From Bremerella sp. P1 (lineage in GTDB: Bacteria; Planctomycetota; Planctomycetia; Pirellulales; Pirellulaceae): 64,000 bases of DNA. A program made the position numbers and the translations under genes. Positions 1-64,000 of the stretch are shown piece after piece. The notes under the pieces were generated by a model. It did not search any database. It saw only the letters and a list, made by a program, of their open reading frames with translations, and had not been told where the DNA came from. Positions within the stretch are counted from its first letter, which is position 1. The number at the start of each line of letters is the position of its first letter. Location: the NCBI RefSeq assembly GCF_028748185.1, contig NZ_CP118164.1:1240001-1304000 (forward strand), given 5' to 3'.

Positions 1-719
1 CCCATGTATCGTACCTATACCGGGCCGGGTACAGCGTGCTTGTATACGACAACCGCGGACGTGGCGACAGCGACGGTGGTTTCTCGACGCTTGGGTTCCT
101 CGAATGGCGCGATGTGCTTCACGCAATCAACTGGGTAAAGCGTCAGCCAGGGATTGCCGAGAATAAGATCGGACTGCACGGCCTTTCACTCGGGGCGGCT
201 TGCGTAATCATGGCCGCGGCGAAAGATCAACAAGTTCGCGGTGTCCTGGCCGAAAGCCCTTTTGTTTCGATGCCGATCATGCTGGCGCACATTGCTAACA
301 AGATGACACGGCTCCCCAAGTTTCTGGTCGGAGAGATCGTGAGAATCTTCCTCGACTGGTCCCTGGAAACGAAGTTGCGACTGGTCGAACCTCATACGGC
401 CGTTAAGAACATCGCTCCACGACCGATCTACATTATCGATGCCGAAGAGGATCAACTCTTTCCAGTTGATACCTCGCAGACAGTTTACGATGCCGCTGGT
501 GAACCAAAGCGATTTTGGAAAGTACGCGGAGCCGCTCACGCGAACTGTTGGCATGTGAAGCCAGAAGAATACGAACAGCGGGCTCTGGATTTCTGGGAGG
601 ATGTCTTCGCGGATAGTGAGCCTGTTGCCGAGACGACCGGGGCAGAGCTTCCGCCCTACAAATCGGCTCCTGCAGAGGCGTCGTCCGCCGATGAGTCTTC
701 TGCTTCTTCACGCACCTGA
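1..719 (+). CDS. alpha/beta hydrolase, 5' end outside window
   Basis: Carboxy-terminal 238 residues of a serine hydrolase of the alpha/beta fold; the reading frame is open from position 3 to the left edge, so the true start lies upstream. Visible landmarks are the strand/turn RAGYSVLVYDNRGRGDSDG, the nucleophile elbow GLSLG, an acidic residue in DAEEDQLFP and a histidine in GAAHANCWH, which together give a plausible Ser-Asp-His triad. The spacing resembles the dienelactone hydrolase/BAAT or 'alpha/beta hydrolase of unknown function' type. The substrate cannot be read from the sequence. Its last 64 bases overlap, tail to tail, the end of the TetR gene on the other strand. Confidence 0.85.
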   Translation, partial: HVSYLYRAGYSVLVYDNRGRGDSDGGFSTLGFLEWRDVLHAINWVKRQPGIAENKIGLHGLSLGAACVIMAAAKDQQVRGVLAESPFVSMPIMLAHIANKMTRLPKFLVGEIVRIFLDWSLETKLRLVEPHTAVKNIAPRPIYIIDAEEDQLFPVDTSQTVYDAAGEPKRFWKVRGAAHANCWHVKPEEYEQRALDFWEDVFADSEPVAETTGAELPPYKSAPAEASSADESSASSRT

Positions 720-1285
720 CGCAGCGCGTCGTCGATTGCCAGGTCGGCCAATTCCTTGGCCAGTTCGATGGTGTGCGGGTTCTGCGTGACGTGCTTGGTG
801 ATGTAGGCCCCTTCGATGATCAGGCAAAGCTTGCGTGCAAGTTCTTCGGGATCTTTCACCTGGCAATTCTTTGCCAGCACGACGACGAACTCTTCGAACG
901 TATGCTTATTTCGCGCAGCCGCCTGAAAGACCGGCTCGGTGGGCAACGGGAACTCCATCGCGGCCCGCACGAAAAAACATCCATGAAAATCGTCCTGCAC
1001 CAGAAACATATCAACCAAGTCGAAAATGGCCCGCAATTGCCCTTCGGGCGTCCCTCCGCCTCGCTCCCAGACGACTTGCTTACAGAGTCCTTCGAGCCAA
1101 TCTCCTTTGCCATCGAGGGCAGCTAAGAGCAGGTCGTCTTTTGACTCGAAGTGCTTATAGAATGCGGTTTTACTGATTCCGACGTCGGAGAGAATCTGGT
1201 CGATACCGACGTTCCGAAACCCGTCTCGATAGAACCGGCTGCTGGCAGCTTCGATCAGTCGCTCGCGCGTAGGTGCTTTGACCAT
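656..1285 (-). CDS. TetR/AcrR-family transcriptional repressor
   Basis: 209 aa. The N-terminal 50 residues form the TetR DNA-binding domain: TRERLIEAASSRFYRDGFRNVGIDQI followed by the recognition helix region GISKTAFYKHFESKDDLL. The remainder is the all-helical ligand-binding/dimerisation domain of usual length. It is transcribed divergently from the mddA-like gene, 176 bp away. Two near-identical 17-bp repeats just upstream of its start are candidate operators, so it probably represses itself and perhaps mddA. The 3' end overlaps the upstream hydrolase gene convergently. The family call is firm; the ligand is unknown. Confidence 0.93.
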   Translation of the reverse strand: MVKAPTRERLIEAASSRFYRDGFRNVGIDQILSDVGISKTAFYKHFESKDDLLLAALDGKGDWLEGLCKQVVWERGGGTPEGQLRAIFDLVDMFLVQDDFHGCFFVRAAMEFPLPTEPVFQAAARNKHTFEEFVVVLAKNCQVKDPEELARKLCLIIEGAYITKHVTQNPHTIELAKELADLAIDDALRQVREEAEDSSADDASAGADL

Positions 1286-1320
1286 AGATTTCCCCTAAAT
1301 GCGTTCCCCCGACCCGCCAG

Positions 1321-1359
1321 GTGTACCACGAGTCAACCCAAAGTGTACCACAAGTAAAC
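1321..1359. promoter_or_regulatory. tandem 17-bp repeats, candidate TetR operator
   Basis: GTGTACCACGAGTCAAC (1321-1337) and GTGTACCACAAGTAAAC (1343-1359) differ at two positions and start 22 bp apart, about two helical turns, on the same DNA face. Each contains GTG-TAC-CAC, a palindrome apart from its centre. They sit 36 bp upstream of the TetR start codon in the divergent promoter region. Operator function is inferred from position. Confidence 0.5.
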
Positions 1360-1461
1360 GCAACACCTGGGCGGGAAACACGATAATGACGTGACGGCGC
1401 TAAATGAGCGACGTTCCTAAGCGATCAACTGCCCCATAGTAAACAGAGAAAGACCCCAATC

Positions 1462-2220
1462 ATGCTGCGAATCATCTCCTTCCTGTACGCCGTATCTGCC
1501 TATTTAGGCTTCTTGGCAATCGTCACGTATTTCATGGCTTTCCTGGCCGGCATGATCGTTCCGATCACTGTCGATACCCCTTCGCAGCTTCCCCTGGCCG
1601 CTGCGATCGCTATCGACATTGGCCTCATTTCGCTCTTCGCTGCCCAACATTCGATCATGGCGCGGCCAGCATTTAAGCGGATGTGGACAAAGATTGTCCC
1701 CGAGCCAATCGAGCGAGCCACGTATGTTTGGGCCTCGAATATCGTCCTGGGAATCGTCCTGTTCTGCTGGCAAGGTATCGACATGGTCATCTGGGACATC
1801 CAGCAGCCAGCGCTGCGAATCACGATGTGGGCACTCTACGTGATTGGGTTCCTGATGGTGCCGGTGGTGAGCCTGATGATTAACCACTTCGACCTGTTCG
1901 GCCTGCGACAAGCCTGGCTGCACCTGAACGAGAAGGAATACCAGCCGCTCCCATTCCGTACTCCGCTGCTGTACGCCCTCGTGCGACACCCGCTGTACGT
2001 TGCTTGGGCGGCCGCATTTTGGTTCACGCCAACCATGACCGCTGGACACCTTCTGTTTGCCGTCGGCATGACCGTTTACATGGGTCTGGCTGCGATCGTG
2101 GAAGAACGAGACCTGATCAACGTCTATGGAGATCAGTACCGCAAATACCAACGCACCGTGGGAATGTTCGTTCCTCGGCTGACAGGCCGCACGTCGCCAG
2201 AAGAGACGGCCACGATGTAG
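1462..2220 (+). CDS. mddA: methanethiol S-methyltransferase-like membrane protein (MddA/NnrU family)
   Basis: 252 aa, about six membrane segments. The C-terminal half holds the family signature: FDLFGLRQAW, PLLYALVRHPLYVAW and AAIVEERDLINVYGDQYRKYQ, as in MddA, which methylates methanethiol to dimethyl sulfide with S-adenosylmethionine at the membrane. The same RHPxY...EERDL...YxxY core occurs in NnrU and isoprenylcysteine methyltransferases, so the substrate is inferred. The overall length and the RHPLY/EERDL spacing fit MddA best. It is transcribed away from a TetR repressor and ends at a strong terminator. Confidence 0.72.
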   Translation: MLRIISFLYAVSAYLGFLAIVTYFMAFLAGMIVPITVDTPSQLPLAAAIAIDIGLISLFAAQHSIMARPAFKRMWTKIVPEPIERATYVWASNIVLGIVLFCWQGIDMVIWDIQQPALRITMWALYVIGFLMVPVVSLMINHFDLFGLRQAWLHLNEKEYQPLPFRTPLLYALVRHPLYVAWAAAFWFTPTMTAGHLLFAVGMTVYMGLAAIVEERDLINVYGDQYRKYQRTVGMFVPRLTGRTSPEETATM

Positions 2221-2256
2221 ACGCGTTGGGCGGTTGCTCTAAGAGAGATTATGATG

Positions 2257-2300
2257 AACCGCTGGCAGGAACATGTGTCCTTGCCAGCGGTTTTTCTTTT
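2257..2300 (+). terminator. rho-independent terminator after mddA-like gene
   Basis: Arms AACCGCTGGCAGGA (2257-2270) and TCCTTGCCAGCGGTTT (2278-2293) pair with one bulge and run into TTTTTCTTTT. This hairpin lies over the possible early start codons of the next gene, which argues for the later start at 2324. Confidence 0.85.
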
Positions 2301-2323
2301 TGGGCACCCTGCTGACCACGCCA

Positions 2324-2722
2324 ATGATCGAGTACCTAGTCGAGCCGAATCTATCTGTCGATGAATACCGGGAAGTATTGATCCGCTCGGAACTGGCCGA
2401 GCGTCGTCCGGTCGACGACCTCGAGAAGCTGACCAAGATGGTCCGCAACGCAGATATCCTTTGCACGGCCCGCAGCGCAGGCCAATTGGTAGGGATAGCC
2501 CGCAGCATGACCGACTTCGCCCACGCGACCTACCTGGCCGATCTAGCCGTCGATCAGGCCTTTCAGAAACAAGGCATCGGTCGTGAACTGATTGCCCGGA
2601 CCCACGAGGTCGCTGGCAAACATACCATTCTGCTACTTCTCGCGGCACCGAAAGCGGCCAGCTATTATCCGCACGTGGGCATGGAGAAACATGATTCTTG
2701 CTGGATTATTCCGAGAGAGTGA
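2324..2722 (+). CDS. GNAT-family N-acetyltransferase
   Basis: 132 aa, single GNAT domain that would transfer an acetyl group from acetyl-CoA to an unknown amine. The core strand/loop is visible as VGIARSMTDFAHATYLADLAVDQAFQKQGIGRELIARTHEVAG, with QKQGIG as the acetyl-CoA pyrophosphate loop (motif A). The C-terminal ASYYPHVGMEKHDSCW matches the usual 'YxxxGF' tail. An in-frame start at 2273 exists but lies inside the upstream terminator, so the ATG at 2324 is preferred. No close relative is recognised. Confidence 0.8.
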   Translation: MIEYLVEPNLSVDEYREVLIRSELAERRPVDDLEKLTKMVRNADILCTARSAGQLVGIARSMTDFAHATYLADLAVDQAFQKQGIGRELIARTHEVAGKHTILLLLAAPKAASYYPHVGMEKHDSCWIIPRE

Positions 2723-2751
2723 CATTGCAGAAATGTGCGATGGGGTCGCAC

Positions 2752-3585
2752 TCACGTCAGTGGCAATTCCAACCCATCGTAAGCCAGTTCCATCCCCTCA
2801 GGCAGCCACGCGTTGGTTCGCTCGTGCTCGAGCTTACAGGCAATGTGCGTGAAGTACGTCTTTTTTGCACCAACCTTTTGAGCAACCTCCACCGCTTCTT
2901 CAATGGAGAAATGCGTCGGATGAGGTTCCGGTCGCAAGGCGTCCAGGACCAGTACGTCTAAGCCTTCAAGCTTCGCCCAACTCTCTTCGGGAATGTGATT
3001 CACATCGGTGCAGTAAGCAACGTTTCCGACGCGAAAGCCCAAGACTTGAAAGCGGGGACCATGCTGCAAGCGGATCGGCGTGACTTTCGCTCCGAGCACC
3101 TCGAAAGGATTCAACCCAATCTCTTTCATATCGAGTGCCGGCCGCGAACCAACATGGGTCTGCACTTCGGTGCTGAAGGCATAGTCGTACACCTTGCGGA
3201 TCTTGGCGTCGACATTGGCCTCGCAGTAGATAGGCACAGCGTGGCCGATATAGAACTGAAAGAGCCGGATGTCATCGAGGCCAAACAGGTGATCGGCATG
3301 ACTGTGCGTGAAGGCAACGGCGTGAATGATGCCAATCCCGGTGGCGAGAAGCTGCGTCCGCAAGTCAGGCGGCGTATCGATCAGCAGATTCCCCTCAGGC
3401 AAGCCGAAGATAACGCTGCACCGTGTTCGCTTATTCTTTGGATTGGTGCTTTGGCAGACATCGCAGCCACAACCCACCACAGGCACCCCCATCGAGGTAC
3501 CTGTACCTAGAAAGAGAAGTCGCCCGCGAATGTCCCGCGTGACGATATTCTTCTTTGCTGGCTTGGGCGCGGGAGACTGGCTCAT
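2752..3585 (-). CDS. MBL-fold metallo-hydrolase, PhnP-like
   Basis: 277 aa. The metallo-beta-lactamase motif THSHADH (residues 93-99) binds two metals. It is preceded by GTGTSMGVPVVGCGCDVC, the cysteine-rich N-terminus typical of the PhnP/phosphoribosyl cyclic phosphodiesterase branch, and followed by LIDTPPDLRTQL. Later ligands are in YCTDVNHIP and THIACKLEHE. PhnP-type enzymes hydrolyse cyclic phosphodiesters, but no phosphonate genes are nearby, so the substrate is open. It is convergent with the GNAT gene, 29 bp apart. Confidence 0.85.
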   Translation of the reverse strand: MSQSPAPKPAKKNIVTRDIRGRLLFLGTGTSMGVPVVGCGCDVCQSTNPKNKRTRCSVIFGLPEGNLLIDTPPDLRTQLLATGIGIIHAVAFTHSHADHLFGLDDIRLFQFYIGHAVPIYCEANVDAKIRKVYDYAFSTEVQTHVGSRPALDMKEIGLNPFEVLGAKVTPIRLQHGPRFQVLGFRVGNVAYCTDVNHIPEESWAKLEGLDVLVLDALRPEPHPTHFSIEEAVEVAQKVGAKKTYFTHIACKLEHERTNAWLPEGMELAYDGLELPLT

Positions 3586-4028
3586 TCTTCCTCTTTCTGC
3601 TCGCTTTTTCCTGGTCTGAGAATCGCAAATGGCGACTGCCGATGCAACCCCGCCGACCGATCCGAGAAAGGTTGTGCGTAACCTCTTGTCAGGAAAACGC
3701 TTCTAACCGAAGGCTCTCCGGCAAAGTCGTAAACTTTGGCGCCACATGGACTGACCTCGCTAGCAGAAGGGTGACCACATCGTGAGAATCTTCACGGAAT
3801 CTACGCTAGCTGGGCAAGGGAAACGGTCCTGGTATCGAATACCATGATAGCGGAGCCGACGATCCATGCGTGCTCAAGCGCGGTTGACCCCTTTGAGTAA
3901 TCCCTATAATCTACGATATGGGAAGGGTTTGCGCGCACGCTTAAGTTGTGGCGGTGTCTACAAATAAGGTCTTGTTTCGCCTCAACTAGTGCTTTTGATA
4001 CGCCCCCACCCCCAGGTGATATTCAGCG
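3586..4028. other. intergenic region upstream of secA
   Basis: 443 bp with no convincing gene. It holds the divergent start regions of the MBL hydrolase and secA. The only site recognised is the secA promoter at 3884-3910; the rest shows no hairpin or repeat that stands out. Confidence 0.6.
3884..3910 (+). promoter_or_regulatory. sigma-70 type promoter for secA
   Basis: TTGACC (3884-3889) and TATAAT (3905-3910) are separated by 15 bp, shorter than the ideal 17. This leaves a leader of about 110 nt before secA. The same CCCTATAAT string is seen at the metK promoter. Confidence 0.55.
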
Positions 4029-7736
<3,708 letters not shown>

Positions 7737-7809
7737 ACTCGCAAGTTCCCCTCGCGCTGCACAGGGCGCGAGGATGCTGCTGGCTAGTTGCAACACCGGG
7801 ACGGATCCC

Positions 7810-9123
7810 ATGTTCACTTGGCTACTCAACTTCGTCTATCTGGCCCTGGTCCTTGCTGCCAGTCCGTTCTTGCTGTGGGCCGCCGTGACCAAAGGAAAGT
7901 ACCGCGAAGGCTTCGCGGAGAAGTTCCTCGGACGTGTACCTCGCCGCCTCGAAACAACATCGCAGCATCTCTGGCTGCACGCGGTTAGCGTAGGCGAGGT
8001 CAATCTGCTTGCTCCTCTCATCCAAGAGCTTGAGCAAACCTATCCTGGCATCACCTTTCATATCACGACGACGACGAAGGCTGGTCACGAACTAGCAAAG
8101 ACTAAGTACGCCCAGCATACGGTCAGCTACGCGCCGCTTGATTTCTCGTGGGCCGTTAACCGTGCCTACCAACGTATCCAACCGGATGCGGTACTCCTGG
8201 CAGAACTGGAGTTGTGGCCGAACCTGATTCGATTTGCCGATCGCCACGACGCCAAGATTGCCGTGGTAAATGGCCGTTTGAGCGAGAAGAGTCATCGGGG
8301 TTACTCCCGCATTCGTTTTCTCGTAGCCCCTCTGCTGAAGAAACTCGACTGGATCGGCGCCCAAGACCAGACCTACGCAGACCGATTCACCGATCTGGGA
8401 GCAAACCCGGACCAAGTTGAAGTGACCGGCTCGATCAAGTTTGACGGGATCACACCTGATCGGCAGAACGCACAAACCCAATCTTTCCGCCAACTAGCAG
8501 GCCTGGCCGAAAAGGACATCGTCTGGCTGGCCGGCAGTACGCAAAATGGCGAGGAACCGGTCATCCTGGAAGCTTTCCATGCTGCCCAGCAGCAGGTTCC
8601 GACCCTGAAGCTGTTGCTCGTTCCACGGCACCCCCATCGTTTCGACGAAGTCGCGCACTACCTCGAAGCTCAGAACATAGCCTTTCAGCGCCGTAGTCAG
8701 CTCACGGCGGGAAGTCCTTGCGATTCCAACATCCTGTTGATTGACAGTGTCGGCGAACTTTCAGCCTGGTGGGGAACCGCAGACATCGCATTCGTGGGAG
8801 GTAGTTTGGGTAATCGTGGCGGACAAAACATGATCGAACCGTCTGCATACGGTGCCGCCGTTGCCGTGGGGCCCAACACGTGGAACTTCAAAGACGTGGT
8901 CGAACGCCTTCGAGCGGCCGAGGCCCTGACGGTTGTTCGCGACGGGGAAAGCCTCACAACGTTCGTCGTAAAGGCTTCCCTCGACACTACTTGGCGGCAA
9001 CACCAGGGAGAGCGGGCCAAGGATGTTGTCTTGGCTCAACAGGGTGCCACGTCACGTACGATCGAGGGTCTGAAGCCTCTTTTGGATCCGCCCAAGATCG
9101 TCAAATTCCGCACAGCCGCATAA
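7810..9123 (+). CDS. waaA: 3-deoxy-D-manno-octulosonic acid (KDO) transferase
   Basis: 437 aa, usual length. It adds KDO from CMP-KDO to lipid A precursor at the inner membrane. The N-terminal membrane anchor FTWLLNFVYLALVLAASPFLLWA is followed by LWLHAVSVGEVNLLAPLI, the donor/acceptor region ILLAELELWPNLI, VVNGRLSEKSHRGY, WLAGSTQNGEE, LVPRHPHRF and the C-terminal FVGGSLGNRGGQNMIEP, all WaaA landmarks. An upstream in-frame ATG at 7774 would add 12 residues without family support, so 7810 is chosen. It follows secA by 73 bp. Its presence supports a lipopolysaccharide-type outer membrane. Confidence 0.95.
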   Translation: MFTWLLNFVYLALVLAASPFLLWAAVTKGKYREGFAEKFLGRVPRRLETTSQHLWLHAVSVGEVNLLAPLIQELEQTYPGITFHITTTTKAGHELAKTKYAQHTVSYAPLDFSWAVNRAYQRIQPDAVLLAELELWPNLIRFADRHDAKIAVVNGRLSEKSHRGYSRIRFLVAPLLKKLDWIGAQDQTYADRFTDLGANPDQVEVTGSIKFDGITPDRQNAQTQSFRQLAGLAEKDIVWLAGSTQNGEEPVILEAFHAAQQQVPTLKLLLVPRHPHRFDEVAHYLEAQNIAFQRRSQLTAGSPCDSNILLIDSVGELSAWWGTADIAFVGGSLGNRGGQNMIEPSAYGAAVAVGPNTWNFKDVVERLRAAEALTVVRDGESLTTFVVKASLDTTWRQHQGERAKDVVLAQQGATSRTIEGLKPLLDPPKIVKFRTAA

Positions 9124-9227
9124 CGTTACGTTCACTGAGATGGACTGTAACCCCATGCGTCACGCAAATCTGAACCCGCACCGACAGAATTCCGCCTTGT
9201 AAAGTCATTTTCGGCTTATTTACCCGG

Positions 9228-9257
9228 TTGTTCGTCTTCTTCTCTTATCCCTATAAT
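9228..9257 (+). promoter_or_regulatory. sigma-70 type promoter for metK
   Basis: TTGTTC (9228-9233) and a perfect TATAAT (9252-9257) with an 18-bp spacer. Transcription would begin near 9264, giving an untranslated leader of about 85 nt before the GTG start of metK. Confidence 0.65.
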
Positions 9258-9348
9258 GCCCTATTCGCCAACAGGCTGGGGCCATGTGTTGGTGCAACCA
9301 TTCCTCCCCGCGCACCAGCGCAGCATCGTATCTCAGGAGAATCTATCG

Positions 9349-10524
9349 GTGGCTTCTGGAAAGTATTTGTTCACTAGCGAATCGGTCAGCATGGGTCACC
9401 CCGACAAGATGGCCGACCAAATTTCGGACGGCATCTTGGACGCATTGCTCGCTCAAGACCCTCACAGCCGCGTTGCCTGCGAAACGATGGTTACCACCGG
9501 CGTTGCCATCGTCGCTGGTGAGATCACCACGAAGGCAACGATCGACTACCAAGACGTGATTCGCCAGGTGATTCGCGACATCGGTTACACCAATGACGAC
9601 ATGGGCTTCAACGCCGACACGTGTGCCGTCATGGTGACTTTGGACCGTCAAAGCCCAGATATCGCTCAAGGCGTCAACGACGACTCGGCCAAGGGCAAGG
9701 AAATCGGTGCCGGTGACCAGGGTCTGATGTTTGGCTACGCATGTAACCACACCCCGGAACTGATGCCGCTGCCAGTTGCTCTGTCGCACCGCATCCTCAA
9801 CCGATTGACCGAAGCTCGCCAGAACGGTGAAGTCAATTGGCTGCGTCCCGACAGCAAGAGCCAGGTGACCGTTGAATTCGATGGCGATCGTCCTGTGGGT
9901 ATTCACACGGTCGTTGTTTCGACCCAGCACGCTGACGGGGTCGACAACGAAACGATCCGCAAGTTTGTCATCGACGAAGTGATCAAGCCGGTTCTGCCGG
10001 AAGAGTTCGTCGACGACGACATCATCTTCCACATCAACCCAACCGGCAAGTTTGTCGTCGGTGGACCGATGGGTGACTGCGGCCTGACCGGTCGTAAGAT
10101 CATCGTCGACACCTACGGTGGCTGGGGTCGTCATGGTGGTGGTGCATTCAGCGGCAAGGACTCGACCAAGGTCGACCGTAGTGCTGCTTACATGGGCCGC
10201 TACGTTGCCAAGAACATTGTCGCCGCCGGCCTGGCCGATCGCTGCGAAGTTCAGTTGGCTTACGCTATCGGCGTGACCGATCCTGTTTCGGTTCATATCG
10301 ACACGTTCGGCACCGGCAAAGTCGACGATGAAAAGATCGCCGAGATCGTTAAAGAAATCTTCCCGCTGAGCCCTGGCGGAATCATCGATTACTTGGACCT
10401 GCGTCGTCCGATCTTCCGCGCAACCGCGGCAGGTGGTCACTTCGGTCGCGATGAATTCCCATGGGAAGCCACCGACAAAGCGGAAGAACTGGCTAAGCTG
10501 GCCGGCGTGACCGTTTCGGCGTAA
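9349..10524 (+). CDS. metK: S-adenosylmethionine synthetase
   Basis: 391 aa, full length. Converts methionine and ATP to S-adenosylmethionine in the cytosol. Signature stretches: [34 protein letters not shown] (ATP-binding), [22 protein letters not shown] and [19 protein letters not shown]. The start is GTG at 9349 (product begins [13 protein letters not shown]), because AGGAGA lies 9 nt upstream and the family begins here. The longer frame from 9256 begins within 10 bp of the -10 box and cannot be fully transcribed. Its product is the methyl donor of the MddA-like enzyme nearby, though the two are not co-transcribed. Confidence 0.97.
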
Positions 10525-10559
10525 GTTCGCCCCTGTTCATATCCGCATTGCGAGAATTT

Positions 10560-10600
10560 AGGGTTCCTGTCACACTTCGTGGCAGGAACCCTTTTGTTTG
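10560..10600 (+). terminator. rho-independent terminator after metK
   Basis: A 14-bp stem, AGGGTTCCTGTCAC (10560-10573) with GTGGCAGGAACCCT (10579-10592), one G-T pair, then TTTTGTTT. It lies upstream of the chosen start of the next gene. Confidence 0.9.
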
Positions 10601-10625
10601 CGCCCCGCTTGCAGGATGTGTTGGC

Positions 10626-11492
10626 ATGGATCGCCAAAGCCCTTCCGTTTCGCCTGAACTCCGTGGAATTTGCCTCTCTCTGGCAGTCGGAGGAACCGGA
10701 CTGCTAGCGACTGCGGCTGTGATTGCTTGTGGCGTGCGCCTCTCGCTCGTTGAATTCAACGTCCTTTCGGCTGGTTCTTCGCTGGCGATCACTTTGTTGG
10801 CCGCTGCCTGGTGCGCCTCGATTCGTGCTGCCTGGCTGGCTGCTTCACCCAAAGCGTTGAGCCCCAGATTGCACGGCGTGATTGCCATCCTACCGCTCGT
10901 CTCGGCGATACTGATTGCCCGAGCCGTGACCTTCGCCCCGCTGACGGAGTTCTCTACCTTCCTACTTTGGTTTGCAGTTCTGGCGCAGGAAGCGACAACC
11001 CTTTCTCTGTTCGTAACAACAATCTTTGGCGATCGGATCGGCGAAGCACTGAATCGTTCGCAAACACAACCAGCCACGCCAACGCTTGCAGCGTCCATTC
11101 CGATGGAAACCGAAGAAGCCCCTGCTTCAAACGAGGAACCGATCGAAGAAGAGTCGTTCGATCTACCGCCCGGTGTCACTCAGCAACTGACCCGAGCCAC
11201 CGAGGACGGCCAGGAACACATTCATGGCCTGGTCCGCGCGAAGTTCGTCAGCGGGCAGCGTCATGTGTACCTGCATGTCGGCTTCTGCCCTCCCCTGCCC
11301 AGCGTGCCGCAGGTGGAACTCCATCAGTTAGAAGGCCCGGACGTTCAAATTAAGCCTGGCCAGGTACTGACCAGCGGCGTTCGCTTTGACTTAAAGCTCC
11401 GCGAAGCTCCGACCGTCGATGCCTCGCCAGTGTTCGAGTTTATGGCGACTTGCCCGACTTCGGACAACGAAGGCCTCCGAGCAGCCTGTTAA
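10626..11492 (+). CDS. membrane protein of unknown function
   Basis: 288 aa. The N-terminal part holds about four hydrophobic helices (GICLSLAVGGTGLLATAAVIAC, then ALSPRLHGVIAILPLVSAILIARAV and a following pair). The C-terminal 130 residues are soluble and acidic, beginning METEEAPASNEEPIEEESFDLPPGVTQQLTR. No known domain is recognised. The start at 10626 is taken because it follows the metK terminator and has AGGA about 10 nt upstream; a start at 10548 would lie in front of the terminator. Confidence 0.65.
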   Translation: MDRQSPSVSPELRGICLSLAVGGTGLLATAAVIACGVRLSLVEFNVLSAGSSLAITLLAAAWCASIRAAWLAASPKALSPRLHGVIAILPLVSAILIARAVTFAPLTEFSTFLLWFAVLAQEATTLSLFVTTIFGDRIGEALNRSQTQPATPTLAASIPMETEEAPASNEEPIEEESFDLPPGVTQQLTRATEDGQEHIHGLVRAKFVSGQRHVYLHVGFCPPLPSVPQVELHQLEGPDVQIKPGQVLTSGVRFDLKLREAPTVDASPVFEFMATCPTSDNEGLRAAC

Positions 11493-11521
11493 GCACGAAG
11501 CTCTTCGGCACAAGCTCGACA

Positions 11522-12025
11522 TCACTTAAACGCTCTGGCGTTGTCTGAGTTCAGCAACACGATCAGCGTGAAGATCGAGTAGCCGGCGAAGAACAGCCCC
11601 AGCGGATTCAGTCCCAACAGAAACAAAACCGCCATCAGCGCCGAGATGCCTGCCAGGACGATGGTCAGAATCCGTCCCCACTCTTTTTGGCACTGCACAC
11701 CGTAGCCAGCCAGGACCGTCGGTAGTCCGGTGAGTGCGAAGACGACCCCCATGCCAATGAACACGGCGGTCATGATCCCTAACGCCGCTTCGTCTTCTGC
11801 GGTTAACTGCTGATCTTGCTCGATAATTCCACCCATCATCTGGGTGAACGTCGCTCCGAAAATTGCCAAGCAGGCCCCACAACCAACCTGAAGTCCACCG
11901 AACACATAATTAATGATCGCAACCGCGATGATTAAGCCGGTATTCGCCTCACCTGATGGCGGACGATATCCAGGCGTTTGAGTCGGCGGCGGAGAGCGAA
12001 ATGGATCATCTTCAAAATGTGACAC
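11522..12025 (-). CDS. small four-helix membrane protein
   Basis: 167 aa. A proline-rich cytosolic N-terminus (FRSPPPTQTPGYRPPSGEAN) is followed by four hydrophobic segments (GLIIAVAIINYVFGGLQVGCGACLAIFG, ALGIMTAVFIGMGVVFALTGLP, ILTIVLAGISALMAVLFLLGL, GLFFAGYSIFTLIVLL). The layout resembles small planctomycete membrane proteins of no assigned function. It is convergent with the previous gene, 29 bp apart. Confidence 0.65.
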   Translation of the reverse strand: MSHFEDDPFRSPPPTQTPGYRPPSGEANTGLIIAVAIINYVFGGLQVGCGACLAIFGATFTQMMGGIIEQDQQLTAEDEAALGIMTAVFIGMGVVFALTGLPTVLAGYGVQCQKEWGRILTIVLAGISALMAVLFLLGLNPLGLFFAGYSIFTLIVLLNSDNARAFK

Positions 12026-12294
12026 GAAAGCGTCCTTCGAATTGTGCGATTAGCACCCAAATCAAAGTGTCAGGGTTGGCAGGGATTTTATCACTTCGCT
12101 TGATGAGTGGCCATATTTGCTAGTTCGCACGTGCAATGTGGGAATTTTTTAAGAATTTTCGCCGAAGATGCGTTCCCTTGGCGGTTTCGGCGCGGTGAAT
12201 GCCCTGCTTGGCTTGTAAGTCTTTGCACGTTTCCAATAATGACGTGCAGCCACAACAACCACGCTAGAAAACTAACGTGAAATCGGAGAGTACG

Positions 12295-13692
12295 ATGTCG
12301 TCGCAGCAGGAACTTGTGAAACAACTCAACGACGCCGGCCAAACAGAAATGGCCCAATATCTTGCCGTTTGTGAAGCAGGAATCGCTCAGAAGCTGGCCG
12401 CTCAACTCGAGCAAATCGACTTAGAAGAGCTGGCTGAAATCGCAGGGGAACAAACGTCAGAAGAAAGCCCTCGAGATTACACCAAGCTGCAGCCCCCCAA
12501 AGCCGTCCGTCTAAAAGACCAAGACGATCCGAGCAAAATCGCAGCGGCTCGCGAGGTTGGTGAGCAACTTCTCAAAGAAGGAAAAGTCGCCGCACTACTG
12601 GTCGCCGGCGGCCAAGGCTCGCGTCTAGGATTCGATCACCCCAAAGGCATGTTCCCCGTTGGTCCGGTCACTGGGAATACGCTCTTTCAGATCCACCTGG
12701 AAAAGATCGTTGCTCGCAGTCGTCGCTACGGCAAAGCCATCCCGCTCTACTTGATGACCAGCCCAGCCACGCACGATGAGACGATTGAGTTCCTCGACAA
12801 GCACGATCGCTTCGGCATGGCAAAGGAAGACCTATACATCTTCTGCCAGGGCACCATGCCAGCGATTGACAAGGAAACCAATCAACTGCTGCTCGCTGAG
12901 CCCGATCAATTAGCCCTCAGCCCTGATGGACACGGCGGGATGCTGGCTGCCCTGGTTAAAAGCGGCTGCCTGGAAGACATGAATCAGCGCGGCATCGAGC
13001 AGATCTATTACTTCCAGGTCGATAACCCACTCGCCGACGTGTGCGAACCAGAGTTCCTCGGCTTGCACCATCAGGCCGACAGCGAAATGTCAACGCAGGT
13101 TGTTGCCAAGAAGCTGCCCGAAGAGAAGCTTGGCATCCTGGCCGAACTCGACGGACAACTGCAACTGGTCGAATATAGCGAGCTTCCTGCCGAGCAGGCC
13201 GCCGAAACGATCGAAGACGGAACGTTGAAGCACTGGGCCGGTAACATCGCGGTGCACGGTGTGAAGAAATCGTTCCTGCAGCGCATGTCCACCCAAGCAG
13301 GCAGCTTGCCATGGCACAAAGCGATCAAGAAGGTCCCTTACGTCAGCGCAGCCGGAGATACCATCGCCCCAGAATCACCGAACGCCATTAAGTTCGAGCG
13401 ATTCATCTTCGACCTACTACCCCAAGCCCAGAACCCGATGGTGGTGGAAGTCGATCCCGCTTTGCGATTCGCACCGGTAAAGAATGCCGACGGTGCTCCG
13501 TCCGATACACCTCAAGCCGCCAAGGATGCGCTGTGTGCGGTTCACCGCTCATGGCTGAAGCAATGTGGCGTCGAGTGTGCTGAAGACCGTAAGATAGAGA
13601 TCAGCCCGCTGACCGCCCTCGATGCCGATCAACTCAAGGAAAAGCTGGAATCCCAGCCAGAACTGGCCAAGGCCGACTACATCAACGACTAA
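12295..13692 (+). CDS. UDPGP-type nucleotidyltransferase (UDP-N-acetylglucosamine/UDP-glucose pyrophosphorylase)
   Basis: 465 aa. Makes a UDP-sugar from UTP and a sugar-1-phosphate. The uridylyltransferase signature LLVAGGQGSRLGFDHPKGMFPV is at residues 95-120, followed by GNTLFQIHLEKI, MTSPATHDET, QGTMPAID and SPDGHGGMLAAL. The DGHGG and YYFQVDNPLADVCEP stretches match eukaryotic-like UAP1/AGX. The start at 12295 has GGAGAG 4 nt upstream; a GTG at 12277 would precede the Shine-Dalgarno. It is the first gene of a tight cluster with the guanylyltransferase (10 bp) and ruvX (12 bp). Confidence 0.88.
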   Translation: MSSQQELVKQLNDAGQTEMAQYLAVCEAGIAQKLAAQLEQIDLEELAEIAGEQTSEESPRDYTKLQPPKAVRLKDQDDPSKIAAAREVGEQLLKEGKVAALLVAGGQGSRLGFDHPKGMFPVGPVTGNTLFQIHLEKIVARSRRYGKAIPLYLMTSPATHDETIEFLDKHDRFGMAKEDLYIFCQGTMPAIDKETNQLLLAEPDQLALSPDGHGGMLAALVKSGCLEDMNQRGIEQIYYFQVDNPLADVCEPEFLGLHHQADSEMSTQVVAKKLPEEKLGILAELDGQLQLVEYSELPAEQAAETIEDGTLKHWAGNIAVHGVKKSFLQRMSTQAGSLPWHKAIKKVPYVSAAGDTIAPESPNAIKFERFIFDLLPQAQNPMVVEVDPALRFAPVKNADGAPSDTPQAAKDALCAVHRSWLKQCGVECAEDRKIEISPLTALDADQLKEKLESQPELAKADYIND

Positions 13693-13702
13693 GGAGAGCA
13701 CC

Positions 13703-14779
13703 ATGTTACACGCGATCATTATGGCCGGAGGATCCGGCACGCGTTTCTGGCCTGCCAGTCGAAATCAACAGCCGAAGCAATTGCTGCGGATGACCGGCGA
13801 AGCTTCCATGATCCAGGCAACCTGCAATCGCTTGGGCGACCTGGTACCGAGCGAGCAGCTTTACATCTTCACGGCGAAGCACTTGGTCGATCCGATCGCC
13901 GAGCAACTTCCCAAGGTGCCAAGAAACTCGATCGTGGGCGAACCCCACAAGAGAGACACGGCTCCGTGTATCGGCTTGGCAGCTCTGCTCGTGCAGAAGA
14001 ACGATCCCGACGGCACGATGGTGGTCATGCCGTCGGATCATGTGATCTCGCCCGAGTCGGTCTTTCGCGAATCGATTGAAGCTGCCGTCGCCCTGGTCGA
14101 TGCCCAGCCAGAGCGAATCGTGACGTTTGGTATTCCGCCAACCTACGCGGCCGAGACGTTCGGCTACATCGAACGCGGTACCCCGCTCCCATCGACGTCG
14201 ATCAAAGCCTATGAAGTGGTTCGCTTCCGCGAAAAGCCCAAAGGCAAGGTCGCCGAAGAGTACTTCGATTCTGGTAATTTTTACTGGAACGCCGGGATCT
14301 TCATTTGGAAGGCCAAGACCGTTCTCGACGCATTAAAGAAGAACGAGCCAGAGATGTTCGCTCATCTTGAAAAGATCGCGGACGCTTGGGGAACGGATCA
14401 GCAAGACGCAGTGTTCGACGAGGAATTCGGCGCCATCCAAGGCAAGTCGATCGACTACGCCGTGATGGAGCACCACGAAGAGATCGTCGTCGTTGAGGCA
14501 CCCTTCAACTGGGATGATGTCGGCAACTGGCAAAGCATGGCTCGGCTGCATGGGCAGGACGAATGTGGCAACACCCACCTGGGCGAGGTTCTTGCGATCG
14601 ACTCAAACGGTTGTATCGTTCGCGGAGAAGAGGGGCATTTGATCGTCACTCTGGGCACGCAGGAATTGATTATTGTCCACACGCCAGATGCAACGTTAGT
14701 GGCGGATAAGTCGCGGGAAGAAGACATCCGCAAGGTGGTTAAAAAGCTGGAAGAGGGAGGACTGCGGCACCTTCTGTAA
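13703..14779 (+). CDS. manC: mannose-1-phosphate guanylyltransferase
   Basis: 358 aa. Makes GDP-mannose from GTP and mannose-1-phosphate for polysaccharide or glycan synthesis. N-terminal nucleotide-binding loop HAIIMAGGSGTRFWPASRNQQPKQLL, then VMPSDHVI, FGIPPTYAAETFGYIERG, KPKGKVAEEYFDSGNFYWNAGIF and the C-terminal left-handed helix GCIVRGEEGHLIVTLGTQELIIVHTPDATLV. The bifunctional isomerase (cupin) domain of long ManC proteins is absent. AAGGAGAG lies just upstream of ATG 13703. It is co-transcribed with the UDPGP gene and ruvX. Confidence 0.92.
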   Translation: MLHAIIMAGGSGTRFWPASRNQQPKQLLRMTGEASMIQATCNRLGDLVPSEQLYIFTAKHLVDPIAEQLPKVPRNSIVGEPHKRDTAPCIGLAALLVQKNDPDGTMVVMPSDHVISPESVFRESIEAAVALVDAQPERIVTFGIPPTYAAETFGYIERGTPLPSTSIKAYEVVRFREKPKGKVAEEYFDSGNFYWNAGIFIWKAKTVLDALKKNEPEMFAHLEKIADAWGTDQQDAVFDEEFGAIQGKSIDYAVMEHHEEIVVVEAPFNWDDVGNWQSMARLHGQDECGNTHLGEVLAIDSNGCIVRGEEGHLIVTLGTQELIIVHTPDATLVADKSREEDIRKVVKKLEEGGLRHLL

Positions 14780-14791
14780 TGGCCCGCGATC

Positions 14792-15271
14792 ATGAGCAGC
14801 CAAGTCCCTGAGATTCCGGAAAAAGGGCGCATCGCAGCCGTCGATTATGGCACGGTGCGTATCGGCGTCGCGATCACCGACCCCGACCGGGTGCTGTGCA
14901 GCCCTTTGGAAAACTATAACCGCCGCAGCCCTTCGAAAGATGCCCAGTATTTCAAGGAACTGGCAGAACTAGAGCGAATTGTTCTCTTTGTTGTTGGGCT
15001 GCCGGTTCACATGAGCGGCGACGAGAGCCAGAAGTCTTTCGAAGCACGCCAGTTCGGCAAGTGGCTCTACGAGACCACCAACGTGCCGGTAACGTTCTAC
15101 GACGAACGCTTCACCACGAGCATGGCCAAAGACATGCTGCAAGAGGCAGGCCTTACCAAGAAACGCCGCAAGGCCCGTCTCGATATGCTGTCGGCGCAGA
15201 TCTTATTGACCGCGTTTCTCGAGAACCCTGATCGTGCGTTGGGCAGCATCTCAGGGCTCGAAGATCGCTAA
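14792..15271 (+). CDS. ruvX: RuvX/YqgF-family RNase H-like nuclease
   Basis: 159 aa. YqgF-fold protein linked to Holliday-junction resolution and 16S rRNA 5' processing. Landmarks: AAVDYGTVRIGVAIT (first catalytic Asp), VVGLPVHMSGDESQKS, FYDERFTTSMAKDML (Glu) and RRKARLDMLSAQILL (Asp). Length is standard. Its stop codon interlocks with that of the MFS gene on the other strand (CTAA, TAA on + and TAG on -). Confidence 0.93.
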   Translation: MSSQVPEIPEKGRIAAVDYGTVRIGVAITDPDRVLCSPLENYNRRSPSKDAQYFKELAELERIVLFVVGLPVHMSGDESQKSFEARQFGKWLYETTNVPVTFYDERFTTSMAKDMLQEAGLTKKRRKARLDMLSAQILLTAFLENPDRALGSISGLEDR

Positions 15272-16536
15272 GCTTCGCTCGATGCGAAGTCTTTTCCACT
15301 TCTCGAAGCGACAATCACCAGCAGTAGGCCGATCCCCATGATGATCGCTGAGATCACAAATGGGGCAATGATGTTGAGCTTCAACAGCGGAATCCCCAGG
15401 CCTGAGCCGATGATGCGGGCCAGAGAGTTCACACTTTGACCAATCCCCAGAATACCGCCCTGCTTGTCCGGATCGCTGCGACGAGAAATGAACGAGTTGA
15501 GTGACGGCATCATGAAACCAAAGCCGGCAACGACGATCGCCAGCGAGCCCATCAGAAGCCCAACGGATTGATCTTGTGTGGCCTTCAGAATCAGCAGCAT
15601 ACCAACGGTCATCAAGATACAGCCGAAAGATGCCAAGACCCCTTCGCTTATCTTGCCGGCCACTCGACGCACGATTCCCCCTTGGACCAGCGCCAACGTG
15701 AAACCGATATAGGCATAAGTCAAACAAACCTGGCCGAAAGTAAACGAGAACGGTTGCTCTTGTCCTTTACGACCTTTAAGCAACATCGAGAGCGTTGTCT
15801 CGAAATTCGCAAACGAGAACACCACGACAAACAAGGCGACCAACAGCAACACAATCGACGGGATTGAAAGAGCATCACGCAGACCGGACATCGAAAGATT
15901 CTGCTTCGCCGCCGAAGGGCTATTCACCGAAAGGCTTTCAGGCAACTTGAAATAGGCCAACAGCAACGCAGCCAGGGAAAGTCCCGCCGCGGCAAACCCT
16001 GGAGCCGGCCCTGGGTCGCCTGTGCCACTGGGCACGGCCAGATAGCCAAAGAGTGGGCCGAACGTAAAACCAAGACCGAATGCCATCCCGATCAACGCCA
16101 TCCCCTTGGGACGCTCGGTTAAGGTCGTTGTGTCGGCAATATAGGCCTGAGCTGTGGAGATAGTCGCCCCAGCGATACCAGCACCAATTCGCGACACAAA
16201 CAAGAGCGTCAGCGACTGCATGATCGTGGCTACGCCGAACAGCGAGTAGAAGACAACACTTCCCAGCAGACCGATCATCAACACCGGGCGACGACCGATC
16301 CGGTCGGAAAGCCTTCCCCATAGTGGGGCGAAAATAAACTGCATGGCCGAGAAACTGGCCATCAGCAAACCGATCAGCCAGCCAGCTTCATCCACGACGA
16401 ACTGATCGGCATAAATCGGCAGCAAAGGCAGAACCATGCCGAAGCCCAACAGGTCGATGAAAACCGTCAGGAACACAATGCCCCGGGCCGCTCGATTGCC
16501 TTGCGGACCTTCTGTTTCAACTTGGGCATCTGACAT
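15268..16536 (-). CDS. MFS transporter, TetA-like drug/metabolite exporter
   Basis: 422 aa, about 12 membrane helices. The N-terminal helix GIVFLTVFIDLLGFGMVLPLLP and the loop 2-3 motif GRLSDRIGRRPVLMIGLLGS (MFS motif A) are typical of the TetA/DHA1 group. A central loop (about residues 200-225) separates the two six-helix halves. TetA-like MFS proteins of planctomycetes are not necessarily resistance proteins, and the substrate is not predictable. It is convergent with ruvX with a 4-nt overlap. Confidence 0.88.
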   Translation of the reverse strand: MSDAQVETEGPQGNRAARGIVFLTVFIDLLGFGMVLPLLPIYADQFVVDEAGWLIGLLMASFSAMQFIFAPLWGRLSDRIGRRPVLMIGLLGSVVFYSLFGVATIMQSLTLLFVSRIGAGIAGATISTAQAYIADTTTLTERPKGMALIGMAFGLGFTFGPLFGYLAVPSGTGDPGPAPGFAAAGLSLAALLLAYFKLPESLSVNSPSAAKQNLSMSGLRDALSIPSIVLLLVALFVVVFSFANFETTLSMLLKGRKGQEQPFSFTFGQVCLTYAYIGFTLALVQGGIVRRVAGKISEGVLASFGCILMTVGMLLILKATQDQSVGLLMGSLAIVVAGFGFMMPSLNSFISRRSDPDKQGGILGIGQSVNSLARIIGSGLGIPLLKLNIIAPFVISAIIMGIGLLLVIVASRSGKDFASSEA

Positions 16537-16673
16537 GTACTTCTCCGGCTGGGTATGGGGCGGTGGGATAAAGCTTCCATCTTAATCGGAATCCCCCGTA
16601 CTGCGTTAGGAGGGGCAGCGGGCATTCGCCGACCCGACTGGTCTCGGCATGTCGGACGTTTTATGATTCAACC

Positions 16674-17954
16674 ATGGAACCGACTACCCCCCAACAGCGC
16701 GAAACGTATCGTTGCCACAGCCCTGAGCATCTGGCCGAGTATCAGTTGTCACAGCTGAACGCGATGCTGGCCGAGATTCTCCCGCAGAATAAGTTTTACG
16801 CCGAGAAATTCGCGGACGTGAAGCTGCCTCTGACATCCTTAGATGAGCTCAGCCAACTACCTTTCACGTTCAAAGAAGAGTTGATCGGTAGCCACGAAAG
16901 TGGAGATCTGGCCAATAATCGCACCTACGACGTCGACCAGTACGTCCGCTTTCATCGTACCAGCGGAACACGCGGACGCCCGATGGTGGTGCTCGATACC
17001 GAGACCGACTGGCAGTGGTGGATCGAGGCCTGGCAGTACGTACTCGACGTGGCCGAGGTCAACAGTACGGACCGCTGCTTCTTTGCGTTCAGCTTTGGCC
17101 CCTTCGTCGGGTTCTGGAGTGCCTTTGACGCGGCAACCCACCGGGGGTGTCTGGCGATTCCCAGCGGTGGCCTGAGCACAGCAAGCCGGCTGGAACTGAT
17201 TCAACATAGCCGTGCCACCGTCGTCTTCTGCACGCCGACGTATGCCCTGCACATGGCAGAGGTCGCTCAGCAAAATCACATTCACCTCGACGAACTCGGC
17301 GTGCGATGCCTGATCCTCGCAGGCGAGCCGGGTGGTTCGATTCCGGAAATTCGCGATCGCATCCAGTCCGCCTGGAATGCCAAGGTAATCGACCATAGCG
17401 GTGCCACGGAAGTCGGTCCATGGGGGTTTTCTGACGCCGACCAAACGGGCGTCTACGTCAACGAAGCTTACTTCCTACCGGAGTTCATTTCGGTCGATAC
17501 CGGGACAGCGGCCGCCGAAGGGGAACTTTCAGAACTGATTATCACTACGCTGGGTAGAAACGGTTCGCCAGTGATCCGCTATCGCACCGGCGACCTTGTG
17601 AAGCCACGCTGGAACACCGCCGGCCGCTGCAATTTTGTGCTGCTGGAAGGAGGCGTGCTCGGTCGCACCGATGACATGATGATCATCCGCGGCGTGAATG
17701 TCTTTCCGACCTCGATCGAACAGATCCTCCGTGGCTTTCCCGAAGTGATTGAGTATCGCCTGACGGCTGTAAAGCGAGGCGAAATGGACGCAATTTCCGT
17801 GGAAGTCGAAGACCGTAAACAAGAGCCGGAGCGGATCGCTCAGGAGTTGCAACTGCGACTCGGCCTGAAGGTCGAAGTTCAATTGGTCGAAGCAGGCACC
17901 TTGCCCCGCTTTGAAGGAAAAGGCCGCCGCTTTATCGATTCACGAAAGGGGTAG
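16674..17954 (+). CDS. PaaK-like AMP-forming CoA ligase
   Basis: 426 aa, close to phenylacetate-CoA ligases (about 430). It would activate a carboxylic acid with ATP and CoA. Visible: RTSGTRGRPMVV (phosphate-binding loop), VVFCTPTYALHMAEVA, LILAGEPGGSIPEIRDRI, DHSGATEVGPWGF (adenine region), VIRYRTGDLVKPRW and GRTDDMMIIRGVNVFPTSIEQIL. The catalytic lysine region ends LPRFEGKGRRFIDSR. The acid is unknown and no phenylacetate genes accompany it. The DUF971 gene follows after 5 bp, so the two are co-transcribed. Confidence 0.88.
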   Translation: MEPTTPQQRETYRCHSPEHLAEYQLSQLNAMLAEILPQNKFYAEKFADVKLPLTSLDELSQLPFTFKEELIGSHESGDLANNRTYDVDQYVRFHRTSGTRGRPMVVLDTETDWQWWIEAWQYVLDVAEVNSTDRCFFAFSFGPFVGFWSAFDAATHRGCLAIPSGGLSTASRLELIQHSRATVVFCTPTYALHMAEVAQQNHIHLDELGVRCLILAGEPGGSIPEIRDRIQSAWNAKVIDHSGATEVGPWGFSDADQTGVYVNEAYFLPEFISVDTGTAAAEGELSELIITTLGRNGSPVIRYRTGDLVKPRWNTAGRCNFVLLEGGVLGRTDDMMIIRGVNVFPTSIEQILRGFPEVIEYRLTAVKRGEMDAISVEVEDRKQEPERIAQELQLRLGLKVEVQLVEAGTLPRFEGKGRRFIDSRKG

Positions 17955-17959
17955 CCTGA

Positions 17960-18286
17960 ATGACAGCCCAACCCACTGCTCTTGCCTTGCTGCCTGATGG
18001 ACGTCTGCGGATCGATTGGAGTGACGATACCGTCCGCGTTTACAAGCCACGCGAATTGCGAGAAGCGAGCCCAGACGCGCTGACGCGTGAGAAGAAATCG
18101 CACGAAGCCGAGAAACCGGCCAGCCAACTGACCATCTTGAGCCCAGCCGAGATGGCACCCCTTACCATCAAAGGCATGAATCCGGTCGGTCACTACGCAT
18201 ACCAAATCGTGTTTAGTGACGGCCACGATTCCGGCATCTACCGGTATGAATATCTCTACGAACTCGGCGAGCCGTTGGAAGTTTAA
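17960..18286 (+). CDS. DUF971/GBBH-like N-terminal domain protein
   Basis: 108 aa. Matches the small DUF971 fold related to the N-terminus of gamma-butyrobetaine hydroxylase: LRIDWSDDTVRVYKPRELRE, then VGHYAYQIVFSDGHDSGIYRYEYLYELGE. Such proteins often sit beside iron-sulfur or Mrp genes, and their role is unsettled. It is immediately downstream of the PaaK-like gene. Confidence 0.85.
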   Translation: MTAQPTALALLPDGRLRIDWSDDTVRVYKPRELREASPDALTREKKSHEAEKPASQLTILSPAEMAPLTIKGMNPVGHYAYQIVFSDGHDSGIYRYEYLYELGEPLEV

Positions 18287-18293
18287 CTGGCAG

Positions 18294-18968
18294 CTACACG
18301 TCTAAGTAGAACTCGTGCAGGAACTGGCCCACAAAGTCGCCGTGCAGGTAAACCTGGACACATACGGAGACCAGCATGAAGATCCCCACAACGACCAGGA
18401 AGATACCGTAGGGATTGACCGAAAGTTTTTCGTGCCGGCGAACGACTTGAGTCAGGGCCAATTCCAATTGACGCCAGCCCGAGAAGTCTTGCCGGGGGCC
18501 AACCGATTTGATCAAGACGTTACGCGTCCCGTAGTCTTCTTCCATGATCAAATGCAACTGGAGCGTTGGCAGAAATAGCGATTCGCCTGCCCAGCGAGCA
18601 GAAGGATCAAGGCCATCCGCCACTTCTCGCAAAAGGGGCCGCAGATGCTTAATCGTTGTGTTATAAGCCACGATCCGTGGTCGCCGCGTCAATATGAAGA
18701 AGGCCACCATCAGAAAATAAAGCGTCAGCATCATCAGCCAGGCGTACGGACCATAGACGCTAATCGACCAACTTGGCATCATCAGAGCCAGCGGTCCGAT
18801 CAACGCGAGACCACTTAGACCAATCGACAAGGCCAATGCATCTCGGCCACCTGAAGTGATGAACGGTCCCCTGCGCAAATTGATAAAGCCAATCAGCGCG
18901 AGATAGGCCGCCAGCGGGCAGATGGCAATTGCCAGTCGTACAGGGTCGCCCGTCAAATCGCCGGTCAT
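18294..18968 (-). CDS. membrane protein, unknown function
   Basis: 224 aa. Three to four hydrophobic helices in the first 95 residues (LAIAICPLAAYLALIGFINL, ALALSIGLSGLALIGPLALMM, YAWLMMLTLYFLMVAFFIL), a soluble middle with LFLPTLQLHLIMEEDYGTRNVLI, and a final helix YGIFLVVVGIFMLVSVCVQVYL. No domain is recognised. It may be the last gene of a minus-strand set with the ExbD-like and the 85-aa membrane genes. Confidence 0.65.
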   Translation of the reverse strand: MTGDLTGDPVRLAIAICPLAAYLALIGFINLRRGPFITSGGRDALALSIGLSGLALIGPLALMMPSWSISVYGPYAWLMMLTLYFLMVAFFILTRRPRIVAYNTTIKHLRPLLREVADGLDPSARWAGESLFLPTLQLHLIMEEDYGTRNVLIKSVGPRQDFSGWRQLELALTQVVRRHEKLSVNPYGIFLVVVGIFMLVSVCVQVYLHGDFVGQFLHEFYLDV

Positions 18969-19121
18969 GATCGATTCCCGATAGAGTTTCTTAGGTCGGG
19001 TCTCATTTTAGGTCGCGCCAGCAAGTACGGTCAATCGACCACTTCAGAAGCAAGCAGCATCAGCGGCAAGTCGATAGACAGATTGCCGCCGAGATCTTTG
19101 CCGCAAAAAGTAGAAAATCTT

Positions 19122-19415
19122 CTATGCAACCAGCTCAACATTGGCAATGCCGTGCAGTTTGCACAGGCGAAAAACGTCGGCCAGATGATCAAAGCGGCAA
19201 GCAGATGCCGCAAAAATACGCACATGCGTTTGCTCGCAACGATCGTTACCACACAGCTTTGCGAGCAACTCGGTCAGTGCGATCATCTTGCCGTCGACGA
19301 ACGTTTTGCCCGTCGGCGATAACACCACATCGAGTCGATCTGAAGCCGATGTGCCCGCCAAATGAAAATGTCGAGGTGCGATCATCTCTCTCGTTCGCCA
19401 ATCCCCAAGGGTCAA
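19122..19415 (-). CDS. short ExbD/TolR C-terminal-like protein
   Basis: 97 aa from a TTG, or 87 aa from the ATG at 19385. The sequence DVVLSPTGKTFVDGKMIALTELLAKL then HVRIFAASACRFDHLADVFRLCKLHGIANVELVA follows the periplasmic domain of ExbD/TolR (strand, DG-turn, helix, strand, helix, final beta strand). The N-terminal membrane helix that anchors ExbD is missing. It could be a degenerate ExbD or a free-standing periplasmic-type domain; no export signal is seen. Membrane-protein genes lie on both sides on the same strand. Confidence 0.5.
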   Translation of the reverse strand: MTLGDWRTREMIAPRHFHLAGTSASDRLDVVLSPTGKTFVDGKMIALTELLAKLCGNDRCEQTHVRIFAASACRFDHLADVFRLCKLHGIANVELVA

Positions 19416-19530
19416 GTTACCAATGTGTTTAGGACCCGAAGTTTGCCTGAGAAGTTCACTTGGCGTCTGCCAAAAAGCTACTTCCTCACTTCGAGATTCA
19501 GCCGTTAGTGCACTTTATGTGCCAATGAAA

Positions 19531-19788
19531 CTAGCTACGGCTGAGAACCTGACCCTCAATGATTGTCGGACGAACTCCTTGTTCCTTGGAATGTTGTTTG
19601 TGAATCGTCGATCTGCCAAAAATGCCTTGGAAGAACGATCGAGCCGCCTCACTTGCCATCCTGGCCAGTAGCATTACCGCCCCTACCGCTGCCATCAGTA
19701 AGGTCACACCTATTGCCACAAATGCGGAAATAGCGGCGGCAATGAGCCAAATCATGGTCTCTACGACGCTGGGCTGTCGGTAGTTCAT
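19531..19788 (-). CDS. small membrane protein, unknown
   Basis: 85 aa. One long hydrophobic stretch, MIWLIAAAISAFVAIGVT continuing LLMAAVGAVMLL, probably two short helices, then a basic tail. No family is recognised and no strong Shine-Dalgarno is seen. It lies upstream of the ExbD-like gene on the same strand. Confidence 0.42.
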   Translation of the reverse strand: MNYRQPSVVETMIWLIAAAISAFVAIGVTLLMAAVGAVMLLARMASEAARSFFQGIFGRSTIHKQHSKEQGVRPTIIEGQVLSRS

Positions 19789-20102
19789 GGTTCTAGATTA
19801 CTTTCTTGAATCCCTAATCAGCGATACGTGAAGTTCTGATGCTACTTCGCGAGAATCGTTTCGATCTTGGTCAAAAAGTCAATCCAGACCTATGGGCTGC
19901 GGGACACAGAACATCGATAAGTGTGTGCCGCCCAACTGTTTGGCATCAATCCACTTGTGATTCCCTGCCGGGGGTGTCACAATGCGACTCGTTGCCAACG
20001 CCCAGCAATATAGCACCGCACCACCGGTTTGGGTTACTAGGTGAGCAATAAATTCTCACTTTTTACCAGAAAACCAACATGGCGGCGGTTACTCTCCCAT
20101 TA
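19789..20102. other. intergenic region upstream of tRNA-Leu
   Basis: 314 bp with no supported gene. It must hold the tRNA promoter, but no clean -35/-10 pair is recognised, and no repeat or strong hairpin is seen. Confidence 0.5.
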
Positions 20103-20188
20103 GGCCGAGTGGCGGAACTGGCAGACGCACAGGACTTAAAATCCTGCGAGGGGTAACCCTCGTGCGGGTTCGATCCCCGCCTCGGCCA
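20103..20188 (+). tRNA. tRNA-Leu (anticodon UAA)
   Basis: The acceptor stem GGCCGAG (20103-20109) pairs perfectly with CTCGGCC (20181-20187), with A73 as the leucine discriminator. Anticodon stem CAGGA/TCCTG with loop CTTAAAA gives anticodon TAA. A long variable arm (GCGAGGGGTAACCCTCGTG region) marks a class II tRNA, and the T-arm is GCGGG-TTCGATC-CCCGC. CCA is not fully encoded. Its 3' half is the attachment site of the island. Confidence 0.97.
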
Positions 20189-20190
20189 CT
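20135..20190 (+). repeat. attL (tRNA-Leu 3' half)
   Basis: 56 bp identical to 38363-38418. It begins at the C before TTAAAATCCTGCG in the anticodon loop and ends two bases past the discriminator, so the tRNA stays intact after integration. Confidence 0.95.
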
Positions 20191-20195
20191 ACGTC

Positions 20196-20239
20196 AAAGC
20201 CCGTCAAGAAACGCCCAAAAGCCTTTCCTGACGGGCTTT
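20196..20239. terminator. inverted repeat next to attL, terminator-like
   Basis: AAAGCCCGTCA (20196-20206) pairs with TGACGGGCTTT (20229-20239), extended by GAAA/TTTC. It lies between the tRNA and the end of the integrase gene and could end transcription from either side. Confidence 0.5.
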
Positions 20240-20318
20240 ACGCATTTCCAGGCTCCGCAGATCTCCCACGAGCCAGAACGCCAGGAGACGCCAAGGAACG
20301 CCACCAAACGGCACGAGG

Positions 20319-20341
20319 TTGTGCAAACCACTGTGCGAACC
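20319..20341 (+). repeat. left pair of 11-bp tandem repeats (candidate integrase arm sites)
   Basis: TTGTGCAAACC (20319) and CTGTGCGAACC (20331), 12 bp apart. The same word with the same step recurs near the right end at 38278 and 38290. Confidence 0.5.
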
Positions 20342-20354
20342 AAAGCAACACCCC

Positions 20355-21581
20355 CTACCCCTCCTTCGTGGAGCCTCCAAGGTTCTCAAGCACCCCCAGA
20401 AGACGCTCATTCAGAGCCTCCGCCTTGGCCAGTCGCTCAGCCAACTCGCCCTGGCCAGCCTTCGGCTCCTCCGCCTCACCGAAAAACTTTCGCCGCTTCT
20501 CCGCAGCACCGGCCAGCGACTGAGCCGCGTTCAGATAGTATCGCTCCGTCGTCACCGAGGTGGAGTGGCCAAGGTAACGGCTCGCCTCCGCAGTCGGCAC
20601 ACCAGCGGCAACAAGCTCTGTGCCGCAGGTCGAACGATACTCCTGGGGAGTTGGCCGCTGATCTACTGGAATCCCCGCAGCATCAGCAATCGCGTCCCAG
20701 TCGAAATAAAAAGCACGAATATCCTTCCCAGTCCAAGGCAAGATCGGCTCTGATCCCTTAGGTTTCCCGGATTCCACGAACCAGCTGTCCAACAATTCGT
20801 GAAGGGCGACAGCAGGGAGTTCGCGTTCTCGTCGTGCTTTGTTGCCGCTACCATCGCTTGGGATCGTCAGGGTCTGCTTTCTGCGGTTCCAGTTCTTCCA
20901 GGGGATAGCCATGATTTCGCAGCGTCGTGCTCCGAGTTCTTCCAACAGGAGGAGATACAGCCGCCACCAGGATTTGCTGCGTTGCTTCAGGACGAGATCG
21001 TCCTTGTCCAATGCTGCGAGCATCGCTTGTCGGATACTGGGATCGATGACGGTTGGATTCTTGAGGTCTTCGCGGACGATCAGCCCTTTGAACTTCGTGG
21101 TTCCGACCTGATGGTTCTGCTCGACGGCCCAGTTGATGGCAGTTCTGATCGAGCGAAGATCCTTGTTGACGGTTGGGGGTACCACAGATTCGAGTCGCTT
21201 GCCGATGAAGCCCTGAAGGACCGGGATGGTCACCTCGTCAAGCCAAAGGTCGCCCATGGCTTTCTGGAAGTTGTCGAGGCTCTGCTTATAGGCTGCTATG
21301 GTTAGCGGTCGTGTTCTGCCTTTCTTGCCGTCGAGGAACGCTTTGCTGAATTCCGACCATTTGATGCGGGTTGGCTTGGCTGTGCTGATGCCCCAGGGTG
21401 CCAGGGCGAGTTGTCGTTCCTTCTCACGGCGGATTTGATTTGCCACGGACTTATCGCGGGTCTTTGTGGTTTCGTAGGCGTATTTGCCGTTTGGCTGTTT
21501 CCACTTCATGACCCAGGTTTTGCTTTTGGTCTTCTTGCCGCTTTTGGTAACGGTTGGTTGGTAGAGCGTGACGGTCGCCAT
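20355..21581 (-). CDS. int: tyrosine recombinase/integrase of the island
   Basis: 408 aa. The N-terminal arm/core-binding part (WSEFSKAFLDGKKGRTRPLTIAAYKQSLDNFQKAMG) precedes the catalytic domain: first Arg in LEELGARRCEIMAI, second box TPQEYRSTCGTELVAAGV, then YLGHSTSVTTERYYL with the nucleophile Tyr. The usual His of the HxxR box is Gln (QEYR). A C-terminal coiled tail (LAERLAKAEALNERLLGVLENL) is extra. It integrates and excises the island at tRNA-Leu. The gene reads towards attL, the common arrangement for tRNA-targeting integrases. Confidence 0.95.
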   Translation of the reverse strand: MATVTLYQPTVTKSGKKTKSKTWVMKWKQPNGKYAYETTKTRDKSVANQIRREKERQLALAPWGISTAKPTRIKWSEFSKAFLDGKKGRTRPLTIAAYKQSLDNFQKAMGDLWLDEVTIPVLQGFIGKRLESVVPPTVNKDLRSIRTAINWAVEQNHQVGTTKFKGLIVREDLKNPTVIDPSIRQAMLAALDKDDLVLKQRSKSWWRLYLLLLEELGARRCEIMAIPWKNWNRRKQTLTIPSDGSGNKARRERELPAVALHELLDSWFVESGKPKGSEPILPWTGKDIRAFYFDWDAIADAAGIPVDQRPTPQEYRSTCGTELVAAGVPTAEASRYLGHSTSVTTERYYLNAAQSLAGAAEKRRKFFGEAEEPKAGQGELAERLAKAEALNERLLGVLENLGGSTKEG

Positions 21582-21670
21582 CGCTGTCTACTTGTCGTTC
21601 AGAAATGAAAAATGGTCCGACACCAGCGGACCATTGAGGAGGCTCAAGAACAAGTTTTGGGATGGCGAAT

Positions 21671-21901
21671 CTAGAGCTTGTCGATGAAGGCAATGATGTC
21701 CTTTTCGAGCCAGCGTCGTTGTGTTCCGAGCTTCTTCGGCACGGGCAGCTGGCCTCGTTCGATCATTCGGTCGATTTCTCGGATCGACACGCCGAGTACA
21801 GCTGCGACGCCTTTGGTGTCGAGTAAGCGTTTGCCTTTTGGGAAGCCTTCGGGGATGGGGAGTTCGTTCTTGCGGGGTGCCATCCAGAGAAAATCAGCCA
21901 T
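21671..21901 (-). CDS. excisionase-like HTH protein (AlpA/MerR type)
   Basis: 76 aa. The helix-turn-helix LLDTKGVAAVLGVSIREIDRMIERGQLPVPKKLGTQRRWLEKDIIAFI is the 'HTH_17' fold of excisionases and AlpA. Such proteins bend DNA at att sites or activate int. It lies 89 bp upstream of the integrase on the same strand. It is paralogous to the next gene upstream. Confidence 0.82.
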   Translation of the reverse strand: MADFLWMAPRKNELPIPEGFPKGKRLLDTKGVAAVLGVSIREIDRMIERGQLPVPKKLGTQRRWLEKDIIAFIDKL

Positions 21902-21995
21902 TGGGTTTGGTTCCTTACAGGTACAGTTTTTGCCGTGTGTTGCAAGGTTGTGGTGGTTGGTTAACTGCTCGGATCGAGATCGAAGCGGTTATGGT

Positions 21996-22211
21996 TTACA
22001 GGGATTCGAGGTAGTCGAGGATGTCGGCCTTCCGCCAGCGGTACAGGCGACCGATACGCTTGAACGGAGGGAGCCGCCCATCCTTACGCATCCGTCTAAC
22101 CGTCTTGATCGAGACACCAAGCACAGCAGCTACCTGCTCAGAATCCATCAGGATTTCGCGGTCAGGAAAATCCTGGGGAGGCTCACAGCGTCGCTTAATC
22201 GGCACGTACAT
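21996..22211 (-). CDS. second excisionase-like HTH protein
   Basis: 71 aa. ILMDSEQVAAVLGVSIKTVRRMRKDGRLPPFKRIGRLYRWRKADILDYLESL is the same winged HTH fold as the 76-aa protein downstream, with roughly one third identical residues by eye. Its start overlaps the end of the 192-aa gene by 17 bp, so both are read from one message. One of the two is likely the directionality factor and the other a regulator; which is which cannot be told. Confidence 0.82.
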   Translation of the reverse strand: MYVPIKRRCEPPQDFPDREILMDSEQVAAVLGVSIKTVRRMRKDGRLPPFKRIGRLYRWRKADILDYLESL

Positions 22212-22773
22212 ACTCCTTCTCCTTCAGCCGACGCGCACGCTGGCCCAGGTAGCGTTTGATGGTGCCGAAATGCTTCTCCGTATCGAACCGAAAAGCCTTC
22301 CATTCCCCGAGGAAAATGTGGAGTTCAGAATCGATTAGTTGGACCTGCAAATAATGCCCTCGGTACAGGAAGTAGGACACAGGCTCATCGTCAAACCAAA
22401 ACGTCCGAACCTCAGCACCTAAGCAGCACCCAAGCGATTCCAAAACATCATCTGTCGGTCGCAGATTGCTGCGAGTCAGAGCAGCAGTAATGACACGCTG
22501 GAACGACAGGGGTTGGCTCTGGTGATGCGGAGAATCAAACAGGCATCGGATGAGTAGGCCGTCATAGAGCAAGACATAACAAGCGACACCGAAATCCACA
22601 TCAAAACGGCCCTGCTCGTGACGGCAGGAATCGCAATGCAATAATTTATTACCATCGATCACGAAATACGCCTCTTCCTGAAGAGGGAGACTGCCTGGAG
22701 GGCTGTGATAAGTCAGGTGCTCCCAACCCATCCAGTCAGCTACATAGGACATCTCTGCGTAACGCTTTTGCAT
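22195..22773 (-). CDS. island protein of unknown function
   Basis: 192 aa, not recognised. It contains a CDSCRHEQG stretch (a single CxxC, possibly metal-binding), many aromatic residues and a basic C-terminus (YLGQRARRLKEKEYVRAD). No membrane helix or signal peptide is seen. Its ATG overlaps the stop of the upstream, IS-broken gene as TAATG, a coupling arrangement, and its 3' end overlaps the HTH gene by 17 bp. It is thus part of the int operon. Confidence 0.6.
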   Translation of the reverse strand: MQKRYAEMSYVADWMGWEHLTYHSPPGSLPLQEEAYFVIDGNKLLHCDSCRHEQGRFDVDFGVACYVLLYDGLLIRCLFDSPHHQSQPLSFQRVITAALTRSNLRPTDDVLESLGCCLGAEVRTFWFDDEPVSYFLYRGHYLQVQLIDSELHIFLGEWKAFRFDTEKHFGTIKRYLGQRARRLKEKEYVRAD

Positions 22774-22883
22774 TAGCCTTCCTCCTGACCGTTAAGCTGC
22801 TCGTCGATCTTGGCCTGCAAAAACGGGAGAACCTGCTCCTCGATCACCTTCAGCATGTGCATGCCGTCAAGAAACTTTCGGCA
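22773..22883 (-). pseudogene. C-terminal remnant of a small island gene cut by the IS pair
   Basis: 36 codons, CRKFLDGMHMLKVIEEQV continuing to LNGQEEG, open directly out of the IS end. It ends in TAATG with the next gene. The word RKFLDG resembles RKYPDG at the break in the N-terminal fragment on the far side of the IS pair, so the two halves may come from one gene or two paralogues. Confidence 0.6.
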
Positions 22884-22912
22884 TGACCTGCCCCCACGAA
22901 TGAAACCAGTCT

Positions 22913-23776
22913 TTAAGTTGTAGTTTTCAAGGATTCTTCCAGGGGAAGGTGCTGGAGCGTAGCGGAAGCAGCTTCCCCTGGAAGAATTGCCTCCGGTGCC
23001 GGTGGACGGTACCCCAGCGAACTGTGCGGGCGTACCGTGTTGTACTCGACGCGCCATCGTTCGATCAACACTTTTGCCTCCAGGAGCGTGTCTAAGAGCT
23101 CTCGATCGAGCAGTTCATCGCGTAACTTCCCGTTGAAGGATTCGATATAGCCATTCTCCCACGGGCTGCCTGGTTCAATGTACAAGGTGTTCACCTCGAC
23201 TCGTTCCAGCCAGTCACGCACCTTTGTGGCGGTGAACTCTGAGCCGTTGTCGCTCCGGATGAAGTCCGGCACGCCTCGGCGAACAAACAGGTCACTAAGC
23301 CGCTCCAAGACGTCCTCACTGGTTAGTTGTCGGGCCACGTCGATCGCCAGGCACTCACGTGTGTATTCATCGATCAGTGTCAGCATCCGGAAGGCTCGAC
23401 CATCGTGCGTTCGGTGATGCACGAAGTCATAGCTCCAGACCTCATCGCGTTGACTCGGCCGCAAGCGAACACACGAACCATCATTAAGCCACAGGCGACG
23501 TCGTTTAGGCTGCCTTTTCGGCACTTTCAGGCCTTCACGACGCCACAGGCGTTCAATGCGTTTATGGTTCACCTGCCAACCTTTCCGTCGTAGCATCTCG
23601 GTAATTCGCCGATAGCCATAACGGCCGTACTGTTCAGCAAGTTCAATCATCTCCCGGACCAGGCGAGGCTCGTCATCGGGAACCCAGCGAACACGGCGCT
23701 GCGTGGAACGAGGCTGTCCCAGCACCCGGCAGGCCCTCCGTTCTGAGACTCGCTCGCGTCCCAAGGTATCTCGCAC
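22913..23776 (-). CDS. IS3-family transposase OrfB, copy 1
   Basis: 287 aa from the first ATG. Integrase-core transposase with D in SYDFVHHRTHDGRAF, D in FIRSDNGSEFTA and E in ENGYIESFNGKLRDELL, and an HTH_21-type segment YGYRRITEMLRRKGWQVNHKRIERLWR. It is normally made by -1 frameshifting from orfA through GGGAAAC (23821-23815). Here orfA has lost its start, so expression is doubtful. Confidence 0.93.
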   Translation of the reverse strand: MRDTLGRERVSERRACRVLGQPRSTQRRVRWVPDDEPRLVREMIELAEQYGRYGYRRITEMLRRKGWQVNHKRIERLWRREGLKVPKRQPKRRRLWLNDGSCVRLRPSQRDEVWSYDFVHHRTHDGRAFRMLTLIDEYTRECLAIDVARQLTSEDVLERLSDLFVRRGVPDFIRSDNGSEFTATKVRDWLERVEVNTLYIEPGSPWENGYIESFNGKLRDELLDRELLDTLLEAKVLIERWRVEYNTVRPHSSLGYRPPAPEAILPGEAASATLQHLPLEESLKTTT

Positions 23777-23808
23777 GTGCTCGACGAATCGCCGTCGCTT
23801 GTCCGGGC

Positions 23809-24077
23809 TCAGAAGTTTCCCGAAGCGGCCTCCTTCAGGATCGCCTTGTCGAGTTCGGCATCAGCCAGCAGTCGCTTCAGGCGAGCGTTCTCTTTCTCGA
23901 GCTCTTTCAAACGCTTGGCCTGATCGGTACGAACACCACCATACTCCTTCCGCCAGCGGTAGTACGTCTGCTCTGTGACGCCGATGGCCTTGCAGGCCTG
24001 GGCAATTGTCTTGTCCTGCGAAAGAAGCACCTCCGCTTCGCGGAGATGCTGAATGATCTGCTCGGGCGTGAATCTTC
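23809..24077 (-). pseudogene. IS3-family OrfA, copy 1, 5'-truncated
   Basis: Open from the junction with copy 2 (RRFTPEQIIQHLREAEVLLSQDKTIAQ) to the usual end LKEAASGNF. It lacks the initiator ATG and the codons before RRF. An HTH and leucine-zipper region (LKELEKENARLKRLLADAELDKAILKEA) remain. Confidence 0.85.
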
Positions 24078-24156
24078 TGACCTGCCCCCTTCAACCGCGT
24101 CCATTCGGTAAATTAGTTATTTGCTGAGTGAATGCCCATTTGAAGGGAGATTTCTA

Positions 24157-24435
24157 ATGCCTAGAAGACGATTCACGCCGGAGCAGATTATCCAGCATCT
24201 CCGCGAAGCAGAGGTGCTTCTTTCTCAGGACAAGACGATTGCCCAGGCCTGCAAGGCGATCGGCGTCACGGAGCAGACGTACTACCGTTGGCGGAAGGAG
24301 TACGGTGGCATTCGTACGGACCAAGCCAAGCGGTTAAAAGATCTGGAGAAAGAGAACGCTCGACTGAAGAGACTCCTGGCGGATGCCGAGCTTGACAAGG
24401 CGATCCTTAAGGAGGCCGCTTCGGGAAACTTCTGA
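24157..24435 (+). CDS. IS3-family OrfA (HTH/leucine-zipper) protein, copy 2
   Basis: 92 aa, MPRRRFTPEQIIQHLREAEVLLSQ with a helix-turn-helix (IAQACKAIGVTEQTYYRWRKEYGG) and a leucine zipper (LKDLEKENARLKRLLADAEL). It binds the IS ends and regulates transposition. GAAGGGA lies 8 nt upstream of ATG 24157; an earlier frame start at 24121 lacks a family match. Confidence 0.93.
   Translation: MPRRRFTPEQIIQHLREAEVLLSQDKTIAQACKAIGVTEQTYYRWRKEYGGIRTDQAKRLKDLEKENARLKRLLADAELDKAILKEAASGNF
24423..24429 (+). promoter_or_regulatory. -1 programmed frameshift heptamer G_GGA_AAC
   Basis: GGGAAAC fits X_XXY_YYZ in the orfA frame, 3 nt before the orfA stop TGA (24433-24435). Slipping -1 gives GGG AAA CTT CTG AGC and enters orfB (LSPDKRRRIVEHV), making the OrfAB transposase. 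Confidence 0.7.
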
Positions 24436-24467
24436 GCCCGGACAAGCGACGGCGAATCGTCGAGCAC

Positions 24468-25331
24468 GTGCGAGACGCCTTGGGACGCGCGCGAGTCTCG
24501 GAACGGCGGGCTTGTCGCGTGCTTGGGCAGCCGCGTTCCACGCAGCGCCGTGCTCGCTGGATTCCCGATGACGAACCTCGCCTGGTCCGGGAGATGATTG
24601 AGCTGGCCGAACAGTACGGTCGCTACGGCTATCGGCGAATTACCGAGATGTTGCGACGGAAAGGTTGGCAGGTGAACCATAAACGCATCGAGCGACTATG
24701 GCGTCGTGAAGGGCTGAAAGTACCGCAAAGGCAGCCTAAACGACGTCGCCTGTGGTTGAACGATGGTTCGTGTGTTCGCCTGCGGCCAAGTCGTCGCGAT
24801 GAGGTCTGGAGCTATGACTTCGTACATCACCGTACGCACGATGGCCGAGCCTTCCGGATGCTGACGCTGATCGATGAATATACACGCGAGTGCCTGGCGA
24901 TCGACGTCGCCCGTCAGTTAACCAGCGAGGAAGTCTTGGAACGCCTCAGTGACCTGTTCGTTCGACGCGGCGTGCCTGACTTCATCCGGAGCGATAATGG
25001 CTCCGAGTTCACAGCTACAAAGGTCCGTGACTGGTTAGAGCGAGTCGAGGTGAACACCTTGTACATCGAGCCAGGCAGTCCCTGGGAGAATGGCTACATC
25101 GAATCATTCAACGGGAAGCTGCGAGATGAACTACTCGATCGAGAGATCTTCGACACGCTACTGGAGGCAAAAGTGTTGATCGAACGGTGGCGAGTCGAGT
25201 ACAACACGGTACGCCCGCACAGTTCGCTGGGGTACCGCCCACCGGCACCGGAGGCAATTCTTCCAGGGGAAGGTGCTTCCGCTACGCTACAGCACCTTCC
25301 CCTGGAAGAACCCTTGAAGACTATCACTTAA
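24468..25331 (+). CDS. IS3-family transposase OrfB, copy 2
   Basis: 287 aa from the first ATG, but the frame is open back to the frameshift site and the active enzyme is the OrfAB fusion. DDE residues lie in SYDFVHHRTHDG, FIRSDNGSEF and NGYIESFNGK. It differs from copy 1 at a few residues (KVPQRQPKRR against KVPKRQPKRR, for example). Confidence 0.94.
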   Translation: MRDALGRARVSERRACRVLGQPRSTQRRARWIPDDEPRLVREMIELAEQYGRYGYRRITEMLRRKGWQVNHKRIERLWRREGLKVPQRQPKRRRLWLNDGSCVRLRPSRRDEVWSYDFVHHRTHDGRAFRMLTLIDEYTRECLAIDVARQLTSEEVLERLSDLFVRRGVPDFIRSDNGSEFTATKVRDWLERVEVNTLYIEPGSPWENGYIESFNGKLRDELLDREIFDTLLEAKVLIERWRVEYNTVRPHSSLGYRPPAPEAILPGEGASATLQHLPLEEPLKTIT

Positions 25332-25360
25332 AGACTGGTTTCATTCGCGGGGGCAGGTCA

Positions 25361-25563
25361 ACGCCATCGGGATACTTGCGTGTTGATGCTGTCATACCTA
25401 CAGCAACCGCACGGTTGTAAACTTTGCTGCGAAAGAACTTCAGGTTGTCACCCACTTCATCAAAGTCGAACTGGAAGTAGCCACCACTTAGGAGCTTGGC
25501 CCAGTCTTTCTCAGTAAGCTTGATTTGCGGTACTTCAACAGGGAAACCCTTTACCTTTTTCAT
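25361..25563 (-). pseudogene. N-terminal remnant of a small island gene cut by the IS pair
   Basis: 67 codons from ATG 25563: MKKVKGFPVEVPQIKLTEKD to FFRSKVYNRAVAVGMTASTRKYPDGV, then the frame runs into IS sequence. It is probably the 5' half of the gene whose 3' part, or whose paralogue's 3' part, lies at 22773-22883. Its function is unknown. Confidence 0.6.
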
Positions 25564-25773
25564 CAGTCATACCTCTCCGGAAAACTTGCGTGCGGGATCA
25601 CTTCTCTAGGTATGTTTGCCGGGAATCTTCGCTCGATGTACTTTGCTAGGCAACACGGACGAACAGCGTCCCCTCAGAAACAGAAAGAGCCCAGGCATTC
25701 CATCACCTGGGCTCTTCGATATTGGGCGCTGAGAAACAAACCAGGAGAAACCAGCGCCCTGTGCTGCATGCAA
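25564..25773. other. short gap holding a terminator
   Basis: No supported gene. It contains the inverted repeat at 25685-25716. Confidence 0.5.
25685..25716 (-). terminator. terminator hairpin downstream of the zincin operon
   Basis: AAGAGCCCAGG (25685-25695) pairs perfectly with CCTGGGCTCTT (25706-25716). On the minus strand it is followed by TCTGTTTCTG. It lies 58 bp beyond the 35-aa gene. Confidence 0.6.
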
Positions 25774-25881
25774 TTATTCCGTGTCGTCGATTGCCTGCTG
25801 TATGGCAAGAATTAATTCTTCGTTGCTGGTTTCATCAGAGACTAACTCCGAGTAGAGAAAGGTGAAGCTTTGAACTTCCAT
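25774..25881 (-). CDS. 35-aa acidic small protein
   Basis: Sequence runs MEVQSFTFLYSELVSDETSN to AIQQAIDDTE. The ATG at 25881 has a strong Shine-Dalgarno GGAGGGG 7 nt upstream, and a terminator follows, which is why it is called despite its size. It lies about 205 bp downstream of the zinc protease on the same strand. It has no recognised family. A partner or regulator role is only a guess from position. Confidence 0.4.
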   Translation of the reverse strand: MEVQSFTFLYSELVSDETSNEELILAIQQAIDDTE

Positions 25882-26086
25882 TGGTGACCCCTCCAAGGAC
25901 ATGAGAAATGGTGAAATAGAAATCCAATTTGGATTAAATACGGCCGAAGAGACTTCGATATTACTACTTCTTCTTGAAGAGGCTGATCGTGGTGTAGGAG
26001 GTGTGCCCAGAGCTATCGATAAATTTGAGCTATGGCTGGCCTTGCTAATCCGACGCAAATATTGCACGCGAACTGAGATATCTTTC

Positions 26087-27232
26087 TCATGCAACCTCGT
26101 CAGGGATTAATTGATCGATATTCATTCCTCGCTGCTCTAAGGCATTCCTGAAAAGGTGTTTCCAAACACGAATCATCGACTCCACCTTGAATTGGTTTCT
26201 CACGGACATCCCGTTGAAAAGTTGTCTCAAGCGATACCTCGCCGGTGGGTGAGAATCCTGCTCTGTAATGCTGTCTTCTGTCAATGCAATGATCAGCAAA
26301 CAAAGTGTGACGCCCACAATCGGGCGAGTTTCATCTAGGCCTCCACTTTGAAACATCAGGACTGCTAGAGCAAAAGCATCAGCCTGCAGTTCAAACTCTT
26401 TAGAAGGACCTTGCCCTGTATGGCCCAAGAGCACGTGACCAAATTCATGAAACCACACGAACTGTATCGCCGCCAAAGCAAGTAAGCGGTACTCAAGTAG
26501 GGATCGAAAGTCGGCAGTTTCCCCTGACGCGGTACAGGTCGGGTATACAATGCCGCCTATCGTCTCACAACGCGCCAATCTAACAACTTCACGAGTCACG
26601 AATCTTATATCATCCCGCCGCGCAATCCTTTTTAGTTTATCCTCAATCCTGTCCGGTTCTGTAGCATAGTCCTCTAACTGTACGAAGCAGTAGCACAGAA
26701 GATTGGCAACTAGATCGATGGTCTTTTCTAACTGCGGGTACACACAGACGACAGGCACTCCTAAGATGCCTAGACTCGGACTGAAAAAAGCATTCATCTG
26801 CCTCTCAAATAGGTTGACGGATCTTACTTTCGAAATAAGTTCAAGAAGACCGCCTACTACGGTAGTTGGCGGCTCCCCGTCTTCGACAGGTGGCGGATCA
26901 AATATACTGCTCCAATAATCCTCACCTAGTTCGGTGAAGAATCCGTTCAACGTACTATCAATTAGGATTCGTTTACCGGCAGTGCCGCTTCGTGTCCAAT
27001 CAAGCAGGCTATCGGATTCAATTACGCTACGATAGTGCTGAGTCTCCCAATCCCTAAGGACTTTCGGAATGCCTTCAGTGCTTTCCAGAACGGACAGTCG
27101 CCGTTTCGCCTGACGACGGTGTTCTTCTAGGACCTGTGTAGCAAAGTCTTCCATCGAGACGCCTACACTACCGGCAAATTGGCGGATTGATTCAAGTTCA
27201 ATGAGTTCGATTCTTTGTTCTAAGCTTAGCAC
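26087..27232 (-). CDS. zinc metalloprotease-like protein, Lit/U49-like
   Basis: 381 aa. The zincin motif HEFGHVLLGH starts at His262, followed by FELQADAFALAVLM, which supplies an acidic third ligand, as in Lit (peptidase U49) and ImmA/IrrE-type proteases. The N-terminal 240 residues have no recognised domain and no signal peptide or membrane helix, so it acts in the cytosol. Lit cleaves EF-Tu on phage infection; whether this one does is unknown. It is transcribed divergently from a 182-aa gene (114-bp gap) inside the island, and its codon use looks more A+T-rich than the flanking core genes. Confidence 0.65.
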   Translation of the reverse strand: MLSLEQRIELIELESIRQFAGSVGVSMEDFATQVLEEHRRQAKRRLSVLESTEGIPKVLRDWETQHYRSVIESDSLLDWTRSGTAGKRILIDSTLNGFFTELGEDYWSSIFDPPPVEDGEPPTTVVGGLLELISKVRSVNLFERQMNAFFSPSLGILGVPVVCVYPQLEKTIDLVANLLCYCFVQLEDYATEPDRIEDKLKRIARRDDIRFVTREVVRLARCETIGGIVYPTCTASGETADFRSLLEYRLLALAAIQFVWFHEFGHVLLGHTGQGPSKEFELQADAFALAVLMFQSGGLDETRPIVGVTLCLLIIALTEDSITEQDSHPPARYRLRQLFNGMSVRNQFKVESMIRVWKHLFRNALEQRGMNIDQLIPDEVA

Positions 27233-27346
27233 TTGCCTCTCTCCCTACTCGCCGAGCATCCCGGTAACATCCGCTACGAACCCGACTAATTGTTAGCTAT
27301 ATTGGAACCATCTACTAGCATTCACTATTGAGTTGCCGAGGTTCTG

Positions 27347-27895
27347 ATGGATATTTCTGATTTTGACTTCTCCGATGGGCTTGCTGCTTTTTTACAGGAG
27401 ATACCGGCAACGGACCTGATCCTTCTGCCAAGTGATTCAGACGGCACTTTACCCGTTCTTGGCTTTAATTACAGCCAGAGTGATTTCGACCTTGTGAGAA
27501 GATTGCGAGAATCGCGCCTTCCAGTAAGCACATTGTCGAACGAAGCTAGTGTTGCACCTTTGAACTTTGCACCTTCAATACAGGCCATGATTGAGGCTGG
27601 AGGTTGGATAGCGCCGACATTATTTTTTAGTGCGGCTGCGACTTCTGAGAACCAGCACATCGTCAGTGTAAGTCTAGGTGTAATAGCGAATTGGCTAACA
27701 GAGATCGTCACACCTACGTCATCTGATGTGACACCGCAGAACGAGAATGTGCGGATTAGTATTATTTTGGAGTCCCGCAAGACCAAGACAACCGAGGAAG
27801 GTAATAGGCGAATTGACTACGAAGGGTCCATTGAAGGTCTCAACCAATTAGCCCAGCAAATCCAGTCGCTGCTAGACAACGAACGCAAAGCTTAG
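27347..27895 (+). CDS. island protein of unknown function, divergent from the zincin
   Basis: 182 aa, begins MDISDFDFSDGLAAFLQEIP. No signal peptide; a hydrophobic stretch (HIVSVSLGVIANWLTEIV) looks like a buried helix. The C-terminal half, VRISIILESRKTKTTEEGNRR then IDYEGSIEGLNQLAQQIQSLL, has alternating strand/helix character. GAGG lies upstream of the ATG. It shares a divergent promoter region with the protease gene, so the two may be functionally paired. Confidence 0.6.
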   Translation: MDISDFDFSDGLAAFLQEIPATDLILLPSDSDGTLPVLGFNYSQSDFDLVRRLRESRLPVSTLSNEASVAPLNFAPSIQAMIEAGGWIAPTLFFSAAATSENQHIVSVSLGVIANWLTEIVTPTSSDVTPQNENVRISIILESRKTKTTEEGNRRIDYEGSIEGLNQLAQQIQSLLDNERKA

Positions 27896-27952
27896 TCTTT
27901 CTTGACGACCCGCCATCCCACCGAAATACTGAATTGGAATTCTTGCCCCCAA

Positions 27953-28495
27953 TTAAGCTTTAGTGTTCTCAAGCTTAGCGATGAACTTCAAACAGGCGAA
28001 GGTTGCCCCCTCGTCAGTTACGGTCCCGTCTTCCTGGATCAGGCCCAGACGAGTAACAGCCTCCAACACCTTCGCGTTCTTGATCTGACCACCAGCCTTA
28101 GCCACGAAAACAGCTTCCTTGACCTTCCAAGGCAAAGGCGACTCAAGAAGCCAGCGATACACCTTGATGTACCCGGAACGCAAAGGAGAACACAGGTAAG
28201 CATCACGCTTAGCATTGCACCCCTCCAGAAAACGCTTCGACTTCGTAGGAAACCGCCGAAGATCCTTAACCGCCAGTTCCAACTGCTCCCGAGAGAAACC
28301 GAGATCGGCACAAATCTTATCGGCCTTGCGGTTCAGCTTGAACGGAATGAAAATCTCCATCTCAGGGTCCCAAGGGTCATACAGACCGCAGTTATCGCGA
28401 ATGTAAACGGCCAGCTTTTTCGCCTCGGTCGAGATATCCGCGAGGAATAATTCTGGCTCAACCGCGATCCATTTAGTCTTGAGCTTGTCGGTCAT
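27953..28495 (-). CDS. replication-like island protein, short paralogue
   Basis: 180 aa from MTDKLKTKWIAVEPELFLAD. GGAG is upstream of this ATG; an open extension to 28714 runs over the other gene's coding frame and is not used. The segment FSREQLELAVKDLRRFPTK and SGYIKVYRWLLESPLPWKVK followed by EAVFVAKAGGQIKN parallels KFIKVYRWFWYSQAPDSLK followed by SIVLFARTNFER in the gene upstream, suggesting a shared domain. The C-terminus looks like a winged helix (AKVLEAVTRLGLIQEDGTVT). It overlaps the upstream gene by 23 bp. Role in replication is inferred. Confidence 0.6.
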   Translation of the reverse strand: MTDKLKTKWIAVEPELFLADISTEAKKLAVYIRDNCGLYDPWDPEMEIFIPFKLNRKADKICADLGFSREQLELAVKDLRRFPTKSKRFLEGCNAKRDAYLCSPLRSGYIKVYRWLLESPLPWKVKEAVFVAKAGGQIKNAKVLEAVTRLGLIQEDGTVTDEGATFACLKFIAKLENTKA

Positions 28496-30095
28496 TGTCA
28501 CTCTCCGGTTTGGTGTACTGTTGCTGCTGTAGTTTTGAATACGCACGAACCGCATAAGCGAACAACCACCACCCCTCGCAGCCCTTCGCCCCAGGCAGAC
28601 CGGCAACATGCTTAATAGCCTTCCCAAGGCCAGGACAGATTCGCTTCTCCATGAGAGCAAAGTGAGAAACCAAGCTGCGACCCATCTCCAGAGCCAACTC
28701 CGTATCGGTCTCAACCGCCATGATTTTCACAGCGGAACCGGGATCAGCCGCCTTCACCTTCTCGAACGCAGCACGGCGAACCGTAGGATCAGGCGAACCA
28801 GAATCAGCCACCAGAGCCTCCTCCGCCTTCTTCTTTCGCTCCTCCTGAAGTCTGAACGGCTCCAGGGCCTCAGACAGCGCGGAACCAACCGCATCAGAGA
28901 AGCGACTCAGGAAAGCCTTGGAGAGCAGAAAACCCCAGCTCAAGGATTTCAAGCCCTTGAAATTATCGGAGCTGATGGCCTGGAACAGAACCGAAGCCAG
29001 GCAAGGCTGGAACTTCTCAGGAACCTCGTTGATGATAGCTCTCGCTTCCTCCAGGAGAGCTTCAAGTGCTGGGAGGAATGATTCTGGGTTCCGCTTCGTT
29101 TCTCCCCAGGGAACTTGAGAGAAATCCAGGAATGATTCCACCTCTTCGATTACGGCTTTGTTCTCTTCCTTCAGGTTAACCTCGTCTTGCTTAGGCTCTG
29201 CCTCCCGCCCTCGCGTCTGGGGAGGGATCTGCGATGGGTTCTGTTTAATGGACTCTGAAAAAGGACTCTGAAGAGTGGTGCCCTCAGAAGCAGGTGCTGG
29301 TGCCCTCGATGATTTCTTGGTGGTGCCCTTCTTGGTTCTTGTAGGTGCCCCGACTTGCTCTTGCTGGTGCCCTCGGAATTTCGCAAATGCTTCTGATGCC
29401 GTTTTCGTCCGTGTCGAGTCGTTCAAGCGGAGAACCATAGCTCGGTTGGAAGTTGACCGCGCCACGACCGTGAACAAACCACTGGTTTCCCCGAGAGAAA
29501 CCATTTCAGAGGCCGTTTTTGTACGTTGCCGCGAGTGGGTACCAGCCAAATAGCAATGCCGCAATACTCCGTTCTTGATAGGCAGGCTGAAGATTTCGCC
29601 CTCCTTATCCTTGCGTTCAAAATTCGTCCGAGCGAACAGGACGATGCTCTTGAGGGAATCAGGAGCTTGGGAGTACCAGAACCAGCGGTAGACCTTGATG
29701 AACTTGACGCCTTTCTTGTGATGGCGTTTTTTGGCGAGGTGGCTGACATCGCGCAGCTGGATTTCGCCGGTCTTGCGGTCGATTTTCTCGATGACAGATC
29801 GTCGGCGAGATGGCCAGCTCTTTAGCTTGTGGATTGCTGCCTTGAATTTGCCGTTGCTCTTGAATCCTGCGGCAGCTTTGAGCCGTTCAGGGGAACGAAG
29901 GACGACGTTGGATTTTCCTTCGTGTTCGCCTGCGGCATCCCGTAGGTTGATGACTAACTTGATCTCTGGCCAGGAGAGTTTCTTTGGCGAACCGGCCTCT
30001 TGGATGATGTCTGGTTCGACGAGGATGAATGGTGGTGGGCCGATAGGGGATTTGGCCTTAGCCGCTACTTGGTTGTTTAGAACGGTTTGTTCCAT
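28473..30095 (-). CDS. replication-initiator-like island protein, unknown family
   Basis: 540 aa. The N-terminal 180 residues are basic and structured (LSWPEIKLVINLRDAAGEH, KFKAAIHKLKSWPSRRRSVI, FIKVYRWFWYSQAPDSLK). A middle region of about 100 residues is low-complexity, rich in Thr/Lys/Pro/Glu. The C-terminal third is helical (SFLPALEALLEEARAIINEV). Position behind an attenuator-like leader and its translational overlap with a paralogous gene suggest a replication or control protein, but no known Rep motif is recognised. AGGAG lies 9 nt upstream of the ATG. Confidence 0.6.
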   Translation of the reverse strand: MEQTVLNNQVAAKAKSPIGPPPFILVEPDIIQEAGSPKKLSWPEIKLVINLRDAAGEHEGKSNVVLRSPERLKAAAGFKSNGKFKAAIHKLKSWPSRRRSVIEKIDRKTGEIQLRDVSHLAKKRHHKKGVKFIKVYRWFWYSQAPDSLKSIVLFARTNFERKDKEGEIFSLPIKNGVLRHCYLAGTHSRQRTKTASEMVSLGETSGLFTVVARSTSNRAMVLRLNDSTRTKTASEAFAKFRGHQQEQVGAPTRTKKGTTKKSSRAPAPASEGTTLQSPFSESIKQNPSQIPPQTRGREAEPKQDEVNLKEENKAVIEEVESFLDFSQVPWGETKRNPESFLPALEALLEEARAIINEVPEKFQPCLASVLFQAISSDNFKGLKSLSWGFLLSKAFLSRFSDAVGSALSEALEPFRLQEERKKKAEEALVADSGSPDPTVRRAAFEKVKAADPGSAVKIMAVETDTELALEMGRSLVSHFALMEKRICPGLGKAIKHVAGLPGAKGCEGWWLFAYAVRAYSKLQQQQYTKPESDNDRQAQD

Positions 30096-30113
30096 TGTTG
30101 TTAACTCCTGTGG

Positions 30114-30152
30114 AAAAAGAGTTGGGGTGGCGAGCTGTCATCTCGCCACCCC
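30114..30152 (-). promoter_or_regulatory. leader hairpin X with U-run (attenuator candidate)
   Basis: On the minus strand GGGGTGGCGAG (30152-30142) pairs with CTCGCCACCCC (30134-30124) around the loop ATGACAG, then AACTC and TTTTT (30118-30114). It ends 5 nt before the AGGAG of the 540-aa gene, so it could end or pause transcription ahead of it. Confidence 0.55.
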
Positions 30153-30249
30153 AGAGTCAACAACTTGCACGGGGAGGAATACCTTGTTCGCTTGTGCGGT
30201 TGTGTGCGTATTTTAGTTGCTGACTTTTGGTATCAGTCTTGGTTTGGGA

Positions 30250-30286
30250 CGTGGGGTTAGGATGACAGCCTAGCCCCGCGTTTTCT
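30250..30286 (+). terminator. hairpin Y, terminator-like, loop ATGACAG
   Basis: CGTGGGGTTAGG (30250-30261) pairs with CCTAGCCCCGCG (30269-30280) with wobbles; the loop is ATGACAG and TTTTCTC follows. Its loop is identical to that of hairpin X on the opposite strand, with different but paired stem bases. Confidence 0.55.
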
Positions 30287-30436
30287 CTATCTACCATTTA
30301 GGTTTGCCCAGAACGCACGCTATTTTTCTCGTGTCCACTGTTGGCCGCCGTTGTCCGGCCAAGGTTTCTAGAGGATTTGCAGGGGGTCCCACACCTCTCG
30401 GACGTATTTAAGTAGTAAAGCGGGAGTCCTGGTGAA

Positions 30437-30502
30437 ATGCTCTCGCATTAGCTAGGCCGAGAGCATTCTATCCCCTCCGGTGTGACGCTCCGGCCTAGCG
30501 TC
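30437..30502 (+). ncRNA. two-hairpin element, copy A
   Basis: Hairpin 1: ATGCTCTCG (30437-30445) with CGAGAGCAT (30458-30466). Then TCTATCCCCT and hairpin 2: CCGG (30477-30480) with CCGG (30490-30493), loop TGTGACGCT, followed by CCTAGCGTC. It matches copy B at 31219-31275. Whether it acts as RNA or DNA is not established. Confidence 0.5.
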
Positions 30503-30507
30503 TTTTT
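30484..30507 (+). terminator. terminator hairpin within element A
   Basis: GACGCT (30484-30489) pairs with AGCGTC (30497-30502), then TTTTT (30503-30507). A competing pairing GCTAGGCCG (30451-30459) with CGGCCTAGC (30491-30499) would break it. Confidence 0.5.
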
Positions 30508-30536
30508 CTCGCCAATTGCCTGAGTACATAAGCGAA

Positions 30537-30560
30537 AAGCCCAGCTGTAACTGGGCTTCT
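30537..30560 (+). terminator. hairpin before the HNH gene
   Basis: AAGCCCAG (30537-30544) pairs with CTGGGCTT (30551-30558), loop CTGTAA, then CTCTC. It lies about 22 nt ahead of the HNH gene's ribosome-binding site, so it may be a terminator or a translational control hairpin. Confidence 0.4.
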
Positions 30561-30592
30561 CTCAACCTTCACCGGTATCAGGAGTACCAGCG

Positions 30593-31210
30593 ATGTCTGG
30601 AAATATCTACGCACCAAGAATCTGTCGGGAATGCGGCAAGGATGACTCAGAAATAGATTTCAAGCCCAAGGCCAACATCTGCGTCCCCTGCAACCAGGAA
30701 TATATGCGCGCGTACCGCAAAAGAAACCGCGAGAAGATCAGAGGCCAAGTTCAAGACTGGAAAGACACCAACCGCGCACACTACCAAAAGAAGACACGAG
30801 AACGGTACAACACGCCAGAAGGAAAGGCCCTGCACGTCGCACGAGTTGAGCGAACACCCAGAAGTTGGCTCGGCCACGTCCTGTCAACAATCAGAGCAAA
30901 ATGTAAGAAGCCTGGACCTCATGACGCCAAGTCTGGGCCACAGCGAGATTACGAAATTGACCTCGATTTCGTCGTCAATCTCTTCAAGCAACAGGAAGGG
31001 CGGTGTGCTATCTCAGGTTTGGAGATGGAGCACAAATTCAACAGCCTCCGCAGTGCCTCGATCGATCGAATTGACAGTTCGCTAGGGTACGTCGCAGGCA
31101 ACGTCCAGATCGTCTGCAGCTTCGCCAACTTCGCCAAACGCCACTTCCCAAATGACGACATGCTTTCAATCGTCGCGGATATCAAGGTCCTGGGGGGCTG
31201 TACTGAGTAA
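30593..31210 (+). CDS. HNH endonuclease family protein
   Basis: 205 aa. An N-terminal zinc ribbon (CRECGKDDSEIDFKPKANIC then VPC) precedes a basic helical linker (YMRAYRKRNREKIRGQVQDW). The HNH-type nuclease core is CAISGLEMEH, then ASIDRIDSSLGYVAGNVQIVC. The SIDRID...GNVQ pattern is common in phage and homing-type HNH proteins. There is no RuvC or PLMP domain, so it is not IscB. GGAG precedes the ATG by 8 nt. Related two-hairpin elements flank the gene on both sides, which may mark a mobile cassette. Confidence 0.78.
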   Translation: MSGNIYAPRICRECGKDDSEIDFKPKANICVPCNQEYMRAYRKRNREKIRGQVQDWKDTNRAHYQKKTRERYNTPEGKALHVARVERTPRSWLGHVLSTIRAKCKKPGPHDAKSGPQRDYEIDLDFVVNLFKQQEGRCAISGLEMEHKFNSLRSASIDRIDSSLGYVAGNVQIVCSFANFAKRHFPNDDMLSIVADIKVLGGCTE

Positions 31211-31218
31211 GCACCCCC

Positions 31219-31275
31219 AAGCTCCGGAGTGATTAGAGCTTTCTATCTCTTCGGAATGACGCACCGATCTAGCAT
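31219..31275 (+). ncRNA. two-hairpin element, copy B
   Basis: Hairpin 1: AAGCTC (31219-31224) with GAGCTT (31236-31241). Then TCTATCTCT and hairpin 2: TCGG (31251-31254) with CCGA (31264-31267), loop AATGACGCA, followed by TCTAGCATC. About 34 of 43 positions match copy A from AGAGC onward, and stem differences are compensated. Confidence 0.5.
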
Positions 31276-31678
31276 CCTCTACTTCCTGAACATGAAAACA
31301 CACTCACTAGCAGTGCACCATTCATCAGGTCAAAGCTCTAAGAAGGTTTGTCGCACGTTACTCTAGCTAGGGTGTCAATGTACTCAACTAAGTCGAGACA
31401 GCCTGTGATTCAATTTCGCTTTTGATCTCAATTGGGATCGCCATGACATGTTTCGGTAGCTTCAGCGGGGAATATCGATAAGTCATCATGACCAAGGTCG
31501 TGGCTACATGTGCACGACAAATTGTCGCCTCTAACAGTTAGCAGGCGCCATGATTTTGACGACTGGCTCTTAAGTTCTCCCTGCAGTAAACTTAGGGGCT
31601 CCCGGTACCTCCTTTTAGCTAGTCTGCTAATGGCACGCATTCTGGCAGCATGCAGACTGCTCATTCATCGAGCGTAAT
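31276..31678. other. intergenic region upstream of the 65-aa gene
   Basis: 403 bp. A palindrome CGACAAATTGTCG lies near 31517. No convincing gene and no clear promoter for the following operon is recognised; the open frame on the minus strand at 31428-31664 lacks family or codon support. Confidence 0.45.
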
Positions 31679-31876
31679 ATGTCTACCGAATCTCCAAAAC
31701 CGAATGATTTCGTGGCGAGATGGCTATTAAACGCGATTTCAGATGCCACTCTGAACCAAGAAATAGTTGAAATTCTGTCAGATCACCAGAAAAACGGGAC
31801 GGCCACAGATGACAAAATCCTGAAGTCTGTGCTTAAGCTGACGCCCAAATCGGGGGAGTCTGATGAAATCCATTAA
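31679..31876 (+). CDS. 65-aa protein, first gene of the SMC-ATPase operon
   Basis: Helical, soluble, unknown: NDFVARWLLNAISDATLNQE then a charged C-terminus ending GESDEIH. Its end overlaps the ATPase start by 14 bp, so the two are translated together. A small protein ahead of an SMC-type effector ATPase suggests a partner or antitoxin-like role, which is inference only. Confidence 0.6.
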   Translation: MSTESPKPNDFVARWLLNAISDATLNQEIVEILSDHQKNGTATDDKILKSVLKLTPKSGESDEIH

Positions 31877-34283
31877 ACGAATCACTGTATCCGGCTTTCG
31901 GGGAATAGTGACTCCGCTGGAACTCTCGTTCGTCAAAGGTGGTAGTACCACGTCAATGGTTCTATTTGGCCGAAATGGCTTCGGCAAAATCTCGCTGACC
32001 GACGCTTGGGAGTGGATGCAAACGGACCGCATTGTTCGACTAGGTCGCGAGGGTGCAGGTCCCAATGCGTTTCCTCATCGAGATGCAGCCGATGGCGATT
32101 CTTTCGTTGAAGTAGAGTTTGCTAATTTGGGTCTTGGAAAGATTATATTCAATCAGAAAAAGGTCACGATGCCATCGCGGGATGGGGTGATCGACGCGTT
32201 CCGCCAAGCAGCACCATACCCTTGCACATTGCGATACGAGGACTTGACGCAATTTGTCTATTCCACAAAGGCAGAGCAGTACGACGCTCTAGCGGTTTTG
32301 ATGAGTTTTACCCCGCAGGTCGAATACCAAAAGATGCTCCGTCGAGTAAGTCGCAAGCTAGAAGAAGAGAGTAACAAGCAGACAGCGGTCGCAGATCGAG
32401 AAGAGACAAAGTTGGCGGAAATCATTGGAGAGAAACCTGATGCGACTAAGCTACTTAAGTTTCTCCAGGGGAAGTTTATTGACGCCAACGCAGAGTCCCC
32501 GGCGACGGTGTCGGAAGCGACGAAGGCACTAGAAGGACTTACGGAAGCAATCAAAAGCGATCCGCGAGCAGCATCCTTGGCAGATCATATCAGCCTGCGT
32601 AAGTGCATTGACGACCTCAATTCTGGGGCGGTAGTTGAAGCTGATCTCGCTATGTACTCCGCCGAAGTTGAAACATTTAAAAACACCGAGCGAGACGCAG
32701 TCGACTTGATGCTGATTGGGCTCTATGAAAAAGGGCAAGAGGTAATAGAAAAACGCGATCTTGGCGAAGACGCACCCTGTCCGTTATGCGGAAACATCTT
32801 CCAAGGGAGCCTCGCAGAACACATTCAAGGCGAGTTGGAATCATTGCATTCGCTTAAGTCGGCGAAGGACAAGCTTGAAGCATCTAGATTAAGGCAGGTC
32901 ACGAGCATCTCATCATACGGGACGCTCGCAAAAGCGTTGAAAGTTGGCACCAAGGGCAATAAGGTCGCAACCGAGCTACTGCTAAAAGAGATCACTGACG
33001 CTTGCAAGGCGTTAGATGCTTGTTTCAGCGAGTTGAGTGATTTGCTTAAGGTAACGCCCGATAAAGTGACGGCGGACACATCCACTCAGATACGCAGAGC
33101 GGTCACTAGCATTGCAGATAACGCCAGTGCATTCGACGCTTTACAAAAGGGATTGTTAGAAAAGATTGATGCGGAAATCGAATCCTTGAGAGATGATGGC
33201 TCACGCGAGAAACTTGTCAACGCAGCGAGCCAAATCACGTTGGCGATGAATCAGTGGGACGAGTATATCGGCGCAAAAGCATGTTTACTTGCTGTTATGA
33301 AGAAACGCCGCGATTTCGAGGCAATTACTATCAACTATATTAGCACGAGCAATGCAGATATTGAGGCAAAGTTCAACAGCATCTCGGCCGATGTGGAGAA
33401 GTATTTCGGGATCCTTGAGGAGCACACAGAAGGTGTAGGTCGACCGGTGCTGCGATTACAGATGGACCAGGACCGCGCGGTTACTTTGGAAATCGAGTTC
33501 CGTGGCGAGCCAATCAGTCCGGCATATAAGTACTTGAGTGAATCTCAACTCAATAGCTTTGGACTGGCGTTGTTCCTCGCTGCGGCACGTCGCTTCAATG
33601 TCGGTTTTCGTTTTTTGCTACTGGACGACATCGTCAACAGTTTCGATGCTTACAAGCGGCCTCAACTTATTAGGTTGCTGAAGTCCGAGTTTGGAGATTT
33701 CCAGTTCCTTCTATTGACACATGATGAAGTGTGGTGCGAGCAATTGTTCTCTAATTTCCCGCAATGGGTTCGCAAACGTATTACGCGATACGACGTGACC
33801 ACTGGTCCTATCATCCAGGACGGATTGTGCGATTTAGAGAAGGTCGAGAAAGATTTAGACGATGACTTGCCTTCGAGGGCGGGGCAATTGCTCGGACCAA
33901 TGCTTGAACGGGAACTTCAAGAGATGTGCGAAGCGTTTGAGGCATCGGTCGCCTACAACCGGCGGAATGAATACACATTGAAACCCCTACTCACTCGATT
34001 GATCGTAAGGGTTAAGGAAAAGCTGAAGTCGGCACACAAGCTGACAGTGATGCTTAACGACCTCGATGCAAACTCGGCCTTCCGAAACTTTTGTGCTCAC
34101 TGGAAAACTCCATCAAGCCCTATTACCACACAAGAAGTGCGTGAGGTGCTAAGAATCTGGAAGAACATTGTTGCAATGGTTAAGTGCTCCGAGGAAAAGT
34201 GCACCGGATATGCAAAGTATGACAATGGCACCTTTGTCTGCAATTGTAAGAAGCTGAGGCTGGCCAAGGGGGATCCAGCCTAA
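31863..34283 (+). CDS. SMC/RecF-type ATPase with zinc hook and C-terminal HEPN-like motif (RloC-like)
   Basis: 806 aa. Domain order: ABC-ATPase head with Walker A GRNGFGKIS (residues 36-44; the residue after Lys42 is Ile where Ser/Thr is usual), coiled coil with zinc hook CPLC (306-309), second coil, signature LSESQLNS (558-565), Walker B LLLDDIVNSFD (Asp588-Asp589), His620 in LLTHDEVW. The C-terminus holds RNFCAHWK with the RX4H spacing of HEPN RNases (Arg741, His746) and a Cys cluster CSEEKC...CNC. The architecture parallels RloC, a phage-exclusion ATPase/tRNA nuclease. Nuclease activity is inferred. It is coupled to the 65-aa gene. Confidence 0.72.
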   Translation: MKSIKRITVSGFRGIVTPLELSFVKGGSTTSMVLFGRNGFGKISLTDAWEWMQTDRIVRLGREGAGPNAFPHRDAADGDSFVEVEFANLGLGKIIFNQKKVTMPSRDGVIDAFRQAAPYPCTLRYEDLTQFVYSTKAEQYDALAVLMSFTPQVEYQKMLRRVSRKLEEESNKQTAVADREETKLAEIIGEKPDATKLLKFLQGKFIDANAESPATVSEATKALEGLTEAIKSDPRAASLADHISLRKCIDDLNSGAVVEADLAMYSAEVETFKNTERDAVDLMLIGLYEKGQEVIEKRDLGEDAPCPLCGNIFQGSLAEHIQGELESLHSLKSAKDKLEASRLRQVTSISSYGTLAKALKVGTKGNKVATELLLKEITDACKALDACFSELSDLLKVTPDKVTADTSTQIRRAVTSIADNASAFDALQKGLLEKIDAEIESLRDDGSREKLVNAASQITLAMNQWDEYIGAKACLLAVMKKRRDFEAITINYISTSNADIEAKFNSISADVEKYFGILEEHTEGVGRPVLRLQMDQDRAVTLEIEFRGEPISPAYKYLSESQLNSFGLALFLAAARRFNVGFRFLLLDDIVNSFDAYKRPQLIRLLKSEFGDFQFLLLTHDEVWCEQLFSNFPQWVRKRITRYDVTTGPIIQDGLCDLEKVEKDLDDDLPSRAGQLLGPMLERELQEMCEAFEASVAYNRRNEYTLKPLLTRLIVRVKEKLKSAHKLTVMLNDLDANSAFRNFCAHWKTPSSPITTQEVREVLRIWKNIVAMVKCSEEKCTGYAKYDNGTFVCNCKKLRLAKGDPA

Positions 34284-34410
34284 CGGAGATTGGCAGTGAG
34301 TTTGCAAAATGACGATGTCCGGTCCGCAACTCAGTGGAATCAGTAGCGGAACTGCTCACTGCTTCGAACGCTAACTTAAATCCGAGGAAGAATTTATTAG
34401 CCTTTAACGA

Positions 34411-34449
34411 AAATAGCCCCGAGGTTTTCTCGGGGCTATTTGATTTTTC
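34411..34449. terminator. bidirectional terminator
   Basis: A perfect 13-bp stem, AAATAGCCCCGAG (34411-34423) with CTCGGGGCTATTT (34429-34441), loop GTTTT, then GATTTTTC. It serves the ATPase operon and the convergent secreted-protein gene. Confidence 0.85.
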
Positions 34450-34464
34450 AGCAATCAGAGATGG

Positions 34465-34875
34465 TTATTTGATCTTAACCTTGCCATCGCTGCCGAGAAC
34501 GACGGTCTTGCCTTTCAGCTTTTCGATCGTCTTCTTAACCACCTTCAACTCGTAGTCCGCCCCAGGTTTCATCTCGGACGCATCCTTGAGCCCCAACTTC
34601 TTAAGGGTGTCACGGATAGTCGCAGAATCCTCGTCCACATTCTTAACCTTGATCGGTTCTTTCATCGCTTGAAGGTGCTTAATCGTCTTATCAGTAACCT
34701 TGTAGGTCATCGGACCACCAACTCTCCCATCTGTCGGAGGAACGAGTTCTAACTTCAACTCTTCCTCAAGGATACCTCCAACTGCCGCTTGAACTTTGGT
34801 CGCCGCTTCCGCAGTACCAATATTCATGCCCAAAACCAGTACTGCCACGACTCCGATTGCAATTAACGTTCGCAT
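34465..34875 (-). CDS. secreted protein of unknown function
   Basis: 136 aa. Signal peptide RTLIAIGVVAVLVLGMNIG then TAEA with likely cleavage after AEA. The mature part is charged and Lys-rich (EEELKLELVPPTDGRVGG, IKHLQAMKEPIKVKNVDEDS). No domain is recognised. It is monocistronic between two terminator-like regions. Confidence 0.62.
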   Translation of the reverse strand: MRTLIAIGVVAVLVLGMNIGTAEAATKVQAAVGGILEEELKLELVPPTDGRVGGPMTYKVTDKTIKHLQAMKEPIKVKNVDEDSATIRDTLKKLGLKDASEMKPGADYELKVVKKTIEKLKGKTVVLGSDGKVKIK

Positions 34876-35061
34876 CTATAGATACTCCGTAAAAAAGTGC
34901 GAAACCCAGCTGACCTACGGCACCCAATGGTGCTAAGTGAGTTATACCATCCAGGTGGTATTATGCAAGCTATGCAGACTTTAACTACGGCATTCCGAGG
35001 GTTACTTTCCCATGACGGAAATCAGCCAACTTCAAGGTAACCGAAAAGAAAAGCTCCCAGA

Positions 35062-35835
35062 CTACTTCCCTAGAACAACCCTCAGGACCTCAAGCTCCGC
35101 AGCCGACAGAGCAGGACCACTCTGAGGCATCGAGCCAGAACTCACCTCGTCCCAAATCGCTTCCTGCTGATCAGGTGTCACAGGACCAAGCAAGTTGAGG
35201 CCACCCTGCTGCGAGGAATCATTGTGGCAGCGAACACACTTCGACTTGAGCAGTTCCGAAGCCCTGGTTTCCAATGGCACCTCCGCAAGCTCAAAAGAAG
35301 GCTTCCCCTTGGCCTCAGTCAAAGGTTCGACGCTCCAGCCGCCCTGAGCATCCTGAGACGCACGGAAGCTAAAGGAACGCGGTTCCCGGTTAAACGAAGG
35401 CCCACCCTGAGTCGCCTGTAAGGCTAAAGCAGCCGCCTGCCCCCTCGCCACAATCTCAGCAACCTCCGCACGAGACTGCGACTCAGCCTGGACAAGACCA
35501 GCAAAATCAAGATGAGCCTGACCTGCCAACTGCTGGGCCTGATCTGATAATCGAGCAGCCTGGTTATATAGCAAACCAAGATCAACCTGGTTGTACGATC
35601 CAGCCAGCGAAGAATACCCGTAAACACTCGTCCCCTGAGCCGCGATAGGCTGCGTGTTACTTACTGGCACAGGGATACCCACCAGATTATTCACTACCGT
35701 CGTCCGAGCACGGACAAACTCAGGCTGATGGTGAACAATCCTCTGTGGTTGAACGCACAGATTCCTACGACATCTCTGACCGAGAACGACTGACGACAGT
35801 GCAAGGACAAAGACAAGAGCAATAATAATTCGCAT
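35062..35835 (-). CDS. exported protein with C-terminal planctomycete cytochrome c-type domain
   Basis: 257 aa from MRIIIALVFVLALSSVVLGQ (signal peptide); a start at 35865 would add ten residues before it. The middle is Ala/Gln-rich and helical (LYNQAARLSDQAQQLAGQAH). The C-terminal 70 residues form a single-heme motif: SELLKSKCVRCH, then GGLNLLGPVTPD and SGSMPQSGPALSAAELEVLR, with CxxCH and a distal Met. This is the PSCyt1-type domain common in planctomycete surface proteins. Redox partner unknown. Its presence on a mobile island is unusual. Confidence 0.78.
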   Translation of the reverse strand: MRIIIALVFVLALSSVVLGQRCRRNLCVQPQRIVHHQPEFVRARTTVVNNLVGIPVPVSNTQPIAAQGTSVYGYSSLAGSYNQVDLGLLYNQAARLSDQAQQLAGQAHLDFAGLVQAESQSRAEVAEIVARGQAAALALQATQGGPSFNREPRSFSFRASQDAQGGWSVEPLTEAKGKPSFELAEVPLETRASELLKSKCVRCHNDSSQQGGLNLLGPVTPDQQEAIWDEVSSGSMPQSGPALSAAELEVLRVVLGK

Positions 35836-35956
35836 AGGGAAACTCCGTGTGGGGACTGTTTCCATATCTTTGTCTCGGATCTCACCTGTCAGAGCGTAAA
35901 TAGATGTGGAGCAGAAGTTCCGATATTTCGGCTGCTTCAGCTACGATGATGTTAGG

Positions 35957-36010
35957 CGTTGCGATTTTTCCGAGCCACAGGAGGAATAACTCTTCCTGTG
36001 GCTCGCAACG
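35957..36010. repeat. nested inverted repeat
   Basis: CGTTGCGA (35957-35964) faces TCGCAACG (36003-36010), and CGAGCCACAGGA (35971-35982) faces TCCTGTGGCTCG (35994-36005); the pairs share bases, so only one forms at a time. A TTTTTC run lies between the left arms. Possibly the end of the sulfotransferase transcript. Confidence 0.45.
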
Positions 36011-36013
36011 TAT

Positions 36014-36652
36014 CTAGGATTCCTCTCCCAACAAATCCCTGAACTGCTCAGTCAGGTAAGAATAATTCAGCACGATCTCCTCGGGATGCACCACCTGCTT
36101 CTTCGTCGTAGGTGCTACCTTGATCACTTTCACGTCTAAGAACTGGCAGACTTCGGCAAAGACTTCGTTCCATCTCTCCTGCTGGTCTTCGTAGTGGATA
36201 TCTAGGACTGGTCTATCTCCGATGGCTTCTTTGGCTTGCTGCCGTGATCGCTTTGCGGTGTTGATGGTTCTTTGGAATTCGAGGTCGCCTATGTAGAAGG
36301 GTTTGACTTCGGCTCCTGGGTCGTTCTTGTATTGCACCCAGGTTCTTCTGCGGTTGGCGATTAGTTCGCTGATTGCTCGGTGGAATGGGTTTCTGTTGAG
36401 CCGGATGATTCTTAGTTTTTTGGGGAGGTATTGGTAGGCGTTGTTTTTGATGCCGTGTTGGGCGTGGAGGGTGAAGCCGTGGTATTGGCAGTAGAGTTCG
36501 AGGATTTTCTTTCTGGCGTTATTTGGTTTTTGGATTTTGGCTAGGGGTTCTAGCATGAGGGTTCGGATTTGTGGGTGTTGGAGCATTGCTGATCGGAGCA
36601 TGTGGCTGCCGGTGCGGTAGAGTCCGTCGATGAGGAATTTGTGGCAGGGCAT
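36014..36652 (-). CDS. sulfotransferase-like protein
   Basis: 212 aa from MPCHKFLIDGLYRTGSHML; a longer frame to 36784 crosses two strong hairpins and is not used. The N-terminal LIDGLYRTGSHMLRSAM resembles the PAPS 5'-phosphosulfate loop of Stf0/P-loop sulfotransferases. KKLRIIRLNRNPFHRAISELIA is the 3'-phosphate-binding box, and VLDIHYEDQQERWNEVF matches the conserved 'YEDL' segment. It would transfer sulfate from PAPS to an unknown acceptor. Confidence 0.7.
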   Translation of the reverse strand: MPCHKFLIDGLYRTGSHMLRSAMLQHPQIRTLMLEPLAKIQKPNNARKKILELYCQYHGFTLHAQHGIKNNAYQYLPKKLRIIRLNRNPFHRAISELIANRRRTWVQYKNDPGAEVKPFYIGDLEFQRTINTAKRSRQQAKEAIGDRPVLDIHYEDQQERWNEVFAEVCQFLDVKVIKVAPTTKKQVVHPEEIVLNYSYLTEQFRDLLGEES

Positions 36653-36671
36653 TTGTTTGTTCCATAAGAGA

Positions 36672-36715
36672 GGCCCAGGTCGCGGTTTGAACGATACCGG
36701 TGCGACCTGGGCCTT
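36672..36715. repeat. perfect 13-bp inverted repeat 1
   Basis: AGGCCCAGGTCGC (36672-36684) with GCGACCTGGGCCT (36703-36715), loop 18 nt, located 20 bp upstream of the sulfotransferase start. Confidence 0.7.
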
Positions 36716-36732
36716 GGCAGTTGTTTTGAGAG

Positions 36733-36774
36733 AACGGGAGGCTGGGAAAGGGATACAGGAACCAGCCTCCCGTT
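36733..36774. repeat. perfect 13-bp inverted repeat 2
   Basis: AACGGGAGGCTGG (36733-36745) with CCAGCCTCCCGTT (36762-36774), loop 16 nt. It stands 17 bp from repeat 1 with a different sequence but the same arm length. Confidence 0.7.
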
Positions 36775-37084
36775 TAACGACCACTTTAGATTTGACACGA
36801 GAGTGTCGAGTGAGTGTCTGTCGGCTTTTGGGGCCAAATTGCTAGCTTTTGAAGCTTTCCGTGCCTATTCCGAGTACAATAAACCGGCTGATCTGAACCT
36901 TAGGGAATAATCAGAGTCCTTAAGGTGGAAAGCTGTGATGAAGTCGCCCTCTAAAACCGAAGACACAAGGGGGCACAGGATTTGCCCATGGATGGGAGCC
37001 AGAGTTCCTATCGCTTTAGATTGGGGATTTTTGGTACTACTACCATTGCCTCAGTTCCAAGGACGGAAACCAAAGGGCGGATCA

Positions 37085-37216
37085 ATGCAAAATTTGATAA
37101 TAGCTGGGTTGCTACTAGCCGTTTTTCTGGCTGCGGTCACTCTGCATCTCGCCACACTCTCTAAGAAGATGGGACGAGCGGAGCGTCTGTTAAAGAAGAC
37201 GCGAAAGCATAACTAA
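37085..37216 (+). CDS. 43-aa single-helix membrane protein
   Basis: NLIIAGLLLAVFLAAVTLHL is one membrane helix followed by a basic tail SKKMGRAERLLKKTRKHN. The start at 37085 has GGCGGA a few bases upstream; a longer frame from 36935 has no further support. Its stop interlocks with that of the next gene (CTAA). Function unknown. Confidence 0.42.
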   Translation: MQNLIIAGLLLAVFLAAVTLHLATLSKKMGRAERLLKKTRKHN

Positions 37217-38118
37217 TTCGCCATCAGTTCTAGATGAAATTGCGGCGGGGATGAAGCTTCCAATCTCTCCATGAACTTTCCCAAGTTCTCTTCTGAGGCC
37301 GCTAACAGGATCTGGATTTCACCACTTTCCTTTGCCACCGAAACGCTGAGCGTAAGCGGAAGCGGGTCCTCATCCCACAGAACCTCGACGGTCTTCAATT
37401 CTGCAGAGGCGTAGTTCACATTTGGGGGAATCACCTTCGCATAAGTGAATACCAGATGATCTTTGTTGTTCTCAGGCTTAGTTGTTGGCAAAGTCAGAGA
37501 AACCAAGGTGCCAGGTCGGGTTTCGGATTTCCCGATCGTGGCTAACTGCTCTGAGACGGAATCTAGTCGATCAGATAATTCATTGGTCTTGGCAATCGCT
37601 TGCTCCGAAGCCTTGCGGCTGGCGTCCAGATCAGTCTTTAGATCCTTGGCCAGCATAGAGAACTCGTTAATCTCGTTAGCCGCACCATTAAACGATTTGG
37701 TTGCAGCATCAAACTTCAACTTTGACTCGATGAAATCCTTGTGGGTCTGGTCGAATTTGTCGCCGTAATCCTCGACTTTGGCGATCTTTTTGCTCTCCTC
37801 AGTCAGAGTCTTGGTAACGTCCTTAATGTCACTCTGCAACGCAGAGACGTCGTCAATCTTCCCCACCAAGATTCCAATCGATTCGGCATTATCGTAAATT
37901 TTGGCAACCGGATACGACATAAGGTAGGTAATGAAACCACCTACGACTGCACCAAGTATTGGAAGCCCCCAACTCGCAAACTTGAGTTGCCAATGAAGAG
38001 ACGTAACAAGATCACGTAAATCTTCCTGCGAATTGTCCGTTGCTACCGCCGAAACGTTTTGTTGTGGTCCGTTGGCCCCGTTACCTTCGTTTCCGCTTTT
38101 GCCCTGCTTTTTCGCCAT
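37213..38118 (-). CDS. membrane-anchored coiled-coil protein, unknown
   Basis: 301 aa. A Gly/Asn/Gln-rich start, then one membrane segment (FASWGLPILGAVVGGFITYL) near residues 47-70, a coiled coil of about 130 residues (SALQSDIKDVTKTLTEESKK, ASRKASEQAIAKTNELSDRL) and a C-terminal beta-rich domain (GTLVSLTLPTTKPENNKDHL, PLPLTLSVSVAKESGEIQI). This topology suggests a cell-envelope or sensor role; no family is recognised. It is the last gene before the right end of the island. Confidence 0.65.
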   Translation of the reverse strand: MAKKQGKSGNEGNGANGPQQNVSAVATDNSQEDLRDLVTSLHWQLKFASWGLPILGAVVGGFITYLMSYPVAKIYDNAESIGILVGKIDDVSALQSDIKDVTKTLTEESKKIAKVEDYGDKFDQTHKDFIESKLKFDAATKSFNGAANEINEFSMLAKDLKTDLDASRKASEQAIAKTNELSDRLDSVSEQLATIGKSETRPGTLVSLTLPTTKPENNKDHLVFTYAKVIPPNVNYASAELKTVEVLWDEDPLPLTLSVSVAKESGEIQILLAASEENLGKFMERLEASSPPQFHLELMAN

Positions 38119-38277
38119 TTAAGAGCTTTCCCGCTCGTCGGAAATCTTGTGTGGTTGAAAGAGAAGTCGAATCTAGCACAGTGGTTTAGCGATCTCTAGC
38201 CCCTAAGGTACTCCAGAACCAACAAAGCGTGGGGGTAGGCTGTTCGAGGCGGCCAAATAAGGCCCCTAGCTTAGATT

Positions 38278-38300
38278 GTGTGCAAACTCTTGTGCAAACC
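38278..38300 (+). repeat. right pair of 11-bp tandem repeats (candidate integrase arm sites)
   Basis: GTGTGCAAACT (38278) and TTGTGCAAACC (38290), 12 bp apart, 63 bp inside attR. TTGTGCAAACC is identical to the first left-end copy at 20319. Confidence 0.5.
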
Positions 38301-38362
38301 GAGGCGTTCAGAATCCCATCGATGCCGTTCTTTGCGGGGTCTGGGCCTACCAGCACACGCGG

Positions 38363-38418
38363 CTTAAAATCCTGCGAGGGGTAACCCTCGTGCGGGTTCG
38401 ATCCCCGCCTCGGCCACT
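38363..38418 (+). repeat. attR (copy of tRNA-Leu 3' half)
   Basis: 56 bp identical to attL. It lacks the 5' half of a tRNA, so it is not a functional tRNA gene. TTTCTTTT follows outside the island. Confidence 0.95.
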
Positions 38419-38445
38419 TTTCTTTTAACGCATCGGAGTTGCTTG

Positions 38446-38943
38446 ATGGCAATCCAATCCACGAGCACAACCAATGATGCGTCCCCGCTACGGGACCTGC
38501 AGTTCACCACACTTGAAGAGGCTGTGGTCGATGCTCGGCAGCTTCTGGAATCCGGTTACGTTCGCCACGGAAACTGGAGCCTGGGGCAGATCTGCTGGCA
38601 TTTGCGTACCGTCCAGGACCCGAGTATCGATGGCTATCCGTGGTTCTTTGGCTTGTTTGCCTTTCTTCGACCGATCGTTCGTCGCTTGCTATTGCCCAAG
38701 ATCCTCAGTGGTAACTCTCCCCGAGGAATTCGCACGGCCCCCATCTTCGTTCCTGCGAAAGAACTGCACGATGAAGAGGAAGTCGTTGCGTTCGAGAAGA
38801 GCGTCGAGCGGTTCCTACAACATCACGGCGCCTTCCATCCGCACCCCGGCTTCGGTCGTTTAGACCGGGATACACTGCATCGTGTTCATGCTGCTCATGC
38901 CGCGCATCACTTACGCTTCCTGCAAACGAAGGGCGAATCCTAA
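38446..38943 (+). CDS. DUF1569 (DinB-like) protein
   Basis: 165 aa. A four-helix DinB-type fold with a histidine pattern: GNWSLGQICWHLRTVQDPS near residue 45 and HAAHAAHHLRFLQ at the C-terminus, which may bind a metal. DUF1569 proteins are common in planctomycetes; the role is unknown. It starts 28 bp outside attR, so it is the first core gene right of the island and probably lay directly behind tRNA-Leu before insertion. Confidence 0.82.
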   Translation: MAIQSTSTTNDASPLRDLQFTTLEEAVVDARQLLESGYVRHGNWSLGQICWHLRTVQDPSIDGYPWFFGLFAFLRPIVRRLLLPKILSGNSPRGIRTAPIFVPAKELHDEEEVVAFEKSVERFLQHHGAFHPHPGFGRLDRDTLHRVHAAHAAHHLRFLQTKGES

Positions 38944-39122
38944 GCAGGTACGAAATTCGGCACTTGTGTAGCGCAGCGTTGACGATAACGGACCCTCTGT
39001 TTTGCGTTTGGCATATGGCCCGCAATGCACTCGCTTCATACGCATCTGGGTATCTCAAGCAATTTATGGAGATTGAGGATACGACTTAGAATCGTGCGAG
39101 AGACGCCCTTCTTTGATTTTGC

Positions 39123-40298
39123 TTACTCGAGCACTGGTTGTGCCTCGCGACTTGGAGGAGGCTCCAGGCGATTGAGCTCACTCGTCAATCGAAATGCGGC
39201 ATAGAGCGTGAAGAAGCAGCACGCTAACGGGGCTAACCAGACCGGCGGCACTCCCTGCGGTGTGATGTGTTGGCCTAGTTCAAACGAACCGAGAATAACT
39301 ACAGCCAAGGCCATCATCGAGCCTGCGGCGAACCAGCGACGTCCGCATAGTGCTTCGGCGTAGAACAGCCCCAACGCCGGCCCAAGAACGCAATAAGTGC
39401 AATTCTCAGTCCTGGGGTTAAATAGCATCAGGTAAATCGCAGTCAGCGTGTAAAGCCATACTAAGAAGCGTTTCGAGTCGAGCTTCTGCTTGAGCACAAA
39501 GCAAATGGCCAGCGTACCGACGGCACAAAGCAACCGGCTCGCCGTTTGAATGGAATCAGGTACTTCGAGACCGAATGCCTTCAGCATTCCGAACAGTTGG
39601 GCCCACCATTTTTCGTATCCGATCCGGTTCGAGTGAAATAGGCAGAGACCGAACTCTTCGTATTGCTGCCACACGTAGTCCGGCGATTGAAAAGCGAACG
39701 GAACCAAAGCGAGCACGATAATCCCAACGCCCAGCCGCCAGCGCATTGGGGCGTAGAGCGCGCCAACCAGCAAAATCAAGACGATCGAGAGAGGCTTGAC
39801 CGCAAATCCCAACATGAGCAACCACGTGCATAGGTGCCAGTTTTCACGGCGGATCGCATCGATGGCAAGTAGCATCGTGGCCGTCATGATCACGGTCGCC
39901 TGGCCGTTTCGCATACAATCGGCACACAGCAACAGAGCGACAAAGCCAGCCGAGAGATTGAAGAACTCGGACTTCTGCGGCGAAAGACGGAAGAAACGAT
40001 AACACCCCAGGACAAATAGGATCAGGCTGATAATCCGCCACGCAACGTCTCCCTGAGGATGGGCCTGAACCGCAAAGGGAATATAGGCGATCGCCGAATG
40101 AGGCAGATAGAGAAAGCCGGTTCCGGTCGTATCGTACATCGACTGACCGGCCATCCAATTCCATGCAGCTTCCGAGTAATACCCGGTTACGGAAACACGC
40201 GACCCGGCGACCAAGAGCCCCGCCACAACGATCAGTAAAGCGACATTTAACGCAATCCACGCGATATTGGCCGGGTGGCGTCTCACGATGGCAAACAT
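39123..40298 (-). CDS. GT87-like membrane glycosyltransferase (DUF2029)
   Basis: 391 aa, about ten membrane helices. Typical of GT87 polyprenyl-phosphate mannosyltransferases: an extracytoplasmic loop SEAAWNWMAGQSMYDTTGTG then FLYLPHSAIAYIPF, followed by CADCMRNGQATVIMTATMLL (N-G-Q motif) and MLGFAVKPLSIVLILL (A-x-K-P). It would move sugar from a lipid-linked donor to an outer envelope glycan. The GT2 gene lies 20 bp upstream and may supply that donor. Confidence 0.85.
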   Translation of the reverse strand: MFAIVRRHPANIAWIALNVALLIVVAGLLVAGSRVSVTGYYSEAAWNWMAGQSMYDTTGTGFLYLPHSAIAYIPFAVQAHPQGDVAWRIISLILFVLGCYRFFRLSPQKSEFFNLSAGFVALLLCADCMRNGQATVIMTATMLLAIDAIRRENWHLCTWLLMLGFAVKPLSIVLILLVGALYAPMRWRLGVGIIVLALVPFAFQSPDYVWQQYEEFGLCLFHSNRIGYEKWWAQLFGMLKAFGLEVPDSIQTASRLLCAVGTLAICFVLKQKLDSKRFLVWLYTLTAIYLMLFNPRTENCTYCVLGPALGLFYAEALCGRRWFAAGSMMALAVVILGSFELGQHITPQGVPPVWLAPLACCFFTLYAAFRLTSELNRLEPPPSREAQPVLE

Positions 40299-40318
40299 GG
40301 AAAATCCTTCAAGGAAGA

Positions 40319-41164
40319 TCAGGCAGATTTGCGAATTTCGGTCGGTGTGACAACTTCATTGGCATCGAAGACGGACGATGGGAACTTGATGATGTCGGCT
40401 TCAGTGTCGACGACGAAATGCCCACACCGGTAACTCCAAGCAATGCTTCCCAGTTCGTAGATGGCGCGAAGAAAGTCGCTCGGTTTCAACTTCGAGCCGA
40501 CGACTTCCCTCCATTGGTCGAGGGGGAATTCATAGATGGTGCGATGGCAATCTACCTGGGGGCTATTGGCCAGGTATCGCGCCAGCAACTCAACATCAAA
40601 GATCCAGCGACTGCTGAACGGCTCTTCGATCGCTAACTTCAGGGCAGGCGTCACACGGAATAGTTTCACGCCGCATTGGGTATCTCGAAGCGGCAGTCCG
40701 ATGGCCAGCGAGGCAACCGATGAAAAACTGAATCCCAGCCACTTCCGCGCCCAGTGCCGTTGAATCTGCCGACCAACCAGCGGAAACCGCGATCCCAAGA
40801 CGATTTCGACTTCTGGGTTGCGTGCCAACACATCCGCAAGGCTCAAGCACGACTGAAGCGGTGCCGAGAGGTCGGCATCGATAAAGCCGATCGCGTGTTC
40901 TCCGGAGTCAGCTTCGATCACATGTCGCATGCCGCGCCGAACCGCTTCGGACTTGCCTCCGTTTTCCGAGCACTGCAGAAATTGGATCCGATCGTTGGAT
41001 TGCTGCTGAAGTTCGCGAAGAATCTTAGCCGTTTCGTCCGTGCTGCCATCGTCGACTACGGTGAAACGGACATGACGATGTTCGGCCGCGAAATCAAGAA
41101 ATCGATGCCTCTCGAGTCGTTTCTCCTCGTTATAGCAAGGGACGACCATATGAATGGGTATCAT
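40319..41164 (-). CDS. GT2 dolichyl-phosphate-sugar synthase-like glycosyltransferase
   Basis: 281 aa from MIPIHMVVPCYNEEKRLERH. GT-A domain with VVDDGSTDETAKIL, AIGFIDADLSAPLQSCL (DxD) and SRWIFDVELLARYL, close to eukaryotic ALG5/DPM1. It would load a sugar from a nucleotide donor onto polyprenyl phosphate for the adjacent GT87. The longer start at 41209 has no family match. Confidence 0.88.
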   Translation of the reverse strand: MIPIHMVVPCYNEEKRLERHRFLDFAAEHRHVRFTVVDDGSTDETAKILRELQQQSNDRIQFLQCSENGGKSEAVRRGMRHVIEADSGEHAIGFIDADLSAPLQSCLSLADVLARNPEVEIVLGSRFPLVGRQIQRHWARKWLGFSFSSVASLAIGLPLRDTQCGVKLFRVTPALKLAIEEPFSSRWIFDVELLARYLANSPQVDCHRTIYEFPLDQWREVVGSKLKPSDFLRAIYELGSIAWSYRCGHFVVDTEADIIKFPSSVFDANEVVTPTEIRKSA

Positions 41165-41542
41165 CCGTGACTTCCTTCCATTGATTTGCCGCCAAGTGGC
41201 AATAGACATCCGTCATAGCCAAGGATCAATTGGCTCTACCCAACGGACAGGGGAAGACCTTCCCCAATTTCTGGCGGAGATAGTACTGTATTGGCCAAAT
41301 CAGTGTCAATTGATGATTCACCTGGCCTGTCAGACGCAAAGTCAAGCGGTATAGGGAATTAGAGAGATCTACCAGTCGCAATATAGCATTTCATGCTGTT
41401 GGGTGATTGCCAGTTATGAGAGATCGCACCGGAAGCGTTGCCCCAACGACGATTAATGGAGCATTCAAAGAAATACTGCCGCGAATGCCTGCTTCCCTTC
41501 TAGACCTTCGTCATTTGGCAGTTCAGACGGATCGTAGGCCCA
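41165..41542. other. intergenic region, nothing recognised
   Basis: 378 bp between the GT2 start and the end of the ammonium-transporter kinase. No gene, strong hairpin or repeat stands out. Confidence 0.5.
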
Positions 41543-44500
41543 CTAAGAAGTCACTTCATCCGAACGGGTAGCCCGCTGCATGGCGGAATTGTCGGCTAGT
41601 TCACCGATCAGCTGAATCAAGTGATGGCGATTGATTGGTTTGGTGGCGAAATCGTTGCAGCCGGCCTCGATACACTTCTGACGATCGCCAACCATTGCGT
41701 GCGCGGTCAGTGCCACAATGACGCCTTGGTAATCCGCTTCTCGCAGCTTGGCAACTGCCGAATAGCCGTCAAGCACGGGCATCTGCATGTCCATCAAAAC
41801 GACATGATATGCGGAGCCTCTTTCGACTGCGTCCAGGGCCGCGTCGTAGGCAAGCTGACCGTTTTCGACGACCTTAACCTCAGCTCCTGCCTTGCGGAGA
41901 ACGAAAGAAATCAAGCGCTGGTTATCAAGGCCATCCTCAGCGAGAAGTACGTGAATTCCCTCGAGCGATTTGCCAGGCTCCTCAGACTCATTCGTCGCAG
42001 AAGCATTCTGTGCCTGAGAATCTTCAGTCGAGGTGACATCGCTTGACGTTTCGACTTTGAGCCGATCCACCATCGGCGTTGAACCGATATCTCCGGTCCC
42101 AACGGTCACGGTAAAGGTGCTCCCGAAACCTTGCTCGGATTCTACGACAATATTTCCACCAAGCATACTCGCCAGACAATTCGAAATACGAAGCCCAAGC
42201 CCCGTTCCGCCGAACTCTCGCGTGGTGGATGAATCAGCCTGACTAAACGGCTCGAAATTAGCGATCTTCTCTAACTGTTCCGGCGTCATGCCCAGCCCCG
42301 TATCGGTAACACGGAACTGCATGATGCTTTGGTCAGGCAGGTACGAAAGTGAAATAGCGACTTCGCCAATCTCAGTGAACTTGATCGCGTTGCCCACAAT
42401 GTTCAATAAGATCTGCCGCAACCGAGTTGGATCCGATTGAATCGTTTCCGGGAAAGGAGTGTCCTGTCGGACGCGAAGCGCAATCCCCTTGCCCACAGCT
42501 CGTACGTTGAGCAGGGAGATGACCTCTTCGACAATTGCGTGCGGCCGGGTCGGAAGAACTTCAATGGAAAGTTTTCCGGCATCGATCTTCGACATATCCA
42601 GGATGTCGTTGATGATCGCGAGAAGATGTTCGCCATTGCGATTGATTGTCTCTAAGGCATTGCGATGCTCATCAGTTAGATCATTTATCGACAGGTCGTT
42701 GAGCAGCAATTCGGAATAGCCCAGGATTGCTGTCATCGGTGTACGAATCTCGTGAGACATGTTCGCGAGGAATTCGCTCTTGGCCTGATTGGCTGCATTC
42801 GCTTGTTCGATCGCCTGGCGAAGCTTTTGGACTTCAATATGAACACCGACCATTCGTTTCGGCGAACCATCTTCGTTCCATGCTACGACTTCGCCAATAT
42901 CGCGAATCCAGAGCCACGAGCCATCTTTGCATCGAACGCGATGTTCGCAGCAATAGACAGGATCTTCACCTTGAAAATGCCGCTGAATTGCTTCCTGAGC
43001 CATCAGTAGATCATCGGGATGGCATAGGTCGACCCAAGTCTCAACGCACATCGGCAGTTCGCCAGGTTCGTACCCAAGCATCGTATACCATACGTCGTTG
43101 AATACCGTCTCACCGGTCGTCACAACCCAGTCCCAGAGCCCTGTATTCGAGCCGCGAAGGGCCAGGTCAAGGCGTTCCGTTAATCGACGGTTCTCCTCTT
43201 CGGCTTCCTTTCGATCGGAAATGTCCTGGGCAATGCCGAGGTAACCAATGATCTGGCCCTCGTCGTCGTATCTGGCGGTAACGGTCAGGGATACGCTCAA
43301 GGTCGATCCATCTTTGCGAATGTAGGTCCACTCCCGCTCTTCGTGCCCATGGTGCATGGCCTGATTGACGAAAACCTGGAAACCTTCAATCGGCTCGCCT
43401 AGTTGTTCGCTCAATTCCTTTCCACGAGCAATGACTTCCGATTCCAGGTGAATAATTGCTGGCGTTTGCTTTCCGACCATTTCTTCGGCCGTGTACCCCA
43501 GCATCGCTTCGGCTCCGGCATTGAAGGTGGAAATAATTCCCTCACAGTCGGCTGCAATGATCGAGACCCGCGTGGCGGCGCCTAAAACACCCTGTAATTC
43601 AGTCTTAGCTGCGATGGAGCTTTCTTCGGCACGCTTACGGTCGGTGATATCGAACCGCAGCGAGACGAACTTTTCGATCTTCCCTTCACTGTCATGGAAA
43701 GGAATATTGGTCGCATCGACCCAATACAGATGGCCATCCTTCGCTCGATTGCAAACTTCGCCACGCCAGGTCTCGCCAGCATGAATCGTTTGCCACATTT
43801 CCTTCCAGAACGACTTGGGATGGTAGCCGGAATTCAGAACGCGGTGATCCTTTCCGAGCAGCTCCTCTTGGCTGTACCCTGAAATCCGGCAGAAGCCTTC
43901 GTTGACCTCGATGATCTTGCCGGAGCGATCAGAAATCGAATAAAGCGTGTGTTTGTCGAGGGCCGATTTGAGCGAGTGGATCTGCCGGCTAGACTCACGC
44001 AGTTCTTTCTTGGCGTGATAGAGTTCTTCGATCGCGATTTCAACTTGCCGCTGCTTCTCTTTCAGTGATGTCAGGACACTGTTATATGCTTGAGCGATCT
44101 GTCCAACATCGGTGTGCGATTGCAGGTCGATTTCAATCTCAAAGTTGCCCGTCTCCGAATGTTGTTCCATAACCTGCAACAGGTCGTAGAGTTCGGACTT
44201 ATCGCCGTGTTCGGCGACGTTCAGCCCAACCGATTCCGTTTGAGCGTCGACACGAAATGGACTGAAGCGATTGATACACCACAAAACGCCGAAGCCAACG
44301 AGGAAAGACCACGCAAAACAGACGCTCACGCCTAGCAGTTGCACCCACAACTGTTCCCAGCGTCCTAAACCGGTGTCGATTGCCGCCAGGTTGCCAAATA
44401 GAGCAACGGACAAAGTCCCCCAGACACCAGCGACGGCATGCACAGGAACTGCCCCCACGACATCATCGATTTTAAACTTCTCAAGCAGATGCGAACTGGC

Positions 44501-45385
44501 CATCATCGCCAGGCTGGCCACGAACCCAATGACCATAGCATCAAACAACGTCACCACGTGGCAGCAGGCCGTGATCGCCACCAAACCAGCTAGAAGACCG
44601 TTGATCAAGAGCTCCAACTCTTTGCGAATGTGCAACAGGCGGGCAACTGCCAAGGAAGTCATCGCACCGGCTACCCCAGAAAGCATGGTGGCCGTAACGA
44701 TATGCGGAATCCGTCCTTCTAGCTGAAAAGTGCTTCCAGCATTAAAGCCAATCCAACCAAACGCCAGAAGCATGGCCCCGAGTGCCGCCATGGGCAAGTT
44801 GTGACCGTTGCAGATCGTTGAATCCTTGTCGCCAAAGCGGCCAATTCGTGGCCCGACGATGAGGCAAACCGCCAGGCTGATCCAACCTCCCACACCATGA
44901 ACTACCGAGCTTCCAGCAAAGTCGACAAATCCCAGGTCGGCCAACCAGCCACCATCGCCCCAGACCCAATGGGCATACAAAGGATAAATCAGTAAGGAAA
45001 CAACCGCTGCGGTGATCAAGTAGCTGACGAATCGCATGCGCTCGGAAACGGCGCCGCCAATGATCGTGGTCGCTGTTCCACAGAACATCAGTTGAAAGAG
45101 AAAGAACGCCTCGATGCTTCCAGCATGTGAGTCGCCATCAAAGAAGAAATCGCTGGTGCCGAACCATCCCCAATAGGAAGCACCAAAGATCAGGCCAAAG
45201 CCAATTGCCCAGAAGATGATCCCCGACAGAGCGAAGTCGGCCAGGTTCTTGGCGGCAACGTTAATACTGTTCTTCGAACGTACCGATCCGGCTTCCAGGC
45301 AGCAGAAGCCAGCCTGCATCAGGAAAACCAAAGCCGCACAGCCTACCAGCCATACGTCGTTGAACGTGCTCGAAGAAATCTCCAC
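41543..45385 (-). CDS. ammonium transporter-PAS-histidine kinase-receiver fusion
   Basis: 1280 aa. Residues 1-385 are a full Amt domain with 11 helices, both channel histidines ([20 protein letters not shown]) and [10 protein letters not shown] linker and coiled coil lead to three PAS/PAC units (about 470-590, 600-720, 735-860; [24 protein letters not shown]). A HisKA domain follows with SHEIRTPM (His878), an ATPase with NAIKFT, DTGLGM and FGGTGLGL, and a receiver with Asp1199 ([12 protein letters not shown]). It probably senses ammonium at the membrane and signals by phosphorelay, as in Kuenenia Amt5. No output regulator lies nearby. Confidence 0.95.
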
Positions 45386-46056
45386 AAACTGCCCCTGGAT
45401 GAGATAGCTACAACGTTTTCCGCCCTTAACGGTCCTTCGTCAGCCCCAACGACCATGACAGCCGAGAGACGCCCAAAGGAAGCTCCCCAATAAAAAACGC
45501 CGCTATGAGAAGATCGGTTGATGGACGCGAGCGGTTGAGATCTCGCGTCGTCTAGCCAAGCGATTCCCCTATTTTGTTTAAGTTTCGGGTAAACAAACGG
45601 GAATCGATAACCTATTTGAATTGACCGGATTAGGACGTTTGTGCTGATTGCCTTAGAAGCCCCCCTCTCCAGCAAGAACTGAGGGCACCACCAAAGAATT
45701 GGCGGAAGACCGCAACACAAACCCTTCGGCTGCAGATCCCTTGGATCCGGTTGGTTCGTCAGGCATTATTTGGGGACCAGTAACCGCTAATCCTCTATTA
45801 GCGTACGCAATGGTAACAATCCCAACTGTTACCCCCACTTTCTCCTAAAGCTTGCCCCTGTTCACTCGCGCCGGATCGTATACAATCGCAAGCTATCACT
45901 TTGTTCCTTTGCTTATTGGCATCTTAGCTCGACTGAGCCCCGCACTTTTCGCGGCGACGCGGTCACCGTCACTGGCTTTTTCTCAAAAGGGGAATCGACC
46001 AGAGCACTCTACTTGCGCGGTGACTGGCCTGGACGAGAAAACGAGACGTTCGACGG
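45386..46056. other. intergenic region upstream of gcvT
   Basis: 671 bp between two divergent genes. A TATACAAT-like -10 at about 45889 could serve gcvT. A 61-codon frame on the minus strand (45653-45838) is not supported. No glycine riboswitch core is recognised. Confidence 0.45.
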
Positions 46057-47160
46057 ATGACGACCGAAACACTGAAAAAGACACCACTCTACGACTGGCA
46101 CGCCGCGAACGGGGGACGAATGGTCGACTTTACCGGCTGGTCAATGCCGGTTCAGTACACTTCGATCATTAACGAGCACAACGCCACTCGAAACGCCGTC
46201 GGTCTATTCGACGTTTCGCACATGGCCCGTTTTCGGTTCGACGGGGCAAACGCTCTTGAATTCATTGATGGATTGGTCACCCGCAAGGTGGCTGATTTGA
46301 AGCCTGGCCGTATTCGCTACGGGCTGGTCTGCAAGGAAGATGGCGGTATTCTCGACGACATCCTCACCTACCACCTGCAAGACGGCGACGGCAAGTCTTA
46401 CACCTGGATGGTGGTCAACGCCGGCAATCGCGAAAAGATTGCCGATTGGATCAACGCTCGCCTGCCAGACGACGTAACGTTCACAGACTATACCGAGCAG
46501 ACCGCGATGATCGCCGTGCAAGGCCCCAGGGCAATGGCGATCGCCCAGGAACTGATCGAAGGCGATATCTCCGACCTGAAGTACTACCAAGGTCGTGAAG
46601 CGACCATTCTCAGCCACCACGGACTGGTCAGCCGAACTGGCTACACCGGCGAAGATGGTGTCGAGCTTACCGTTCCCGCAAAAAATGCGATCGCTGTGTG
46701 GGAAGCCTTGCATGTGGCGGCCGCCGAAGTGGGTGGTCATGCGGTCGGCCTCGGTGCTCGAGACACTCTACGTTTGGAAGCCGCGATGCCGCTCTATGGG
46801 CACGAGCTCTCCGAAGATATTACACCACTCCAGGCAGGCCTCGGCTTCGCCATGTCATGGGATCATGAATTCATCGGCAAGACCGCACTGGAAGCCATCG
46901 ACAAGGATTCGCTTCCCGTACGTGTCGGGCTAGTGATGCAAGATCGACGCGTACCACGCGAGCATTACCCACTTTACTTGGGCGACGAACGAATCGGCGA
47001 AGTAACCAGTGGTTCTCAATCGCCAACCCTGGCGGCCCCCATCGCAATGGGTTACGTTGCTCGGCAGTATGCAGCCGAGGGAACAGTGGTCGATGTCGAC
47101 GTCCGGGGCAAACGTCACCCGGCAAAGGTCGTTCCGCTGCCATTTTACAAGCGGAAGTAA
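46057..47160 (+). CDS. gcvT: glycine cleavage system aminomethyltransferase (T protein)
   Basis: 367 aa, standard length. Transfers the aminomethyl carbon from lipoyl-GcvH to tetrahydrofolate and releases ammonia. Landmarks: LYDWHAANGGRMVDFTGWSM, VGLFDVSHMARFRFDG, LVCKEDGGILDDILTYHL, SRTGYTGEDGVELTVP and LGARDTLRLEAAMPLYGHEL, plus the C-terminal barrel GEVTSGSQSPTLAAPIAMGY. First gene of gcvT-H-PA-PB-lplA. Confidence 0.97.
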   Translation: MTTETLKKTPLYDWHAANGGRMVDFTGWSMPVQYTSIINEHNATRNAVGLFDVSHMARFRFDGANALEFIDGLVTRKVADLKPGRIRYGLVCKEDGGILDDILTYHLQDGDGKSYTWMVVNAGNREKIADWINARLPDDVTFTDYTEQTAMIAVQGPRAMAIAQELIEGDISDLKYYQGREATILSHHGLVSRTGYTGEDGVELTVPAKNAIAVWEALHVAAAEVGGHAVGLGARDTLRLEAAMPLYGHELSEDITPLQAGLGFAMSWDHEFIGKTALEAIDKDSLPVRVGLVMQDRRVPREHYPLYLGDERIGEVTSGSQSPTLAAPIAMGYVARQYAAEGTVVDVDVRGKRHPAKVVPLPFYKRK

Positions 47161-47233
47161 TCAAAACCGCTCCCCTCCCCTTCATTCAATTCAACGCAAT
47201 TTCCACGCAGGTTAGTTTAGGAGTTTCCCGATC

Positions 47234-47629
47234 ATGTCCACGGACAATTTACTTTTCGCCAAGACGCACGAATGGGTCAAAGTGGAAGAGTCGGACGGCG
47301 CGAAGATTGCCACGGTCGGCATTAGTGCCCACGCGATCGAAGCCCTGAACGACCTGGTCTACTTGGAACTTCCTGAAGTTGGCAAAGAAGTCACGGCCGG
47401 CGAATCGTTCGGTGAAATCGAGTCGGTCAAAGCGGTTAGTGATATCTATGCACCGGTAACCGGCGAAGTGATCGAAGCCAACTCGGGCCTGCCTGACAAT
47501 CTCGATTCGCTGCATGAAGATGCGTATGACAATGGTTGGATTGCCAAGATCAAAATCAGCGACGACTCGGCTCTTTCCGACCTGATGGACAAAGCCGGCT
47601 ACGACAAGATGTGTGCGGAAGAGGGCTAA
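47234..47629 (+). CDS. gcvH: glycine cleavage system lipoyl carrier (H protein)
   Basis: 131 aa. The lipoyl domain carries the acceptor Lys in FGEIESVKAVSDIYAPVTGE. N-terminal FAKTHEWVKVEES and C-terminal NGWIAKIKISDDSALSDLMD match the family. It shuttles the aminomethyl group between P, T and L proteins. Lipoylation could be done by the ligase at the end of the cluster. Confidence 0.97.
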   Translation: MSTDNLLFAKTHEWVKVEESDGAKIATVGISAHAIEALNDLVYLELPEVGKEVTAGESFGEIESVKAVSDIYAPVTGEVIEANSGLPDNLDSLHEDAYDNGWIAKIKISDDSALSDLMDKAGYDKMCAEEG

Positions 47630-47644
47630 TGCCCTCTTTGTTTT

Positions 47645-47720
47645 TAGTTTTCAGTGTGAAGCGCTCCGTTAGACATGCTTCACCTCTCTCCCCGCTGAAA
47701 ACTGAATACTGAAAACTGAA
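47645..47720 (+). repeat. repeat/hairpin between gcvH and gcvPA
   Basis: TAGTTTTCAG (47645-47654) can pair with CTGAAAACTGA (47695-47705), enclosing GTGAAGC/GCTTCAC. The 12-mer CTGAAAACTGAA is repeated directly at 47695 and 47709. It may be a dispersed repeat or attenuate expression within the operon. Confidence 0.5.
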
Positions 47721-47743
47721 CACTATTTTTTGGAACAGATTGG

Positions 47744-49117
47744 ATGAGCTATCTCTACAACACTCCGGACGATCAGGCAGCCATGCTGAAGTCGATCGGA
47801 GTCGATTCGATTGAAGAGCTGTTTAGCACCATTCCGGAAGACCTGCGGCTCAAACGCGACCTGGATCTTCCGCCCCAGATGGGCGAGCTGGAACTGACGC
47901 AGCATCTTTCGGCCCTGGCCGCCAAGAATGCTTCTCCGGCGACCCATGCCTGTTTCCTGGGTGGTGGAAGTTACGATCACTTCGTGCCGGCCGCCGTTGA
48001 CGCCTTGGCATCACGCGGCGAGTTCTACACTTCGTACACGCCCTATCAGCCGGAAGTCTCGCAAGGCAACTTGCAAGCCATGTTTGAATACCAAACATTG
48101 ATCTGCGACTTGACCGGCATGGACCTTTCCAACGCCAGTCTGTACGACGGCGGAAGTGCCTTGGCCGAAGCGGTCATCATGGCGCTTAACACCGGCAAAC
48201 GCGGCGAGAAGGTCGTCGTCCTTGGCACGGTTCATCCAGAATACCGCCAGATCTTGCAGACGTACTTCACTGATCTGGGAATCGAGATCGTCGAAGTCGC
48301 CTGCCCTGATGGCATCGCCGATCTGGCCAAGGTCGAAGAATCAATCGACGCCAGCACGAACTGCGTCGTCATTCAGTCGCCGAACTTCTTTGGCGGAATC
48401 GAAGATGTCGCAGCGATTGCGGAGATTGCCCACAAGAATGATGCGGTCGTCATTCAAAGCTTCGATCCGATCAGCCTTGGCTTACTCAAGCGACCTGGCG
48501 ACCTGGGAGCCGACATCGCCGTCGCCGAAGGCCATTCACTCGGTTCGCCGATGCAGTACGGCGGACCTTACCTGGGAATCATGGCTTGTAGCGATCAGTT
48601 TGTTCGCCGCTTGCCGGGCCGTATTGTTGGTCAAACAGAAGACCGCCGCGGCAAACGCTGCTGGGTACTAACCCTGCAAACGCGGGAACAACACATTCGC
48701 CGTGAGAAAGCGACCAGCAACATCTGCACCAACCAAGGCCTGTTCGCCTTGCGTGCTTCAATCTATTTGTCGCTGCTGGGACCAAGTGGTCTGAAGCAAG
48801 CCGCCACGCTTTGCGTACAGAAAGCACATTACGCTCAGCAAACACTGACCGAAGTCGATCGGCTCGAACCGGTTTTCGGAGGCAGTCCGTTCTTCAAAGA
48901 GTTCGTCCTTCGCGATACGCAAGGCAACGTCGAAGGCCTGTTGGCCGAAGCACGCGAAGCTGGCTTCCTCGGCGGCGTGCCACTGGGACAATTCTTCCCT
49001 GAGATGGACGACTGCTTCCTGGTTTGCGTGACCGAGAAACGCACCAAGACCGAAATCGACGCCTTGACCCGAACTTTCTCCCTCTGTCACACCGGGAGTT
49101 CCACGATCCATGCGTAA
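47744..49117 (+). CDS. gcvPA: glycine decarboxylase (P protein) subunit 1
   Basis: 457 aa. One half of the split PLP-dependent glycine decarboxylase, which releases CO2 and loads GcvH. Landmarks: MSYLYNTPDDQAAMLKSIGV, FLGGGSYDHFVPAAVD, YTPYQPEVSQGNLQAMFEYQ, GMDLSNASLYDGGSALAEA and GRIVGQTEDRRGKRCWVLTLQTREQH. Its 3' end overlaps gcvPB by 8 bp, as expected for two subunits made in equal amounts. Confidence 0.97.
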   Translation: MSYLYNTPDDQAAMLKSIGVDSIEELFSTIPEDLRLKRDLDLPPQMGELELTQHLSALAAKNASPATHACFLGGGSYDHFVPAAVDALASRGEFYTSYTPYQPEVSQGNLQAMFEYQTLICDLTGMDLSNASLYDGGSALAEAVIMALNTGKRGEKVVVLGTVHPEYRQILQTYFTDLGIEIVEVACPDGIADLAKVEESIDASTNCVVIQSPNFFGGIEDVAAIAEIAHKNDAVVIQSFDPISLGLLKRPGDLGADIAVAEGHSLGSPMQYGGPYLGIMACSDQFVRRLPGRIVGQTEDRRGKRCWVLTLQTREQHIRREKATSNICTNQGLFALRASIYLSLLGPSGLKQAATLCVQKAHYAQQTLTEVDRLEPVFGGSPFFKEFVLRDTQGNVEGLLAEAREAGFLGGVPLGQFFPEMDDCFLVCVTEKRTKTEIDALTRTFSLCHTGSSTIHA

Positions 49118-50570
49118 CCAACAAGCAACCCAACTTCTGTCCGAGCTTTCCCGACCGGGCCGCGTGGCCGTTCACTGGCCGGCGTGTGATGTGCCGGAGC
49201 AACCGATCGAAGATATCATTCCGACGAATTACCTCGCGGATGAAGAACCGAAGCTGCCGGAACTGACCGAAGGGGAAGTCGTTCGTCACTACACGAACCT
49301 GTCGACCAAGAACATGTCGGTCGATACGCACTATTACCCGCTCGGTTCGTGCACGATGAAGTACAACCCGAAGCGGAACGAGCGTCTGGCTTCGCTGCCT
49401 GGTATCGTTGACCTGCATCCCTACCAGGACGAATCGACGATCCAGGGAATGCTGCAATTGCTTTATGAATTGCAGGGCATCTTCTCGGAGATCTCTGGCC
49501 TGCCAGCTTGTTCGCTGCAACCAGCGGCTGGGGCTCACGGAGAGCTGACGGCACTGATGGCCGCTGCCAAGTACTTCAAGAGCATCGGCGAAGACCGCAA
49601 GGTTGTGCTGGCCCCAGACAGCTCGCACGGCACCAATCCGGCCAGTGCTCAGATGGCTGGGTTCAAAGCCGTCAGCATCAAGAGCGATCCCAACGGTGGC
49701 GTCGACATGGACGACTTCCGCAAGAAGTTGACCGACGACATCGCCGTACTGATGATCACCAACCCGAGCACCTTGGGCCTGTTCGAGAAGAACATGCGTG
49801 AGATCGCCGACGCGGTGCACGAAAAGGGTGGGCTCGTTTACCTGGATGGTGCCAACATGAATGCCATCCTCGGCATTGCCCGTCCAGGTGACTTCGGCGC
49901 CGACATGATGCACTACAACCCGCACAAGACCTTCAGTGGTCCACATGGTGGCGGTGGTCCCGGTGCCGGTCCGATTTGTGTGACCGAGAAGCTCAAGCCG
50001 TTCCTCCCTTCGCCCATCGTGGAGAAGGAAGGCGACCGCTACAAGCTCGACTTCGATCGCCCCGATTCGATTGGCCGAGTGCGAAGCTTCTTTGGCAACA
50101 CGGGCGTCCTCGTTCGAGCCTACTGCTACATCCTTTCGCATGGTCCAGTGGGGCTGCGAGAAGTCTCCGAGAATGCCGTGCTCAACGCAAACTATCTGCT
50201 GAGCAAGGTCAAGCATTTCCTGCCAGTTCCGCGTGGCGAACGCTGCATGCACGAGTTCGTTGCTTCGGCTTCCGAGCTGAAGAAGGAACGGGGCATCACG
50301 GCGATGGATATCGGCAAGCGTCTGCTCGACTATGGCTTCCACGCTCCAACGGTCTACTTCCCGTTGACGATTCCGGAAGCAATCATGATCGAGCCAACGG
50401 AAACCGAAAGTAAGGAAACGCTCGATGCGTTCGTCCAAACCCTCTTCAAGATCACTGAAGAGGACGCCGAGCTTCTGCACGAAGCTCCGCACACGACACC
50501 AATCAGCCGTCCCAACGAAGTCCAAGCAGCAAGAAGCCCTTGCCTGCGAGCTGACTTCTGCAGCAGCTAA
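49110..50570 (+). CDS. gcvPB: glycine decarboxylase (P protein) subunit 2
   Basis: 486 aa. Carries the PLP lysine in MHYNPHKTFSGPHGGGGPGAG. Other landmarks: THYYPLGSCTMKYNPKRNER, SLQPAAGAHGELTAL, SSHGTNPASAQMAGF and LVYLDGANMNAILGIARPGD. The 8-bp overlap with gcvPA implies coupled translation. The C-terminus (TPISRPNEVQAARSPCLRAD) is slightly longer than usual. Confidence 0.97.
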   Translation: MRNQQATQLLSELSRPGRVAVHWPACDVPEQPIEDIIPTNYLADEEPKLPELTEGEVVRHYTNLSTKNMSVDTHYYPLGSCTMKYNPKRNERLASLPGIVDLHPYQDESTIQGMLQLLYELQGIFSEISGLPACSLQPAAGAHGELTALMAAAKYFKSIGEDRKVVLAPDSSHGTNPASAQMAGFKAVSIKSDPNGGVDMDDFRKKLTDDIAVLMITNPSTLGLFEKNMREIADAVHEKGGLVYLDGANMNAILGIARPGDFGADMMHYNPHKTFSGPHGGGGPGAGPICVTEKLKPFLPSPIVEKEGDRYKLDFDRPDSIGRVRSFFGNTGVLVRAYCYILSHGPVGLREVSENAVLNANYLLSKVKHFLPVPRGERCMHEFVASASELKKERGITAMDIGKRLLDYGFHAPTVYFPLTIPEAIMIEPTETESKETLDAFVQTLFKITEEDAELLHEAPHTTPISRPNEVQAARSPCLRADFCSS

Positions 50571-50583
50571 TCGCCTTCCTAGC

Positions 50584-50608
50584 ACCCTCTCCCATCACGG
50601 GAGAGGGT
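50584..50608. terminator. hairpin after gcvPB
   Basis: ACCCTCTCCC (50584-50593) pairs perfectly with GGGAGAGGGT (50599-50608), loop ATCAC. No T-run follows (CAGGGTGAG), so it may be a 3' stabilising repeat rather than a terminator. Confidence 0.5.
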
Positions 50609-50713
50609 CAGGGTGAGTGATTACAATCTTGAAATGGGAGGTCTTTCCCATTGCTTGCCACTTCAACGCAGTTCTCTGCGTTGAAGACGAAGCCGAGCCC
50701 CGAACGAGTTTCC

Positions 50714-51454
50714 ATGAAAGAGATGCGTTTAATCATCGATCCACCTGCACGCGGCACTTGGAATATGGCGGTCGATGAAGCAATCTTGCGCGGCGCGGTT
50801 GATCTGGGGATGCCTACCCTGCGATTCTACGGCTGGAGCGAACCGACGCTCTCGCTGGGTTATTTCCAGAAGTACGTCGATCGCCAACAGCACGAGGCCA
50901 GCGCGAGTTGTGCATGCGTCCGCCGGGCCTCTGGCGGTGGTGCGATCATGCACGATCGCGAATTGACCTATAGCTTTGTCGCCCCGGTGCGCGATTCGCG
51001 TTCCGAAGAAACAACGCGTTGGTTTGATCTGTTCCACGAGACGTTGATCGACGTGCTAGCAAACTGGGGTATCAACGCCCACTTGAGCGGTAAGCCGCAG
51101 GCCAGTTCCGACCCAGAGCCGTTTCTGTGCTTTCTGCGTCGCCATGAAGTCGACGTAATCGTTGATAACAACAAGATTTGTGGCAGTGCCCAGCGGCGTC
51201 ACCAGGTTGCCGTTTTGCAACATGGGAGTGTGATTTTACAACAATCGCCCTGTGCCCCTGAGCTGCTGGGGCTCGAAGAAATTACTGGGCAGAAGATTTC
51301 CGCCGAAATGCTGATCGATCAGTGGAAAGACACCCTAAAGGACACGTTCCAAAGTAGTTACACCGACACCCCTCTGACGGCCAAGGAAGTAGAATCCGCC
51401 CAAGAGATTGAATCGGTTAAATTCGCACATTCCGAATGGACGCATAAACGGTAA
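50714..51454 (+). CDS. lplA: lipoate-protein ligase A family protein
   Basis: 246 aa. Fold of the lipoyl/biotinyl ligase family: GTWNMAVDEAILRGAVDLGMP, RFYGWSEPTLSLGYFQ, CVRRASGGGAIMHDRELTYS (RRxSGGGxxxHD) and IVDNNKICGSAQRRHQVAVL with the catalytic Lys in NNKICGSAQ. It could attach lipoate or octanoate to GcvH, which fits its place 143 bp behind gcvPB. Whether it is a ligase or an octanoyltransferase (LipM-like) cannot be settled by eye. Confidence 0.85.
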   Translation: MKEMRLIIDPPARGTWNMAVDEAILRGAVDLGMPTLRFYGWSEPTLSLGYFQKYVDRQQHEASASCACVRRASGGGAIMHDRELTYSFVAPVRDSRSEETTRWFDLFHETLIDVLANWGINAHLSGKPQASSDPEPFLCFLRRHEVDVIVDNNKICGSAQRRHQVAVLQHGSVILQQSPCAPELLGLEEITGQKISAEMLIDQWKDTLKDTFQSSYTDTPLTAKEVESAQEIESVKFAHSEWTHKR

Positions 51455-51826
51455 CCAATATCAATTTCAAAACCGTTGACCTAGGCCTAATGGCGACATA
51501 TGCTTATTTAAGGACGAAAGCCAGATTGCCGATATAAGTTTTGGAGTTATCCCTGGTTGGATGCGGAAAAAATCATCTCACGTGGTTTACCGCACCCCCA
51601 AAGAAACCATTTGCAATCATGCTTGAAACCGTTAATGTAATAGGACTTTTCTGTGGCGTCAGTATGCCGATTTATTCTCAATTGTCTTCGCTCTCGGCGC
51701 GCTGATTGCATCGGAACAGATTGACCCCTTCGGTCGGCTCGGTGAATCCCGATACCAATCCTTTTAACCGCCATTATTTGAGTTTCTCAAAGGTGGGATT
51801 AGCCGTTGCACAGGAAGGATTTAAAT
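51455..51826. other. intergenic region upstream of the FHA gene
   Basis: 372 bp. It holds the promoter at 51476-51504 and otherwise nothing recognised. If that promoter is used, the FHA message has a leader of about 310 nt. Confidence 0.5.
51476..51504 (+). promoter_or_regulatory. sigma-70 type promoter upstream of the FHA gene
   Basis: TTGACC (51476-51481) and TATGCT (51499-51504) with the ideal 17-bp spacer. The -10 matches the consensus at four of six bases. Confidence 0.5.
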
Positions 51827-52513
51827 ATGCAAGTCATGCTACAAGTGATCCGAGGACCAAGTGCCGGCAAGGAGTTCAAGCTCCCCGTCGACAACTTCGT
51901 CATCGGTCGAGGTGATGGATGTCACCTTAAGCCTAAAAGCGACATGGTTAGTCGCAAGCACTGCGCACTCGCGGTACGTGATTCCAAGCTGTTTCTGGAA
52001 GACTTCGGAAGCAAGAACGGGACTTACGTTAACGGCGAACGCGTCGAGGGCACCATCGAGTTGAAGATGGGAGACGAGCTCCGCGTAGGACCACTCGACT
52101 TTCTGATTCTGATTGACCACACCTTGGGTGCGGCCAAACGCTCGAAGGTTAGCAGTGTGAAAGAAGCTGCCAGTCGCGTGGCAGAAGCGAGCGGTATTGG
52201 CAACGATGTCGCAAGCTGGCTGGAAGAAGCCGACGAAGAAGAACGCCAGATGCGGATGGATAATCCGGAAACGCGTCAGTTCCGCGTGGACGAAACGCGT
52301 ACCGTTTCTCTCGACGAACTCCGTGAGTTGGAAGAGGAAGAAGCGGCCAATGGCGACACAAAGGATGGCAAGACCAAGACTGGCCTACTGGGCATGTTTG
52401 GGTCGAAGAAGAAGGCCTATGGCAAATTGCCTCAGGTCGAGAATGCTGGCTCCAAGGATAGCCAATCGGCTGCCAACGACGCGATTCGTCGACTGATGGA
52501 TAACCGTCGTTAA
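51827..52513 (+). CDS. FHA-domain protein
   Basis: 228 aa. The first 95 residues form a forkhead-associated phosphothreonine-binding domain: VIGRGDGCHLKPKSDMVSRK, HCALAVRDSKLFLEDFGSKN, GTYVNGERVEG, with the GR, S-R-x-H and NG residues in place. The rest is charged and probably unstructured (EEADEEERQMRMDNPETRQF, LDELRELEEEEAANGDTKDG) with threonines that could themselves be phosphorylated. It likely docks on Ser/Thr-kinase targets, abundant in planctomycetes. AGGAAGGA lies 7 nt upstream of the ATG. Confidence 0.9.
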   Translation: MQVMLQVIRGPSAGKEFKLPVDNFVIGRGDGCHLKPKSDMVSRKHCALAVRDSKLFLEDFGSKNGTYVNGERVEGTIELKMGDELRVGPLDFLILIDHTLGAAKRSKVSSVKEAASRVAEASGIGNDVASWLEEADEEERQMRMDNPETRQFRVDETRTVSLDELRELEEEEAANGDTKDGKTKTGLLGMFGSKKKAYGKLPQVENAGSKDSQSAANDAIRRLMDNRR

Positions 52514-52557
52514 AGCCCGCTTCCGCGCTAATGTAAACGCTTCGTTACAAACCACTT

Positions 52558-52590
52558 AAGCCACTCAGTACTGAGTGGCTTTTTTTGTAG
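52558..52590 (+). terminator. rho-independent terminator after the FHA gene
   Basis: AAGCCACTCAG (52558-52568) and CTGAGTGGCTT (52571-52581) form a perfect stem around TA, followed by a T-run ending in GTAG. Confidence 0.9.
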
Positions 52591-52730
52591 GTTATCTACG
52601 GCTGAACTGGCAAAACGGACAATTCTCGCTCGCAGCCCCCAAGATTACCCGCTAAGCTGGGAATAACTGGTCAATCTCGCTCACTTTCTCTAATTCCGCG
52701 AAACCGTCTATTCCAGTCGTGGGTATAAGT

Positions 52731-53339
52731 ATGCAGAGTGGATGTGATCAGTCCAGGAGCGGTCCTTTGACGAATTTCAGCCTGCTAGTCGACCAATGCA
52801 TGGAAGGGAACCAGAGCGCAGTCTCTGAGTTCGTGCGTCGATTTCGAAATCAGGTATACCTGCTGTGCTATCGGATGGTGGGGGAACACCACGAGGCCGA
52901 GGATATGGCCCAGGAGACCTTCCTGCGCGTGTTCCGGAATCTCCATCGATGGGATCGAAGTCGTCCGATCGAACCTTGGATCATGACCATTGCCGGCAAC
53001 CGCTGCCGGACCCACCTGGCCCAAAGAAATCGTCGACCGATCGCTTGCGAGACGCAGGATCATGTCGAAGACCATCGAGGGGTCGATACCCGTGGCGAAC
53101 TGTTAGCCGAAGAGGTTCAGTTGGCCCTTTCCCACGTCCGAGAAGAATACCGCAGGGCATTTCTTCTGTTCCACGATCACCAGCTAAGTTATGGCGAGAT
53201 CGCCGAGCAGATGGATTGTCCGCTGGGAACCGTAAAAACCTGGGTCCATAGAGCTCGCCGTGAGCTAGTCCAGCGACTTGCCAGTCGTGGCGTCACCCAG
53301 GAATACCGTGCGAGCCAGCTCGCGAGAACAGCCGATTAG
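52731..53339 (+). CDS. ECF sigma factor
   Basis: 202 aa from ATG 52731 (a GTG at 52719 would add four). Region 2: FVRRFRNQVYLLCYRMVGEH then HEAEDMAQETFLRVFRNL. Region 4: YRRAFLLFHDHQLSYGEIAE then QMDCPLGTVKTWVHRARREL. Directs RNA polymerase to a stress or envelope regulon. A membrane protein gene begins 39 bp downstream and may encode its anti-sigma partner. No ECF-type auto-promoter is recognised upstream. Confidence 0.92.
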   Translation: MQSGCDQSRSGPLTNFSLLVDQCMEGNQSAVSEFVRRFRNQVYLLCYRMVGEHHEAEDMAQETFLRVFRNLHRWDRSRPIEPWIMTIAGNRCRTHLAQRNRRPIACETQDHVEDHRGVDTRGELLAEEVQLALSHVREEYRRAFLLFHDHQLSYGEIAEQMDCPLGTVKTWVHRARRELVQRLASRGVTQEYRASQLARTAD

Positions 53340-53378
53340 ATCCCAACGTTCCTACAGGCTACGATCAGGAAACGATTC

Positions 53379-54119
53379 GTGAAGTTTGAAGAGTTTGAAA
53401 ACACGCTGCAAGACTGGCTCGACGAAGGCCGCCTCGACGAGGTGGAATCGTTGTTACCGCTGGTATGTGAAGCCGATCAGGCTGAGTGTGAAGAACTCTT
53501 ATTCACCTATCAGGCACTCTTCGCTGGACTCAAATCCGCTTCTCCAGCGGACGTTTCATCGAACATGGTCTCCCCTGCGTCCCAGGATGCAAGTAGCGCG
53601 TGGAAAGAGCTTTCCATGCCAGCGATTGCCATGGGCTTGGCCTTGTGCTTGACGCTGATTGCCGCAGTCCCGGGTATCTTCTCGCAAACCGATTCGGTTA
53701 CCGCACCGTCCCCACAGACCTTGGTAACCATTCCGCAGCCAGTCGATGTTCAGCCGAGTCCCCTCCCCCAGCTTTCTCCGGCAGTTCAAATTGCTTCCCG
53801 GGAAACGGACTTCACGAGATTTGCCACGGCTTCGTTCGAGCCATTGGCTCGCAGTATGGTGAGCCGGACCGACCTTGCCCTCAAGTCGATTAATCGTGTC
53901 GCTACCGATCTGAACCCTATCGATGATCAGTTCTCTGCTTACGAGGAAGCTGCGCCTCTGATCGATACGCTCACGCGCGGCTTTCTGCCTGGGACGCGAT
54001 CGTTGAGCAATGCTTTCTCGGTCCTACATGAAACGGCCATCGAACCGGCCGCGCCGACTCAAGAGCAAGAGTCGAGCCCTCTTTTGCCCACTGCTGAGCA
54101 AAATCCCGTCGTTAGCTAG
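53379..54119 (+). CDS. membrane protein, candidate anti-sigma factor
   Basis: 246 aa. The cytosolic N-terminal 80 residues (FEEFENTLQDWLDEGRLDEV, LVCEADQAECEELLFTYQAL) are followed by one membrane helix (AIAMGLALCLTLIAAVPGIF) and a periplasmic tail of about 140 residues. The layout fits an anti-sigma factor of the neighbouring ECF sigma, but the zinc-anti-sigma HxxxCxxC motif is absent. The start is GTG at 53379. Confidence 0.65.
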   Translation: MKFEEFENTLQDWLDEGRLDEVESLLPLVCEADQAECEELLFTYQALFAGLKSASPADVSSNMVSPASQDASSAWKELSMPAIAMGLALCLTLIAAVPGIFSQTDSVTAPSPQTLVTIPQPVDVQPSPLPQLSPAVQIASRETDFTRFATASFEPLARSMVSRTDLALKSINRVATDLNPIDDQFSAYEEAAPLIDTLTRGFLPGTRSLSNAFSVLHETAIEPAAPTQEQESSPLLPTAEQNPVVS

Positions 54120-54245
54120 ATATAACGGGAAAATACCCCACCTACCGTGGGATATCCTTTTTATATTTTTTCCATTACCTTGGAAATATTGCTTTACCTG
54201 CCAGCATCTACATTCTTTTCCTATTCCTCATACCCTCCGGAAGAA

Positions 54246-55292
54246 ATGTCTATGTATGTCTCCACCACGCCTCCGCAGTCTCGACGTGGGTTCACTCTTG
54301 TTGAACTCCTGGTGGTCATCGCCATTATTGGTGTGCTGATCGCCCTGCTTCTCCCGGCCGTTCAACAGGCCCGTGAAGCTGCTCGCCGCAGCCAGTGCTT
54401 GAACAATCTCAAGCAGCTCGCCTTAGCGATGCACAACTTCCACGATACGAACAACACCTTCCCTAAAAACACCTACGGCCCCAACGCGGGAGTCTCCTGG
54501 AGCGGATGGCATCTGTTTAGCGCCAATTACAAGCTTCTGCCGTTCATCGAGCAGGAAAACCTCTACGATCAGTTCGATCTCAATGGAACGTGGGGAGCCA
54601 ATCAAAGTGGCCCGATGAACGTATCCCTGGAAGCATTCAAGTGCCCTTCGGCTCCGCCAGCTCCAGACGCCAGCACGATTGGCTGGGGCGGACCAGGTTC
54701 CAACTATGGTTGGAGCTCCGGCAGTTCGCCTTATACCGCTCACTCGTGTACGAGTAACAATTGCAACGGCATGATCACCACCAAAGACGAAACCCGGATG
54801 GCGGATACGACTGACGGTCTTTCCAACACCATCTTTGTTTCAGAATTCCTGTCTGGCGACGGAAACGGCAGTACGCCCAAATATCCGTTTGACATTCTCT
54901 ATACCGGGGATGACACACCGTACAACAACATCGTTAACAAGGACTTCCCCACCCAGGCCGAAATCGACGCAATTGGGCAATCGGTTGAAAGTGGCGCCTC
55001 GGGCGAACGCAGCAACAACGGCACACTGTGGGCTTGGTATTCCCATGGTCAATCCATCCTGAATACGGCGACTCCGCCCAACTGGCGCTATCCATCTTCA
55101 GGCGGTAATTGCTGTCCCGGTGGTGCTCATGACTGGGGACGAGGGTTCATTGGGGCTCGTAGTATGCATCCTGGCGGTGTGAACGCAGCCATGGGGGATG
55201 GTTCGGTTCGCTTTGCAGCTGAAACCATCGATTTGCTTACCTGGCAGCGAATGGGGAACCGACGCGACGGTCAGGTAGTGACACTACCGTAA
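54246..55292 (+). CDS. DUF1559 prepilin-type surface protein
   Basis: 348 aa. Prepilin leader and first helix RRGFTLVELLVVIAIIGVLI with Gly-Phe cleavage and Glu5, then AREAARRSQCLNNLKQLALA, and the C-terminal H-x-DG region SMHPGGVNAAMGDGSVRF. This is the expanded planctomycete DUF1559 family, secreted through type II/IV pilus-like machinery. The ATG at 54246 lies just behind GGAAG; a start at 54147 would put 33 unrelated residues in front. A small lipoprotein gene follows after 68 bp, a frequent pairing. Confidence 0.94.
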   Translation: MSMYVSTTPPQSRRGFTLVELLVVIAIIGVLIALLLPAVQQAREAARRSQCLNNLKQLALAMHNFHDTNNTFPKNTYGPNAGVSWSGWHLFSANYKLLPFIEQENLYDQFDLNGTWGANQSGPMNVSLEAFKCPSAPPAPDASTIGWGGPGSNYGWSSGSSPYTAHSCTSNNCNGMITTKDETRMADTTDGLSNTIFVSEFLSGDGNGSTPKYPFDILYTGDDTPYNNIVNKDFPTQAEIDAIGQSVESGASGERSNNGTLWAWYSHGQSILNTATPPNWRYPSSGGNCCPGGAHDWGRGFIGARSMHPGGVNAAMGDGSVRFAAETIDLLTWQRMGNRRDGQVVTLP

Positions 55293-55360
55293 ATCTTCGC
55301 ATGACGTTCGACTCAATTCACCTTGATGAGTGACTCCCCCTACGTTGCTGGAGATTTGCA

Positions 55361-55747
55361 ATGCGTCCACGTTCCCTCAATTCCCTTTGTCTGCGGCTTG
55401 TTGTCGCGGCCTGCCTAGGCACACTTCCACTTGTTGGCTGCTCTCAGTCAAGTCAACAGGAACGTGTGATTCCGCTCAAAGCTTCCGCCTCGATGAACAA
55501 TGCGCGGTCCATCCTGGAAAACTATTCCCAGGGAGCGCCGATCACGAGTGAGGCAGACTCGTTCGATGCAGTCGTCGAGGGGGTCCGCAAGGAAAACCCC
55601 GAGGTCGCTGACATCCTGGCCGAAGCGTTTAAAAAGATCCGCGAGAACCCAAGCAGCCGCGCGAAGGTCGCCAAGGAGACGCTCAAAAAGATGCCGGCCA
55701 AGCCAGAGCCGGAACCTGTTTCCCAGGATGCTCCCCCTGCGGAATAG
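55361..55747 (+). CDS. small lipoprotein following DUF1559 gene
   Basis: 128 aa. Signal peptide with lipobox LRLVVAACLGTLPLVGCSQS (Cys at about 27). The mature part is charged and helical (SMNNARSILENYSQGAPITS, EVADILAEAFKKIRENPSSR) with a Pro-rich tail. Membrane-anchored, function unknown; it probably works with the DUF1559 protein. Confidence 0.72.
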   Translation: MRPRSLNSLCLRLVVAACLGTLPLVGCSQSSQQERVIPLKASASMNNARSILENYSQGAPITSEADSFDAVVEGVRKENPEVADILAEAFKKIRENPSSRAKVAKETLKKMPAKPEPEPVSQDAPPAE

Positions 55748-55777
55748 CATCTCGACTAACGTTCAACCTTGCTTTAC

Positions 55778-55816
55778 CAAGGCCATGCGATCTGATTCGC
55801 ATGGCCTTTTTTTGTG
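55778..55816 (+). terminator. rho-independent terminator
   Basis: AAGGCCATGCGA and TCGCATGGCCTT form a 12-bp stem around TCTGAT, running into a T-tract (to about 55815). It ends the DUF1559/lipoprotein transcript. Confidence 0.88.
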
Positions 55817-56001
55817 GGCTTGGCCTCCTAGAAGAAGGGTTAATGCAGTCTTTGCGCAGCCACGAGGGTCCCGCTAATCGGAACAACCTGCACAACCTGC
55901 AAGCTTTACGGAATGTTGCAAAGTTCCCACATGGGACACCGATGAGTTGAGTATTCCCAACGCATCCTCCCCAACCATCCAAGTCAACGGAGCTTACCAA
56001 C

Positions 56002-56493
56002 GTGGCCAAAGCAAAAACGACGACCCGCAAGACGACTGCTTCCAAGACTTCGACCAAGACGAAGTCCACCAAATCGACCAAGAGCAGCGTCGGAGAGAAA
56101 GAAGTCGTGATGGATCGTCGCCGATCCGATCGCCGCAGCAAGGCCGCTGCTGAAAAGACCAAAAAGCCGGAAGTTGCCGTCGAAGTAGCCAAGGGCCCAG
56201 AAGAGGCCGAACCGAAGATGGAACGTCGGGCCAAGGTGAATCGTCGCCGTCAAATCGATCCGACTACTTGCGAGCGCGACTACACCAACGACGAAATCGA
56301 GTTCATGCAAGCTCTGGACGCGTACAAGCGTTCGAGCGGTCGCATGTTCCCGACTTGTAGCGAAATCCTGGAAGTGATTCGCGGCCTGGGTTACAGCCGC
56401 GGTGGTAGCACACTGCCGGAAACGGCTGAAGAAGCACAAGCCGAAGAACAAATGCCAGCCTTCTCAGACGAAGTTCCTGCCATCGAAGACTAG
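56002..56493 (+). CDS. basic-tailed conserved planctomycete-type protein, unknown
   Basis: 163 aa from GTG 56002 with GGAG 10 nt upstream. The N-terminal 35 residues are Lys/Thr/Ser repeats (KTTTRKTTASKTSTKTKSTK) like a histone H1 tail, then MDRRRSDRRSKAAAEKTKK. The C-terminal part has a small helical domain (YTNDEIEFMQALDAYKRSSG, MFPTCSEILEVIRGLGY). It may bind nucleic acid; no family name is known to me. Confidence 0.75.
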   Translation: MAKAKTTTRKTTASKTSTKTKSTKSTKSSVGEKEVVMDRRRSDRRSKAAAEKTKKPEVAVEVAKGPEEAEPKMERRAKVNRRRQIDPTTCERDYTNDEIEFMQALDAYKRSSGRMFPTCSEILEVIRGLGYSRGGSTLPETAEEAQAEEQMPAFSDEVPAIED

Positions 56494-56529
56494 CACACCA
56501 GCCACTGCGACAAACCAACGTTGCTAGCG

Positions 56530-56568
56530 ACCTCGGGAGGCTTTTCGGCCTCCCGAGGTCTTTTCTTG
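56530..56568 (+). terminator. rho-independent terminator
   Basis: ACCTCGGGAGGC and GCCTCCCGAGGT form a perfect 12-bp stem with loop TTTTCG, followed by CTTTTCTT. Confidence 0.88.
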
Positions 56569-56662
56569 AGCGAATTCGTCTTGATTAAGGAAGAAGTCGC
56601 CACTATTCTCCCCCGACGCATGAAAATAAGTCGCCTGACAACAGGATTATGGGGTTGATGAC

Positions 56663-57403
56663 GTGCATCGACAAACGACTCTTCGCCGACAACTGATTCT
56701 CTTCACACTCGTTGCTCCGCTTGTGATCGCAAGTGCCGGCTGCCAGATGGCCGCTTCGGGTTACAACGTGGCCGGCGTCCGCGCGGTGGAAGAAGGTCAG
56801 CCACAGGTCGCGGTGAATCAGTTTCAGAAAGCTTTGGGGCACGATCCCACGAATCCTGACGCCTATTACAACTTGGCGGCAACTTACCATCAGATGGGTA
56901 AACAGTCTGGCGACCAAAACACGTTGCACCAGGCCGAAGCCCTCTACAACCAGTGCCTGGATCTGAATCCCAATCATACCGAATGCCACCGTGGGCTGGC
57001 CGTCCTGCTGGTTGATACAAAACGTAGCGATAAGGCCTTCACGCTGATGGAACGCTGGGAACAGCGCTCGCCACAGTTGGCCGATCCAAAAATCGAACTG
57101 GCTCGTCTCTACCAGGAGTTTGGCGATAAAGAAAACGCCATGAACCAGTTGAACCAGGCCCTGGCCGTCGATGCCAATAACTCGCGTGCCTGGGCGGCGA
57201 TTGGTAGCCTGCGTGAACAGAACGGAGAACTCGGCCAAGCCTTGGCTAACTACCAGCGGTCGTACCAACTGAACAATCTCGATGCAGGCGTTGGCTCTCG
57301 AATTGCCGCCTTGCAACGCCAGGGAATTCAAAGCGAAGTCCCCATGGCACCCACCAACGGCACGCAATTGGCAAATCAGCCAAATACCCGCAAACGGTAT
57401 TAA
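56663..57403 (+). CDS. TPR-repeat lipoprotein
   Basis: 246 aa. Signal peptide with lipobox (LFTLVAPLVIASAGCQMAAS). About four tetratricopeptide repeats follow: AVEEGQPQVAVNQFQKALGH, NPDAYYNLAATYHQMGKQSG, KIELARLYQEFGDKENAMNQ, AWAAIGSLREQNGELGQALA. Likely a protein-binding scaffold at the envelope. It stands alone between a terminator and serC. Confidence 0.85.
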   Translation: MHRQTTLRRQLILFTLVAPLVIASAGCQMAASGYNVAGVRAVEEGQPQVAVNQFQKALGHDPTNPDAYYNLAATYHQMGKQSGDQNTLHQAEALYNQCLDLNPNHTECHRGLAVLLVDTKRSDKAFTLMERWEQRSPQLADPKIELARLYQEFGDKENAMNQLNQALAVDANNSRAWAAIGSLREQNGELGQALANYQRSYQLNNLDAGVGSRIAALQRQGIQSEVPMAPTNGTQLANQPNTRKRY

Positions 57404-57692
57404 TGTGTGCTAACGCGCAGCATACGCTGGGGGATTGAGCATTTTCGATCCATTCTAACCCAGCGGTATCGACGGATCTGAACCCTTTTGGGGCATCTGT
57501 ATCCTTCTTGTACTACCCGATTTGCGCCCAGCGAATTCAATTCTTTCGCAGTCGCGCGGGGGCCGCTTCTATCGAAGAGGAATTCCCCTTAAAATCTGGG
57601 TTTACTTGCTACCTGCCGGTTCCGTCTGGGATGTCTTGCGAAAGACACAGGCGGCCCCAATCGGTTGACCATCTTCCTTTGAGCCGACTGTC

Positions 57693-58778
57693 ATGCCAGA
57701 ACGCGTATTCAATTTCTCTGCCGGTCCTGCCGTAATGCCCCTTCCTGTGCTTGAAGAAGCCCAGCGCGACTTGGTCGCTTTGCCAGGCGTTGGTAGTTCC
57801 GTCATGGAACTGAGCCACCGCGGTAAGACCTACATGGACATCCACGCAGACGCCAAGGCCCGGCTCGTTTCACTGCTGAACATTCCCGACACCCACGATG
57901 TCCTCTTTCTGCAGGGCGGGTCGCGGCTGCAGTTTTCGATGATCCCGATGAACCTGCTCAAGGGCACCGACAAGACGGCCGACTACGTCTTGACCGGTAG
58001 CTGGGGCAAAAAGGCCTTGGAAGAAGCCGTCAAAGAAGGCAAGACCAACGTCGCCTGGGATGGTAAGCCAAGCAACTACAACAATCTGCCAAGCCAAAGC
58101 GATCTGAAACTGACGTCGGACGCTGCCTACGTGCACATCACCTCGAACGAAACCATTCAAGGTGTTCAGTTCCAGAGCGAACCAGAAGTGGGTAACGTGC
58201 CGCTGGTCGCCGACCTGTCGTCCGACTTCCTGAGCCGTCCCGTCGACGTCTCGAAGTATGGCATCATCTATGCCTGTGCCCAGAAGAACGCCGGCCCAGC
58301 AGGCGTGACCGTCGTGATCATTCGCAAAGACTTGATGGAGCACGCCAGTAGCGACCTGCCCGGCTACATGGTCTATCGCAATCACGCCGAAGCCGATTCG
58401 ATGTGGAACACGCCACCCACGTTCGGCATCTACCTGCTTGGTCTTGTATGCAAGTGGCTGCAGGAAGACTTCGGCAGCCTGGAAAAGATTCAAGCTCAAA
58501 ACGAAGCCAAGGCTCAGCTGTTGTACGACGCCATCGATCAATCCGGCGGCTTCTACATCGGCCACGCCGTTCCGGAAGTTCGCTCGAAGATGAACGTCAC
58601 CTTCAAACTGGGCGACGACGAATCAGACAAGAAGTTCCTAGCCGCTGCTAACGAAATCGGCCTGACCCAATTGGGCGGTCACCGTAGCGTTGGTGGTGTG
58701 CGTGCTTCGATCTATAACGCGATGCCTGTCGAAGGCGTCGAAAAGCTTCGCGACTTCATGCTTGATTTCAAGAAGTAA
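57693..58778 (+). CDS. serC: phosphoserine aminotransferase
   Basis: 361 aa. Second step of serine synthesis: 3-phosphohydroxypyruvate plus glutamate to phosphoserine, PLP-dependent. Landmarks: VFNFSAGPAVMPLPVLEEAQ, SVMELSHRGKTYMDIH, FLQGGSRLQFSMIPMNL, the PLP lysine in IIYACAQKNAGPAGVTVVII, and the C-terminal GGHRSVGGVRASIYNAMPVE. It lies 54 bp upstream of serA, so the pair is co-transcribed and feeds the serine/glycine/one-carbon route together with the gcv operon. Confidence 0.97.
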   Translation: MPERVFNFSAGPAVMPLPVLEEAQRDLVALPGVGSSVMELSHRGKTYMDIHADAKARLVSLLNIPDTHDVLFLQGGSRLQFSMIPMNLLKGTDKTADYVLTGSWGKKALEEAVKEGKTNVAWDGKPSNYNNLPSQSDLKLTSDAAYVHITSNETIQGVQFQSEPEVGNVPLVADLSSDFLSRPVDVSKYGIIYACAQKNAGPAGVTVVIIRKDLMEHASSDLPGYMVYRNHAEADSMWNTPPTFGIYLLGLVCKWLQEDFGSLEKIQAQNEAKAQLLYDAIDQSGGFYIGHAVPEVRSKMNVTFKLGDDESDKKFLAAANEIGLTQLGGHRSVGGVRASIYNAMPVEGVEKLRDFMLDFKK

Positions 58779-58832
58779 ACACCCCTCACTACCCTAACTT
58801 CGCTGGCAAACCCTCAGCCAAAGAAACGCATC

Positions 58833-60455
58833 ATGCCTAAAGTCATTGTTTTGGATACGCTCGCTCAGGAAGGTCTGGACCTGTTGGATCAGGCCCCTGG
58901 GATTGAATACGAAGTTCGCACCGGTCTCAAAGGTGAAGAACTACGAAGTGCCCTCAACGAGTTCGATGGGGCTATCTGCCGCAGCGGCGTCAAGATTACC
59001 GCCGAGTCTCTCGAAGGCAACACCAACTTGAAGGTGATCGCTCGTGCCGGTGTCGGTACTGATAACATCGACTCCAAAGCGGCAGCTCGGCATGGCATCG
59101 TCGTGATGAATACCCCCACCGGGAACACCATCAGCACCGCCGAACATGCTTTCTGCTTGATGATGGCTCTCTCGCGAAACGTGCCGGCCGCCAACCAAAG
59201 CCTGGTAGAAGGTCGTTGGGATCGTAAGAAGTACATGGGTACGCAGCTGGCCGACAAGACCCTGGGGGTTGTCGGTCTCGGTCGCATCGGGATGGAAGTC
59301 GCCAAGCGTGCATTGGCTTTCGAGATGCGCGTGATCGCCTACGATCCGTTCGTCAGCCCAGAACGTGCTGCCGAACTGGGCATCGAGCTTTCCGAAACCG
59401 TCCCGGGCATGCTTCCCCACATCGATTACCTGACGGTGCACACCCCGCTGACACCGGAAACCAAGGACATGATCAACGCAGAGTCGATCAAGACCTTGAA
59501 GCCAGGTGCTCGCCTGATCAACTGTGCTCGCGGTGGTATCTACAACGAAGAAGCGCTCGTCGAAGGCCTCAAGTCAGGGCACCTCGGTGGTGTCGCCTTG
59601 GACGTCTATGCCGAAGAGCCATGCACCGACAGCCCGCTGTTTGGCATGGAGAATGTCGTCGCGACGCCTCACTTGGGTGCGAGTACTGAAGAAGCCCAAA
59701 CGCAGGTCGCCGTCGAGGCGGTTCAATTGGTGGTCAATTACCTGTCGACCGGCGAAATCCGTCACGCGGTCAACGTCGCTCCGCTTGATCCCAAGACCCT
59801 GGAAAGCATTCGTGGTTACCTGGACGTGGCTTATCGTCTGGGCCTGGTTGCCGCCCAGGTTCATTCCGGTGGCGTGAAGTCGGTCAAGCTGACCTACCGT
59901 GGTGAAGTCAGCAGCAAGAACACGAAGCTGTTGACCGCTTCGTTCTGTGCCGGATTCCTGGCCAAGGCTCTGGAAGACGAACCGAACATCATCAACTCCG
60001 AGATGCTTCTGCTGGACCGTGGCGTTGACCTTTCGACCGAAACGAGCACCGAACTGGGTAGCTTTGCGAGCAGCATCACGGCCTCGATTGAAGAAGGTGG
60101 CAAGTCGCACCAGGTCGGCGGTACGCTGTTTGGCAGCAACATGCCTCGCTTGATCTTGCTGGACGGTCAGCGTCTGGAAGCTTACCTCGACGGAACGCTG
60201 TTCGTCTTTGCTCACAACGATGTCCCAGGCATCATCGGCAAGGTAGGAACGATCTTTGGTAACCACCAGGTCAACATCGCTCAAATGGCTGTCGGCCGCT
60301 CGAGCACCACACCAGGCAGTGCCGTTGGTGTCCTGAACCTGGACGGTCTGCCAGGCGAAGCCGCTGTCAAGGAAGTCATGACAAGCGACAACATCACCTC
60401 CTGCAAAGTGATCGAGCTTCCTGCCGCTGGCGAGATGCCAACCTGGATGCGATAG
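58833..60455 (+). CDS. serA: D-3-phosphoglycerate dehydrogenase, long ACT type
   Basis: 540 aa. First step of serine synthesis, NAD-dependent. Landmarks: IARAGVGTDNIDSKAAARHG, VVGLGRIGMEVAKRA (NAD site), INCARGGIYNEEAL, VATPHLGASTEEAQTQVAVE (catalytic His), an intervening allosteric substrate-binding domain, and a C-terminal ACT domain FVFAHNDVPGIIGKVGTIFG for serine feedback. Followed by a terminator. Confidence 0.97.
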   Translation: MPKVIVLDTLAQEGLDLLDQAPGIEYEVRTGLKGEELRSALNEFDGAICRSGVKITAESLEGNTNLKVIARAGVGTDNIDSKAAARHGIVVMNTPTGNTISTAEHAFCLMMALSRNVPAANQSLVEGRWDRKKYMGTQLADKTLGVVGLGRIGMEVAKRALAFEMRVIAYDPFVSPERAAELGIELSETVPGMLPHIDYLTVHTPLTPETKDMINAESIKTLKPGARLINCARGGIYNEEALVEGLKSGHLGGVALDVYAEEPCTDSPLFGMENVVATPHLGASTEEAQTQVAVEAVQLVVNYLSTGEIRHAVNVAPLDPKTLESIRGYLDVAYRLGLVAAQVHSGGVKSVKLTYRGEVSSKNTKLLTASFCAGFLAKALEDEPNIINSEMLLLDRGVDLSTETSTELGSFASSITASIEEGGKSHQVGGTLFGSNMPRLILLDGQRLEAYLDGTLFVFAHNDVPGIIGKVGTIFGNHQVNIAQMAVGRSSTTPGSAVGVLNLDGLPGEAAVKEVMTSDNITSCKVIELPAAGEMPTWMR

Positions 60456-60481
60456 AATCGCTACAGATGGAACATATAGAA

Positions 60482-60520
60482 GAACCGGCATAGCGTATTC
60501 GCTGGCCGGTTTTTCTTTGC
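60482..60520 (+). terminator. rho-independent terminator after serA
   Basis: AACCGGC with GCCGGTT, plus inner TAGCG/CGCT pairs, followed by TTTTTCTTT. Confidence 0.82.
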
Positions 60521-60601
60521 GCTCGTGGGAATTGTATCCGCTACGAAGCGAATTACTTTGAGATCTTGCAGAACGTCTCGTTTGATTCTTGAAGAACTGA
60601 A

Positions 60602-61432
60602 TTGTTAGCGAACTTCCTTACCTTACTTCCGATTGCAAGTATCCCATGGGGCTGGGGCTCGCTGCTGTGGTTGTCGTTGCTGATCCCAGTTGCGGCAGTC
60701 GTTGCGTATCCTTTGTTAGCAAAGACTTTTTTTAGGCTTGCCAAGCTCTCGCGTGTGCAGAAACGCAAGCTTCAACGAGCACTTCCATGTGTCGACGATC
60801 AATTGGCCGACAAACTCCGAGTTTGGGAAACGGGGGATCGCGTATGCAATGCGGCTGTACTGGGATGTGTTCCCGGCTTCTCCTTCGTACTGGTAAGTGA
60901 CGCTTTGCTCAGCCGTTTATCGCCTCGGCATGCCGCGGCCATCGTCGCGCATGAGATCGGCCATCTTCGCCTATGGCACGTCCCGATTCGGCTGAGCATC
61001 GTATTCGCCGGCGGCATTCTGGGCATGACGCTAGTACACCTGGGAGAGCAACTGGGGCATTGGCAGATGCTGACGCAAAGCATTGTGATCGTGGGAACGA
61101 TTGTCTACATGACGCTGATGCTGCATTTCATTGCCCCACTCTTGGAGTTCCAGGCAGACTCCTTTGCCGTCGATTTGCTCAGCAAAAGCGATCATGGCCG
61201 ACGACGTAGTGCCCGGGTGTTGATCCGAGCCTTGTCCCAGCTCACTCTTCTCTCCGGAATCGAGCCGAACCAGCGAACCTGGTTGTACCCGAGCTTCGAA
61301 CAGAGACGTCGGGCAATTCTCAGCCTGCAATCCTCGTCGCGACTCAAAACGTGCCTGCGTTGGTTCCTTGCTGCCGCATTTCTTAGCCAGATTGCTCTGA
61401 TTATCTGCTGCTTACTCCTCCTTGTTGGCTAA
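60602..61432 (+). CDS. M48/M56-like membrane metalloprotease
   Basis: 276 aa from a TTG; the frame closes just upstream and no ATG is available near the start. Two N-terminal helices, then the zinc motif HAAAIVAHEIGHLRLWHVPI (HEIGH) and, after two more helices, a third-ligand box LEFQADSFAVDLLSKSDHGR. A C-terminal helix (WFLAAAFLSQIALIICCLLL) ends it. It resembles BlaR1/HtpX-type membrane proteases. The target is unknown, and no BlaI-type repressor lies nearby. Confidence 0.78.
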   Translation: MLANFLTLLPIASIPWGWGSLLWLSLLIPVAAVVAYPLLAKTFFRLAKLSRVQKRKLQRALPCVDDQLADKLRVWETGDRVCNAAVLGCVPGFSFVLVSDALLSRLSPRHAAAIVAHEIGHLRLWHVPIRLSIVFAGGILGMTLVHLGEQLGHWQMLTQSIVIVGTIVYMTLMLHFIAPLLEFQADSFAVDLLSKSDHGRRRSARVLIRALSQLTLLSGIEPNQRTWLYPSFEQRRRAILSLQSSSRLKTCLRWFLAAAFLSQIALIICCLLLLVG

Positions 61433-61560
61433 GGGGTCTGCGGTTCGCAAATTTTAGAGGTCAGATGCCGGTTTCGGTTTTGACGCTTCGCTTTGGTTTT
61501 TCGATAATCGAGAACACCTCGCCTCTTCGATTGCTACCTCGGAGCTGAAGCCAATCCACT

Positions 61561-64000
61561 GTGAATCTACTTCGTAAATACTTCCTGCTCGGCGCAATCC
61601 CAGCGCTGATCGCGGTGGGACTTTCGACCATCCTCGATTATCAGATCACGCAGCGTTTGCTTCGGGAACAGATCGATCAAACCCTGGAAGCCAAACTGGA
61701 CGCCAAGCGGAACGAGGTTCGGTTCTTTCTGGATAAGCACTTTTCGCTCCTGGAGACCTTGGCGGCAACGCCTCTGGTAAAAGACGGAAGTGTTGCCGAA
61801 ATTCTCGATTTCCTCAGAATCCAGGAGTTGGCAGTCCGTCAGCGAATCGAAGGTATTTACTACGATGAGCTAGACGGAACGGTTCATGGTACCGATGGTG
61901 TTACGTTCAATGTCTTCGACCGCGAGTACTTTGGAGAAGTCCTCAAAGGAAATAAGGTCACCACCCGGATCTTGCAAAGCCGCGGCAAAGGAAAAGATGT
62001 TCTCTTGCTGATTGCTCCGGTACGGACCGAAGACGGAACGCTGAAGGGGGCAATCGCGCTTGCAATTCTCGATAGCCAGCTGATCGCTTTTGTACGCAGC
62101 ATGGAAGTCAATCGCGGCGGCTTTCTTGCACTTGTCGACGACTCGGATCGGATGATCGCGGTATCAAGTAAGGCAGAATTTGTACGCCAGCAAGACCTAG
62201 ACGTTAGCAACACAACCGTCGTCGATGATACGGGCACTCGTTTTCTCGTCTCTACAACGCGAGTACCAGACACTTCCTGGGACCTGATTGTTGCGATCCC
62301 GGAAATTGAAGTCCAAGGCGTTTATAACCGTATTGGATGGTCGAAAGTTACCGCGGTGGCATGTGGTATTACAGCCGCCGTGATCTTAGCTCTTTTCTTC
62401 AGCGAACGAACTCTTCGACCGCTGCAGCAGATCATTCAAACGTTTCGTCAATACGCCAAGGGAGATCAATCGGCTCGTTTTTCCGCGAAAGCCCGCGGTG
62501 AATACGCCATTCTAGCCGAGTCTTTTAACCACATGGCTGACGAACTCGACGAGGCTCGCATCCAGCAAGAGGAACACCTACGGAGAATCGAATCGAGCGA
62601 GGATCGATTCCGACGTCTTTTCGATGGTGCGGCCGATGCGATCTTCTTGCGCGACCTCAACGGGATCATTATCGACGCAAACCAGGAAGCCTGTCGCAGC
62701 CTTGGCTATGAGCGAGACGAGATTCGAGGCATGTCGGTTTCTCGCATCGACACCGACTGGAAGCTCGAAGATGCGCAACGCCTGTGGAATAAATTGGCTC
62801 GTGAAGGTGGCCGGTATCATCCTCTGGTCGAGCGAGTTCACCGCCGAAAAGACGGTAGTACCTTTCCGGTGGAAATACGCTTGACGCTGATCGAACGCGA
62901 GGGCGAAACCATGGTCATGTCCTCCGCGCGCGATGCGACGCTACGCAAGGCGGCGGAAAAGCAGACGAAACAGGCCAAGGAATTTGCGGAAAAGGTGATC
63001 AATGCTTCTCCTGGCGTCATTTACATTTTTGACCTCACCACGCAATCGATCGTATTTATCAATCAAAACATCGAAAAGGAACTCGGACACACCAAGGAGC
63101 ACCTGGAAGAACTAGGACCACGTTTCTATACCGAGATCATCCACCCTGACGACGTTGCCCGCGTGCGACAGGCATCCAACAAGTGGTATGAGGAAGGTGA
63201 GCCTGAAATTCACGTCGATACCTTCCGCTTGCGACATGCCAACGGGCAATGGGCATGGTTCGAATTCCATCGGGTGATCTTCCAAAAAGATGCCAATGGA
63301 AAACCCACGCAGATCTTAGGTGTTGCCACCAATACGACGGATCGAGTTCTTGCCCAGCAACAGCTTGTTTGGGAAAAGGCCCTTCTCGACCAGGTGATGG
63401 AAACCAGCGTGGCCGCGGTGATGGTGGTCGATACCGAAGGCAATATTCAGTTTCTCAATGCGGCTTTGGAAAAGACATTGCGAGTCGGTCGTGAAGAGGT
63501 TCAAGGGAAAAACATTTACGTCTTTCCTTGGGAAGTCTACGACATGGCAGGCAAGCCACTGCCTGTCGAAAATCGTCCGTTTGCGCGGGTCAAAAGCACG
63601 CTTAAGCCCGTCAACGATGTACGGTATCGAATTCAATTCGATCCAGAATCGTACGTCATCGTCTCGGCGAATGGTGCTCCATTGTTCGATGAAGAAAGAG
63701 AGTTTGCCGGAGCCGTTTTCGCCCTGGCGGACATCACCGAACGCATCGAATCAGAAAAGGTTCGCGAATCTTTGATCCGCAACCTCGAAGCCACCAATAC
63801 CGAACTGAAGCAATTCACCTACACGGTTTCGCACGACCTCAAATCACCGCTGATTACCATCAAAGGCTTCCTGGGAATTCTGGGCGAGGACATTGAAAGC
63901 GATGACAAGCCCGCGATTGAAGAAGATCTCGCGATCATCGGATCAGCCGCCGATGGCATGAAGCAATTGCTGGATGATCTTTTGGAATTGTCGCGCATTG
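61561..64000 (+). CDS. membrane sensor histidine kinase with HAMP and three PAS domains, 3' end outside window
   Basis: At least 813 residues from GTG 61561, open to the right edge. N-terminal helix (YFLLGAIPALIAVGLSTILD), an extracytoplasmic Cache-like sensor of about 235 residues (FNVFDREYFGEVLKGNKVTT), second helix (VTAVACGITAAVILALFF), HAMP (residues 286-340), PAS 1 (about 345-460), PAS 2 (about 473-590), PAS 3 (about 610-740), then HisKA with TYTVSHDLKSPLITIKGF (His758). The ATPase domain lies beyond the window. It probably senses a small extracellular molecule. Confidence 0.92.
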   Translation, partial: MNLLRKYFLLGAIPALIAVGLSTILDYQITQRLLREQIDQTLEAKLDAKRNEVRFFLDKHFSLLETLAATPLVKDGSVAEILDFLRIQELAVRQRIEGIYYDELDGTVHGTDGVTFNVFDREYFGEVLKGNKVTTRILQSRGKGKDVLLLIAPVRTEDGTLKGAIALAILDSQLIAFVRSMEVNRGGFLALVDDSDRMIAVSSKAEFVRQQDLDVSNTTVVDDTGTRFLVSTTRVPDTSWDLIVAIPEIEVQGVYNRIGWSKVTAVACGITAAVILALFFSERTLRPLQQIIQTFRQYAKGDQSARFSAKARGEYAILAESFNHMADELDEARIQQEEHLRRIESSEDRFRRLFDGAADAIFLRDLNGIIIDANQEACRSLGYERDEIRGMSVSRIDTDWKLEDAQRLWNKLAREGGRYHPLVERVHRRKDGSTFPVEIRLTLIEREGETMVMSSARDATLRKAAEKQTKQAKEFAEKVINASPGVIYIFDLTTQSIVFINQNIEKELGHTKEHLEELGPRFYTEIIHPDDVARVRQASNKWYEEGEPEIHVDTFRLRHANGQWAWFEFHRVIFQKDANGKPTQILGVATNTTDRVLAQQQLVWEKALLDQVMETSVAAVMVVDTEGNIQFLNAALEKTLRVGREEVQGKNIYVFPWEVYDMAGKPLPVENRPFARVKSTLKPVNDVRYRIQFDPESYVIVSANGAPLFDEEREFAGAVFALADITERIESEKVRESLIRNLEATNTELKQFTYTVSHDLKSPLITIKGFLGILGEDIESDDKPAIEEDLAIIGSAADGMKQLLDDLLELSRI

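Follow-up and report, generated by a model that had tools for sequence, protein, structure and literature searches.

A pair of overlapping genes on a tRNA-borne island of Bremerella sp. P1 probably forms an alarm that answers phage infection by shutting the cell down. We read the pair as a two-gene abortive-infection module, in which a putative RNase would be gated by a Rad50-type sensor and a small partner protein, and give this reading a probability of about 0.62. Bearing on it are the conserved anatomy of the ATPase, the predicted HEPN fold at its C-terminus, the link of the small gene to the ATPase across distant hosts, the mobile location and the company that both genes keep in other genomes.

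Layout of the gene pair

The window, meaning the whole 64,000-nucleotide stretch that was analysed, carries both open reading frames of the operon proposed in the preliminary description, on the + strand and with a 14-nt overlap. Their features are:

31679..31876, + strand: small gene, encoding 65 aa; its last 14 nt lie within the ATPase gene
31852..31858, + strand: Shine-Dalgarno-like sequence GGGGGAG, ahead of the ATPase start
31863..34283, + strand: 806-aa Rad50-type ABC ATPase with a C-terminal HEPN-fold domain and zinc ribbon
31968..31994, + strand: Walker A, GRNGFGKIS, with Ile43 in place of the Mg-binding Ser/Thr
32778..32789, + strand: CPLC zinc hook at the coiled-coil tip, residues 306-309; CPxC in 85/85 relatives
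33534..33548, + strand: ABC signature LSESQ, residues 558-562
33612..33629, + strand: Walker B, FLLLDD, residues 584-589, both Asp invariant
33828..34181, + strand: predicted HEPN-fold domain, about residues 656-773 (AlphaFold2 model and PDB matches)
33894..33908, + strand: Gly678 to Glu682; R-X3-E in the sister clade, as in RloC/PrrC
34083..34100, + strand: RNFCAH, an RX4H motif, residues 741-746
34185..34247, + strand: C-terminal zinc ribbon, C775/C780/C793/C795

The operon has a GC content of 48.9%, against 55.0% outside the element. Just upstream lies a phage-type HNH/endonuclease VII-like gene (30593-31210, +; phrog_3322, E 1e-19).

A Rad50-type ATPase with a changed Walker A

The ATPase has a split ABC head with His620 as the H-loop. 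The zinc hook and RNFCAH motif claimed earlier are both found, as CPLC (residues 306-309) and at residues 741-746, together with Walker B (LLLDD, 585-589) and His620. For comparison we used relatives from planctomycete genomes, from plasmids and from a species-representative collection (80 loci). In 85 of them hook, Walker B, His620 and E682 never vary, and N742 and H746 hardly do. Conservation on this scale means that the ATPase motifs are not chance. Also conserved is the zinc ribbon (C775/C780/C793/C795), which was absent from the features listed in the preliminary description. Pfam matched SMC_N/AAA_23 alone in the window ATPase, and the best PADLOC match is LmuB (E 3.1e-22). In a full-length model (pLDDT 87.9) the head and coiled coil match Rad50 with Z 28; this search is uninformative on the C-terminus because Rad50/SMC chains fill its matches.

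The Walker A motif is present, but GRNGFGKIS carries Ile43 in the window copy alone, at a position that is Ser or Thr in the other 84 aligned relatives. The Ser/Thr of Walker A normally helps bind Mg-ATP. The Ile43 codon is ATC (31989-31991), in a reading frame that is otherwise intact. Because Ile43 replaces the Mg-binding residue, the window allele may, judged from its sequence, be partly or wholly inactive.

A predicted HEPN fold at the C-terminus

The C-terminus had been proposed to adopt a HEPN fold, and structure prediction bears this out. Residues 642-806, modelled by AlphaFold2 on 59 family sequences, reached a pLDDT of 92.6 and a pTM of 0.83. When the model was compared with PDB structures by VIA-align (996 aligned chains), rows 1-17 were all HEPN proteins or structural-genomics relatives, HepT toxins and Csm6 among them, with Z-scores of 8.0-5.5, a range in which a common arrangement in helical proteins can also be reflected (Z < 8); unrelated rows begin at Z 5.1 or less. 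Foldseek alone gave a weak HEPN match (best 2hsb, E 0.56, prob 0.80), and a sequence profile of the domain found chance matches only among PDB chains. Besides the predicted helical fold, the window copy has the superfamily's RX4-6H motif with N/D/H after the arginine, and R-N and H are invariant in the 19 members of its clade. The C-terminal domain probably cuts RNA, and the zinc ribbon may help bind it.

Many HEPN domains are non-catalytic (PMC3710099), and the head is closest to Rad50, so the ATPase could instead serve mobile elements in DNA repair or maintenance, with a HEPN fold that binds RNA or protein without catalysis. Two observations make this improbable: E682, one arginine, N742 and H746 are kept in relatives of about 20% identity, as expected of an active site, and copies of the gene are embedded in BREX operons or adjoin restriction-modification (R-M) genes.

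One arginine, two positions

E682 is found in 85/85 relatives of the main set and H746 in 84/85, with 64 residues from E to H in the window copy and 61-70 in the two main clades. The clades differ in where they place the arginine. All 19 members of the window clade have R741 together with Gly678, in the motif F-R-N-[FYI]-[CS]-x-H-[WY]-K, whereas in all 56 of the sister clade the order is R678-X3-E682, residue 741 is never Arg (Gly, Ala or another), and Ser/Thr precedes the histidine. Across 95 relatives, a set that includes a few genes fetched twice, there is exactly one arginine in every row (R678 in 71, R741 in 24), never both and never none. The residue order of the sister clade matches the R-X3-E...(S)H triad of RloC/PrrC, but with a longer E-H spacing than the X36-52 of RloC (PMC2610378).

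On these sequences we read the domain as having a single active site in which the arginine has shifted from one helix to another, with positions 678 and 741 presumably facing the same pocket. The tree places two coincident changes at each arginine site, and the AU test does not reject a single origin (p 0.175). The swap is not statistically independent evidence, because it amounts to one or two events and a sign test cannot reach significance; for the same reason repeated independent swaps are not demonstrable.

The small gene and its link to the ATPase

Of the genome-contig loci, 78 have a readable 5' end, and in each of them a small upstream ORF adjoins or overlaps the ATPase start; 77 were scored by script, and in the 78th (L059) the small gene sits in the same frame, where the translation shows it. 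The link that the preliminary description wanted checked in gene neighbourhoods is thus kept in every testable relative. A mechanical control on neighbour genes found such an ORF upstream of 46 of 195, so position alone is no proof; homology supplies it. Among 720 window ORFs, the small ORF ranked first with a profile from two relatives (L019 and L020; E 4e-6) and first again with the small-gene profile of the sister clade (E 0.009), and the profiles of the two clades align collinearly (P 0.003). The family's small partners are 54-80 aa long and are annotated as hypothetical proteins in most plasmid records. The window protein matched no LmuC model, although it is short and fast-evolving, and the small-protein profile found chance matches only among PDB chains.

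The earlier description had offered the small protein as a regulator or antitoxin. A toxin-antitoxin pair, with the small protein directly neutralising a HEPN toxin, would suit a small overlapping upstream gene, the common use of HEPN folds as toxins of such pairs, and the presence of HepT among the nearest structural matches. Two haloarchaeal relatives speak against it (L123:3989-5962 and L126:3368-5332): their ATPases stop at about residue 652, lacking HEPN domain and zinc ribbon, and no trace of HEPN follows downstream, yet both loci retain the overlapping small gene. The HEPN domain is therefore not needed in every context, and direct neutralisation is highly improbable. Since the small protein persists where HEPN is missing, these sequences favour a role as partner of the ATPase over one as antitoxin to HEPN, which qualifies the earlier proposal.

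Two further ATPases (L124:2804-5551 and L125:2705-5527; 915-940 aa) are extended at the N-terminus by ~100 aa, with an Ala/Pro linker, and lack a small gene of their own. That the added stretch is a fused small partner was considered and dropped, as BLAST against the small proteins of L130 and L014 gave a non-significant E of about 1.

Spread of the family

Relatives occur in 12 of 392 Planctomycetota genomes, and hosts elsewhere belong to Chloroflexota, Bacteroidota, Pseudomonadota and archaea; they include Chloroflexi, Methanosarcinales, Methanophagales archaea, Haloarchaea, Bacteroidota, Alphaproteobacteria, Desulfobacterota and Nitrospirae. The closest relative, from a Chloroflexi MAG, is 45% identical over its full length. 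Searches of viral contigs and of a phage collection returned no relative. An alignment of 17 diverse members (A1) was too divergent for a degenerate scan, and a closer subset worked.

Host island and defence neighbourhood

The pair sits in an 18.2-kb integrative element, between direct repeats of 56 bp that come from the 3' portion of a tRNA-Leu gene, with the integrase next to one end:

20103..20189, + strand: tRNA-Leu (TAA), attachment gene of the island
20135..20190, + strand: left attachment repeat, 56 bp, identical to the right
20355..21581, - strand: tyrosine integrase (PF00589, E 5.7e-12; phrog_1, E 2.1e-34)
38363..38418, + strand: right attachment repeat

Attachment repeats, integrase and an empty site with contiguous flanks in three congeners confirm the tRNA-borne island suspected earlier. 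The island also carries a 2.5-kb imperfect palindrome (22884-25360; arms 89% identical) made of two head-to-head IS3-like transposase copies (22913-23776, -, and 24468-25331, +). A metallopeptidase-like gene at 26087-27232 (-; PADLOC Lit/peptidase U41, E 6e-9; weak Peptidase_M78) is, by these matches, a possible second defence gene of the island.

The preliminary description had argued from the island to a defence role. The island stands; the role we derive from context, that is, from individual neighbour cases together with the mobile location, which suggest defence. Two archaeal copies lie inside BREX operons between pglX and pglZ: in Halorhabdus pHTIA the order is pglX-small gene-ATPase-pglZ, and in Methanohalophilus a PglX-like gene, the small gene, the ATPase, PglZ and BrxL follow one another. 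A Methanosarcinaceae MAG has the order ATPase-PglZ-BrxL. L024 and L025, the latter from Methanohalophilus, are the loci with PglZ and BrxL downstream of the ATPase. Type III R-M genes adjoin L038, a DRT gene adjoins L033, Hma/DrmD-like genes adjoin L021 and MmeI adjoins L127, while DarT and TIR genes lie near L107. The window's own genome has no PglZ. The available part of a BREX survey of 2026 (PMC12839542) lists HEPN back-up effectors that are stand-alone, MNT-fused or DUF499-fused, and does not describe a pair of ATPase-HEPN and small gene.

Proposed mechanism and meaning

From this computationally defined anatomy we infer how sensing, gating by dimerisation, substrate and defence may be connected. 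The ATPase and its obligate small partner would sense a DNA state that a phage or plasmid creates, or notice that a BREX or R-M system next to them has failed. ATP-driven engagement of two heads would then pair the two C-terminal HEPN domains, and this pairing would switch on a metal-independent RNase, whose target would most likely be tRNA by analogy with RloC/PrrC (PMC2610378, PMC3710099). Translation would stop, and the infected cell would die or go to sleep.

If active, the pair would add a small-protein-gated branch to the suicide RNases of the RloC/PrrC type. Because copies sit within BREX operons, a back-up role is suggested, with firing upon BREX failure, as PrrC fires for type I R-M. 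Through the relocated arginine, the relation between the RloC triad and the classical HEPN motif can be tested directly, and the small partner is a candidate sensor, brake or assembly factor. More broadly, and more tentatively, the pair could stand for a widespread but so far undescribed immune family of two genes, made up of a Rad50-type ATPase with HEPN and zinc ribbon and of an obligate small partner. At least two archaeal lineages would have taken it into their BREX operons, and its catalytic arginine would have moved between helices (R-X3-E vs RX4H), so that a single family would connect the triad of RloC/PrrC with the HEPN motif in its classical form; we hold this to be a serious possibility that falls somewhat short of an even chance.

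Comparison with known systems

The preliminary description likened the ATPase to RloC, and as regards architecture the likeness stands. Both have a Rad50-like ABC head, a CXXC hook and a C-terminal HEPN RNase domain (putative here), in the same order of head, hook, head and HEPN; RloC is of similar length (658-897 aa, PMC2610378), and the sister clade has the R-X3-E...SH of RloC/PrrC. The triad and the profile do not follow. The window copy has Gly678, not Arg, in G678-X3-E682, its clade carries the arginine in RX4H, and 64 residues separate E from H where RloC has 36-52. PF13166 (AAA_13, the PrrC/RloC profile) has no match in the window at E up to 1 and matches 9 of 59 members, and neither a zinc ribbon nor an obligate small upstream gene is described for RloC in the available part of the literature. 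That the pair is a genuine RloC/PrrC anticodon nuclease plus one additional gene is for these reasons very unlikely; as far as sequence tells, the pair resembles RloC but is not RloC. Elsewhere in the host genome, another AAA_13-type ATPase (G000:C1:195226-196221) scores above the PF13166 cut-off.

Lamassu (LmuB/LmuC; DdmABC; ABC-3C) likewise combines a Rad50-like hooked ATPase with a small upstream partner. The ATPase could be LmuB, the small gene, placed as in lmuC-lmuB, a reduced LmuC, and the effector fused to LmuB or lost. LmuB models match 57/59 members (best E 1.9e-33), and LmuC is lacking in some Lamassu systems. We nevertheless regard this reading as unlikely. The window's best LmuB match covers residues 123-632, outside the C-terminal domain; PADLOC found no LmuA among 10 island proteins scanned, the candidate effector being fused to the ATPase C-terminus instead; and the family's partner, at 54-80 aa, is without an LmuC match, though a protein so short and fast-evolving may fail to give one. 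The Glu-to-Gln change that is general, though not universal, in the Lamassu Walker B has no counterpart here, where Asp589 is invariant in 85/85 aligned sequences, and a HEPN domain and zinc ribbon fused to LmuB are not among the features described in PMC10586767.

DndD/DndE and PbeC/PbeD also pair a coiled-coil hooked ABC ATPase with a small protein, but the available part of their descriptions reports no ATPase fused to HEPN, DndE belongs to the ribbon-helix-helix proteins, and the PbeC match is weak. Other ABC-HEPN fusions (Anantharaman et al. 2013; the APECO1_4465 and ERFG_01251 groups) share the ABC ATPase with C-terminal HEPN and a place in mobile islands or beside CRISPR; compared by description only, they differ in that the available part of the text mentions neither small partner nor zinc ribbon. 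We place the pair as a new variant among ABC-HEPN proteins in general, one of a family that the survey of ABC-ATPase conflict systems (doi 10.1093/nar/gkaa726) may already mention.
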